Under the pieces are notes generated by a model. That model saw only the letters and a program-made list of their open reading frames with translations. It did not search any database and had not been told where the DNA came from. Position numbers and translations under genes: made by a program. From Haloferax elongans ATCC BAA-1513 (GTDB taxonomy: Archaea > Halobacteriota > Halobacteria > Halobacteriales > Haloferacaceae), in the NCBI RefSeq assembly GCF_000336755.1, contig NZ_AOLK01000026.1:15059-58977 (forward strand): a stretch of 43,919 bases of DNA. The letters are read 5' to 3'. Every line of letters starts with the position of its first letter. Position 1 is the first letter of the stretch. This document shows, piece after piece, positions 1 through 43,919 of this stretch.

Positions 1-178
1 ACATGCCAACCACTACGTAGGTGACATACAGCGGTTCAGCGCTAAATGTAGCGACTAAGTCTTCAAAACCAAACGTACTCCATAAAACGGCTGCAAGGAC
101 GGCGTGAATCAAACCAGTGAGGAGACCAGTTGAAACCGACTTCCTCGTCGCCGCTTCGCTTGGTTGGAGGGCTGTCAT
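1..178 (-). CDS. membrane protein, N-terminal part only (cut by window edge)
   Basis: An open minus-strand frame starts at the ATG at 178-176 and runs off the left edge. It gives about 59 residues beginning MTALQPSEAATRKSVSTG. Residues about 18-32 and 47-59 are hydrophobic, so this is probably the start of a small multi-pass membrane protein. It lies downstream of, and in the same direction as, the AddA-like gene, about 60 bp from its stop, so it could be co-transcribed. The family is not recognised and nothing can be said about function. Confidence 0.5.
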   Translation of the reverse strand, partial: MTALQPSEAATRKSVSTGLLTGLIHAVLAAVLWSTFGFEDLVATFSAEPLYVTYVVVGM

Positions 179-238
179 ACTCCAAAGAAGCGGGCCGCAT
201 CCATGAATATAGTATCCCTCTTTACTGTGTGAACTACC

Positions 239-3200
239 CTACTTTACTAGGTTGACCAGTTCACGTAGTTCAGATTTAATCTCCTCTAAGTCGTCCACCC
301 CCCACTCGAAGCGTTCCTCGACACCAGCGTCAGTGAATCTAAGAGAGGCTCGAACACGCCGACTCGGGTCGTGCTGGAAGAGGGCAAGTGCGTACGAGAG
401 CATCTGTGGACGGTAGTGCGCCGCCATATCACCCGGAGACGTCGCCGAAAGGTCGTTCGTCTTGTAATCGATGATGTGATACCAGTCTGGCGTGACGAGT
501 AGGCGGTCAATGTCGCCGACGATTTTCGACCCATCGAGACGTGCCATCACCGAGTACTCATCGTGGACTGCTTCGAGAGTAGCCGAATCCTCGAGGCCGT
601 CGACGAATCGAATCGCGTCTTCTGCGTGGTCGATTGCCGTACGAATATCTTCCACAGTCGGTTCTTCACCGGCCATCTGACTCACTCGCTCGACGAACGA
701 CTCCCACTCGTCTCTCGGTGGACGAAGCTCGTTCAGTCGATGAACCACTGTTCCAAACGTGGTCGGGCTGAGGCCAGGTGATTCTTCACTCGCTGAGTAG
801 GCGTTTCCGCCACCGGAATGGTCGGCGACTTCGTTCACGAGCGTCGTCGCTGCCACTCGAACTCCGGTATCGCGTTCAGTCGGCGATAGAATCGATAGTT
901 CCGGCATCGTTTCGTCGACGTCTTCGTCAGATACCCAGTCTGTCGCCCGTGGCGGTGTTCGAATAATATAGCTAGCCTCACCGAACTGACCTCGAGCATG
1001 GCCGTTCCGGACTGCCTCACTCAGAAGCTCGCCGTCTTCGAAGAGGAGAGGTTGAAGCCAGTCTCGCCAGCGGTCAGCGTCGTCGAACGCCGCTGGCTCG
1101 CCGAGCGTTAGTTCTCCGGACTCACTGCGGTCAATGTCGTGCGTTCCGCACAACAGGAGGTGGTCACGAGTCCGTGTGCAAGCGACGTAGAGGAGACGTT
1201 TCGCTTCCGCTCGTTCCTGGGGTAGTGAGAGACGATCTGCGTACTCGTGGACGGCAGTCTTCTCGGTCGAGAAAGCGTCGCTCGGGTGAGGACCGCCAAC
1301 AGCCGGAAGTGGTGGTGCGTCAGCAGTTCCCTCTACGAGTCGGACGTAGCCGTAGTCGTCGACGCTTCGCCCGAAGTTCAAACTGCTCCCGATATCCGGA
1401 ACCGCGACGATCGGGAACTCCAGTCCCTTCGAGGAGTGAATCGTCATGATTCGAACGCCTTCTGCATCCCCGGGAATGTCCGCTTCGCCCTCACGTGGGT
1501 CGATTTCTGCCTGCCGGTCGATTCGATGCAACAACCCAGCAGCCGTGTGAACACCGTTTTCGCTCCAGACTCGGACCTGATTGCGGAACTTCTCGACGTT
1601 CGCGACTGCCTGCTGGCTGCGTTCATCGGCACTGACACTCGTCAGGTACCCTGTATCGTCGATGACGCGCGTGAGGACGCGATTCCACGAAAGGACGCCC
1701 TCCTCTCCCGGCTCCGCACACCCACTCAGCGTACGCCAATTCGACAACAGCTCGAACGCGTCGATAAGCTGTGGATCATCGGACGTTTCCAAGGCCGTCC
1801 AGATCGAGTCGGCGCTTGCGACCGCCGGCGCGAGTCGGTCGTCGGTGAATCCGAACAAGGGTGACCGGAGGACACCGTACAGAGAGACGTCGTCGGTCGG
1901 GTCACCGAGAACCCGGAGGAGGTTCGTGAGTGCTTGCACCTCGGGTGTCTCGTAGAACCCGACACCGCCGATGACCGTATACGGGATGTCGTACTCTTCG
2001 AGCGCTCGCTGATACCGGTCGAGGTGTGTTCGCCGACGGAGCAAGATTGCCACGTCGTCAGGGGTCGCTGAGCGGTGCTCACCAATATCCGTGTCCTGAA
2101 CGAGGGGTGGGTCGTCAAACAGGGTCGTCAGTCGGGCCGCGAGTGCCTGTGCCTCTGCTTCGATTGTATGGTCCAATGCTCCTTCAGCGACGGGATGTTC
2201 GTCACCGAAGAGCGTCGCTGCCGTCTCTGCGTCGTCTGGGACGACGAGATATTCGATACTGCCGTCGAGTCCGTCGACGTCTTCGACTCGGCTCCGTCTC
2301 GCTGTGAGTGGTTGCGGCAGTGCTTCGAATGGCGCATGTTCGTCGTCTTCGGGCTGGAACAACTGATCAAAGAGTTCGTTCAGGAACGTGAGGGGACCCT
2401 CGAGCGTCCGGAAATTCCCCGAGAGTTCGAGGGCGGTCGGGCTCTCGACCTCGCTTTCGGGAACCTCGTCTAGCCCGAGGCTGCTGTTCACAGACTGCAG
2501 TTCGTCCCGTGCTGCGCCGAACGTGGTGACGTCAGCGCCTCGGAAGGCGTAGATGCTCTGTTTCTCGTCACCGACGAGGAACACGTTCGTCGCCGTCCCC
2601 TCGTCGACGCCAGTGAGGAGCTTCACGAGTTCCCACTGTCGGTCGTCCGTGTCTTGAAACTCGTCGACCATCACAGCCTCGAACTTGTCCTGAAGACGGC
2701 GACGGACCTCGTCATTCCGACGGAGGAACGAAATTGTCGTCTCGATTACGTCGGGGAAGTCGAGCGCATCTCGCCGGTCCTTCCTTGCCTCGTATCGCTC
2801 CAGAACGCTCTCGAAAACACGCATCAGCGCCAGCGCATAGTGAGCACTGTTCTCCTCGAGTTCGCCTGGCGTCGTGTCGACAGCGTCCTCGTGGGATTCG
2901 ACGGCCTCAATTACTACGTCGACAGCGTCTTTCAAGTCATCGTAGATGTCACCGTGGTCGTGCCAGTCTTCCCGGGACCCAACGACGTAGCCTGAACTGC
3001 TATAGAGGCCGCCGCTCTTCTTCTCACACACCTCGTAGAGGTCGAGAATCGCGCGCTGGCATCGGCGAGGGCCACTCTCTGATGGAGACTCCGGAAGCAC
3101 AGTGGTGATTTCCTCGAAAGTCCGATAGACTCGCAAGCCATCCTCGTCCTGAACGTCGGCTCTGTCGGGAAGTCGGCCAACCAGCTCTCGCAGAGTCTCC

Positions 3201-3877
3201 AGAACGCTCTGTGTGTAGAGCACCTCACGAGCCTCATCGGCGTCGAGGTCACAGACAGTCTCCCAAAGGGCGTCCATGTACTCCTCGACGCTGGAACCTT
3301 GCCAGCGGTCGAGGATGGCCTCACTCCGTGGGCGTTCGTCGAGCAAGCCGGTCAGCACGTCGACGAGTTGGTTTCGTCCCCAGAGTTGGGCGAGGAGTGC
3401 GACGTCCTCGTCACGTTGGTTCTCTTCAAGGAACTCCGTCACGACTTCTCGCTGGAGGGTTGCGGCGCCGTCCTCGTCGAGGACATCGAACCCGAGAGGA
3501 ACTGGCGCTTCGACGGCACGTTCTCGTAACAGTCGGGCGCAGAATGCGTGTATCGTGTGGACGTAGCCGTCTTCGAGTTCGTCGAGAACGTCTCGCCATC
3601 GACGGTATCCATCAGACGATTTCTCCGCCGTGAGCCGGTCGTACACTTCCGCTCGGACGCGTTCAGTCAATTCTGCTGCGGCCTTTCGAGTGAACGTTAT
3701 CGTAACGATGTTCTCGGGAGTGAGTGCTGGATTCTCTTCGAGAATTGTGACGTATCGCTCGGCCAACGTCGTCGTTTTACCGGTTCCAGCACCGGCAGTG
3801 ATGGCCACGTTTCGGTCCTGAACGAGCGCGTCTTTCTGTTCGGTCGTCAGCTGAATTGCATCGTCTTGATCAGTCAT
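239..3877 (-). CDS. AddA/RecB-like UvrD-family helicase with C-terminal RecB nuclease domain
   Basis: A 1212-residue superfamily 1 helicase-nuclease that would unwind and degrade duplex DNA ends for recombination repair. Visible motifs in order: Walker A (GAGTGKTTT, near residue 30), the Walker B-like DEFQDTDDRQWEL, motif VI-like LLYVACTRTRDHLLL, then a PD-(D/E)XK nuclease near residues 1121-1165 (GDIDRLL, IIDYKTN, and the downstream YRPQMLSYALAL). All key residues look intact. Its ATG overlaps the stop of the upstream AddB-like gene by 8 bp, so the two are translationally coupled and probably form one heterodimer. Length and domain order match bacterial AddA; a UvrD/RecB-like archaeal relative not strictly orthologous to AddA is the alternative. 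Confidence 0.9.
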   Translation of the reverse strand: MTDQDDAIQLTTEQKDALVQDRNVAITAGAGTGKTTTLAERYVTILEENPALTPENIVTITFTRKAAAELTERVRAEVYDRLTAEKSSDGYRRWRDVLDELEDGYVHTIHAFCARLLRERAVEAPVPLGFDVLDEDGAATLQREVVTEFLEENQRDEDVALLAQLWGRNQLVDVLTGLLDERPRSEAILDRWQGSSVEEYMDALWETVCDLDADEAREVLYTQSVLETLRELVGRLPDRADVQDEDGLRVYRTFEEITTVLPESPSESGPRRCQRAILDLYEVCEKKSGGLYSSSGYVVGSREDWHDHGDIYDDLKDAVDVVIEAVESHEDAVDTTPGELEENSAHYALALMRVFESVLERYEARKDRRDALDFPDVIETTISFLRRNDEVRRRLQDKFEAVMVDEFQDTDDRQWELVKLLTGVDEGTATNVFLVGDEKQSIYAFRGADVTTFGAARDELQSVNSSLGLDEVPESEVESPTALELSGNFRTLEGPLTFLNELFDQLFQPEDDEHAPFEALPQPLTARRSRVEDVDGLDGSIEYLVVPDDAETAATLFGDEHPVAEGALDHTIEAEAQALAARLTTLFDDPPLVQDTDIGEHRSATPDDVAILLRRRTHLDRYQRALEEYDIPYTVIGGVGFYETPEVQALTNLLRVLGDPTDDVSLYGVLRSPLFGFTDDRLAPAVASADSIWTALETSDDPQLIDAFELLSNWRTLSGCAEPGEEGVLSWNRVLTRVIDDTGYLTSVSADERSQQAVANVEKFRNQVRVWSENGVHTAAGLLHRIDRQAEIDPREGEADIPGDAEGVRIMTIHSSKGLEFPIVAVPDIGSSLNFGRSVDDYGYVRLVEGTADAPPLPAVGGPHPSDAFSTEKTAVHEYADRLSLPQERAEAKRLLYVACTRTRDHLLLCGTHDIDRSESGELTLGEPAAFDDADRWRDWLQPLLFEDGELLSEAVRNGHARGQFGEASYIIRTPPRATDWVSDEDVDETMPELSILSPTERDTGVRVAATTLVNEVADHSGGGNAYSASEESPGLSPTTFGTVVHRLNELRPPRDEWESFVERVSQMAGEEPTVEDIRTAIDHAEDAIRFVDGLEDSATLEAVHDEYSVMARLDGSKIVGDIDRLLVTPDWYHIIDYKTNDLSATSPGDMAAHYRPQMLSYALALFQHDPSRRVRASLRFTDAGVEERFEWGVDDLEEIKSELRELVNLVK

Positions 3878-6800
3878 CGCCCATCACCGCCTCAAGGTCC
3901 GTATCGTCCTGCACGCGTAACGGAACATACGCCGACTCATCTTCTCGTGCGTGTTCGATACGCCCGCGCTTCCGATGGTGACGGACGTCGCAGGCGCGAC
4001 GATAGTCACAGTAGCTGCACTTCGCTCCGCGACTCGACAACAGCGTCGTGTGGAACCGTCCGTCCGCGATGGCGTCGTCGATTTGGCCGAGCCACTCGGA
4101 AACGACCTCGTCTAGGAACCGACGTAGCTCTGCCTGTGAGTCAAATTTAGATTCTATACCGCGTGGGACTTTGACGTCGTTCGGCGGTCGAACCTGATAG
4201 TACGTTGCGGACAGCGCAGCGTCATCGAAATCGTCCTCACTCAAGACGGCCTCCGCAGCGAGGAGATAGATTGGGAGTTGGAACTTCGTTCCACCTGTCG
4301 TTTTGGTCATATACGGTGCGCGTCCCGTCTTGTAGTCGTACAGCGCTACGTCCGGTCGCTCGTCGGTACCACCAGCGTCGATACGGTCGATGTACCCGCG
4401 AATTGAAACGGCAGACCCGTCGGAGCGCTCGACCTCGACCGGTCCAGTGTCAGAATCAGGTAAGCCGTCACCGAATGGGGCTTCGAGCCAGCGCGGTCGG
4501 GCATCTCCGCGCGCGAGTTCCTCTTCGATGAACGTCACGAACAACCCCCTCTCGGGTGCGTCGTGGGGTTTCGAACTGCCTGCGTATGGGTTCTTTTCCG
4601 AATCGCCTAACCCGGCGAACAACTCAGTGAGCCACCGCTCGTAGAACAGGCCGTCGTACTCGAAGTCAGCGTCCGTCAGTTCGTCAAGTGCGATATCGAG
4701 AAGGCGGTCTTCCAATACGTCTCTCTCGTATGAGTTGATATCGAGGTCTTCAGCCGGGTCCGACGTAATATCCACATAAAAGCGTTCGAGAACGTCGTGA
4801 ACGTAACTGCCAGTCTGAAGCGATGTCGGTGTCAGTTCGACATTATCCGGGTCCTCGATGTCAAGAGCGTTCTCCGCGTAGAATTTGAATCCGCATTCGA
4901 CGTACCGTTCGATTCGACTTGCACTGTACGGCTCGCGCTCAGACGAGGGATACACCGCTTCTACGGTGTCTGCATCGAGAAGTCCATCGTGGGATGTAAG
5001 GTTCGGGTCACTTCGGTTCTCGGCACAACTGAGCCCTCGGTCAGTTCGCTTCGTCTGTGCTGGTGTGAAGTCACCCTGCTCGCCAGCGTGGTCGACGGCG
5101 ACTCGACGACTTGGGTGAGCGGCGATGCGACGTTGGAGGTCTTCACGGGAGCCGATTCGCTCGTCAAGACCTTCAACTGGTTCGATACCGGTTACTCGTT
5201 GGAGTTCGTCGAGTACTGGTGAGCGGACGACTGCTGATTCGTCAACGCCCGATTCTGGAGTTGTGAGGGTGACCTCGTCGGCGTTCGCGAGAAGCGTCGC
5301 AAAGAGATAGCGGCCTCGAAGCCGCTCGTCACACGTGTCGAACCGGGGATGGGCATCGGTCATCTCATCGAAAAATGCCGGTCGTTCTGGTGAAATTGGG
5401 AAATGTTCAGTCGTGAGTCCGACGACGTAGACGTTCTCGAATGAACGCATCCGAGCGTCGAGCATCCCTAAGACCTCGACGTGACCGCTGGCAGCCCCCT
5501 GTGGAACGCGAATTGGAACGCCGTCGAACGCTCGAGTAAGCAACGCCAGTGGAGAGAGACGACTGGGAACCTCGTTCATCGATTCAAACGAACTGAGAAC
5601 CTCGTCGACAACAGCGTATGCTTGTTTCTCCGTCGCCTGTGTCGTCCCACCAGCGTAGTTTTCAACCGCAGATTCAAGCTCGAATTCGTCATCCAGCACT
5701 CGGCGGAGGACGCCGAGCGCTGTTTCGAGGTCACCAGTACGAAGCGTTCCCAGCGACGAGATGAGGTCCTCAATGTGTGTCCTCGCGTCGTCGCCGATGT
5801 CGTCAAGAGGTCCAAGCGTGACAGTGTCACGGCGTCTAGCGGCCGACGTGATAGCGTCAACGTGCTCTCGTGGGAGGAAATCGACGAGCGGGTTTGCCAG
5901 CAGCGAGGTTAAATCCTCCGCGTGAGGTTCCTGCTCGGCAAGACGAAGAAGGTCGTGGACGACGCTCCCTGCAAAGGTTCGGTCGAGTTGGGATGCAGCG
6001 GTCGTCACGTGAGGGATGCCATACGTCTCGAAGACGTCGTCGACGTACCCGGCATACGCCTCGATTCCGGGGATTACGACCGCGAGGTCGTCCGGGTGGC
6101 GGCCGTCAGCGAGTTCAGTTCGGAGTTCGCGAGCGACGAATCGAACCTCGCGTTCCGGTGTCGGTAACTCCCGCCACGTGAGCATCTCCGGCGTCGAGAC
6201 ATCGTCGGGTTCGTGGCGATACAGCGCGTTCGTGACTGTGGCGACGTCGACGGAGGTAGCTTGCCGTGGTTCGACCACGGTCCGCTCGAATCCCAACTCC
6301 TCGTACACCGCCAGACCATCGGCAGTGACACTGTCGACGCCACCCTCACCGTTCTGGTGGAGGGGAAGAAGCGCAATCGTATCGAACGCATCGACGACAC
6401 GCTCTACCACAGCCCGTTCGACAGGTCGGAACTCGTGATAGCCAGAGAGTATGACGGTGTCAAGTTCTGGCGAGAGGTCAGATAAATCGGCGTCGGTAGT
6501 CGCGACGGATTCGAAAATCTCACCGCGTGTTGCGGTCCATTCATCGACGTAGTCGCGACGAAGCTCTCCATAGGACCGATAGGCGTCGACAGTAGCCGCC
6601 GAAATCTGTTCGTCGAGGTCTGACCTCGCGAATTCGGTTGCAAGTCCATCAGCCGTAGAGACACCAGCATCATCGAACAGCGAGAAGCGACTACTGAACG
6701 CGTCTGCGAGTGCCGCAGAGGCTGGTTCGCCTGCGAGAATGCTCACTTCTCTCTCGGTCGCACGGTCGAGAGCGTATTCTGTGAGACGGCGATTTACCTG

Positions 6801-7052
6801 TCCAGAGAGCCTCTCGATTGGGCCGTCGAGTTCTTCGTACCAGTCACGGACGACTGAGTCGAGCGTCTCTGCTCGAAGACGGAGTGGTCGATACGTGTCT
6901 GCCCACGCATCTTCGACGTGAGACCGTCGGGCGTCGTTTCGCGTAATATAGAGAATACTCCCAAGTGAATCACCAGAAACGGTGTTGGCCTTCCGGAACG
7001 CTTGCTCTTCCAAAAGTGAATGGGTGGGGCCTGTGAAAAGCGTGGAATCCAT
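3870..7052 (-). CDS. AddB-like nuclease subunit with Fe-S cluster motif
   Basis: A 1060-residue partner of the AddA-like protein. The C-terminal half carries a RecB-type nuclease: GYIDRIDAGG, then LYDYKTGRAP, then QLPIYLLAAEA. The four-cysteine pattern of AddB-type iron-sulfur nucleases is present: one Cys before the nuclease (YVECGFKFYAENAL) and three after it (Cys1012, 1015 and 1021 in CSYCDYRRAC). The N-terminal FTGPTHSLLEEQAF occupies the place of a Walker A loop but lacks GK(T/S), so the helicase half is probably structural or a recognition module, as in other AddB proteins. It is the first gene of the addB-addA order. The start is the ATG at 7052. Confidence 0.85.
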   Translation of the reverse strand: MDSTLFTGPTHSLLEEQAFRKANTVSGDSLGSILYITRNDARRSHVEDAWADTYRPLRLRAETLDSVVRDWYEELDGPIERLSGQVNRRLTEYALDRATEREVSILAGEPASAALADAFSSRFSLFDDAGVSTADGLATEFARSDLDEQISAATVDAYRSYGELRRDYVDEWTATRGEIFESVATTDADLSDLSPELDTVILSGYHEFRPVERAVVERVVDAFDTIALLPLHQNGEGGVDSVTADGLAVYEELGFERTVVEPRQATSVDVATVTNALYRHEPDDVSTPEMLTWRELPTPEREVRFVARELRTELADGRHPDDLAVVIPGIEAYAGYVDDVFETYGIPHVTTAASQLDRTFAGSVVHDLLRLAEQEPHAEDLTSLLANPLVDFLPREHVDAITSAARRRDTVTLGPLDDIGDDARTHIEDLISSLGTLRTGDLETALGVLRRVLDDEFELESAVENYAGGTTQATEKQAYAVVDEVLSSFESMNEVPSRLSPLALLTRAFDGVPIRVPQGAASGHVEVLGMLDARMRSFENVYVVGLTTEHFPISPERPAFFDEMTDAHPRFDTCDERLRGRYLFATLLANADEVTLTTPESGVDESAVVRSPVLDELQRVTGIEPVEGLDERIGSREDLQRRIAAHPSRRVAVDHAGEQGDFTPAQTKRTDRGLSCAENRSDPNLTSHDGLLDADTVEAVYPSSEREPYSASRIERYVECGFKFYAENALDIEDPDNVELTPTSLQTGSYVHDVLERFYVDITSDPAEDLDINSYERDVLEDRLLDIALDELTDADFEYDGLFYERWLTELFAGLGDSEKNPYAGSSKPHDAPERGLFVTFIEEELARGDARPRWLEAPFGDGLPDSDTGPVEVERSDGSAVSIRGYIDRIDAGGTDERPDVALYDYKTGRAPYMTKTTGGTKFQLPIYLLAAEAVLSEDDFDDAALSATYYQVRPPNDVKVPRGIESKFDSQAELRRFLDEVVSEWLGQIDDAIADGRFHTTLLSSRGAKCSYCDYRRACDVRHHRKRGRIEHAREDESAYVPLRVQDDTDLEAVMGDD

Positions 7053-7192
7053 CGAACAACCTGTACGATGACAAGGCTGTTACTTCACTCTTGGTAACAG
7101 TAACGATGTGAATGACGTCTTCTCGGTCCATCCTGCTACGATACGTCGCAGTCGCTCATCAACTAACTCGAGAAGTAAGTATCGGAGATTCT

Positions 7193-7420
7193 CTAGGCGA
7201 ACGCCTCCTTGGCGTTTCCAATGAGGTCGAACATGAACGAAAGGATTGCACAGAGGAAGGTTGTAACGACATAGATTCCAAACCCGACCAAGCCAAGCGT
7301 TTCAACCACCCAAGAGGCGGAGATGAACAAGGCGACGGTCAAAGCACCGCAGAGAAAGCCAGTCGCGAGAACGAGAAGTGAGCCATACACTCGTACCGTT
7401 CGCTTTAGATTGGTCACCAT
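7193..7420 (-). CDS. small two-helix membrane protein
   Basis: 75 residues with an N-terminal basic stretch (MVTNLKRTVRVYG) followed by two hydrophobic helices (about residues 14-37 and 43-65). No family recognised. It is a single gene between the addBA-like operon and the TBP gene, in the same direction as both. The start ATG at 7420 is the first in frame. Codon use is less GC-rich than the neighbouring operon. Confidence 0.6.
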   Translation of the reverse strand: MVTNLKRTVRVYGSLLVLATGFLCGALTVALFISASWVVETLGLVGFGIYVVTTFLCAILSFMFDLIGNAKEAFA

Positions 7421-7589
7421 TCATTCAGATTCTATTCTCACCACACATATTCAATTTATTGACATGAATTAGAGGAGGTTATGGAATCTAAACGTCACTA
7501 TTGAATCATAGACCAGGAGTGCACACTGCAACCGAGTCGTTGGTATCCGAACTACACACTCCACCGTTTTTGAGAACGCCAACCGACAC

Positions 7590-8156
7590 TCAGCCGAGTA
7601 ACCCAAGCGATTCGATCTCGTCACTCACGACGTTAATCGCCTCACGTGCAAATTCCACCTTCTTCGCACCCGTAATGACGATTTTGCCCGACCCGAACAA
7701 CAAGACAACCACGTTCGGATCGTCGATTCGGTAGACAAGCCCGGGGAACTGCTCTGGTTCGTATTCGACATGTTCGAGACCGAGCCCAATCGCGAGCGCG
7801 TTCAGATTGAGAGTCGTGCCGAGGTCGGCACTCGAGACGATGTTCTGGACCGTCGCCTCTTCGCGACCATCGGTTGGAATGCCAAGACTCCCGAGTTCTT
7901 CGAAGACTTGTTCTAATGCGCGATTGACCTCGTCGACGCTACTTGCACCAGTACACACGATTTTGCCAGACCGGAAGATGAGATTCGCTGCTCTGGGGTC
8001 TTGGGTCCGATACACGAGTCCAGGGAAGTTATCCGGGTTGAACTCCGCCCCGGCGACGTCATCCGAAAGCGATTCCAAATCCAATTCCTGACCGACGGCA
8101 CTCGATGCAACCACGTTTTGAATCTCGAGCGAATCGAGGCGTGCTTCGTGAGACAT
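7590..8156 (-). CDS. tbp: TATA-box-binding protein paralog (TBP)
   Basis: A 188-residue general transcription factor that binds TATA elements and nucleates archaeal preinitiation complexes with TFB. The two pseudo-symmetric TBP repeats are clear: NFPGLVYRTQDPRAANLIF...SGKIVCTG in the first half and QFPGLVYRIDDPNVVVLLF...SGKIVITG in the second, each with the saddle residues. The N-terminus and the first-repeat linker (ASSVDEVNRALEQ) differ from what I recall of the main haloarchaeal TBP, and it lacks the strongly acidic tail. Haloarchaea often have several TBP genes; this looks like an accessory one, but that is inferred from memory of the family, not from an alignment. A TATA-like element lies 24-31 bp before the ATG, which fits leaderless expression. 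Confidence 0.92.
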   Translation of the reverse strand: MSHEARLDSLEIQNVVASSAVGQELDLESLSDDVAGAEFNPDNFPGLVYRTQDPRAANLIFRSGKIVCTGASSVDEVNRALEQVFEELGSLGIPTDGREEATVQNIVSSADLGTTLNLNALAIGLGLEHVEYEPEQFPGLVYRIDDPNVVVLLFGSGKIVITGAKKVEFAREAINVVSDEIESLGLLG

Positions 8157-8179
8157 TATACTTATATTTTAAATACTCA

Positions 8180-8187
8180 TACTTAAA
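8180..8187 (-). promoter_or_regulatory. TATA box for the TBP gene
   Basis: Read on the minus strand the sequence is TTTAAGTA, 24-31 bp upstream of the TBP ATG. This is the spacing expected when the transcript starts at or next to the start codon. A second AT-rich stretch (TTTAAAATA) lies closer to the ATG and is less well placed. Confidence 0.5.
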
Positions 8188-8507
8188 CGATTGTGCGACT
8201 CACGAGAGTCGCGAAGGACAACCAAACGTAGGGGGAGTCCCTCGTTTGCTATCTCGTTCTTCTTGCGTTGGTTCCAGACGTAGTACCGGACTGTGCGGGA
8301 TTGATTTTGATACTGCCCGAAGTATCTCGATGGTATTTCGAGGTGACTGAGGGAACGATATTCGAACGAGATACATCTCTCGCTCGTTTTTATTGATAGT
8401 GGACCGTTGGGAGTCAGATGGTTCACGATGCAGAGCATCTCGTCGTCACAGAAATCACGGGATACCATACGGTCCCAAGATACTCGCTTATTCATCTGTA
8501 GGCATGC
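8188..8507. other. intergenic region upstream of TBP
   Basis: About 320 bp between the TBP promoter and the isolated CRISPR-repeat remnant. A 116-codon minus-strand frame spans most of it, but its composition (many Arg, Ser and Cys, no recognisable domain) resembles random sequence. No RNA gene or clear repeat was seen. Confidence 0.4.
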
Positions 8508-8537
8508 AGTCTTCTTCAATTAGAGTTCGTCTGTAAC
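8508..8537 (-). repeat. isolated degenerate CRISPR repeat
   Basis: The 21 bp at 8517-8537 match the 3' part (as written on the plus strand) of the array repeat at 19 positions, and the final 13 bp, GTTCGTCTGTAAC, match exactly. The first 9 bp do not match. It lies about 825 bp beyond the trailing end of the array at 9363-10102 and shares the variant AGAGTTCG with the degenerate terminal repeat there, so it looks like a remnant of a once longer array. Confidence 0.65.
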
Positions 8538-8693
8538 CCGGATGCCCCCACATTCAAAATGAGCCAGAGAGCCGAGGGATAGAATACACCTCTCCAACCC
8601 AAGATATCGAACACACCGGGGGTAGTGGGCACCAGATTCGACTCCTATCGGACCACCGGAAATCCTAATACAGCGATTACCATTAGATGGAGT

Positions 8694-8798
8694 ATGAGCG
8701 TTAATTGGGAAGCAGAAAAACAGATGGCTCGCGATGTGGAGGAAAACCACGAGCTATATGCTGCCCTCGCAGACGAACCGGAAGACGACGAAGAGTAG
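8694..8798 (+). CDS. tiny acidic protein facing the Fic gene
   Basis: A 34-codon frame starting MSVNWEAEKQMARDVEENHE and ending in a run of Glu/Asp. It is predicted helical and strongly acidic, like small haloarchaeal antitoxins. An AT-rich CCTAATAC lies about 24-31 bp upstream, the position of a TATA box for a leaderless mRNA. It converges on the Fic/Doc-like gene with 51 bp between the stops. Function is unknown; a partner of the Fic protein is a guess based only on proximity and character. Confidence 0.4.
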   Translation: MSVNWEAEKQMARDVEENHELYAALADEPEDDEE

Positions 8799-8849
8799 TT
8801 AGCTCTTTTCGAGGGGTTCCGGTTCGAATACGTCCTCAAAATAGCGTTT

Positions 8850-9323
8850 CTAGACATCCCACAGTTCATCATGTACGTAGAGTGTATCTAGTCGAATCGG
8901 GTCAATTTCCCTTCTGACTCGGTGGGACTCATCGCGTGCCTGCCTCGTCCGCTCGGGAGACCACTTGCCAGGATTGATGCCGTTTTCGACGAGGAGTTGG
9001 CGAAGAAGTGCAATTGCAGTTCGGTGATTCGCGTCTGGGAAAAAGTGCTTGCCGACAACTGCGTGCATCCAAAATGCGCACTGGTCGTGTACTGGCTCAT
9101 TCCGAGGGAAGTCTTTCAAGACACGTCTGATATCCCCGTTTCTCACGACCCAGATGCTGTGCCGAAGTTGCTGTCGTGACTCGTGTGTTTGCACGTCGTA
9201 GTGGAGACTGTCGTCCATCAGGAATTTCGTATTTCGGAGCTTGAAATTCTCCGGACGCAATGCGGACAAGTCCGTGATTCGAAGCGTGTCCCCACCCATC
9301 TGGGTTGTACGTTTCGTACGCAT
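8850..9323 (-). CDS. Fic/Doc family protein
   Basis: Contains the Fic/Doc core helix HFFPDANHRTAIALLRQLL, which corresponds to the family motif HxFx(D/E)(G/A)N(G/K)R. The His, acidic, Asn and Arg positions are present; Ala replaces the usual Gly before Asn and His replaces Lys/Gly after it. Fic proteins transfer AMP or other phosphate-containing groups to target proteins; Doc-type members phosphorylate EF-Tu. The start is uncertain: ATG at 9323 is used here, ATG at 9299 is possible, and the frame is open to a TTG at 9353. The gene sits between two degenerate CRISPR repeats. No Phd-type antitoxin gene is adjacent in the same direction. Confidence 0.7.
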   Translation of the reverse strand: MRTKRTTQMGGDTLRITDLSALRPENFKLRNTKFLMDDSLHYDVQTHESRQQLRHSIWVVRNGDIRRVLKDFPRNEPVHDQCAFWMHAVVGKHFFPDANHRTAIALLRQLLVENGINPGKWSPERTRQARDESHRVRREIDPIRLDTLYVHDELWDV

Positions 9324-9362
9324 CCAATAAGGTTTGACACATACGCTGCGCAATCGAGGTGG

Positions 9363-10102
9363 TCAACTACTCCACAAGAGTTCGTCTGTAACACGGCGAA
9401 GCAGCCGACCGTCGCGAGCAGCGTGCTTCAACCCAACTAGGGTTCGTCTGTAACGACCTCAGACGACGTTATCGACCGACTCGAATCTCTTGCTTCAACC
9501 CAACTAGGGTTCGTCTGTAACGTCGCTGCGGGATACGCTCTCTCGGCAGTCATGCGCTTCAACCCAACTAGGGTTCGTCTGTAACTACTGATACCGGTCG
9601 CGCTCGCTCGCCCCGTGGACGCTTCAACCCAACTAGGGTTCGTCTGTAACTAGAAAGCCACGACAGGACGCAGGAGACGTTTGAGGCTTCAACCCAACTA
9701 GGGTTCGTCTGTAACCACGCTCGCGCCCGCGCAGTTCGACGCGGTCATACGGCTTCAACCCAACTAGGGTTCGTCTGTAACTGCGTCGAACTCACCGAGT
9801 CCAAACACACCGTTGCTTCAACCCAACTAGGGTTCGTCTGTAACCCTCCTCAAGTCGTGGAACGAGTCGGTCAATGAGATTGCTTCAACCCAACTAGGGT
9901 TCGTCTGTAACGATTCGGAACCACCTCCGTCACCCTGCCCGATGGCTTCAACCCAACTAGGGTTCGTCTGTAACGTCTGGATGATACGGGAGAAACCAGA
10001 CGCAGCCAAGCTTCAACCCAACTAGGGTTCGTCTGTAACGACGGTGACCGGGGTCCGACTGTGGACCAGTTCGCTTCAACCCAACTAGGGTTCGTCTGTA
10101 AC
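9363..10102 (-). CRISPR. CRISPR array, 11 intact repeats plus 1 degenerate
   Basis: Eleven identical 30-bp repeats begin at 9425, 9492, 9556, 9621, 9686, 9752, 9815, 9882, 9945, 10010 and 10073. On the plus strand each starts GCTTCAACCC and ends GTTCGTCTGTAAC. A degenerate copy at 9363-9392 keeps the last 12 bp. Spacers are 32-37 bp. In the opposite reading the repeat starts GTTACAGACG and ends GGTTGAAGC, the form known for haloarchaeal type I-B arrays where the last 8 nt become the crRNA 5' tag. Transcription is therefore probably on the minus strand, with the leader right of 10102 and the decayed repeat at the trailing end. No cas gene is in the window. Confidence 0.97.
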
Positions 10103-10311
10103 CATGGCCGGTTTGGCCACCACAGCCCTCCTACGCACCGTTCGAACTCAAGTGTTTCCGTCGACCCCCAATCACCCCCAAACCCCCGGGGGGTCGAAAG
10201 AACGCTGCATCCGCGACCCACACAAGCACTAATCGTTGGGCAGGCAGACAACGTTCGGAATCACGCCACTGGCCCTACTGCTCGGCGAATGCGCCCCCAA
10301 ATGACACGCCG
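10103..10311 (-). promoter_or_regulatory. probable CRISPR leader
   Basis: The 209 bp between the first repeat on the leader side and the stop of the lipoprotein gene contain no convincing ORF. They hold a 5-bp inverted repeat TGGCC/GGCCA at 10105-10119 next to the array, and a perfect 9-bp inverted repeat TCGACCCCC/GGGGGTCGA (10161-10169 with 10189-10197) with a C-rich loop. Its position opposite the decayed repeat fits a leader. The promoter of the pre-crRNA must lie here or inside the lipoprotein gene, but I cannot point to a clear TATA box. Confidence 0.55.
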
Positions 10312-10935
10312 CTACGTGGATACCTTCTCAACCGACAATTTCCTGATGGGAATCTCGAACAACGCGATTTCGAGATGGTGAGTCGTCCCCTCGTAACGCA
10401 CGTATCGGTGTCCCACGAGTTGTGGCGGAAGCGTCTCTCCGCGAACCGTGTGCTGTCCGTCAGTGAGTGCGTCTTTGAACGCAGCTTTCGCGTCTGTCGA
10501 CAACGCGTCGAAATCGACCCGCTCTGTGTCATCATCAACCTCAGACGCAGAGACCGGGGTCGTACGCAACGTGTACTCCGCAAGCATCTGGTCGATGAAT
10601 TTCACGGTGAGAGCGTATATCGAGCCCTCGAACTGAACGTACTCAGCGTCTTCGAGCGTCGATGGAACGGTGTCTGCGGGGCGTTCGATGGTCCCCTGTG
10701 CAAGTAGCGTCTCGAACAGGACCTGACCCTCGTGGCTCAAGTCCCGATACGAAGTTACCGTCGCGGGGGGAATCGTTGTGGATAGCGAAGGCGAGTCAAC
10801 TGAAGGGGGGTGGAGAGTCGTATTCTGGGCTGTACGACCCGAGGTTGGTGGCGTCGAGGCGCAACCTGTACCCCCGACACACAGCACGGAGAGAACCGAG
10901 CCGAGAACCTGACGGCGAGTGAGAGCGGAGCCCAT
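10312..10935 (-). CDS. Tat lipoprotein with duplicated domain
   Basis: 207 residues from the ATG at 10935; an in-frame TTG at 10947 is a weaker start. The N-terminus has a twin-arginine signal and lipobox (LTRRQVLGSVLSVLCVGGTGC), so the protein is exported folded and lipid-anchored outside the cell membrane. After a Ser/Thr/Pro-rich linker there are two related modules of about 50 residues: one with YRDLSHEGQVLFETLLAQG...YVQFEGSIYALTVKF, one with FDALSTDAKAAFKDALTDG...YVRYEGTTHHLEIAL. Function is unknown. An AT-rich stretch at 10962-10969 is placed for a TATA box. Confidence 0.75.
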   Translation of the reverse strand: MGSALTRRQVLGSVLSVLCVGGTGCASTPPTSGRTAQNTTLHPPSVDSPSLSTTIPPATVTSYRDLSHEGQVLFETLLAQGTIERPADTVPSTLEDAEYVQFEGSIYALTVKFIDQMLAEYTLRTTPVSASEVDDDTERVDFDALSTDAKAAFKDALTDGQHTVRGETLPPQLVGHRYVRYEGTTHHLEIALFEIPIRKLSVEKVST

Positions 10936-11155
10936 CAACACAGACAATTGTTATTCATCTAACTAATTTCTTGGTGAGGCGGCCACCAGTAGAGTCATCG
11001 CTCGGCTATCAGCTGTTCGCTAAGCGACGGATAACGCCACCTGAAAACCTTTCCCGTTCGACCACCGACGACCGGTATGCAGCGGTGCGACCACTCGACG
11101 AAGCCAACCAAAGACGGGGGACAGGCGTCCACGACGAGATTCCGGGACAGATAGC

Positions 11156-11809
11156 GTGACCGAAGACACTCTTCCAGCCGAATACCTCTCACCGCTTGCC
11201 GCGCTCGTAGACGAGGTGCTCGCACACGTCGGCTACGAGATGGAAGCCGCCACCGACGCCATCGACGACGCCGTGCCCGGGTACGGCGGCCTATTCGACC
11301 CCGCAACCACCACAACCGAGTTGCGTCGAGCACTCGACGACCTGTTGGCGTCGGGCCTCACCAAACCACCGGCCTCGACACCGACGAGCGATTCCTTTAT
11401 CCTCTACGTCGACGGCAGTTCGCGCGGCAACCCCGGCCCTGCGGGTGCGGGTGCCGTCATCATGGACGATTCAGAAACTGAACTCGTTCGCCTGGGTCGG
11501 CCAGTGGGGTCTCGCACGGGGAACAATACCGCCGAATACGTCGCGCTCCAACTCGGACTGGTCGGGCTACTGGACCGCTACGACCCCCAACACTTGGAAG
11601 TTCGAATCGACTCCATGACGGTCATCCGAGACATCTGGGGCGGCGGCGACCCACCGGAACTGGGCGGCGAGACGTACCGCACAGCCATCGAGGAAGCACT
11701 CGCCGTGGTCCCGAACCACCGATACACGCACCTGGCTGACAGCGACCCGAATCCCGCTGACGCGCTCGCGACAGTGGGTGCCGATATTGCGGCCTTCGGA
11801 CCCGGGTAG
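11156..11809 (+). CDS. rnhA: ribonuclease HI
   Basis: 217 residues from a GTG start. The C-terminal domain is type 1 RNase H, which cuts the RNA strand of RNA-DNA hybrids. The acidic active-site residues are visible: Asp in YVDGSSRGNPGPAGAG, Glu in NNTAEYVALQLGL, Asp in VRIDSMTVI, and the last Asp in NPADALA. About 80 N-terminal residues form an extension (EYLSPLAALVDEVLAHVGYEM...), which I recall as typical of haloarchaeal RNase HI and which carries no other recognisable domain. It is transcribed alone and converges on the cluster at 11856-15906. Confidence 0.92.
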   Translation: MTEDTLPAEYLSPLAALVDEVLAHVGYEMEAATDAIDDAVPGYGGLFDPATTTTELRRALDDLLASGLTKPPASTPTSDSFILYVDGSSRGNPGPAGAGAVIMDDSETELVRLGRPVGSRTGNNTAEYVALQLGLVGLLDRYDPQHLEVRIDSMTVIRDIWGGGDPPELGGETYRTAIEEALAVVPNHRYTHLADSDPNPADALATVGADIAAFGPG

Positions 11810-11837
11810 AGGAGAGGAGAGGAGAGGAGAGGAGAGG
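11808..11837. repeat. (AGAGG)6 pentanucleotide tandem repeat
   Basis: Six perfect copies of AGAGG begin inside the stop codon of rnhA (TAG at 11807-11809) and fill most of the 46-bp gap before the stop of the convergent gene at 11856. Replication slippage could change copy number without altering the RNase H protein. Confidence 0.95.
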
Positions 11838-11855
11838 AACACAACCACAACGCTC

Positions 11856-12809
11856 TCAGTCGAATATTTCGCGTCGCTCTGCCGCTGTGAGTTCCGTGTG
11901 CACCGCGTTCGGCGAGCAGTTTTCGCACTCGCGTGCGGGGTTAGTACTTCGGTCGTAGGTCCACAGCGGCCACCCGAAGAGGAAAAACGCCTCCTTCTGG
12001 TGTCGTTCGATAATCGCCTCGGCTGCCTGCCCGCAGTTCGGGCACCAGTCGTCGTCTTCGTTCGGGACTTGGAACGTCACCTTTCGGCGACCGAACCCGG
12101 CATTGGAGTACGCTTCTCGGCGCGACATCTCGATGAGGTCCTCTGCAGGGTACGGGTCGGCGTCGATTTCGTTGTCGAAGCCGGTGTCCGTCTCGACTGT
12201 CGACGAGAGATACGGACCGACGTGGACGGTGTTGTCGTAGCCGACGAAGTGAACAGTCACACTCGCACCACGACCATCGACGCGGACATCGTGGCTGTGG
12301 CCGACGAGATACAAGTCCACGTCCTGACGCACCTTCTCCAGTTCGATATCGTGGTCCATCCCCACCGCGTAGACGCCTGAATCGGGGTCAGTCGCGGAGC
12401 CTGACTGCTGCCATCCGAACGTCGAAACGTCATAGTTGTCGGCCGAATCCACGGGAATCGACTCGTCCGTGTAGACGTTTTCGGCACCGGGTGCGGAGAC
12501 CGCCCCTTCGACGGCGTCGGCCGCGATAAAGACGTCCTCTGCATCGGTGAGCAGGACGTCGCCACCGACCGATTGCACGTATCCGTCTTCGAGGTTTCCG
12601 CGAATCGTCGTCTGGGTTTCGGAGTCGGAGACACTCGTGTCGCCGCTCACGGGCGTGTGCGTGAAGACGTACTCCGCGTTCTGGACAGTGAGGTTGCCGT
12701 CGATACTCGCTCCCGAGACGAAGGCGTCCGCCGGGTCTCGGACTTCGACTGGTGGTTGTTCGGAGCCATTCAGCGTCACGTCGCCGTCGTAGGTGGTGTT
12801 TCGTGTCAT
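11856..12809 (-). CDS. repeat-rich protein with C-terminal zinc ribbon
   Basis: 317 residues. The first two thirds are a run of short beta-type repeats (DGNLTVQNAEYVF, TIRGNLEDGYVQSVGGDVLLTDAEDVFI, GAVSAPGAENVYT), suggesting a beta-solenoid like bactofilins or right-handed helices. The C-terminus has two CxxC knuckles (DWCPNCGQ and CENCSPN), a probable zinc ribbon, with a short hydrophobic stretch FFLFGWPLW between. No signal peptide. The start overlaps the end of the DUF2617-like gene by 4 bp, so it belongs to the spermidine-synthase-like cluster. No exact family recognised. Confidence 0.75.
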   Translation of the reverse strand: MTRNTTYDGDVTLNGSEQPPVEVRDPADAFVSGASIDGNLTVQNAEYVFTHTPVSGDTSVSDSETQTTIRGNLEDGYVQSVGGDVLLTDAEDVFIAADAVEGAVSAPGAENVYTDESIPVDSADNYDVSTFGWQQSGSATDPDSGVYAVGMDHDIELEKVRQDVDLYLVGHSHDVRVDGRGASVTVHFVGYDNTVHVGPYLSSTVETDTGFDNEIDADPYPAEDLIEMSRREAYSNAGFGRRKVTFQVPNEDDDWCPNCGQAAEAIIERHQKEAFFLFGWPLWTYDRSTNPARECENCSPNAVHTELTAAERREIFD

Positions 12810-13345
12810 CGTCGTGGATTCGGGTTCGTCATCTGTTGGGCGGTCGAGTCTTCGAATTCGGCAGTTTCGGACGTGTTCATCGTCAGGCGAGTTTCCGTGT
12901 ACAATGCGAGTTCGTACTCAGGATAGGTGTGGTACGTCTCGTAGCCAGCGTCTGTCGCGTGAATCGTCGTCCACGCATCGGGACCAAACCGATACGCGAC
13001 GGTCGCATCGTCCGCGCCGGGGAAGTGCTCAAGGGAGCGTCCTTCCACGACCGTCTGGGCGTGGAGGTGCTCGCTCTCGAAGTCGAAGTCGTGGGCGACC
13101 CCGACCGAAAGCGGCGTCTCATGCGTCGTGTCCGAGGAGAGCGGCTTACACGAACACAGTTCGTGGAAGTCGAGTGTGGGAAGACCGACGTAGTGCGACT
13201 CACCGATAACGGTGAACACGGCCGGTTCGCCCAGCAGCGACTCTGGGTGGACGGTCTTTACTTCGACAGACGACAGGTCCGGGACCTCGGTCGTGTACCC
13301 GAAGTGCAGTGCAGTCGGTGGGTTGTGAGATGATTCGGAGGGCAT
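12806..13345 (-). CDS. DUF2617-like protein
   Basis: 179 residues from the ATG at 13345 (MPSESSHNPPTALHFGY); the frame is open further upstream but that would run into the preceding gene. The C-terminal half (EHFPGADDATVAYRFG, then WTTIHATDAGYETYHTYPEYELALYTETRL) resembles what I remember of DUF2617, a family found beside spermidine-synthase-like genes in bacteria. The 2-bp gap to the aminopropyltransferase-like gene and the 4-bp overlap with the next gene show an operon. Biochemical role unknown. Confidence 0.7.
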   Translation of the reverse strand: MPSESSHNPPTALHFGYTTEVPDLSSVEVKTVHPESLLGEPAVFTVIGESHYVGLPTLDFHELCSCKPLSSDTTHETPLSVGVAHDFDFESEHLHAQTVVEGRSLEHFPGADDATVAYRFGPDAWTTIHATDAGYETYHTYPEYELALYTETRLTMNTSETAEFEDSTAQQMTNPNPRR

Positions 13346-13347
13346 GG

Positions 13348-15132
13348 TTACGTATCGACGAGAATGTCGTAGTTCGGGTGGAAGATAGAGTTCGCTCGAA
13401 CCCCGCGGTATCGAGGGACTGCACGCCATTCGACGTGCTGGTAGTGGTCACGATGTTGCCGGACGTACTCGGTCTCGGACTCCCCAGTGAGCGGTCGGCG
13501 GTCACCGGGGGCGAACACGTAGAACTTCTCGACGCGTTCGGTCTCATCGTCGGCGTCGATGTCCTGACGAACCCAGTACGAAAGCTGCTGTGTGAAGCCA
13601 GCAGCGCCGACCGTGTTGACGAAGGCTTTGTGGTGTTCGGGATACCCGTCCGGCGAGTACCCCCACGTCACGACGACGCCGTCGTCAGAGAGGTGGTTGC
13701 GAACTGAGCGGTAGAACTCCGCCGAGTAGAGAGTGAGGAGGTCGTCGTCCGTCGCGCCGGGAACGTCGAGAAGCACGAGGTCGTACGTCTCGTTCGTCTC
13801 TTGGAGGTAATGATAGCCGTCTGCGGTGGTCGTGTTCAGCCGGTCGTATTTGTAGGCGTCGTCGTGCCACTGGCGGAAGTAGGGGTCCGTCTTCGCCTCC
13901 TGCATGAACTCGGCGTCGAGGTCGACGTGGTCGACAGTGACGTTGTACGCTCTGAGATGGTCGATTGCAATCCAGTCGCCGCCACCGACGACGAGAACCT
14001 TCGTCTCCGGTCCGGGCTCTACGAGCGACATGGGAACGTCGACGAGTCCCCGATGGTAGCTTTCTGCCCAGCTTTCACAGAGTTGCACGGCCGAACCGAG
14101 ACGGAGACACTGCTCGGTCTGTCCAGTGAAGTGTGGATTCGGTCCAGCACCGGTCCACGTCCGATTGTACCGGATGACGTGCTGATACGTGGTCGTCTTC
14201 TGTGAAACCACGCTCGCACGCATCGCACCCGGCGGATACTCGTTTTCGATTTGCTGTTCCAAGTAGAGTTGCGACAGGCGCTCGTCGGCCACGTCGTGCT
14301 TGGCAACGACCCCGGCGTACGACGCCGTCAACAGCAGGCAGACCACGAGAAGCGTCTTGGAGACGCGGCCGAGCGAGAGCGCGTGGTCGTCGGGGCGAGC
14401 GGAAGCGCTGCCACTACCGAACGGCCACCACGACCACGAACCGAAGTGGGCAGCGAAGACGAGTGCGGCGATGCCGTTCAGCAGGGCCAAGACGAATATC
14501 GTCGGGATGAGCCCGAGTATAGGGTAGAGAACGCGCGCGTAGACGACTGCTCCGACGAGGCCACCGACGTAATCCATCGCGAGGACGACCGAAAGCCCGC
14601 TTCGTCGCCCCTCAGTTCGTTCGATGGTCCAAACGAGTCCGATTACGGAGACGACGGCACTGTGGACGGTGTTGCCGACAGTTCGAAACCACGTCGGTGT
14701 CCTGGTCTCCTCAGCATCGAGTTCGTCGACCATGTGGGTCAAAAGCGGGAGTTCGAAGCCCGAGAGGAACCCGACGACGACGACAGGGAGGCGCGCGACC
14801 GTCCAGGTGAGTTCTGCTGGGACGGCCTGTGGGATTCGAACGCTGTTGAGACCGACGATGAGCAGGAACCCTGCAGGGGCCACGGCCGCGAGCAGGACCT
14901 CTGTTCGGAAGAAGTTCCCACCGAGGTCCGTGGCGTTGAGGTCGTCGGAGAGCGCAGCCCCGATACCCAAACTGAAGAAGTACAACCCGACTGTGATGAC
15001 GTACTGGGTCACCGTCCCACCGTACATCACAGTGAGGAGTTCCGAGTAGACGAACTCGTAGGCGAAGCTACAGAACGACACTACGAACGTGAGTGCCAGG
15101 AGCGTGCCAGTGTCGGTTCGTGTCGTCGTCAT
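13348..15132 (-). CDS. membrane-anchored spermidine-synthase-like protein
   Basis: 594 residues from the ATG at 15132; a longer in-frame start at 15198 is possible. The N-terminal half has about seven membrane helices (TGTLLALTFVVSFCSFAYEF, YVITVGLYFFSLGIGAA and so on). The C-terminal half is a spermidine-synthase/methyltransferase Rossmann fold: VLVVGGGDWIAIDHLRAY for cofactor binding, VDHVDLDAEFMQEAK, then YDLVLLDVPGATDDDLLTLYSAEFY. Related bacterial proteins are annotated polyamine aminopropyltransferases, but the membrane form may have another substrate. It sits in the middle of the four-gene cluster with the DUF2617-like and zinc-ribbon proteins. Confidence 0.85.
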   Translation of the reverse strand: MTTTRTDTGTLLALTFVVSFCSFAYEFVYSELLTVMYGGTVTQYVITVGLYFFSLGIGAALSDDLNATDLGGNFFRTEVLLAAVAPAGFLLIVGLNSVRIPQAVPAELTWTVARLPVVVVGFLSGFELPLLTHMVDELDAEETRTPTWFRTVGNTVHSAVVSVIGLVWTIERTEGRRSGLSVVLAMDYVGGLVGAVVYARVLYPILGLIPTIFVLALLNGIAALVFAAHFGSWSWWPFGSGSASARPDDHALSLGRVSKTLLVVCLLLTASYAGVVAKHDVADERLSQLYLEQQIENEYPPGAMRASVVSQKTTTYQHVIRYNRTWTGAGPNPHFTGQTEQCLRLGSAVQLCESWAESYHRGLVDVPMSLVEPGPETKVLVVGGGDWIAIDHLRAYNVTVDHVDLDAEFMQEAKTDPYFRQWHDDAYKYDRLNTTTADGYHYLQETNETYDLVLLDVPGATDDDLLTLYSAEFYRSVRNHLSDDGVVVTWGYSPDGYPEHHKAFVNTVGAAGFTQQLSYWVRQDIDADDETERVEKFYVFAPGDRRPLTGESETEYVRQHRDHYQHVEWRAVPRYRGVRANSIFHPNYDILVDT

Positions 15133-15216
15133 CTCGAAGGGAAGGGTTCGGTGGGAGGGAGAGGAGTCGGGCGAGTCGCGACCGCGGGGAGAGGGCAACA
15201 GACAGTCGTCAGTCGG

Positions 15217-15906
15217 TCAGATACGCGGGGACACCTTCCACTGCTCTTCGATATCGAATCCTTGAGTGTCTTTGTCGACTTCGAGGTCGAAACACTCCCA
15301 GCGGAAGTCGTGGTTGACGTTGTCCCCGACGATGTTGGCACCCACGCGGTACCAGCCGTCGCGTCGGAACTCGCTTCGGTCGGTGATATCGTAGGTGACA
15401 GTTTCGTCCGGGTTCTGAATCGTCTCGTCCCACGGAACGGGACCGGCATCCGGCGTATCGTCTCTCATCTGAGACGTCCCGCCGAGGTACGCGATACCGA
15501 GTGCGGCGATGCCGACTTTGTACCGGTCGAACTTGCCTCGGTTGTCCTCGTACCAGTCGTCGGCGTAATCGCCGCCGTGGTACCAAGCGTGCCCGTGGAC
15601 TGTCCTCGGAGCAGTGGAATAGCCGCCCGAGCCACGGCCGGTTGCACCTCGGCCACCGCCACCGCCTTTTCCTTTCGCGCTGGCGACACCGATAGGGCTT
15701 ACACCTGAGAGAGACTGCTGGTTTGGTTCGTAGCGGGAGGTGACCCACGTCTCGTCAGCGAGGTCGATAACCAGTTTCCCATTGTTCATTTCGAAGTCGG
15801 AGACGACACTCGACCGTCGCGGGGGCGGCGATTTCGAACCGATGCACCCAGCCAGGGCACCGAGTGCCGCGAGGCCGGACGCGTGGAGGAATTTACGGCG
15901 GCGCAT
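15217..15906 (-). CDS. Tat lipoprotein of the aminopropyltransferase-like cluster
   Basis: 229 residues. It starts MRRRKFLHASGLAALGALAGC, a twin-arginine signal with lipobox, so it is predicted to be anchored on the outer face of the membrane. A Gly-rich segment (GKGGGGGRGATGRGSGGYS) follows at about residues 79-97, then an aromatic-rich part (HAWYHGGDYADDWYEDN). In bacteria a lipoprotein of the DUF4247 family often accompanies the DUF2617/spermidine-synthase pair and this gene occupies that slot, but similarity is not clear enough to assign the family. First gene of the minus-strand cluster. Confidence 0.75.
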   Translation of the reverse strand: MRRRKFLHASGLAALGALAGCIGSKSPPPRRSSVVSDFEMNNGKLVIDLADETWVTSRYEPNQQSLSGVSPIGVASAKGKGGGGGRGATGRGSGGYSTAPRTVHGHAWYHGGDYADDWYEDNRGKFDRYKVGIAALGIAYLGGTSQMRDDTPDAGPVPWDETIQNPDETVTYDITDRSEFRRDGWYRVGANIVGDNVNHDFRWECFDLEVDKDTQGFDIEEQWKVSPRI

Positions 15907-16098
15907 AGTCTTTCGTCTCTTTCAATCAGATAACGTGATTAACAGTCTTGTGGTTCGGAATGTCGAGAATTCTGTTACGTGTATAGGAGTGGTGAGGTTG
16001 CCATGACCGACTGCCCCGACGGGATACGCTCGCGTACGAGTCCGGTGGAGTTTCATCACCGACCGCGCTGGTGACCAGTAACAGAACGGTCTACGATG

Positions 16099-16782
16099 TC
16101 AATCGGAAGCGACGAAAAGTCCGTATAGTCCACCGAGAACCAAGCCAACCATGTGATATGGGTGGCCGATGGTCACTCCGAGCAGCCACGCGTCACTAAC
16201 TGTGCCAGCGAGGCTGAGAACGAAAAGCGCGACGAACCAAACCCACCGTCGTGGCTTGAATTTCCAAAGATATACCCGTCCATTCAGGTCCAGTGCCAAC
16301 AGCATCCCAAGAACAGCAAACCACCCCATGCTCGACCCAGCAGCGATCACATTAACCGACGAGGTTGAGACGTCAGCGATAGGTGTAAACTCGACGATGA
16401 GATAGCCGTTTGCCGCCGCAGTGACTATCGTTCCAAGGAGTGCTGTGAGAGCCCCACCGATGAGGAATACACCGAGATATCGACGTGTCCTAACGGTCGA
16501 TTCGGCCCACCCACCGATCAAAAATGCGAAGTAGGTGTTGACCACGAGGTGAAGGAGGTTCACGTGCCCAACTGTGGCAGTCACCCACGTCCACACGTAG
16601 TCCAGATGAACGAACCGAACGTAAAACAGTGTCAACGCCATTTCAGAGCCATAGAACTGCGAGACACCCACTTTCAGGAGATGAACTATCCAGAACAGAC
16701 CAACGAGAGTAGCGGTCGCTGGCATCGACACAACGTATGTGTCGAGAACAGTTTCAACTCGCTCACTGACCGATTTGTTCAT
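16099..16782 (-). CDS. rhomboid-like intramembrane protease family protein
   Basis: 227 residues with six or so membrane helices. Rhomboid hallmarks: a helix with GHVNLLHLVVNTYFAFLIGG, a candidate serine helix AAGSSMGWFAVLGMLLAL, and a last helix with a histidine (GHPYHMVGLVLGGLYGL). The serine motif reads GSSM where active rhomboids have GxSG, so catalysis is plausible but not certain. It is a single gene; a second rhomboid-like gene lies at 21706-22593. Confidence 0.8.
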   Translation of the reverse strand: MNKSVSERVETVLDTYVVSMPATATLVGLFWIVHLLKVGVSQFYGSEMALTLFYVRFVHLDYVWTWVTATVGHVNLLHLVVNTYFAFLIGGWAESTVRTRRYLGVFLIGGALTALLGTIVTAAANGYLIVEFTPIADVSTSSVNVIAAGSSMGWFAVLGMLLALDLNGRVYLWKFKPRRWVWFVALFVLSLAGTVSDAWLLGVTIGHPYHMVGLVLGGLYGLFVASD

Positions 16783-17207
16783 TGAATATTGATTTTTGAA
16801 CTACATGTTAAAACCATCCTTTCAGTTCCGGGGGTGCAGCACTATAGAACGGTGAAATCGTCTCATTTGGTAGGAATACCCATCGACTCCGAATTACCCT
16901 CAGTCGCTATCCCACAACAAGCTCGTCACAGACCTTCTCTAAATCAATGGTCGCGTTGAGGTGTTTGTATAACTGAACAACACCCGACGTGGAAGACAAT
17001 CGTCAATACCGTGCCCGCTTCGTACGCCGTCTTCGAGATGAAAGCGGCCGAAAACATCGCGATGTGCGTCGAGTAGGAGACGGACGTGACTCTGGTTTCC
17101 AAATTTAGTACTAGAATTTAGAATCCGGGTTTACACCCATGATATCGTATCTTCACGGGAGAGCCAGTAATCAAAAGACATAATTTCGAACTGTATTTCT
17201 TTCTAGT
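16783..17207. other. 425-bp intergenic region with possible gene remnant
   Basis: No intact gene. On the minus strand a frame ending at about 16909 reads VVQLYKHLNATIDLEKVCDELVVG and stop, and another upstream frame reads HVRLLLDAHRDVFGRFHLEDG. Both look protein-like but are in different frames, so this may be a decayed gene. The last 60 bp are AT-rich and should hold the promoter of the protease gene at 17208. Confidence 0.3.
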
Positions 17208-18251
17208 ATGTCTCGACGCGTACTCCTACTATGTCTTCTCGTCGTGTTGGCTGGGTGCGCAGGCACCACCGACCCGGCACCTACTACTCCCTCGTCGACA
17301 CAGACAACCACTACGACACAAACAGCATCACCCACTGCGACGCCGACACCAGAAGTGGAGACACAGGCCCGCCCAGATAATCCTTTCCAGAGCGACCCGA
17401 TTCGAGTGGGATACGCCGTGGATGAAAATGCCTTGAATCGCTCGTACAAACAGGCGGTCGTCGGCGCTATCGACTTCTGGAATAACCAATCGGTAGGGTC
17501 GTACGATGCAAACTACACGTACGTATCTAACGCATCTGAAGCGCAGATTGTGATTCAGTTCGTCGATAAAATCACCTACTGCGATGGCTACGACAATTCG
17601 ACCGTTGGATGTGCACCGGTGCTCGAAAAAGACGATGTCGCCCTCACGCAGACTGTCAGAGTGGAAGACCGATATGCGATGGAGAGCACTCAGGATATCA
17701 TCATCCATGAGTTAGGACATACACGTGGCCTCGTTCACGAAGATAGTAACGAGGTTCCGGTGATGAACGAGACAATTGGTACACTACTCATCCCGGAGAC
17801 GAATCTCGAAAACCGATCTTACGGGTGGCAGACGACCAGCTTCCGAGTTTACTTCGATACGTCAGGGACCGTCTCCAGCGTCGAAGAAGATACGTATCGA
17901 CAGGAGATTCGAGAGGGATGGCAATACTGGACCAAAGACACTGACCACCTCGAAAAAGACGTCTCCTTCCGCTTCGTCGACAGTCGAGAAGAGGCTAACA
18001 TCGTGGTCAAAATGCGTGATCACGAGGGCGTTCGCTGGGAGTACTGGGTTTTCAACACAGATAGCGACGACAGCTTCGAAGTTTACCAAAACGCCACCCT
18101 ATATGTCGGCGAACGAAATCCAGAGTATATCGATTACAACACTGCGACTGCACTTGGGTACCTCCTCCTGAATGCGGAGAATGAAACCGAACTCCCGGAA
18201 CCGTTCGATGGAGACGACGAGTTAGGTGAGACAGACCAATGGACCGATTAG
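17208..18251 (+). CDS. matrixin-like zinc metalloprotease lipoprotein
   Basis: 347 residues. The N-terminus is a lipoprotein signal (MSRRVLLLCLLVVLAGC) followed by a Thr/Pro-rich linker, so it is anchored outside the cell. The zinc-binding signature HELGHTRGLVHED (HExxHxxGxxH) is intact and followed by VPVMNE with a candidate Met-turn, as in M10-type matrixins. A second module (YFDTSGTVSSVEEDTYRQEIREGWQYW) resembles the first 100 residues of the protease domain (RVGYAVDENALNRSYKQAVVGAIDFW), suggesting an internal duplication whose second copy lacks the HExxH motif. Substrate unknown. Confidence 0.8.
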   Translation: MSRRVLLLCLLVVLAGCAGTTDPAPTTPSSTQTTTTTQTASPTATPTPEVETQARPDNPFQSDPIRVGYAVDENALNRSYKQAVVGAIDFWNNQSVGSYDANYTYVSNASEAQIVIQFVDKITYCDGYDNSTVGCAPVLEKDDVALTQTVRVEDRYAMESTQDIIIHELGHTRGLVHEDSNEVPVMNETIGTLLIPETNLENRSYGWQTTSFRVYFDTSGTVSSVEEDTYRQEIREGWQYWTKDTDHLEKDVSFRFVDSREEANIVVKMRDHEGVRWEYWVFNTDSDDSFEVYQNATLYVGERNPEYIDYNTATALGYLLLNAENETELPEPFDGDDELGETDQWTD

Positions 18252-18393
18252 CCATCACTCAGCCGAAAGGACGTACCTGACTCCCTCCCAGTCAGCATGC
18301 CTCTCGATTTTGGAGTGGAAAGCCCAGTAGACAACTGCACCGTTTCAGCCGACAATTACTCGCGTTCGCACGACTTGTCTCGGGAGACCGTTC

Positions 18394-18400
18394 TATTATA
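18394..18400 (+). promoter_or_regulatory. TATA box for the DoxX-like gene
   Basis: TATTATA lies 53 bp before the ATG at 18453. Transcription would begin near 18423-18427, giving a short leader. It supports the downstream ATG over the open-frame start at 18297, which lies upstream of this box. Confidence 0.4.
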
Positions 18401-18452
18401 CCAGTTGCCAGGTGCCAACGTTCTTTGGTACTCGGTCGAACAGTCAGCCGGA

Positions 18453-18857
18453 ATGAACGTCGACAGTCTCTCGAGGCTCGCTCGATACAAACGCCCGCTT
18501 CGATACGCGATGGGTGTTCTCTACGTCGTGGCCGGTGTGATGCATTTCGTCGTGCCGAGTGCGTACGCTGGCGTCATCCCGCCACTCTTTCCCCAGCCAC
18601 TCACACTCGTCTACCTATCCGGTATCGCCGAAATCGTACTCGGCGTGGGCGTCCTGGTTCAGCGCACCCAGCGTCTCGCCGCGTGGGGACTCATCGCGCT
18701 CTTGGTGGCTGTCTTCCCGGCGAACGTCTATATGGCGACGAGCGACGTCGTGCTCGCCGGCGTTTCACCAGCACTCAAAGCACCCTCGACGGTCGCGTTG
18801 TGGCTCCGACTCCCGATGCAGGGTGTCTTGATTGCGTGGGCGTGGTGGTACACCTGA
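18453..18857 (+). CDS. DoxX-like membrane protein
   Basis: 134 residues with four membrane helices: RYAMGVLYVVAGVMHFVVP, TLVYLSGIAEIVLGVGVLV, AAWGLIALLVAVFPANVYMA and LPMQGVLIAWAWWYT. The GxxHF pattern in the first helix and the EIxLGxGL-like second helix are those of the DoxX superfamily. Members act in quinone or sulfur redox chemistry in some archaea, but most are uncharacterised. The frame extends upstream to 18297, but the region before Met53 is polar and unlike the family. Confidence 0.75.
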   Translation: MNVDSLSRLARYKRPLRYAMGVLYVVAGVMHFVVPSAYAGVIPPLFPQPLTLVYLSGIAEIVLGVGVLVQRTQRLAAWGLIALLVAVFPANVYMATSDVVLAGVSPALKAPSTVALWLRLPMQGVLIAWAWWYT

Positions 18858-19004
18858 CGAGGAACGCTTGACGTCGGTGTGAGTTCTTCTAGTCGAGTCG
18901 GAGTCGAGAGACACCATCTCAGCAGTTCCAGACGCAGTTCTTCGTCGGTGGTGTACATCCGAGACCACGTGAGAGACCTGATTCGGCGATAGAATTAATA
19001 GGAT

Positions 19005-19037
19005 GTAAAATACGCTTTACTGTAAAGGTCGCTTTAC
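19005..19037 (+). promoter_or_regulatory. two tandem GTAAA-N6-TTTAC operators
   Basis: Two inverted repeats of identical half-sites occur at 19005-19020 and 19022-19037, centres 17 bp apart. They lie just downstream of an AT-rich element (AATTAATA, 18993-19000) suited as TATA box, so they cover the expected transcription start. A repressor bound here would block the DUF2178/XRE operon; autoregulation by the XRE protein at 19459 is the simplest reading. Confidence 0.65.
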
Positions 19038-19057
19038 ACAGTGACCAGACAGACACC

Positions 19058-19462
19058 ATGTCAAATCCAAACACACAATCCAGAGAACGTTCGTATCGTC
19101 GTCTCTACGCCGGCCTGTGGCTGCTATCGGGAGTTGCACTTGCGGCTTTCATTACGCTCGGATACCCAATCATCGGCGTCATCGCGTTCGTCGTGAGCGC
19201 CACAGTCGCGATCGCTATCGTTCGCCGGTACGACGGGCCACTATTCGACGAACGGGACAGAAGTAGACAGGCAGCCGCGAGTCAACGAACCGTCGCTATC
19301 GTCGGTATCTCGTCAGCAATCGTCTTCCCGACGGTGACTGCACTCTGGGCACTCGACGTCGTCGCGTGGCCCGTCTGGTTGACACCCATCGCGTTCTTCG
19401 TCGCCGCACTGTCGTTCGTACATCTCGGGAGCACGCTGTACGAGACGACACAGGTTGCATGA
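19058..19462 (+). CDS. DUF2178-like membrane protein
   Basis: 134 residues with four helices in two pairs (WLLSGVALAAFITLGYPIIGVIAFVVSATVAIAIV, then VAIVGISSAIVFPTVTAL and WLTPIAFFVAALSFVHLGSTLY) separated by a loop with DERDRSRQAAASQRT. The DER-type loop between helix pairs is characteristic of DUF2178 proteins, which are commonly paired with a small HTH regulator. Its stop overlaps the start of that regulator here (ATGA). Function unknown; a membrane sensor or toxin-like partner are both possible. Confidence 0.75.
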   Translation: MSNPNTQSRERSYRRLYAGLWLLSGVALAAFITLGYPIIGVIAFVVSATVAIAIVRRYDGPLFDERDRSRQAAASQRTVAIVGISSAIVFPTVTALWALDVVAWPVWLTPIAFFVAALSFVHLGSTLYETTQVA

Positions 19463-19650
19463 ACAACGCAGTCAGAGAGCATCGCGAAGAGAGGAATCTG
19501 ACGCAGGGTGAACTCGCCTCGCACGTAGGCGTCACGCGGCAGACTATCAACTCCATCGAACGAGGACGTTACAACCCCAGTCTCGAACTCGCTTTGAAGT
19601 TGGCTGCGGAGTTCGAGTGCTCGGTCGAAGCGCTGTTCTGGCTCGACTGA
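19459..19650 (+). CDS. XRE-family HTH regulator
   Basis: 63 residues, nearly all of it a Cro/CI-type helix-turn-helix: REHREERNLTQGELASHVGVTRQTINSIERGRYNPSLELALKLAAEFECSVEALFWLD. The start ATG at 19459 overlaps the stop of the DUF2178 gene, so the two are coupled. Small regulators of this type usually repress their own operon; the paired GTAAA-N6-TTTAC sites at 19005-19037 are the likely targets. Confidence 0.9.
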   Translation: MNNAVREHREERNLTQGELASHVGVTRQTINSIERGRYNPSLELALKLAAEFECSVEALFWLD

Positions 19651-19702
19651 ACCGGCTGTGTGCCGGGGTCAAACGAACGCGAGGTGTTATTCGAACCTCG
19701 GC

Positions 19703-20491
19703 TTACAGCCGGTCGATTGTGAGCGGCGTCGCGTCGTCCCAATACTGCTCGAAAAGTGCCTCTGCCCACGAGAACACCTCGGGCTCGTCGACATCGAGCG
19801 AGGCCTGAAGAATGCCATTGTCGTCGCGCAAGAAGAGATGGACGACAGAGTCCGTAATCGTCATGGCCACTGGAATCGACTCGTCAGAGATTCGAATCGT
19901 GGCGTTCTCCGCCGTGAGCAAGTCTCGGAGTTGGTCTCGTAACTGTGAATCGTCGGCGAGAGCGTCGATTGCCGTCGACGAGAAGACCCCGTCGAACTGC
20001 TGGTCTCCCGAGGCAGTCCGCTCTGAGATGAGTTCGAGGCTCTGTTCGTTGAACGCGTAGGAGACGACCCGCACGTCTGTCGCGGTTCCGAGGAGGTCGA
20101 GCACTCGTTTTACCGGCGCGTTCGGACGGACGCGACTCGGCTTCGTAATCGTCGCTTCCGTCAGGTGTTCGAGGTCGAACGAGATGGCTTCCGCGGGGAG
20201 CCATCGAACGATTGGACGCAATTCGAGGTCGGTATCGAGAATCTCGACCAACTCGCTGAACCCCCGAGAAACGAGTGTCCCCGTCACAGTCGCACGGTAC
20301 GCACCGTCTTCCCGTTCAATCCATCCCCGGTCTTCGAAATCGTGGAGAATCCGCCCCAGCGTGGGCTGGGATGCACCAGTGAGTTCGACGAGTTCACGCC
20401 GAGTGTGGGCCGTCTCCGTGAGATGTGCTAAGGCCTCCACCCGATTCGGTGAGAGCGCGAGAAATTCGATTTCTTCTAACGCCGATTCCAT
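19703..20491 (-). CDS. HTH transcriptional regulator with FilR1-type domain
   Basis: 262 residues from the ATG at 20491 (MESALEEIEFLALSPNRVEAL); the frame extends further but the extra 39 codons look non-coding. An N-terminal winged helix (RRELVELTGASQPTLGRILHDFEDRGWIERE) is followed by a C-terminal domain (RVVSYAFNEQSLELI...ITDSVVHLFLRDDNGILQASLDVDEPEVFSWAEALFEQYW) of the methanogenesis-regulator FilR1 type (formerly DUF1724) common in haloarchaea. The ligand is unknown. It is divergent from the EamA transporter gene, which may be its target. Confidence 0.85.
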   Translation of the reverse strand: MESALEEIEFLALSPNRVEALAHLTETAHTRRELVELTGASQPTLGRILHDFEDRGWIEREDGAYRATVTGTLVSRGFSELVEILDTDLELRPIVRWLPAEAISFDLEHLTEATITKPSRVRPNAPVKRVLDLLGTATDVRVVSYAFNEQSLELISERTASGDQQFDGVFSSTAIDALADDSQLRDQLRDLLTAENATIRISDESIPVAMTITDSVVHLFLRDDNGILQASLDVDEPEVFSWAEALFEQYWDDATPLTIDRL

Positions 20492-20694
20492 ACACGTCTC
20501 TCTGTGTCCCACTGGTATACGGTTTTCGTGTCGCGAAATAATTTCACTCCTTGAATACCTGCCACACGCTCCTGCGGGTTTCTTACTGTGAACTAATTTC
20601 TGAATCAATGTAAGTAGTGGGTCGTCCTACACAGAGGTATGAGTTCACTGTCGCACTCTTTGTTTCTCTCAGCGGCCCGGGGTGAGTATTCGGA

Positions 20695-21660
20695 ATGAAG
20701 GCCCACGGGAGCACAGGAGGCACGCACCGAAGCCTCGTGTTGTTCACGCTCGCGAGTGTCTTCTTTGGAGGGACGTTCGTCGCAGCGAAGGCGGGACTCG
20801 AGTTCTTCCCACCGCTTCTGTTCGTCGCACTCAGGTTCGACATCGCTGCTGTCGTGTTGCTTGCGTATGTCGCTGTGACGACGCCACGCGACGAACTACG
20901 TCCTCAGTCAGTTCACGACATCGTCGGTATCCTTGCAACTGGCGTGTTCGTAATCGGGCTGTCGAACGCCTTCCTCTTCGTTGGCCAGCAGTACGTCTCC
21001 AGCGGTGTCGGGTCGATTATCTTCAGTCTCAACCCAATCTTGACGCCCGTGTTCGCGATGGTCGTTCTGGCAGACGAACGCCTCTCGTCCCGCGGCGCAG
21101 TCGGGATGCTCATCGGACTGGTCGGTGTCGCGCTCGTCGTCAACGTCGACCCGTCGAATCTCCTTGGCGGAGCGGCTGTGTGGAAAGGCGTCGTGTTCCT
21201 CGGCGCTGTCACCGGCACACTCGGGACTGTCGTCATCCGCTGGGCCGAGACATCTATTTCGAGTACCGTTCGGACAGCGTGGGCGCTCCCGGTGAGCGCT
21301 GTTCTCACCCACGGCTTTAGTGTCGCTTCGGGGGAGTCGCTGTCGATGGTTACGTGGACCCCCAGTGCAATCGTCGCACTCGGATACGTCGGCATCTTCG
21401 CCGGTGCAGTCGCCTACATCGCTTACTTCGGACTTCTCGACGAAGTGGGACCGATTCACGGGAACCTCGTGTTCTACGCGGTCCCAATCGTCGCCACGCT
21501 CGGTGGGTCGGTCCTCCTTGGAGAATCCATCTCTGCGTCGACCATCACGGGGTTCGCGACGATATTCGTCGGCTTCGCTGTCCTTGCGAGTGACTCGATT
21601 GTCGAAGAAGTAGAAGCGTTGTACGACGTGGTGCTGTCGTCGCTTCGTTCGACGAACTGA
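20695..21660 (+). CDS. EamA/DMT-family transporter
   Basis: 321 residues with ten membrane helices in two EamA repeats. The first begins LFTLASVFFGGTFVAAKAGLEFFPPLLFVALRF; the second starts near WKGVVFLGAVTGTLGTVVIRW and ends with IVATLGGSVLLGESISASTITGFATIFVGFAVL. These are drug/metabolite-type exporters, often of amino acids; the substrate cannot be read from sequence. About 200 bp separate it from the divergent FilR1-type regulator. Confidence 0.9.
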   Translation: MKAHGSTGGTHRSLVLFTLASVFFGGTFVAAKAGLEFFPPLLFVALRFDIAAVVLLAYVAVTTPRDELRPQSVHDIVGILATGVFVIGLSNAFLFVGQQYVSSGVGSIIFSLNPILTPVFAMVVLADERLSSRGAVGMLIGLVGVALVVNVDPSNLLGGAAVWKGVVFLGAVTGTLGTVVIRWAETSISSTVRTAWALPVSAVLTHGFSVASGESLSMVTWTPSAIVALGYVGIFAGAVAYIAYFGLLDEVGPIHGNLVFYAVPIVATLGGSVLLGESISASTITGFATIFVGFAVLASDSIVEEVEALYDVVLSSLRSTN

Positions 21661-21705
21661 GTTTCGTCGGGTGTTTTCGGTCGGCAGACAGCAGCGGAGA
21701 CGACC

Positions 21706-22593
21706 TCAACGTCCGAATTGGTTCAGTACTTCGACCGTCGTGAACGATGCGATAAAGCCCAACGAGTAGCCGACGAAGTGTTCGTAGAGATTTACGACAC
21801 CATTCTCAGTCGTCGGGTCGACCGGAAATGCGACGAACAGAACCGTAACAAACAGAAAGATGGCAGCGACGCTCAATTCGAAGTAGCCGGTCGCGTCGGC
21901 ACTGGAGCGAAGTTTCGAGAGGATATTATCTACTTGCTCGTAGGCTGAGATTGCGTAGAACAAGACAGTGAGGAAGACAGCGAGGACCAGTCCGGCAGTC
22001 ACGAACAACACCGTCGAGTTCTCCGGGACGACAGATTGGACACTCAAGACCGAAACGAGCCCCAAACTCGTGAGAAACATCATCGGTGCGAACGTCCGTA
22101 CCGGGCCGATAGCGAACCGACTCTCCAAATAGTCAGCCAACGTGAGCGGGAGACATCCAACGAGGCCCATAACGACACCCGATGCGCCAAGCGTGGCCGA
22201 GGACCGAATGATGGCGAGGTTCAAGTATGAAAGCACAGGAGGAAATGCAACGAGAACTGTACTCACGAATATGTAGAATCGTTGCCGGTTACCACTCGCG
22301 ATACCCAGAAGATACAGTGTTGGGACGACGACGAGGTACAAAAAGACGTTCGTGAGCAGGTGTCCGGTCTCCAGATGAACGAACGACGAGGTAAACGCGG
22401 TCACGACCGTCGGGTCGGTGTAATCGAATACGAGAGACTCACGGACCGCGTATGGCAGTTGGTACACGAGAAGCAGTATGGCGGGGAACGTGCAGATAAA
22501 CCCAAAGTCTACCAGGTGCGTGCGCTCAACAAATAGCCGGCGTAACGACTTCTGACTCGTGTTTTCTGTGTCGGCGCGCACGCTCTTACACAT
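21706..22593 (-). CDS. rhomboid family serine protease
   Basis: 295 residues with an N-terminal cytosolic stretch and about seven to eight membrane helices. Rhomboid features: FVHLETGHLLTNVFLYLVVV, the serine motif LGASGVVMGLVG (canonical GxSG), and a histidine in EHFVGYSLGFIASF near the C-terminus. Active-site Ser and His are present, so it is probably catalytic. A long loop region with SAYEQVDNILSKLRSSADATG separates the core from the last helices. Substrate unknown. Confidence 0.85.
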   Translation of the reverse strand: MCKSVRADTENTSQKSLRRLFVERTHLVDFGFICTFPAILLLVYQLPYAVRESLVFDYTDPTVVTAFTSSFVHLETGHLLTNVFLYLVVVPTLYLLGIASGNRQRFYIFVSTVLVAFPPVLSYLNLAIIRSSATLGASGVVMGLVGCLPLTLADYLESRFAIGPVRTFAPMMFLTSLGLVSVLSVQSVVPENSTVLFVTAGLVLAVFLTVLFYAISAYEQVDNILSKLRSSADATGYFELSVAAIFLFVTVLFVAFPVDPTTENGVVNLYEHFVGYSLGFIASFTTVEVLNQFGR

Positions 22594-22887
22594 TATTGTA
22601 CTCTGAATAGGTATAATATTTTTGCAGTAGTTATCAAAACTGGCCCTCGGAGGACTGGTATGAATTATATCATTTATAATTCGTTGGAAGTGTTGTGATT
22701 TAATTATATTTTCACTGTCTGCTTCGATACCGTCACTGTCTTGTTACGTCCCCAAGTTTCTTCTAGAACCGCCGCAAACCACGTGCTGAGAAGGTCCTCG
22801 AGCGACATGTCCACGTAAGTTGTGGACCTGTTCACGTCTCGACCTCACGCACCTGGATAGTTCCCATCAGGCGATCGTGTCATTAAA

Positions 22888-24072
22888 ATGGCTAAAATTC
22901 CCCTCCCAACCGACCGACGCTCACTCGTCGTCCTCCTCATCGTCGGAGTCGCGCTCCCCGCCATCATCTGGTCGTCGGGACTCGTCGCGACCGACAGCAG
23001 TCCATCAGTCGACGCGAACGTGAGCGAACGCTACCACTCGATAGACACACTCGACGCGACTCGAACAGTCATCCACGAAAAAAATGGAACGACGACAACT
23101 CGAACCGTCGCCGACGTGACGCTCGTCCCTGGAACCGACAAGAAGCGCGTTCAGTTCCAAGACGACTCGTCGCGGCGCTACACACTACAGGTTTCTAACG
23201 GCTCAACCCTGTGGCTCCACACTCGAAACCGGAGCACCGTCACAGCCATCCACTTGACTGGTCCCCCGGCCGAGTCGGTGACTTCGCTCCGTCTCCAGCG
23301 GCTCGTCACTGCCGCAGGACTCACAGACGAGTCTGGGCGACCACAGGCACCGGACGTGGCACCACTCCCAGTTGTCCCACGGCACGGGGTTGCTCCAGAC
23401 ACCAACGCATCTGGCGGATACACTGCTGAGTACGTCGAGACAGCCTCTGTCGGCGGGCGAAATGCGTACGTCATCAGCGTCACGCCCGCGACAAACCAAA
23501 CCGACACCCAATTCCGACAGCGCCTGTGGCTCGACACGGAACGGTTCTACCCACTCCGAAAACAGACTGAGTGGACTATCGACGGAACCACCCGGTCGAT
23601 GACGACGACATATACGAACGTGAGCTTCAATCCGCAGGTACCGGCGGACACGTTCCGTCCTGAAATCACCGCAGAGACGACAGTCGAACGCCCGAAGACC
23701 CCCAAAACAGAATGGTACCACAGCGTCGAGAGACTCAGAGCACAGAGTTCGGTTTCGATTCCGAACCCGTCTCTCCCTGCCGAGTTCGAGTTGACGTACG
23801 CAACCCGAACCACCGGTCGAATCCAGAGCGTCGGCCTCCGGTACGCCACAGAAGGACGACGGATAACGATTGCCAAGTACAACATGACCTACGCCATCGA
23901 CTCCGAAGACCAGGACCTGACTATCGATGGCCGTCCGGCGACATTCGACCGTGGCCCGACGACATCGTTGTCGTGGAACTGTGACCAGTACCGGTACACC
24001 GTCCGTGGCACCGGTGTCAGTACAGACGAACTCGTCGCTGTCGGGCAATCAGTCGGCTGTTCGAACTCGTAA
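22888..24072 (+). CDS. LolA-like lipoprotein-carrier fold, membrane-anchored
   Basis: 394 residues. One N-terminal helix (LVVLLIVGVALPAIIWSSGLVA) anchors a large extracellular domain. The middle (RYHSIDTLDATRTVIHEKNGTTTTRTVADVTLVPGTDKKRVQF, then RQRLWLDTERFYPLRKQTEWTIDGTTRSMTTTYTNVSFNPQVPADTF) follows the pattern of LolA/RseB/DUF2092-type half-barrels seen in many haloarchaeal secreted proteins. No catalytic motif. A role in handling lipids or lipoproteins at the cell surface is inferred from the fold only. Confidence 0.6.
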   Translation: MAKIPLPTDRRSLVVLLIVGVALPAIIWSSGLVATDSSPSVDANVSERYHSIDTLDATRTVIHEKNGTTTTRTVADVTLVPGTDKKRVQFQDDSSRRYTLQVSNGSTLWLHTRNRSTVTAIHLTGPPAESVTSLRLQRLVTAAGLTDESGRPQAPDVAPLPVVPRHGVAPDTNASGGYTAEYVETASVGGRNAYVISVTPATNQTDTQFRQRLWLDTERFYPLRKQTEWTIDGTTRSMTTTYTNVSFNPQVPADTFRPEITAETTVERPKTPKTEWYHSVERLRAQSSVSIPNPSLPAEFELTYATRTTGRIQSVGLRYATEGRRITIAKYNMTYAIDSEDQDLTIDGRPATFDRGPTTSLSWNCDQYRYTVRGTGVSTDELVAVGQSVGCSNS

Positions 24073-24208
24073 TTCGGGGGTTGTTTCTGACCCAGAAACT
24101 ACTCCCACTTTTATATTATCTCCCAGCCCCTTCGTCGAAATGCGATGGATGTCTCGGAGTCGATAGGGTGTTGCCCGCACCCGTCACTTCACCCCTGCCC
24201 ATCGCGAT

Positions 24209-24228
24209 ACCACGATAGCCATCGTGGT
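24209..24228. repeat. perfect 8-bp stem-loop in a 299-bp gene-free gap
   Basis: ACCACGAT-AGCC-ATCGTGGT, stem of 8 bp and a 4-nt loop, lies 137 bp after the LolA-like gene and 143 bp before the wHTH gene. The gap 24073-24371 holds no ORF that looks real. There is no T-run after the stem, so it is not an obvious terminator. Confidence 0.6.
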
Positions 24229-24371
24229 CCCCTCTGACATCACCCCTCCAAAGTACTCGCACACTGAAATACGATGACCCCTGCACTCCATTGTCGGCTC
24301 AGTCTCCCCCGAATCGCTGACCCCGAAACCGGTCAGGCTTTCTATTCGGCTTACAGTTCCACAGTCGAAGC

Positions 24372-24743
24372 GTGACTGAGGAGCCGGAGCTGAGTGAGAT
24401 TCTCGACATCCTCAGCGACGAGTACGCCCGAGACATCCTCGCAGCAACAAGTATCAAACCCATGTCCGCCCAACAACTCGCCACCCAATGTGAGATGTCC
24501 AAGCCGACAGTCTACCGGCGGGTCGAACAATTACAGGAATACGGTCTTATCGAAGAACAAACCAAAGTCCAGAAGAGCGGTAACCATTACAAGGTCTATG
24601 CGGCTACACTCTCGGAGTTCTCTCTCGAGTTGGACGTCGGAAGCTTCGAAACATCCGTAACCCGAACGTCTCCCGAGGCGTTCCCAGGCCAAGAAGAAGA
24701 CGACACTGCCGACCGATTCAAGAAAATGTGGGAGAACCTCTGA
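24372..24743 (+). CDS. winged-helix transcriptional regulator
   Basis: 123 residues from a GTG start. The domain (LSEILDILSDEYARDILAATSIKPMSAQQLATQCEMSKPTVYRRVEQLQEYGLIEEQ) is an ArsR-like winged helix of the type widespread in haloarchaea. It is followed 1 bp later by a small membrane-protein gene, a common pairing. Target genes unknown; autoregulation is likely. Confidence 0.88.
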   Translation: MTEEPELSEILDILSDEYARDILAATSIKPMSAQQLATQCEMSKPTVYRRVEQLQEYGLIEEQTKVQKSGNHYKVYAATLSEFSLELDVGSFETSVTRTSPEAFPGQEEDDTADRFKKMWENL

Positions 24744-24744
24744 G

Positions 24745-25056
24745 ATGGTTGGACTAACTGCGACACTCGACTGGCTTATCATTGCACTCGCCTTCGGCTC
24801 GACGCTCGTCGGTGGCTACGTTGGCTATCAAGCCTATCGCGGCTATCTCCGCCACGATAGCCGGACGATGCAGGCCTTGTCGCTTGGGCTATTCTTCCTC
24901 ACAGCCGTCGCGTTCAGCGTTGCCTTCGTCGGTTCGGTCCTCCTTCGAGAGGGCTACATTGGGCTGCAATACCAGCGCCCGCTGACACTCGCCACGCGGA
25001 CGTTCCAGTTCCTCGGCGTCCTCCTCATCGCCTATTCGTTACACTCCAGGGAGTGA
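24745..25056 (+). CDS. small membrane protein paired with wHTH regulator (DUF7521-like)
   Basis: 103 residues with three helices (LDWLIIALAFGSTLVGGYVGYQAYRGY, ALSLGLFFLTAVAFSVAFVGSVLL, TFQFLGVLLIAYSLHS). This looks like the haloarchaeal family DUF7521, which sits next to ArsR-like regulators as here. The start codon is 1 bp after the regulator stop, so they are co-translated. Function unknown. Confidence 0.75.
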   Translation: MVGLTATLDWLIIALAFGSTLVGGYVGYQAYRGYLRHDSRTMQALSLGLFFLTAVAFSVAFVGSVLLREGYIGLQYQRPLTLATRTFQFLGVLLIAYSLHSRE

Positions 25057-25172
25057 CCCGTCCTACGTACTTGTTTGTCACCCGCCTCGGGTTCGCGCTT
25101 CGAAATCGCTGAACCCGTCCCGCCGCCAATCTGTATCAAACCTTATCTACCTCACTCGTCGTTTCATATTTT

Positions 25173-26309
25173 ATGAGCAGTCGGCGACGTGATATCACGA
25201 AGACAATTGTCGATAATTTCGGTCTGATTCTCGTTTGTCTGCTGGTCGTCGGACTGCTTGGCGGGTACATGACGTACACGACCCACGTCGCCCCGGAAAC
25301 CGAGACAGTTACTCGGCAACTCTCCTCGTGGCAGTCCAGCGGCTCGTACACGCACAACGCGACAGTCCGCAATGGAACGTCGGCATTCGCCGAGGGAACT
25401 GTCCTCCGAGACCGGTCAGTGTACGTGACCCACGTCGCTCCCGTACTGACCGGTTCGTTCAGCTATACGTACGGAGTCAGCAACGACAGCGACCTCGCCG
25501 CAGAGACGACAGTAGTTGTGCAGTACCGGTCTGTCGAGTCGGCCGGTTCGTCCGACGAAGTCGTCTACTGGCAGGTTGAGCGCGAACTCGCCCAAGAACG
25601 AGACGAGACACTCACGCCAGACGAACGCCTCTCGGTTCCTTTCTCGCTGAACGTCAGCGACGCGACTGAAACCGTTCGTCGTATCGACCGTGAACACGGT
25701 GGGACGCCCGGACAACTCGACGTGATGGTTGTCACACGGGTCGAGCTATCGGGGACTCGGAACGGACAGGAAGTGGACACGGCTCGAACGTACCGCCTCC
25801 CGGTCGTTCCGAGACAGAATAGCTACCGCGTCGAAGACCCCGGACGAATCAACCACGGTGACGAGAGAACCGCAGACGTGACGGTCACGCCCGACTATGG
25901 CCTCCTCCGGCAGGTCGGGAGTCCAGTGCTATTCTTGCTTGGCGTGGTCGCCGCGGGCGGCCTCGTCGTTGCGCGGTCGACCGGTCGACTCTCGCTCAGT
26001 GACCGCGAAGAAGAGTGGATGGCCTATCAGTCAGCCCGCGAGGAGTTCGACGACTGGATTACTGTCGGAAAAATCAAACCCGTCGGAGAGACTGTCTGGT
26101 CTGTCGAAGTCGATTCCCTCGAAGGGCTGGTCGACGTCGCCATCGACACGGACAACCGCGTCATCGAGCAGCGAGAGGGCGACGAATTTGTCGTATTTAC
26201 CGGCGACCGACTGTTCCGGTATCAAAAGCCACCGAAGCCAGAGACCGACGGGGAATTCCTTTGGAACAACAACGACGAAGCGCAGGTCGACGACTCGGTC
26301 GACTCCTGA
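25173..26309 (+). CDS. DUF5305 membrane protein
   Basis: 378 residues. N-terminal helix (FGLILVCLLVVGLLGGYMTYTTHV), a long extracellular beta-rich part (TETVTRQLSSWQSSGSYTHNATV...GSFSYTYGVSNDSDLAAETTVVVQYRSVES), a second helix (VLFLLGVVAAGGLVVARS) and a cytosolic C-terminus with VEVDSLEGLVDVAIDTDNRVIEQ and FVVFTGDRLFRYQKP. This is the DUF5305 pattern, a haloarchaeal family usually found beside SipW-type signal peptidase genes and their substrates, as here. It may assist export or anchoring of those proteins; that is inferred from context. Confidence 0.85.
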   Translation: MSSRRRDITKTIVDNFGLILVCLLVVGLLGGYMTYTTHVAPETETVTRQLSSWQSSGSYTHNATVRNGTSAFAEGTVLRDRSVYVTHVAPVLTGSFSYTYGVSNDSDLAAETTVVVQYRSVESAGSSDEVVYWQVERELAQERDETLTPDERLSVPFSLNVSDATETVRRIDREHGGTPGQLDVMVVTRVELSGTRNGQEVDTARTYRLPVVPRQNSYRVEDPGRINHGDERTADVTVTPDYGLLRQVGSPVLFLLGVVAAGGLVVARSTGRLSLSDREEEWMAYQSAREEFDDWITVGKIKPVGETVWSVEVDSLEGLVDVAIDTDNRVIEQREGDEFVVFTGDRLFRYQKPPKPETDGEFLWNNNDEAQVDDSVDS

Positions 26310-26380
26310 CGGCTCTTTCGGCCCAAACAACTCCTGACGGGCAACTCGGCCAAGCCGACGCGACGAGTCGCTCGGCCTAA

Positions 26381-27688
26381 CTACTCTGATTCGAGTGGGT
26401 CGCCATCCACACCGTGACTGGTAAGCTGAAGGTTCGGCAGGCGTCTGTAGCCCGACGTGCTGCCGGCGATGACCGAAAAGCCGAGTGTGCCAACGAGTTG
26501 TGGGACACCGGTGATGCCAGCACTCGCGAGGGCGAACGAGACCAGTACCGAGAGGACGACGACAACCGCCCCTACTGCGGCCTCGCGTAGAAGAACGTCT
26601 CTCAGTCGGCGGCGTCGCACAGACTGTTGTGTCTTGAAGACGGGCAGCACGTCCCGAAGTCGCGTCTGGACGAGGTAGTTCGACAGCACGGCAGCGAACC
26701 CACCGAGTGGGAACCACCATACCCACGAGACACCGAAGACGGGACTGAGTCCAGGGATGAACCCACTCAGTTCGGTGGACTGTTCAGTCCCGTCTGTCGG
26801 CCTCGACGACTGCCCGTCGTCGGTGGTATCGCCATCGTCCGACTCGGGAGCACTGGTGACGGTGTCATCGCTCGTGTTCTCATCGCCTGACTGTTCGGGA
26901 GTGGTGGTGGCAGTCGTAAGGGTACCCTGGGTCCCTGAGTCGTTCGTCGCATCGTCACCAATCGTTCCGCTATCGACACCGTCAGCACCATCGTTGTCGC
27001 TTCCGCCGGTGCTACCGCCAGCACCACCCGTGCCACCTCCGGCAGAACCTCCATCGTCACCGCCACCATCTCCACCATCGCCGCCACCACCAGCTCCGCC
27101 ATCGCCGCCACCACCAGCTCCGCCATCGCCGCCACCACCAGCTCCGCCATCGCCACCGTCCGAACCGCCGCCCGAGCCGCCGCTACCACCCGAGCCACCG
27201 GACCCTCCGCCAGAGTTGGACCCCGATTCAGGAACGGTGGCTTCGACGGTGATTTCGCCGGTGAAATCGCGGTCCTCGGGGATGACAGTGACGCCGAACA
27301 ACACAGACTCGTCTGGACGAAGCTGTATGGGTTCGCCCTCGACGCGCTGGCCGGTGTCCATCCGATGAATCGTTATCCGCTCGCTATCGGTCCTGAGTCG
27401 GACGGTCGTACTGTCGTTGCTGTTCTCGTAGCCAGCGAATCCGACGACAAAGAGGTCGTTCACTTGCGTGTGACTGTTTGGAAGGACCGGAGAGAGATGG
27501 AGTCGGATGCGTCCAGCGTCGTCGTACTCGACGTACTGGTTGCCGTTCTCGGTGTCTGCCGCGGTGAGATACACCCCAGAGTCGGACGCTGGTGCAATCT
27601 CGTCGCCACCCGTGAAGGCACCTGTCGCTAAGACGGTGCCGCTGAGAACTGCGGCGAGAGCGACGAGGGCGACGAGGGTACGGTTCAT
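26381..27688 (-). CDS. SipW-type signal protein with Gly-rich linker and membrane C-terminus
   Basis: 435 residues. The N-terminus (MNRTLVALVALAAVLSGTVLATGAFT) ends in the GAFT motif of SipW-type signals and is followed by a DUF1102-like beta domain (DSGVYLTAADTENGNQYVEYDD...) to about residue 155. Then comes a linker of some 70 residues made almost only of Gly, Ser, Asp and Ala, a Thr/Asp-rich stretch, and three C-terminal helices (VSWVWWFPLGGFAAVLSNY, AVGAVVVVLSVLVSFALA, VPQLVGTLGFSVIAG). It is probably a surface protein held in the membrane at its C-terminus. It faces DUF5305 convergently. Confidence 0.75.
   Translation of the reverse strand: MNRTLVALVALAAVLSGTVLATGAFTGGDEIAPASDSGVYLTAADTENGNQYVEYDDAGRIRLHLSPVLPNSHTQVNDLFVVGFAGYENSNDSTTVRLRTDSERITIHRMDTGQRVEGEPIQLRPDESVLFGVTVIPEDRDFTGEITVEATVPESGSNSGGGSGGSGGSGGSGGGSDGGDGGAGGGGDGGAGGGGDGGAGGGGDGGDGGGDDGGSAGGGTGGAGGSTGGSDNDGADGVDSGTIGDDATNDSGTQGTLTTATTTPEQSGDENTSDDTVTSAPESDDGDTTDDGQSSRPTDGTEQSTELSGFIPGLSPVFGVSWVWWFPLGGFAAVLSNYLVQTRLRDVLPVFKTQQSVRRRRLRDVLLREAAVGAVVVVLSVLVSFALASAGITGVPQLVGTLGFSVIAGSTSGYRRLPNLQLTSHGVDGDPLESE
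27093..27164. repeat. 24-bp tandem repeat in the Gly-rich linker
   Basis: Units of 24 bp start at 27093, 27117 and 27141 (plus strand GCTCCGCCATCGCCGCCACC then ACCA); the third diverges near its end. On the coding strand each adds eight residues of Gly, Asp and Ala. Slippage here would change linker length in frame. Confidence 0.85.
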
Positions 27689-27718
27689 ACTTGCGGGGAC
27701 CTATAGGTGGCTCGTCCG

Positions 27719-28291
27719 TCAGTTGTTCGTCGCTTCCACGACGAACGTCACCGATCCGATATCGTCGAGGCTGCTTCCATCGACGTTGTCGTCCAGGAGG
27801 TCGACGACAATGTCGACTTCGACGACGTCAGCGTTCTGCCCATTGTTTCCGTCGGGACCAAGTTCGATTGCGTTCCCGGACGTCCCGTCGCCGACGATAG
27901 ACGCGTCGTCGACACGAAAGTCGAGAACGTCGCCATTACTCGGGTCGTCACCGACGCCATCAGTGCTACCATCGACGTACAAATTAACCGTGTTACTGCC
28001 GTTGTTGTCGATTTCGAGAGCGTCAGTGAACGTCGTCTTCGCGCGCTCGTTGAGGTTCGTCTCTTCGAACTTGATCACGTCGACGGACTCGCTCGTATCT
28101 GTCCCGATAATCGTCCCCGCACCAACGCCACTTCCCTTGTCGAAACTTACCTGTGCCGACCCGCTGTCACTGGAAACATTGAGATCGACGTTGCGGTCTG
28201 CCTCGATAGAAGTGAACGCACCGGAGCCGAAGACGGCACCCGTTCCAACGCTTGCGGCACCGATACTGAGTAAGAGACTTCTGCGATTCAT
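27719..28291 (-). CDS. DUF1102/SipW-type secreted protein
   Basis: 190 residues. Signal segment MNRRSLLLSIGAASVGTGAV followed by FGSGAFTSIEADR, the motif shared with the other three proteins of this cluster. The mature part is acidic and beta-rich (DVIKFEETNLNERAKTTFTDALEIDNNGSNTVNLYVDG), like haloarchaeal DUF1102 and bacterial TasA/camelysin relatives. It is probably cleaved by the S26B peptidase encoded at 31013-32164 and assembled on the cell surface. It is divergent from the similar gene at 28410, with 118 bp between the two starts. Confidence 0.85.
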   Translation of the reverse strand: MNRRSLLLSIGAASVGTGAVFGSGAFTSIEADRNVDLNVSSDSGSAQVSFDKGSGVGAGTIIGTDTSESVDVIKFEETNLNERAKTTFTDALEIDNNGSNTVNLYVDGSTDGVGDDPSNGDVLDFRVDDASIVGDGTSGNAIELGPDGNNGQNADVVEVDIVVDLLDDNVDGSSLDDIGSVTFVVEATNN

Positions 28292-28409
28292 CTTACTTGA
28301 ACTCTCTCGTACATGGGCTTATTACTGAACAGCATTAGCCCCCTTAATCAGTGGTTTAACCCAGCTAACGCCAGTCATTAGTAAGTCGTCACTTTGTGAA
28401 GGGACGGGT
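28292..28409. promoter_or_regulatory. divergent promoter region of the two DUF1102 genes
   Basis: 118 bp shared by both genes. AT-rich elements TTATTACT (around 28320) and TTAATCAG (around 28352) could be TATA boxes in either direction. A purine-rich GAAGGGACGGG precedes the ATG at 28410. A common control of the two surface proteins is likely but no operator is obvious. Confidence 0.35.
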
Positions 28410-29045
28410 ATGAAGATGAACCGCAGAAGTGTCCTCGGACTCATCGGGACGATTGGTATCGGAACTGGTGCGGCATTCGGCTCTGGCGCATTTAGCACAG
28501 TCGAGGCGACACGCGAAGTCGAAGTCAACGTGGTCGGCGTCGACGACGACGGGAACGAAGACGGCTCGCAGATTGCAGACCGGTTCACGGACGTGTTGGT
28601 TGACGCGTCTTCCGACGAAGTCGCGCTGCGCAGCGCTGACGGAACGCTCGTCACAGACCCCACGACGCTGTTCCCCACGGCGAGCGATACGCTCGATGCG
28701 AACGGAAACGCTGACATCGACGAGAACTACGTGAGTCTCATCGCCAACGACGTGACTGTCGTCTTCGGATACGAAGACGGGAGTACCGACGAGCGTCTGA
28801 TGCCGAACAGCACGTACACCTACCCCACTGGCTTCTTCACGCTGGTGAACAACGACGATGGCAGTGGACAGGCCTTCTCTGTCGAACTCGAATCTGGCGA
28901 CACGTTCCTCACCGAGATTGGCGGAAGCAACCCCTACAGCGAAGACGTCGCCGCCGATACGACGTCCGAACTGAGTGCCAAACTCGAAACTGGCGACACC
29001 GGGACCGAGAGTGAAACGCTGACCATCACGATCAACGAAGCCTAA
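28410..29045 (+). CDS. DUF1102/SipW-type secreted protein
   Basis: 211 residues. Signal MKMNRRSVLGLIGTIGIGTG then AAFGSGAFSTVEATREVEVNV, matching the divergent neighbour almost residue by residue around the cleavage region. The mature part contains the DUF1102 features (DRFTDVLVDASSDEVALRS, then FGYEDGSTDERLMPNSTYTYP and FTLVNNDDGSGQAFSVELES). It is predicted to be a surface or filament component. A Met at codon 3 is an equally good start. Confidence 0.85.
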   Translation: MKMNRRSVLGLIGTIGIGTGAAFGSGAFSTVEATREVEVNVVGVDDDGNEDGSQIADRFTDVLVDASSDEVALRSADGTLVTDPTTLFPTASDTLDANGNADIDENYVSLIANDVTVVFGYEDGSTDERLMPNSTYTYPTGFFTLVNNDDGSGQAFSVELESGDTFLTEIGGSNPYSEDVAADTTSELSAKLETGDTGTESETLTITINEA

Positions 29046-29204
29046 TCGGTCTTCACGGCGGATATGGGTATTCGCTTGGGTTGTCTGTCGGCGTTCGTCT
29101 CGCGACTCTGCTGACGGTCAGTTGGAGAGTTGGGTGGCGTTTTCCTTCGCCACGTTGGAAGATACTATCGGTATTGATGATTGGTTGCCATTGACAATAT
29201 CAAA

Positions 29205-29816
29205 ATGCAGAACGTAACGAGAACACGTATTACTGTCAATACTGAAGATACGCGTATGGTGCAGTTGGAGCAGAGAGGCTCTGGTGAGAGACCTGTCTCG
29301 CGCGACGAGGTCTACGGTCTCTTAAGTAACCACCGCCGTCGATACGCCCTCCACGCGATCAAACAAGGAGATGGACCAACTGAACTCTCGAACCTCGCTG
29401 AACAAGTCGCAGCATGGGAAAACGGAAAGTCCGTCCGCGAAGTCACGTCTACCGAACGACATCGCGTGTACACCTCGATGCAGCAGACACACCTTCCGGC
29501 GTTGGAACGTGCAGGTGTCATCACTCACGATAACGGGACCATCACACTGACCGAACAGGCGACAGATTTGGACGTCTATCTGGATGTCGTACCAGGCAAC
29601 TCGATTCCGTGGGCCGAATACTATCTTGGGCTCTCGGCAGTAGCGATTAGCCTCGTCGCTGCCGTCTGGGTTGGCGTGTTCCCCGCCTGGATTCCACAAC
29701 TGGTGTGGGCCGCGGTTATTTCGCTTCTCTTCATGGGCTCTGCGGCGTATCACGTCTACCAGAATCGGCGTATGCAGTTGGGAGAGACCGACAAACCACC
29801 AGAACTTATGCAATGA
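29205..29816 (+). CDS. winged-helix membrane regulator (DUF7344-like)
   Basis: 203 residues from ATG 29205; ATG 29256 (MVQLEQRGSGERPVSRDEVY) is equally plausible, and a TTG lies at 29181. The N-terminal domain SRDEVYGLLSNHRRRYALHAIKQGDGPTELSNLAEQVAAWENG is the DUF7344 winged helix common in haloarchaea. Two C-terminal helices follow (YYLGLSAVAISLVAAVWVGVF and QLVWAAVISLLFMGSAAYHVY). It may regulate the surface-protein cluster from the membrane. Its TGA overlaps the ATG of the first mini-ORF leading to the LamG gene. Confidence 0.8.
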   Translation: MQNVTRTRITVNTEDTRMVQLEQRGSGERPVSRDEVYGLLSNHRRRYALHAIKQGDGPTELSNLAEQVAAWENGKSVREVTSTERHRVYTSMQQTHLPALERAGVITHDNGTITLTEQATDLDVYLDVVPGNSIPWAEYYLGLSAVAISLVAAVWVGVFPAWIPQLVWAAVISLLFMGSAAYHVYQNRRMQLGETDKPPELMQ

Positions 29817-29845
29817 CGAATAGTTCCCCAAGGCCCATAGAATGA
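29813..29845 (+). CDS. 10-codon mini-ORF 1 before the LamG gene
   Basis: MTNSSPRPIE then TGA. Its ATG overlaps the stop of the wHTH gene and its stop overlaps the ATG of mini-ORF 2, both as ATGA. Probably a leader for translational coupling, or simply the product of a 29-bp duplication. Confidence 0.45.
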   Translation: MTNSSPRPIE

Positions 29846-29874
29846 CGAATACACTCCCAGAAATCCAAGAATGA
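29842..29874 (+). CDS. 10-codon mini-ORF 2 before the LamG gene
   Basis: MTNTLPEIQE then TGA. Like mini-ORF 1 it begins ATGACGAAT, is ten codons long, and ends in an ATGA overlap, here with the LamG gene start at 29871. The distance between successive ATGs is 29 bp in both cases. Confidence 0.45.
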   Translation: MTNTLPEIQE

Positions 29875-30968
29875 CGAAAAAGTGGACTCGGCGGGGCGCA
29901 CTCGCGTTACTCGCCTCCGGCGCGGGAATGCTCGCTGTCGATACCGCCGGGTTCACGACGATTAACGCCGACCGAGCAAGCACCCTTAGAACAGAGGCTG
30001 ATTCGAACGCCCTCCTTGGTGTTGGTGACACGCATGTAGAGGGCAGTGACGGCAACAGCGTGACACTCACCACGCTGACGAATCGATTCGACGAGCCACT
30101 CACGTGGTTCCACGTCGACGTGCCACTCGGCGCGCCGATACGCGATGTCGAGACACCGAGGCAACTTGCGCCCGGTGAACAGGGCGACATCGAAGCCACG
30201 CTGTCGTGTTCCCAAGAGACGACGTCTGTCGAACTCACTATCTCTGCAGGTGGCAACGATCAAGAAGTCGAACTTACACGAGACTTCACCATCGTGTGCG
30301 ACGACCCCCAAGTCGCCAGGTGGACGTTCAGCGAGCCCAAGAATACCACGTACCTCGACGACGAATGGGGTTCCCACACTGCGCAACGAAGTCGCTCTAC
30401 GTGGCCGCAGACGTGGCCGAGAAACGCCTTGCCCAAAGATAGGACGTTGCGCTTCAACGGCAATCACGATGTCGTGACGGTCCAAGACGACGACGAGTTA
30501 GACCTGACGTCTGACTTCACACTCTCTATTTGGGTGCGATACTGGGAGAGATCAAGTCACGACCTGGCGAGGTTGTTTAGCAAGTGGAATTCGGTCGGCG
30601 ACGAAAGCTACCAGTTCTTCATCGCCGAGCGACCGTTTAGTAACAGAGACCACGAAATCGTGATCGAGACGACAGAGCGATACGAACTCACTGGCATTTC
30701 AGTTCAGGAGGGCCACTGGCAGCTTCTGACTTGGACACACAGTGACGAAGGAGACCACGTGTACGTCAACGAAGTTGGCTACGACGTCCCGAGTGTCCCC
30801 GATGCACAACCATCTGGGCAACCACTCCGTATCGGAAACGGTCTCGACCACGGAGGGAACCTCGACTATGGCTTTACTGGGCTGTTAGATGACGCCCGTA
30901 TCTACAGTCGAGCACTGACCGCGGAAGAAGTTCGGAATCTCTACCGTCACGGAAACATCGACGGGTGA
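29871..30968 (+). CDS. secreted LamG-domain protein with SipW-like signal
   Basis: 365 residues. Signal MTKKWTRRGALALLASGAGM then DTAGFTTINADR, again the GF(T/S) region shared by the cluster. Residues about 35-145 form a beta-rich DUF1102-like part; from VARWTFSEPKNTTYLDDEWG to the end is a LamG/concanavalin-like domain (LRFNGNHDVVTVQDDDELDL, DFTLSIWVRYWE, GHWQLLTWTHSDEGDHVYVNE, GLLDDARIYSRALTAEEVRNLY). LamG domains bind carbohydrates or proteins at cell surfaces. It is probably exported by the S26B peptidase encoded convergently. Confidence 0.85.
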   Translation: MTKKWTRRGALALLASGAGMLAVDTAGFTTINADRASTLRTEADSNALLGVGDTHVEGSDGNSVTLTTLTNRFDEPLTWFHVDVPLGAPIRDVETPRQLAPGEQGDIEATLSCSQETTSVELTISAGGNDQEVELTRDFTIVCDDPQVARWTFSEPKNTTYLDDEWGSHTAQRSRSTWPQTWPRNALPKDRTLRFNGNHDVVTVQDDDELDLTSDFTLSIWVRYWERSSHDLARLFSKWNSVGDESYQFFIAERPFSNRDHEIVIETTERYELTGISVQEGHWQLLTWTHSDEGDHVYVNEVGYDVPSVPDAQPSGQPLRIGNGLDHGGNLDYGFTGLLDDARIYSRALTAEEVRNLYRHGNIDG

Positions 30969-31012
30969 CATCCACCTCGTCGTAGACAGCGAGCCCGCAA
31001 TTTACAATGTGC

Positions 31013-32164
31013 TCATTTGAACAAGCGCTTTAGCCGACGCGTGAGCGGAATATCGCGGCTCGTATCTCGAAGACGCTTCGAGCCGAACCCGAACACTGCA
31101 CCGACCATCGCAGAGACACTCAAGAGTATGAGTACGTTGAATGCAGCGATAGCCACAACCGGATGAATTGAGTGCAATTGTTCGATGATACTCGGCGGGA
31201 GTATCAAGAAGTATCGACGCTCGGTAATCGTGACGACGGTTTGCTTGCGCGGCGGTGGTGCGGTCACGAAGAGCGTCGCTGTCGCCGATTTATCACGTGG
31301 AACGACGAGCCTGTTTTGGCTCATCTCCGCGTCTGGATGGGTCGTCTCGAGGAAGATAAGCATCGTCACGAGCCCGCCGTTCTTCGCGGTGAACCCGTTT
31401 TCGACCTGGTCACCGGGCTGGATATCGTCTGACAGTTCGTCTCCATCGACAGCAACTTGATGCGTCCCGCTCGGTGCCAACATTGCGGCGTTCGCCGGGA
31501 CGAGCACCAAGAATGCTAACCCGAGCGCGACCCACCGACCGTCGATGGCGTCGCTGTCAGTTCGTGACCGCTTTCGGTCTCGGCTCTTCTGTTGTCCATC
31601 GCGTAAATCGTCGATAAATATGAAGAGGAACAGGACGAGTCCGACGGAGATGAACAAGCCGCTGAGCCCCTGTGAGCCGAACGGTGAATCGACACCGAGT
31701 GCAGTCGTCAACGCCGTTTGTGCACCAGACACGGTGTTTCGAACCGTCGCGATGGCAGTCCCCAGCCCCGGGATTCGAATTACGTTGCCGTTTATCTGGA
31801 GGGCTGTCGCGACGATTCTGTCTTCTGTGACCACCGGTTCGTCGCTGCTTTGGTCCCGAAACGGGTTGTTGTCACCTTTCGTGATATAGCCCCGCTCTGT
31901 CTCTTCGACGACTCTGTGTGTCGTCAGCCCACCCCCTTGCAGTTCGATGGCGTCGAAGACGATGACATCTCCCGGTTCGATTTCACCAGAGAACGGTTCA
32001 GGGATAGCGACAAAGGCATCTCCCGTGTGCAGCGTCGGCGACATGCTCCCAGAGGTGACGTACCCCAGAAGGACAGGTTGGCCGAGGAGTTGACCCACCA
32101 CGAGTGAGATGACCACAATCGTGGCTACGACGGTGAAAAAATCCTCTGCGAACTGCCGCAACAT
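31013..32164 (-). CDS. archaeal S26B signal peptidase I (SipW-like)
   Basis: 383 residues. An N-terminal helix (FFTVVATIVVISLVVGQLLG) leads to the catalytic core: SGSMSPTLHTGD with the nucleophile Ser, TTHRVVE with His in place of the bacterial Lys, and YITKGDNNPFRD with the acidic residue. This Ser-His-Asp arrangement is known for archaeal and ER signal peptidases. The C-terminal half adds helices and an extracellular beta part (VDGDELSDDIQPGDQVENGF...) beyond the usual enzyme. It should remove the SipW-type signals of the four neighbouring proteins. Confidence 0.9.
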   Translation of the reverse strand: MLRQFAEDFFTVVATIVVISLVVGQLLGQPVLLGYVTSGSMSPTLHTGDAFVAIPEPFSGEIEPGDVIVFDAIELQGGGLTTHRVVEETERGYITKGDNNPFRDQSSDEPVVTEDRIVATALQINGNVIRIPGLGTAIATVRNTVSGAQTALTTALGVDSPFGSQGLSGLFISVGLVLFLFIFIDDLRDGQQKSRDRKRSRTDSDAIDGRWVALGLAFLVLVPANAAMLAPSGTHQVAVDGDELSDDIQPGDQVENGFTAKNGGLVTMLIFLETTHPDAEMSQNRLVVPRDKSATATLFVTAPPPRKQTVVTITERRYFLILPPSIIEQLHSIHPVVAIAAFNVLILLSVSAMVGAVFGFGSKRLRDTSRDIPLTRRLKRLFK

Positions 32165-32227
32165 AGCTTCTCTTCTTAGTTGTAGGGTTTCAAACTAGCG
32201 GAGGTGGAAGCAACATGCGACACTCTG

Positions 32228-32539
32228 CTACGAGAGTTGGTGTTCCGCAAACTCGGTGACTGACTCGATAGCGTCTGTGAGTTGGTTCTCGGCTTCGTAT
32301 TCTTCCGAATGCTCGATTTCCCACCCATTCCCAGGTGAGCGTGTGACGTAGAGAACTTCGCTCTGGGTTGCTAAAATTATATCATCGACGTGTGGCGGCT
32401 CGAACCCCGTGGAATCAGTGGATTTGATTGCTACTGGGAGCGCTCTGCAGATGCCATCCTCAGACTCGAACTGACCGACCGCATCAGGAGAAAGCGGAAC
32501 GTCCGGGAGCAGGTCCAAAGCAGGGATATCAAACGACAT
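32228..32539 (-). CDS. conserved haloarchaeal-type hypothetical protein
   Basis: 103 residues, acidic and soluble, without signal or membrane segment. Residues DIILATQSEVLYVTRSPGNGWEIEHSEEYEAENQLTDAIESVTEFAEHQL suggest a small alpha/beta fold. No family recognised. AT-rich sequence directly before the ATG provides a TATA box. It is the last gene before the accessory island. Confidence 0.6.
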   Translation of the reverse strand: MSFDIPALDLLPDVPLSPDAVGQFESEDGICRALPVAIKSTDSTGFEPPHVDDIILATQSEVLYVTRSPGNGWEIEHSEEYEAENQLTDAIESVTEFAEHQLS

Positions 32540-32581
32540 AGATTAATTTTCTAATTCAACATACATCAATCTGACTACAAA

Positions 32582-32863
32582 GTGGCACGACGTCGGCGGC
32601 GTGAACCGGAGTGGGATGTTGGACTTCCGGAATCGACGAGCGTGAGACCGCTGATTAAACATCGCATCTTCCGCCCCATCGACCACGCGCATAACGCGCG
32701 GGTCGATGGGCCTCGATACCGTCAAAGATCAATGTGTGAGACCGTCTTCTCGTCGATCAAGCGCACGCACGGCGACGCCGTGCGTGCGCGAACGTGGTAC
32801 CGAGAATTTCGTGAACTCGTCTTGAAATGTGTCGTTCATAACATCAAGCGTGCCGCAACCTAG
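32582..32863 (+). pseudogene. IS5-type transposase, C-terminal remnant
   Basis: A 93-codon frame of which RPLIKHRIFRPIDHAHNARVDG...MCETVFSSIKRTHGDAVRARTWYREFRELVLKCVVHNIKRA is the C-terminus of an IS5-like DDE transposase, including the Glu of the DDE triad (CETVFSSIKR). The N-terminal two thirds with both Asp residues are missing, so it is inactive. No terminal inverted repeats were identified. It marks the left border of the island. Confidence 0.8.
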
Positions 32864-33041
32864 CCAAATCAACCGCCGCATGGCGATTCACCAGAGCCCA
32901 ATTTTATGACAAGGTGTTTTTTGGAATCATTATCTGGTTATGTATTAAAATGAAGAAATTTGATTGACTGGGTTTATTATTGAATAACGTAGTCCTGTCC
33001 CATGTTTATTATATCACCTATCTCATCGATTCCATTATCAA

Positions 33042-33509
33042 TTATTTTTCTATTTCCTTAATAACATCTTGTCCCACTTCGACAGCATAGTCAGCGCCAT
33101 CATTAGCAGCATCCTCAAGATCATTAGCCATCTCTTTTGCGGCTTCTTCTGCTTCCTCGGGTACATCAATACTCTCACACATGACTTTGAGTCCTACTGG
33201 ATACTTCACATCTGCAAAACGCGCATCAGTCACGTATACCCCGACATATTGTGCATCACAGGGAGTGTTCTCTCGAATTGCGTCGTTAACTGCGCATCCT
33301 AAAGTGGGCCCGGCACAAACTCCTGCCACAATGGCCCCAAGTCGAGGATCGGCCTTAACGGCCCCGATACTGATAGCTGCGCAACTGAGCACCTCTGCAT
33401 TATAGTCTATCCCGTGTTCGTCTAACCAATCATTTAACTGATGGTCCGGATCCTCAAAGGCATCACAAAGATTATCAATCGGAATCCTGCCAACGTAATT
33501 TAGAGCCAT
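33042..33509 (-). CDS. cysteine-containing small protein, possible halocin-like
   Basis: 155 residues. The middle has five Cys within 42 residues, with Gly/Ala-rich hydrophobic stretches: SCAAISIGAVKADPRLG, AGVCAGPTLGCAVNDAIRENTPC. The C-terminus is an acidic helix (PEEAEEAAKEMANDLEDAANDG). The Cys pattern and a GPTxxC/AVxxxxxE...C order recall the microhalocin HalC8 region, but the match is by eye and weak. GC content is clearly below that of neighbouring genes, suggesting transfer. It starts 2 bp after the stop of the gene at 33512. Confidence 0.5.
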   Translation of the reverse strand: MALNYVGRIPIDNLCDAFEDPDHQLNDWLDEHGIDYNAEVLSCAAISIGAVKADPRLGAIVAGVCAGPTLGCAVNDAIRENTPCDAQYVGVYVTDARFADVKYPVGLKVMCESIDVPEEAEEAAKEMANDLEDAANDGADYAVEVGQDVIKEIEK

Positions 33510-33511
33510 TG

Positions 33512-33874
33512 TTACTTGTCCCCTCCAACAACTGGGACTGTATATGTGGATGCATTTCCGTCATCAGCAGTCGCGAAAGCGCGTGCTGAACCTCCGTGTG
33601 CTGAACCCGTCATTTCGTGAACTGTGACCGGCTCTCCCTCATGCTGAGTGATCCCACGGACAGAGACTATATCGTCCTGCTTCTGAGCATATAGTATCGC
33701 GGCATGACCTTGGTTATCTGTAGTCTCCCCCGTGTAGGAGAAGCCCAATCTGAGGGCGGACCACTGCTCTCCAGTATCTTTATTCGTTATTTTTGCTGTG
33801 ACAGTATGGTCTTCTGTTTCCGCTTTGAACCCGCTACTCTCTATTCGTCGTTGCGCGACGTTCGACACGCCCAT
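33512..33874 (-). CDS. small protein co-transcribed with the Cys-containing protein
   Basis: 120 residues from the ATG at 33874. The central part (FKAETEDHTVTAKITNKDTGEQW, LRLGFSYTGETTDNQGHAAILYAQKQDDIVSVRGITQH) is beta-rich; no signal. In HalC8-type precursors an N-terminal immunity part precedes the Cys part; here two adjacent genes could correspond, but this is speculation. The first 14 codons overlap the end of the nucleotidyltransferase pseudogene in another frame, so the true N-terminus may have been lost at a junction. Confidence 0.55.
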   Translation of the reverse strand: MGVSNVAQRRIESSGFKAETEDHTVTAKITNKDTGEQWSALRLGFSYTGETTDNQGHAAILYAQKQDDIVSVRGITQHEGEPVTVHEMTGSAHGGSARAFATADDGNASTYTVPVVGGDK

Positions 33875-34709
33875 CGGTGACTGCGACGGCGTCTTTCTCT
33901 TCCAGTCGTCGCACAATCTCCTGGACGGCCGCTGCAGGCCAGTCGAGTTCCTGTTGCAGGGCAGCCACCGACTTCGGGTCGTCAAGCGCGTGCAGCACTT
34001 CGAGCTCCTCGTAGACGCGCTCGGTGAGCTCCGCAACGGGATCGTGCAACGGTGTCGTCACGTTGTGTTGCTCGGTGAGATCGGTCAACGCGTCGTTGAC
34101 GTACGTCACGAACAGTTCTTGCTCCAAGAGTTCGACCTGCGTCTCGAGTTCTGCTTCGACGGCGTCAAAATTGAGGCCAGTCTGCAGCACCGAAAACAGA
34201 TCCTCGATGTCGTCCACCCGACCGGCGACCGCTTTGAACAGGAAGATGGCTTCTGGACGCACGAGCTCGACCACGAGATTCTCCGGATCGAGATACCGTT
34301 CGCTCCTGCAGACTCGCTTCGCTCGTCTTCCGTACTCCCGCTCGTTTCACTCGCGGCAACTCCGCTCACGAATGCCGGGAGACAGAATCAGTTTGCCAAT
34401 CACCTACTGGTTGAAAACGTCGATGCGACATCCATCATCGTTCTCGAGGATGCGCTGGGCACCAAGTTCTTCGTACGCTTCGTCCGGTTCCCGGACGCTA
34501 TCGTATCCCAGTTCGAGGAGTACCACTTGGAGCTGACCCAGGTCGTCCCCGGAGGAGACGATGAGGTCGATATCTTTGGTCGTCTCTTTGAGTCCGCGAA
34601 ACGCCATCGACCCCCCGCCAATCAAGAAGACGGTGAGTGGGGTGTCCAGCTGCTAGCCAATGCGCTCGAGTTCCGACCGGATGTATGAACGATCAAATCG
34701 CGCCCTCAT
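33834..34709 (-). pseudogene. AbiEii-like nucleotidyltransferase, inactivated
   Basis: One reading frame from ATG 34709 to 33834 encodes a DUF6036-type nucleotidyltransferase (LIGGGSMAFRGLKETTKDIDLIV, the GS...DxD motif) but has three in-frame stops: TAG after RSELERIG (about 34654), TAG after DVFNQ (34404-34406), and TGA inside a 57-bp insertion at 34303-34359. The C-terminal half (VVELVRPEAIFLFKAVAGRVDD...) is otherwise open. The start overlaps the stop of the upstream HTH gene (ATGA), as in type IV AbiE-like toxin-antitoxin pairs where this partner is the toxin. Confidence 0.85.
34303..34359. repeat. 57-bp insertion flanked by CTCC
   Basis: Removing this segment restores RERSERYLDPENLVVEL in the nucleotidyltransferase. 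The insert contains GACTCGCTTCGCTCGTC and CCGCTCGTTTCACTCGCGG, partly self-complementary sequences of a kind seen between haloarchaeal genes. The 4 bp CTCC occur at its start and directly after its end. Confidence 0.55.
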
Positions 34710-35629
34710 GGCGTCACCTCGTACTCCTCAGCCAGTTCCTGAAAGTCCTCCCACTCGGGGAGTCGCGACGTTCGCTGGGCACCGCTGGTGTCGAGATATG
34801 TCCAAAGCTCGTCGACGACATCGTCGACGCCGTACGTGACGGCTTGGGATCGGAGTTCGTCGCGGTTGATATCGACGTGACTGAGCAAGAGTAGACAGTA
34901 TGACTGCGTTCGTGCGCCCGAATCGATCACGAGCATGTGGCAGCACAATGTCTCCGGCGAGAGCTCACTCGTCGTCTCCGAATAGAGGTAGTACCGACGG
35001 TCACGTGCCAACAGCGGGAGGCCATATCGCTGGAATTGGTCGGGGCCTGTCGGAATAAAGTGTTCGTCGGTGATTTCAGTCGGCGTCTGCACAAGGAACT
35101 CGTCAAGCGATTCCCACAGAATGGTGTAGGTGGCGGTCTGTGCTTCGACCGTCTGGCGGTGGACGTGATGGGCAAGCTCACGAGCGAATATACTCAGCTG
35201 TTCGAAGCCGTCATTCAGTGCGTACGCCCCGTCGTCGGGTTGGTAGACGAGTCCGCGATGTTGAAGCGGGGCAAGCGCACGGTGGGCGGTACTTCTGTGG
35301 ACGTCGGCGTGGCGTGCGAGCTCTGTCGCGGTCCGTGGGGTATCGAGATAGTAGCACACACGGAGGGCCGCCCCTGACAACAGCTCCGGCCAGTCGATGT
35401 GTGCATACTGCTGTGTGAGGTTCGCGAGTAACTCGAGTGCCTTCGCGTCCGACAGTCGAATCTGCTTTGTTTTCCCCTGTCGGCGTGTCTCGACGAGGCC
35501 AGCCGTTTCGAGCCGTTCGACGAGTTCTGAGGTGTAGCTGAGACTCCGCTCGAGATTCGTTGCGAGTTCAGAGACCGTCTGCTCACCGCGAAGGGCAGTG
35601 AGGGCACGAATCTCGCCTTCTGTGAGCAT
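34706..35629 (-). CDS. AbiEi-like regulator/antitoxin with two winged helices
   Basis: 307 residues from ATG 35629 (MLTEGEIRALTALRGEQTVSEL); the frame is open further but without coding character. Two winged-helix units are visible: SELATNLERSLSYTSELVERLETAGLVETRR and ATELARHADVHRSTAHRALAPLQHRGLVYQ. The C-terminal region (LSPETLCCHMLVIDSGA...VDDVVDELWTYLDTSG...LPEWEDFQELAEEYEV) recalls AbiEi-type antitoxins. It precedes the broken nucleotidyltransferase in an ATGA overlap. Here the antitoxin side appears intact while the toxin side is dead. A plain ArsR-type regulator is the alternative. Confidence 0.75.
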   Translation of the reverse strand: MLTEGEIRALTALRGEQTVSELATNLERSLSYTSELVERLETAGLVETRRQGKTKQIRLSDAKALELLANLTQQYAHIDWPELLSGAALRVCYYLDTPRTATELARHADVHRSTAHRALAPLQHRGLVYQPDDGAYALNDGFEQLSIFARELAHHVHRQTVEAQTATYTILWESLDEFLVQTPTEITDEHFIPTGPDQFQRYGLPLLARDRRYYLYSETTSELSPETLCCHMLVIDSGARTQSYCLLLLSHVDINRDELRSQAVTYGVDDVVDELWTYLDTSGAQRTSRLPEWEDFQELAEEYEVTP

Positions 35630-35770
35630 ACTATTGCATACTAGCGAACCAATATATAAATCATTTCGGTGTTTTGCAACGCAGAGCTGATTCCGTTGAG
35701 ATGGAGATACTCCAACCCAATGAAGCAAACATACCAAACAACTATCTTCCAACAGTCCCAACACTAGTCT

Positions 35771-36130
35771 ATGTCGAGCGGAACCATCGATATCGACGAG
35801 TTCGAAAACGCCGACGCCGACGAATTCGAGGACCGGAATGACACCGAGCGGATCGTGCTGTTCCTCGACGACCACGACGACCGTGCGTGGAAGGCAGCGA
35901 CGATCGCCGAGCGACTCGGGTTGGACACGGACGCTGTTAGTGCAATCCTGTCGCGATTGAAGGAGCGCGGTCTCGTGCGGCACAAGCGCCCGTACTGGGC
36001 GATCACAGACGACGAGGAACGACTCCAGTCAGCCTACCGGCTCCACCGACACCACGAGAGTGCAGCCGAACAATACGGCGAAGAGCGTCTCGAGGATCTC
36101 CGGACCGACCAGATGGAAGACGTACAGTGA
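35771..36130 (+). CDS. wHTH antitoxin of a PemK/MazF pair
   Basis: 119 residues. An acidic N-terminus (IDIDEFENADADEFEDRND) leads into a winged helix (RIVLFLDDHDDRAWKAATIAERLGLDTDAVSAILSRLKERGLVRHKRPYWAIT) and a charged C-terminal helix. Its stop overlaps the GTG start of the PemK-like gene, so it is the likely antitoxin and repressor of the operon. This arrangement (MarR-like HTH plus PemK) differs from the AbrB-type antitoxin of classical MazEF. Confidence 0.85.
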   Translation: MSSGTIDIDEFENADADEFEDRNDTERIVLFLDDHDDRAWKAATIAERLGLDTDAVSAILSRLKERGLVRHKRPYWAITDDEERLQSAYRLHRHHESAAEQYGEERLEDLRTDQMEDVQ

Positions 36131-36468
36131 CTGCGTTCGAGGACCTGGAACGCGGCGACATCGTCTGGGGAACAGACCCGCTCTCGGAGAAAGGTCGCCC
36201 ACTGCTCATTATCGGGGCCCCTCGATTCCCGACTCACGGCGTGCAACTCATCACTGTCCTGATCTCCACGAAGACGTACCACGAGGAGTCACTCACACTC
36301 CAAGACGACGACTACGAGGGCGACCCACTCGGTAAACGAAGTCACGTCCTCCCGTGGTCGATCGTGACTCTCAACAGTGCTGCGGACGTCGAGCATTACC
36401 TGACCTCGCTCGTCGACGAACGAACCAATGATGTGGCGAGCCAGTTGATCAACTACATCTCCTCCTAA
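36127..36468 (+). CDS. PemK/MazF-like toxin
   Basis: 113 residues from a GTG that overlaps the antitoxin stop. PemK/MazF features: LERGDIVWGTDPLSEKGRPLLIIGAP at the N-terminus, ITVLISTKTYHEESLTL in the middle and KRSHVLPWSIVTLNSA near the second conserved segment. Family members are mRNA interferases. The frame is intact, so the module is probably functional, unlike the neighbouring AbiE-like pair. Confidence 0.85.
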   Translation: MTAFEDLERGDIVWGTDPLSEKGRPLLIIGAPRFPTHGVQLITVLISTKTYHEESLTLQDDDYEGDPLGKRSHVLPWSIVTLNSAADVEHYLTSLVDERTNDVASQLINYISS

Positions 36469-36614
36469 AGGGACTTGCCTGCTGCCAATAGCGCGACCGA
36501 GAGCACAGATGCCGCTCCCACTCGGAAAAAGAAATCTTCTCCCTTCACGGCGTATTTGTGCGACACTCGAATCGCTCCACTATCTTCAACAGACGGGCGC
36601 TCTTCGGGAAGATC

Positions 36615-36968
36615 ATGGACTGCCCCGCGTGCGGGTCCTCGGTTACACTCGAAGTCGGGGCGGACCACCCGCCTTCGGCGTCACTCACCGACGCCCTCCT
36701 TGCAGCGGATGAAGACGAGTGTATCGAGGTCTCACGGAATTGTTGGAACTGTGGGTGGCACGAGGTGCGCCAGGTTTGCGTTGCCTCGATCGAGACGACC
36801 GAGGGAGACGAGACCGCTATCGAACGAGCCGCACTCCTCGACGAGATCACCGACGAACTCGCAGCGATCGAATGTCTGGCCACGCTCGAAGACGCCCTAG
36901 CCGAGGTTCGTCGGCAGCGACGACTGGAGCCATCGACGGCAGATACTGACGCGGATACCCCAGAGTGA
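36615..36968 (+). CDS. zinc-ribbon protein
   Basis: 117 residues from ATG 36615; codons upstream of it in the open frame are not convincing. Two CxxC pairs (MDCPACGSSVTLEVG and NCWNCGWHEV) form a probable zinc ribbon; the rest is a helical acidic tail (ALLDEITDELAAIECLATLEDALAEVRRQRR). No catalytic domain. It is followed 6 bp later by another small gene, so they form an operon. Confidence 0.7.
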   Translation: MDCPACGSSVTLEVGADHPPSASLTDALLAADEDECIEVSRNCWNCGWHEVRQVCVASIETTEGDETAIERAALLDEITDELAAIECLATLEDALAEVRRQRRLEPSTADTDADTPE

Positions 36969-36974
36969 GTACCG

Positions 36975-37301
36975 ATGACCGATTCCGAGACTCTCTACGA
37001 CGTTCGTGAACGTACCGAGAATCCAGAACACGCGTCAATAGACGACGTGGTGGAACTTGTGTTCGAGCGCGCCCAGCATCCCCGGACAGATCACCAGGAC
37101 GGGCATCTCAACGAGCTAATGGCGAGTGCCGTCGACAGGTACGGGACCAGCCCCGTCCGTACCGTCATTCATCGTGTTCTCGTCGACGGTACGCCTTTCC
37201 GGACCGCCACCTATAACCTCGAAATGTCCAACATCGACGGCGTTCGTATCGGGACGACCGCTGGCCAGTTTCTCAACGAACTGAACTCACAGGGCGATTG
37301 A
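36975..37301 (+). CDS. hypothetical protein downstream of zinc-ribbon gene
   Basis: 108 residues, soluble, alpha/beta (DDVVELVFERAQHPRTDHQDGHLNELMASAVDRYGTSPVRTVIHRVLVDGTPFRTATYNLEMSN). No family recognised. Tight spacing with the zinc-ribbon gene suggests a shared role. Confidence 0.6.
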   Translation: MTDSETLYDVRERTENPEHASIDDVVELVFERAQHPRTDHQDGHLNELMASAVDRYGTSPVRTVIHRVLVDGTPFRTATYNLEMSNIDGVRIGTTAGQFLNELNSQGD

Positions 37302-37344
37302 GACCTATCCTGATACCGCCCCTCAGAAGGTCCCCAGAGAGATC

Positions 37345-37866
37345 CTACAACAAGTAGGGAACATACGGACCGAAGGCAATGAGGAGCCCACTCAGCACGT
37401 GGGGCCACTCATTCGACAGCTTCCAATTCTCGATCAACAAGTGCAGATACCACATGCCGACCACGAGCAGGAGTCCAGCGGTCTGGACCACGACGAACGG
37501 AAAGGGTTCGATTAGCCGAGGGATGACGACGTCGACCAAGAGGCCGGCGCCGACACCAACTCCGAGGATGATCATAAGCGCGCGTTCCTTGCTCTGGAGC
37601 GTTTGGCGGCTTCGAAACGAGATCTCGCTCGTACTGTAAGCGAAATGTGCGATCATCCCCGCGCCAATCCCTTTCAACGCCATTACCAGCAGCTGTCGTA
37701 GCTGTGTGAACCCGTCAAGGGACGCCAGGAGCTGATTCAGAGCACGAATATCGACAAGAGCGATGAGGACGACGGTGCAGCCGATTCCGAGCGGCCAGAC
37801 GTGTTCGGGATCGATGTATTCACTGTCAGCAGCCCGCGACATAATCGAATCATAGAGGCCAGACAT
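37345..37866 (-). CDS. four-helix membrane protein
   Basis: 173 residues with about four membrane segments (VWPLGIGCTVVLIALVDIRAL, MALKGIGAGMIAHFAYS, ALMIILGVGVGAGLLVDVVI, VVQTAGLLLVVGMWYLHLLI). No family recognised. It lies between the small zinc-ribbon operon and the IS605 remnant, both of which converge on or run parallel to it. Confidence 0.65.
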   Translation of the reverse strand: MSGLYDSIMSRAADSEYIDPEHVWPLGIGCTVVLIALVDIRALNQLLASLDGFTQLRQLLVMALKGIGAGMIAHFAYSTSEISFRSRQTLQSKERALMIILGVGVGAGLLVDVVIPRLIEPFPFVVVQTAGLLLVVGMWYLHLLIENWKLSNEWPHVLSGLLIAFGPYVPYLL

Positions 37867-37891
37867 TCGGGTGCCGATAGTGAGGACGCGA

Positions 37892-39327
<1,436 letters not shown>

Positions 39328-39331
<4 letters not shown>

Positions 39332-39612
39332 GTGTCGTCACCTTCCTGTTCCGCGATATAGCGTTCGACAGCGCCCTTTGAGGCACTCCCCGCCGTACCG
39401 ACGTAGTACGAACGAGTCCACTTCACGCGGTCGTCGTAGCGGTTGTTGTATTTCCGCGCCGAGATGCCCTTGACCCAGTTGACGATGAGTGACGGGGCGT
39501 TTTTGGGTGGACTCCCGATGAACAGGTGTACGTAGTCGGGCATGACCTCGGACTCGGCCAGTTCGAGGCCCTTGTCCTCACAGATTTCCGCGAAGATGGT
39601 TTCGAGTGGAGG
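39328..39612 (-). pseudogene. TnpA (IS200 Y1 transposase), N-terminally truncated
   Basis: In-frame sequence [29 protein letters not shown] continues to [19 protein letters not shown]; a stop lies just upstream of LETIF and the usual first ~50 residues are absent. The HUH motif normally read as DHVHL is DYVHL here, so the metal-binding first His is lost. Its stop overlaps the tnpB start (ATGA), the usual order in these elements. Confidence 0.8.
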
Positions 39613-39616
39613 AGAT

Positions 39617-39745
39617 TACGACGTCGAAGTATCAGTCAAGGACGCGACTTCGAACTCACTGTGTACGGAAACACAGGAGTGGAACGATGCGGAGAAGTCT
39701 CTCTACAGTATCCTGAACGCACAAATGTATTTGCAGTTCAGATAG
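39617..39745 (+). pseudogene. C-terminal fragment of an unknown gene at the IS junction
   Basis: Plus-strand frame reading [43 protein letters not shown] then stop. YDVEVSVKD and the following residues look like the end of a secreted beta-domain protein. The N-terminal part is absent on either side of the IS remnant, so it was removed by insertion plus deletion. Confidence 0.45.
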
Positions 39746-39784
39746 GCTAACGCAGCTCTGTCGAGAGGTTCGTGCACATACACA

Positions 39785-40312
39785 TCAATTTTCAAATAAT
39801 CCTTCCCCCTGAAGCGTACTCAGGAGAGCGAGGACACCGACCAGAAGCGCACCGAGTGCGACTACCGACTCACCTCCCGTAACAGAGAGAAACACAGCGT
39901 ACCCGACACTGCATCCAGCCGCCAACACGACACTGCTACTGATTGTATGAACCAATTCGATTCGGCGTGTCGAGGTATCGCCGCCAACTTCTCTGGCGAT
40001 ACTGAATCCGTTTTGGCCGACGTTCCACGAGAGGAGTAGCAAGAAGGAGGCGGCAAGGAGAAATGACGGTGCCATCCCAACAGCACCGGCGAACAGGATT
40101 GCACCGACGAGCAGAACGGTCCCCGTCGAATACACGTTCACAGAGCCGCGAACGAGGCCAGCACCGAGAATCAAAACGCCGAGTGTGCCCGCCGCGACAG
40201 TGTAGACAGACACTGCAGTGACGATGGCCGTTCCGATAGCTGTCACGAGTGCGATGGAACTACTCAGAAGTGGTGGCATCTCCTCGGGACGCGTAGGTAG
40301 ATTACTATTCAC
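39785..40312 (-). CDS. membrane protein of the DUF58 operon (DUF7519-like)
   Basis: 175 residues with about six helices (ALVTAIGTAIVTAVSVYTVAAGTLGVLILGAGLV, TVLLVGAILFAGAVGMAPSFLLAASFLLLLSW, SSVVLAAGCSVGYAVFLSV, VVALGALLVGVLALLSTL). It is the last gene of an operon with DUF4129 and DUF58 proteins and overlaps the DUF58 gene by 8 bp. Haloarchaeal proteins in this slot are known as DUF7519. Function unknown. Confidence 0.8.
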   Translation of the reverse strand: MNSNLPTRPEEMPPLLSSSIALVTAIGTAIVTAVSVYTVAAGTLGVLILGAGLVRGSVNVYSTGTVLLVGAILFAGAVGMAPSFLLAASFLLLLSWNVGQNGFSIAREVGGDTSTRRIELVHTISSSVVLAAGCSVGYAVFLSVTGGESVVALGALLVGVLALLSTLQGEGLFEN

Positions 40313-42278
40313 GAGAAATCACCCCAGAAAACGGCTCTGATGGGTCCCAGTCCGTAACGTTGAGGCCTGCATTTCGGAGTTCTTTGAGACGGAGTTGTCT
40401 CCTGAGAGATGCGTATCCGACCCCACACGTCCGCGTCGAAGCGGTCGAAACCGTCGGGTCAGGACTGAGAACCGATACTGTGTAGCCGTAGGCGTCGAGG
40501 CGTCGGACAGCCTCCCTCGCCTCGTCGTCACAAAGAGGCGAAATGAAGAGTATCTGCGTCTCCAGCGACGCTCGCTGGTTGATTTCACGAAGCGCGGCGA
40601 TGGCGTCGAATTCACCGTCCGGTGTGTCCCACGAAAACGCAGACTCTCTGAGCAACAGCTCCCGAAGTTGACGGCGATGGACGTCACCGGTGCCCGGGGA
40701 CAACCAGCAAGGCTGCGGGGACAGTGCTGTGATTCCAACAGGCGTACTGTCCGCCAGTAACTGAGAGGCAATGGAGTACGCAGCTGTCACACTCTGACGA
40801 ACGACTGGTTCAGTGCAGTCGGTCGCCGATTCCAGGTACGCTTCCGCACGGGCGTCGACGACGAGGAGAGTCGTTTCGAGGTGCGGCTCTCGGAAGTCGA
40901 CCGTCGTAAACTCGCCCGTCTTTGCTTTCCGATTCCAATCAATTCGCGAGAGAGGGTCACCGTGCCGGTACTCACGTACCGAATGAAATTCGACGCCAGC
41001 GCCTTTGGTCCGCGACTGTGCTTGGCCTGGGAGAACTGTCGTCTTCTGCTGGAGACCATTGCCAGACACGGGGTGTTCCCGGATTTGGCACGTAATCGTC
41101 GTCTCTGACGACTGTTGAAGGCGTTCTCGCTTTCTGACGCCAGCGACATCACGCGTGACGACAAGCGCCGGGTCGTACGTGTGGGCGCCGGCGACAGCTT
41201 CGACGGAGTACGAAAACGTCGCCTCCTTCCCTGGCCGAAGTGCGGTCGTAAAGGTAGGCGAGCCTTCAGAGACGATGAGTCCCGTGGGGACACCGTCGAC
41301 GACACGGATATCAGCGAGCGTCTCGTCACCAGTGTTCAGAACCGAGACGGTTATCTCGATTTCTTGCCCAGGGTCAGGAGCTGCCTCGCTCACAGTTCGT
41401 GTGACCGAGACCGTCTGTGTCGGAAGTGAGACGGCACGAGCATACCCATAAACGGTGATACCAAACACCGTCAGGAGGAAGAGCGCTGGTCGCAGCGTGA
41501 CAATACCGAGTCCAGCAGCACCGAGTGCTGCCGCCGCGACGCCACGTGTCCGTCCTGTACTCACTTCACGGGCCTCTGCGCCTTCACGGCCGTCCCAGAA
41601 CGAACGTGTCGTCACGGTTAGGTCGTCGTCAAGCGACGTTTGGGCTGCAGCAGACACTTCCGGTGAAACGTCGTTCCCATCGAATCGACTCGCGAGCTCG
41701 GAGACGGCATGCCGTGCCCGTCGAGCAAACACTGGTTCGCTGCGACAGAGAGAGCGCACTCGGTGCCAAGGCGAGAGTGACGGAACAACGTCGTCAGCGA
41801 AAAACGCCGCCGCCTGTGGGTTTTCAGTCCACGTTCCGTCGTCCAACCGTGTCTCGACATCTGTTCGGGACCACTGTTCCGTTCGAGAGAGGACAGTCCT
41901 CGCTGCCTGCCGGAGTTCAGCCCGGAGTTCGAGTCGTTCTTTCGGGTCTTCCTCGCGGCGGTCCGTCCATTCGATACCCCCCAAGCGCCGAGCAAACGCT
42001 ACGCCGGGATGTTCGTACCCGGGCCGGTGCTTCGGAGTGGGGAATTCAGTCGAGCGCGTCTGTTGTTCGTCGTGACGGGCCTTCGAAGAGGAAATCTCGC
42101 CAGCGACATAGCGTGCTGCAAGAAGCAACGAGAGCATGCCGACGAGTGCAATCGGTGCTGTTCGTGCGACGCCAGAAAGGGAGACGAGACTCGCCACCGA
42201 TGGCAGGGCGACGAGACAGAGACCAGTCAGACTCGACACGAGACCGACGACCAGAACGATGCGGTTGGTGCTGCTCAT
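40305..42278 (-). CDS. DUF58 protein with CARDB/DUF11-like domain
   Basis: 657 residues. Two helices at the N-terminus (NRIVLVVGLVSSLTGLCLVAL...IALVGMLSLLLAARYVAG), a second pair near residues 245-280, an extracellular Ig-like part (DPGQEIEITVSVLNTGDETLADIRVVDGVPTG) and the DUF58 hallmark EYRHGDPLSRIDWNRKAKTGEFTTVDFREPHLETTLLVVDARAEAYL leading into a vWA-like domain. In many prokaryotes DUF58 proteins work with a MoxR ATPase; none is visible in the window. Overlaps with both neighbours show tight coupling. Confidence 0.9.
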   Translation of the reverse strand: MSSTNRIVLVVGLVSSLTGLCLVALPSVASLVSLSGVARTAPIALVGMLSLLLAARYVAGEISSSKARHDEQQTRSTEFPTPKHRPGYEHPGVAFARRLGGIEWTDRREEDPKERLELRAELRQAARTVLSRTEQWSRTDVETRLDDGTWTENPQAAAFFADDVVPSLSPWHRVRSLCRSEPVFARRARHAVSELASRFDGNDVSPEVSAAAQTSLDDDLTVTTRSFWDGREGAEAREVSTGRTRGVAAAALGAAGLGIVTLRPALFLLTVFGITVYGYARAVSLPTQTVSVTRTVSEAAPDPGQEIEITVSVLNTGDETLADIRVVDGVPTGLIVSEGSPTFTTALRPGKEATFSYSVEAVAGAHTYDPALVVTRDVAGVRKRERLQQSSETTITCQIREHPVSGNGLQQKTTVLPGQAQSRTKGAGVEFHSVREYRHGDPLSRIDWNRKAKTGEFTTVDFREPHLETTLLVVDARAEAYLESATDCTEPVVRQSVTAAYSIASQLLADSTPVGITALSPQPCWLSPGTGDVHRRQLRELLLRESAFSWDTPDGEFDAIAALREINQRASLETQILFISPLCDDEAREAVRRLDAYGYTVSVLSPDPTVSTASTRTCGVGYASLRRQLRLKELRNAGLNVTDWDPSEPFSGVISRE

Positions 42279-43015
42279 GGCTCAGACAAGTGAGGTGCTT
42301 CTGAAACAGATTCTTCTGAGACAGGTGCTTCCAAGTCGGTCGATGCTGTTCGACCACGCTGAATCGACTCAAGAGCGTCCTGTGCACGCTGTTCACGCTC
42401 GCTTGTCGGCGGTTGACCGCCGTATCGAACCGCACAGAACAGGTCAGTTATCGAGTGGACTGCTGACTCTGGAAATCCGGATTCGAGTGCGTCCTGCTCG
42501 AGTTCCGTGGGCGTCCGTTGCGGGTCGGGTGCTGAATCGAGCAGCGAGACCATGGTGTACCACGAGTGATAGACACCGTTTGTCGGTGATACATCCCGGA
42601 CGTGAGTCTCCGGCGAGTGCGTCGTCTCTGCGGTTTCAGACAGTGTCTCGGTGCGAGTGGCATCGATTTCAGTTTGGGAATCGTCGCTCGTGAGTCGCCA
42701 GAGTACGAGAGCCGAGCCGATGACGAACAGCACGACGCCTATACCGAGCCGAGAGAGTGTACTCTCGGAATTGCCACCGCTGTCGAGTCCGTTCGTCAGG
42801 TCTACGTCGGGGAACGCGACGTGTTCGACAGGCTGTCCGTCAGGTTCGTCTGGTTTTGGACTCCCCTCGTCACTGCCTGGACGCGGGGACGTTGGAGCGT
42901 CGCCGGAATCAGTCGGTGCAGTCGGCTGTGCAGACTCAAGCGTCCCTGCGGCGACACCGAGGACTGCGAGAGCAAACACTGTCACGAGGAGGGCAATAGC
43001 GCGGGACCGGTTCAT
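42275..43015 (-). CDS. DUF4129 protein
   Basis: 246 residues. N-terminal signal/anchor (RAIALLVTVFALAVLGVAAGTL), a Pro/Ser/Asp-rich linker, a second helix (LGIGVVLFVIGSALVLWRL), then a cytosolic domain YHSWYTMVSLLDSAPDPQRTPTELEQDALESGFPESAVHSITDLFCAVRYGGQPPTSEREQRAQDAL. The last block is the DUF4129 signature. First gene of the operon; its stop overlaps the DUF58 start by 4 bp. Confidence 0.85.
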   Translation of the reverse strand: MNRSRAIALLVTVFALAVLGVAAGTLESAQPTAPTDSGDAPTSPRPGSDEGSPKPDEPDGQPVEHVAFPDVDLTNGLDSGGNSESTLSRLGIGVVLFVIGSALVLWRLTSDDSQTEIDATRTETLSETAETTHSPETHVRDVSPTNGVYHSWYTMVSLLDSAPDPQRTPTELEQDALESGFPESAVHSITDLFCAVRYGGQPPTSEREQRAQDALESIQRGRTASTDLEAPVSEESVSEAPHLSEP

Positions 43016-43102
43016 CTATGAGCAGACTCTATCGACTAGTCAATTCATCGAAATATAAGAGTTCCACACATCAGTCCTACCCCGTCGGAAGATAAGAATG
43101 AC

Positions 43103-43109
43103 TATAAAT
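43103..43109 (+). promoter_or_regulatory. TATA box TATAAAT
   Basis: Lies 33-39 bp before the GTG at 43142. A leaderless or nearly leaderless transcript would begin close to that GTG. The upstream in-frame TTG at 43109 lies inside the box, so GTG is preferred as start. Confidence 0.6.
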
Positions 43110-43141
43110 TGTCAGTTAAGAGTGTCAACGAGCAAGGGACA

Positions 43142-43594
43142 GTGAGTGACCAGCAAGTAGTTGACGACGAAGCCGACGCGCCACTAATCGATATCTTCGA
43201 GATGGCCATCGTATTCACCATACCCGTTCTCGTCGGGATGGGTATCGCACTCACGGACCCCACACTCGACGTGGCATCGGGTGCTATAGGTGCGTCTGGC
43301 GTCGGTTGGTTACTCGTTCGGGTTCGAAGACAGTTCAATGCCGTCCGAACGAGTGACGGAATCGTCCGTCGACGACGTCCAGCACGGTCCGAGGCGTTAG
43401 AGCGCCTCGCGAAGTGGGAGTACGACCCGAAGTACGACCGTCTTTTGGCACTCGTATTGGCTGTCGTCGGTATCGGGGCGTTCGCTATAATTCCGTTTGG
43501 CGAGTGGTCCGACGAGAATATGCTGAGTCTAGTAGTCGTCAGTCACCTCGGGTTGGTGGGTGCACTAGTAGTGTATGGTGCCGCCCAGCGGTGA
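43142..43594 (+). CDS. small membrane protein
   Basis: 150 residues from GTG 43142. Four helices in two pairs (IDIFEMAIVFTIPVLVGMGIAL, LDVASGAIGASGVGWLLVRV, LLALVLAVVGIGAFAIIPFG, MLSLVVVSHLGLVGALVVYGA) with a basic loop between (RRRRPARSEALERLAKWEYDPKYD). No family recognised. Divergent from the DUF4129 operon. Confidence 0.7.
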   Translation: MSDQQVVDDEADAPLIDIFEMAIVFTIPVLVGMGIALTDPTLDVASGAIGASGVGWLLVRVRRQFNAVRTSDGIVRRRRPARSEALERLAKWEYDPKYDRLLALVLAVVGIGAFAIIPFGEWSDENMLSLVVVSHLGLVGALVVYGAAQR

Positions 43595-43673
43595 CTCTAC
43601 GCTCAGTCAGCGATAATGCCAACACTCCTCGCGAGTCGCCAGGGTGCAAAAAATCGGGAAGAGTTGAATCGGG

Positions 43674-43919
43674 TTACTCGAAGAGTTCGACGGCCTGCTC
43701 GTAGCGGGCGGCAGGTTCGTCCCAGTCGACGACCTCGAAGAACGCGGAGACGAAGTCGCCGCGTGCCGGGCCGTAGTCGTGGTAGTAGGAGTGTTCCCAG
43801 ACGTCGAGCGCCAGAATCGCGTGCGAGCCCCAGAGTGCGCCCTGGTCGTGCTTGTCGACGACGACGTTCCGAAGCTGGTTCGAGAACGAGTCGTACACCA
43901 GCAGTGCCCAGCCGCCAGC
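43674..43919 (-). CDS. sod: superoxide dismutase (Mn/Fe), C-terminal part
   Basis: The frame is open at the right window edge and ends at 43674. It reads AGGWALLVYDSFSNQLRNVVVDKHDQGALWGSHAILALDVWEHSYYHDYG. DVWEHSYY carries the metal-ligand Asp and His of Mn/Fe superoxide dismutases, which dismutate superoxide to oxygen and peroxide in the cytoplasm. The N-terminal half is outside the window. Confidence 0.93.
   Translation of the reverse strand, partial: AGGWALLVYDSFSNQLRNVVVDKHDQGALWGSHAILALDVWEHSYYHDYGPARGDFVSAFFEVVDWDEPAARYEQAVELFE

Follow-up and report, generated by a model that had tools for sequence, protein, structure and literature searches.

In Haloferax elongans ATCC BAA-1513, tandem triplication of a gene junction has probably produced a reinitiation relay, in which two ten-codon mini-ORFs connect a winged-helix (wHTH) gene to the fimbrial gene tafC. 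Inspection of the window (the whole 43,919-nucleotide stretch of DNA that we analyzed) places ATGA stop/start overlaps at 29813, 29842, and 29871, which link the wHTH gene, mini-ORF 1, mini-ORF 2, and tafC in that order. The wHTH gene and tafC are on the same strand, and the same-strand ATGA overlap that defines -4 nt coupling occurs at all three positions. The wHTH gene stops with the TGA at 29814-29816. Mini-ORF 1 (29813..29845, + strand; MTNSSPRPIE*) starts in the overlap with that stop, and mini-ORF 2 (29842..29874, + strand; MTNTLPEIQE*) has an ATGA overlap at each end. Both mini-ORFs begin with ATGACGAAT and end with GAATGA, the ATG-to-ATG spacing along the chain is 29 bp twice, and the distance from the wHTH stop to the tafC start is 54 nt. 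The three-ATGA chain and these features of the mini-ORFs had been described in the original prediction, and all of the details held when the sequence was reread. A sequencing artefact as the source of the chain was ruled out by three independent assemblies. For a background rate of such links, we sampled approximately 831 kb of the same genome as stretches and used a simple gene caller, which called 759 genes. There were 60 gene pairs linked directly by ATGA or GTGA, and this was the only pair linked through two all-ATG mini-ORFs. One other two-step link was found, with GTG starts and a 40-codon frame.

The upstream gene of the relay (29256..29816, + strand) encodes a DUF7344 winged-helix protein (Pfam PF24035, E 5e-26) with a hydrophobic C-terminal segment. 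Its start at 29256 agrees with the annotation of H. larsenii KU306_RS16410, and longer versions starting at 29205 or 29181 are possible. The downstream gene, tafC (29871..30968, + strand), encodes a 365-aa secreted fimbrial protein (NCBIfam NF052521 TafC, E 2.4e-170) with a C-terminal LamG-like domain (Pfam Laminin_G_3). Upstream of the wHTH gene are tafA, for a fimbrial protein (28410..29045, + strand; NF052520, E 5e-76), tafE, for a fimbrial adapter protein (27719..28291, - strand; NF052522, E 8.9e-65), and a gene for a TafF-like fimbrial protein (26381..27688, - strand; NF052523, E 3e-108). TafA, TafC, and TafE exceed the curated NCBIfam cut-offs, the TafF-like protein falls below its own, and a SipW-like archaeal signal peptidase I gene adjoins the cluster (31013..32164, - strand; TIGR02228, E 1.1e-18). 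The locus is a haloarchaeal fimbrial cluster, with the wHTH gene between tafA and tafC, as shown by the NCBIfam-named TafA, TafC, and TafE neighbors together with the TafF-like protein and the archaeal signal peptidase. A search for Taf in the literature library used here found no paper. The locus is plasmid borne in H. larsenii NCIM 5678 (pHl5678-1) and H. mediterranei (pHME505), and a viral origin was rejected, TafC having no relative in viral contigs. Two other repeats were seen in the window. One is a partly perfect 24-nt tandem array of 4.3 copies within the tafF-like gene (27051-27154), and its repeat number may vary, because the gene has 435 codons here versus approximately 402 in H. 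larsenii. The other, at 9492-9782, is built of some 4.5 copies of a 65-nt unit (70% matches) and could represent plasmid iterons or another kind of repeat.

The nearest locus is that of H. larsenii JCM 13917, at 93% protein identity. Two H. larsenii strains keep both mini-ORFs (MTNRSPRRKE* and MTNTLPEIHG*) with the 29/29 spacing, no indel, and 9 substitutions in the 58 nt. Gene order is unchanged in H. mediterranei pHME505, but mini-ORFs are absent; a single ATGA there holds both the end of the wHTH gene and the start of tafC (...GAGAATGACCGGGAAGTGG), and the sequence of the wHTH/tafC junction is GTTAGAGAATGACCGGGAAGTGG. (The H. mediterranei tafC gene runs across the record start of pHME505 [L092 4610-5276 plus L093 1-437] and is absent from its gene table.) A single direct overlap is also present in Halorubrum sp. 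PV6 and in L037, which have identical junction sequences. In a wHTH protein tree, the two relay loci are sisters and lie beside H. mediterranei, with the direct-overlap locus L037 as the outgroup. The 58-nt mini-ORF chain is thus a derived state, because H. mediterranei and the more distant relatives have a single direct ATGA and the wHTH tree places the relay pair inside them.

The extra 58 nt have a 29-nt period, and this repeat is more than chance. In a period-29 scan, three consecutive copies near 29791-29795 ranked top of 43,832 window positions, with 54/87 pairwise identities. Tandem Repeats Finder independently reported 29812-29878, with a period of 29 and 2.3 copies. The repeat comprises three copies rather than two, and each unit corresponds to the wHTH 3' end together with the start of the following frame. 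Copy 1 (29792..29820, + strand) consists of the final 21 wHTH nucleotides ahead of the ATG plus ATGACGAA. Copy 2 (29821..29849, + strand) is the most diverged, and its likeness to the other copies is weak outside ATGACGAA. Copy 3 (29850..29878, + strand) has CCAGAA in the register and frame of the wHTH tail. When compared with the H. larsenii wHTH tail, copy 3 is identical at 13/21 positions, which is equalled by 16 of the 43,898 window 21-mers, and copy 2 at 11/21, which is reached by 214 of them. In frame, the LPEIQE* of mini-ORF 2 parallels the wHTH end of H. mediterranei, PPEVRE*. The 58 nt are therefore most likely two additional copies of the 29-nt junction unit, made by a local triplication of the 21-nt wHTH tail plus ATGACGAA. 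Because 29 is 2 modulo 3, the copied tail keeps its old reading frame, its stop lands on the next ATGA, and each copy re-creates the -4 overlap. The units now differ from one another, which suggests an old triplication when measured against the divergence of H. larsenii and this species. The original prediction had proposed that a 29-bp duplication, not a multiple of 3, would generate such a chain, and had pointed to the spacer in relatives as a check. The duplication idea is right and now extends to three copies. The comparison also bore it out, with the overlaps kept in both H. larsenii strains and one direct ATGA, representing the ancestral junction, in H. mediterranei.

These observations suggest the following course of events. 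In an ancestor, one ATGA would have contained both the stop of the wHTH gene and the start of tafC. In the common ancestor with H. larsenii, the 29-nt junction segment (the wHTH end plus ATGACGAA) would have been copied two more times. Each new copy, read from its own ATG, would terminate exactly on the TGA in the following ATGA, and two 10-codon mini-ORFs would thereby arise simultaneously. Ribosomes terminating at the wHTH gene could then reinitiate at mini-ORF 1, at mini-ORF 2, and finally at tafC, in three -4 hops rather than one. A likely side effect would be TafC output below that of a single junction. What we see directly is the repeat and the chain, which H. larsenii retains and H. mediterranei lacks; that ribosomes travel along the chain, and that TafC output falls as a result, is what we infer from it.

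Work in H. volcanii bears on whether the mini-ORFs would be needed. All nine gene pairs tested there were strictly coupled (9/9), and Shine-Dalgarno (SD) motifs were unable to initiate translation de novo (PMC6728339). When stop codons were shifted upstream, a distance of 13-14 nt greatly diminished reinitiation, and at 22-23 nt almost none was left (PMC10666635). Because H. volcanii reinitiation dies at about 22 nt and SD motifs are not functional de novo, tafC should be silent behind an empty gap of 54 nt; most likely, the mini-ORFs pass terminating ribosomes on in three hops. If the H. volcanii rules hold, tafC would be reachable from the wHTH gene only via the mini-ORFs. A 30-nt mini-ORF may suffice for coupling, because the last 15 nt of the upstream gene were enough in E. 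coli (PMC10666635). An SD motif or TATA-like box fitting any of the three ATGs was not found at the junction, where the RNA also folds more weakly than shuffled sequences do (z +2.2). Together, these results suggest neither independent initiation nor a masking hairpin, and we rejected both a start signal of its own for tafC and a hairpin or attenuator RNA at the junction. It is possible that tafC has a leadered promoter or an internal one, and we count this against the relay. Most simply, the mini-ORFs can be read as maintaining coupling despite an insertion that happened by accident. The original prediction that they could tune reinitiation on the LamG gene stands as to mechanism, which fits the published Haloferax data (PMC6728339, PMC10666635), but the active tuning part is unproven.

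We also considered what, if anything, has kept the mini-ORFs. Compared with H. larsenii, 3 of the 10 residues differ in mini-ORF 1 and 2 of the 10 in mini-ORF 2. The mini-ORF peptides therefore do not appear to be conserved, and because they vary, any constraint or selection would be on the open frame and the ATGA junctions. That the mini-ORFs encode functional 10-residue peptides is extremely improbable; an MTN start is common to both ORFs in both species, but the residues change freely between these sister species and the C-terminal ones come from the wHTH tail. We rejected a conserved peptide function. We also give little credence to a regulatory attenuator, in which ribosome loss at every hop would be the reason why the mini-ORFs persist, since it would hold TafC under the level of the wHTH regulator or let TafC respond to translation conditions. 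Reinitiation efficiency does differ between gene pairs (PMC10666635), and the LamG domain hints that TafC might serve as a minor subunit or at the tip, for which a low dose would be suitable. However, neither a conserved peptide nor RNA structure is seen at the junction. A third alternative is a neutral relic, in which the triplication is real, tafC is translated independently (from its own transcript or an internal start), and chance has left the mini-ORFs intact in two sister species of recent origin. In a simulation for the two species, the relay survived in 19% of sets of 9 randomly placed substitutions, and its retention in two species alone is not statistically beyond chance. In addition, the spacer divergence of 15.5% is close to silent-site levels (22.9% at wHTH fourfold sites, versus 12.5% in early tafC). 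Even so, we consider this explanation unlikely, since strict coupling is the rule among the Haloferax pairs tested (PMC6728339), neither an SD motif nor a TATA-like element was found at tafC, and a direct ATGA overlap is maintained in relatives.

The proposed relay resembles the -4 nt ATGA termination-reinitiation of H. volcanii in genus, in its ATGA junctions, and in not needing an SD motif (PMC6728339, PMC10666635). However, coupling in H. volcanii joins two full genes by one junction, whereas here two mini-ORFs lie between the genes and there are three successive junctions. It also resembles the mycobacterial MIRUs, short repeats with a small ORF that couples at -4 nt to the next gene, so that they insert with little harm and expression is uncut by the insertion (review PMC12548453). 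The overlap of both small-ORF ends with a neighboring stop and start is shared with the Haloferax unit. However, MIRUs are dispersed, seemingly mobile, and bacterial, whereas the Haloferax unit is an archaeal, local tandem copy of a gene junction in one place. Tandem MIRUs between senX3 and regX3 also have lengths of 2 modulo 3. We found no dispersal of the Haloferax unit to other start codons, as the pattern occurs once in this genome and once in the H. larsenii genome. Matches to the repeat pattern in other genomes differed in spacing or were simple repeats, and a mobile or dispersed repeat was rejected because no fitting form turned up elsewhere in the genomes searched. In the axe-txe upstream minigene, a mini-ORF likewise aids translation of the next gene in cis (PMC8708949), but that minigene is bacterial, has two codons, lies 15 nt from the next start, and forms no chain. 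Termination-reinitiation at -4 nt and MIRU mini-ORFs are known parts, and what is new is the archaeal setting, the origin by junction copying, and the clear ancestral state.

A second case came from a sample of 30 loci of a paralogous wHTH gene in other genera. Direct ATGA overlap with the next gene was present at 16/30. At two loci (L115 and L118), an insertion of 20 nt, which is also 2 modulo 3, creates a mini-ORF of 7 codons that begins and ends in an ATGA overlap, and a third (L117) has the same arrangement but with CTG. Plain gaps of approximately 5-22 nt occurred at 6/30, and 5/30 had no such downstream gene. By their sequences, one-step relays appear to occur separately in another haloarchaeal genus, in a clade with a labile junction, although the low resolution of the wHTH tree makes the number of relay events uncertain. 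Relay junctions are not always kept, because relatives of L115 and L118 carry the plain gaps, which we count against the relay. At another locus (L012, the locus of G007), a 28-nt tandem repeat, GTGAAAAGTGGGTTGTGAGAGAGCCACC, lies directly 3' of the wHTH paralogue stop and contains short GTG frames.

Duplications of 2 modulo 3 length across ATGA junctions might be a recurrent, tolerated haloarchaeal route to multihop mini-ORF relays, a generalization that we offer tentatively and would not yet favor. If it is true, two hops were added here, another genus gained a one-hop relay in a separate event, and such duplications both test in nature how reinitiation works in series and supply new small ORFs. 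The origin of these short ORFs would be simple, with a junction duplication of the right length yielding coupled mini-ORFs immediately. There is also a caution for annotation, in that a 54-nt "intergenic gap" may be translated throughout. H. mediterranei, with one junction, and this species and H. larsenii, with three, form a natural before/after pair, which would allow ribosome survival per reinitiation hop to be measured in an archaeon.
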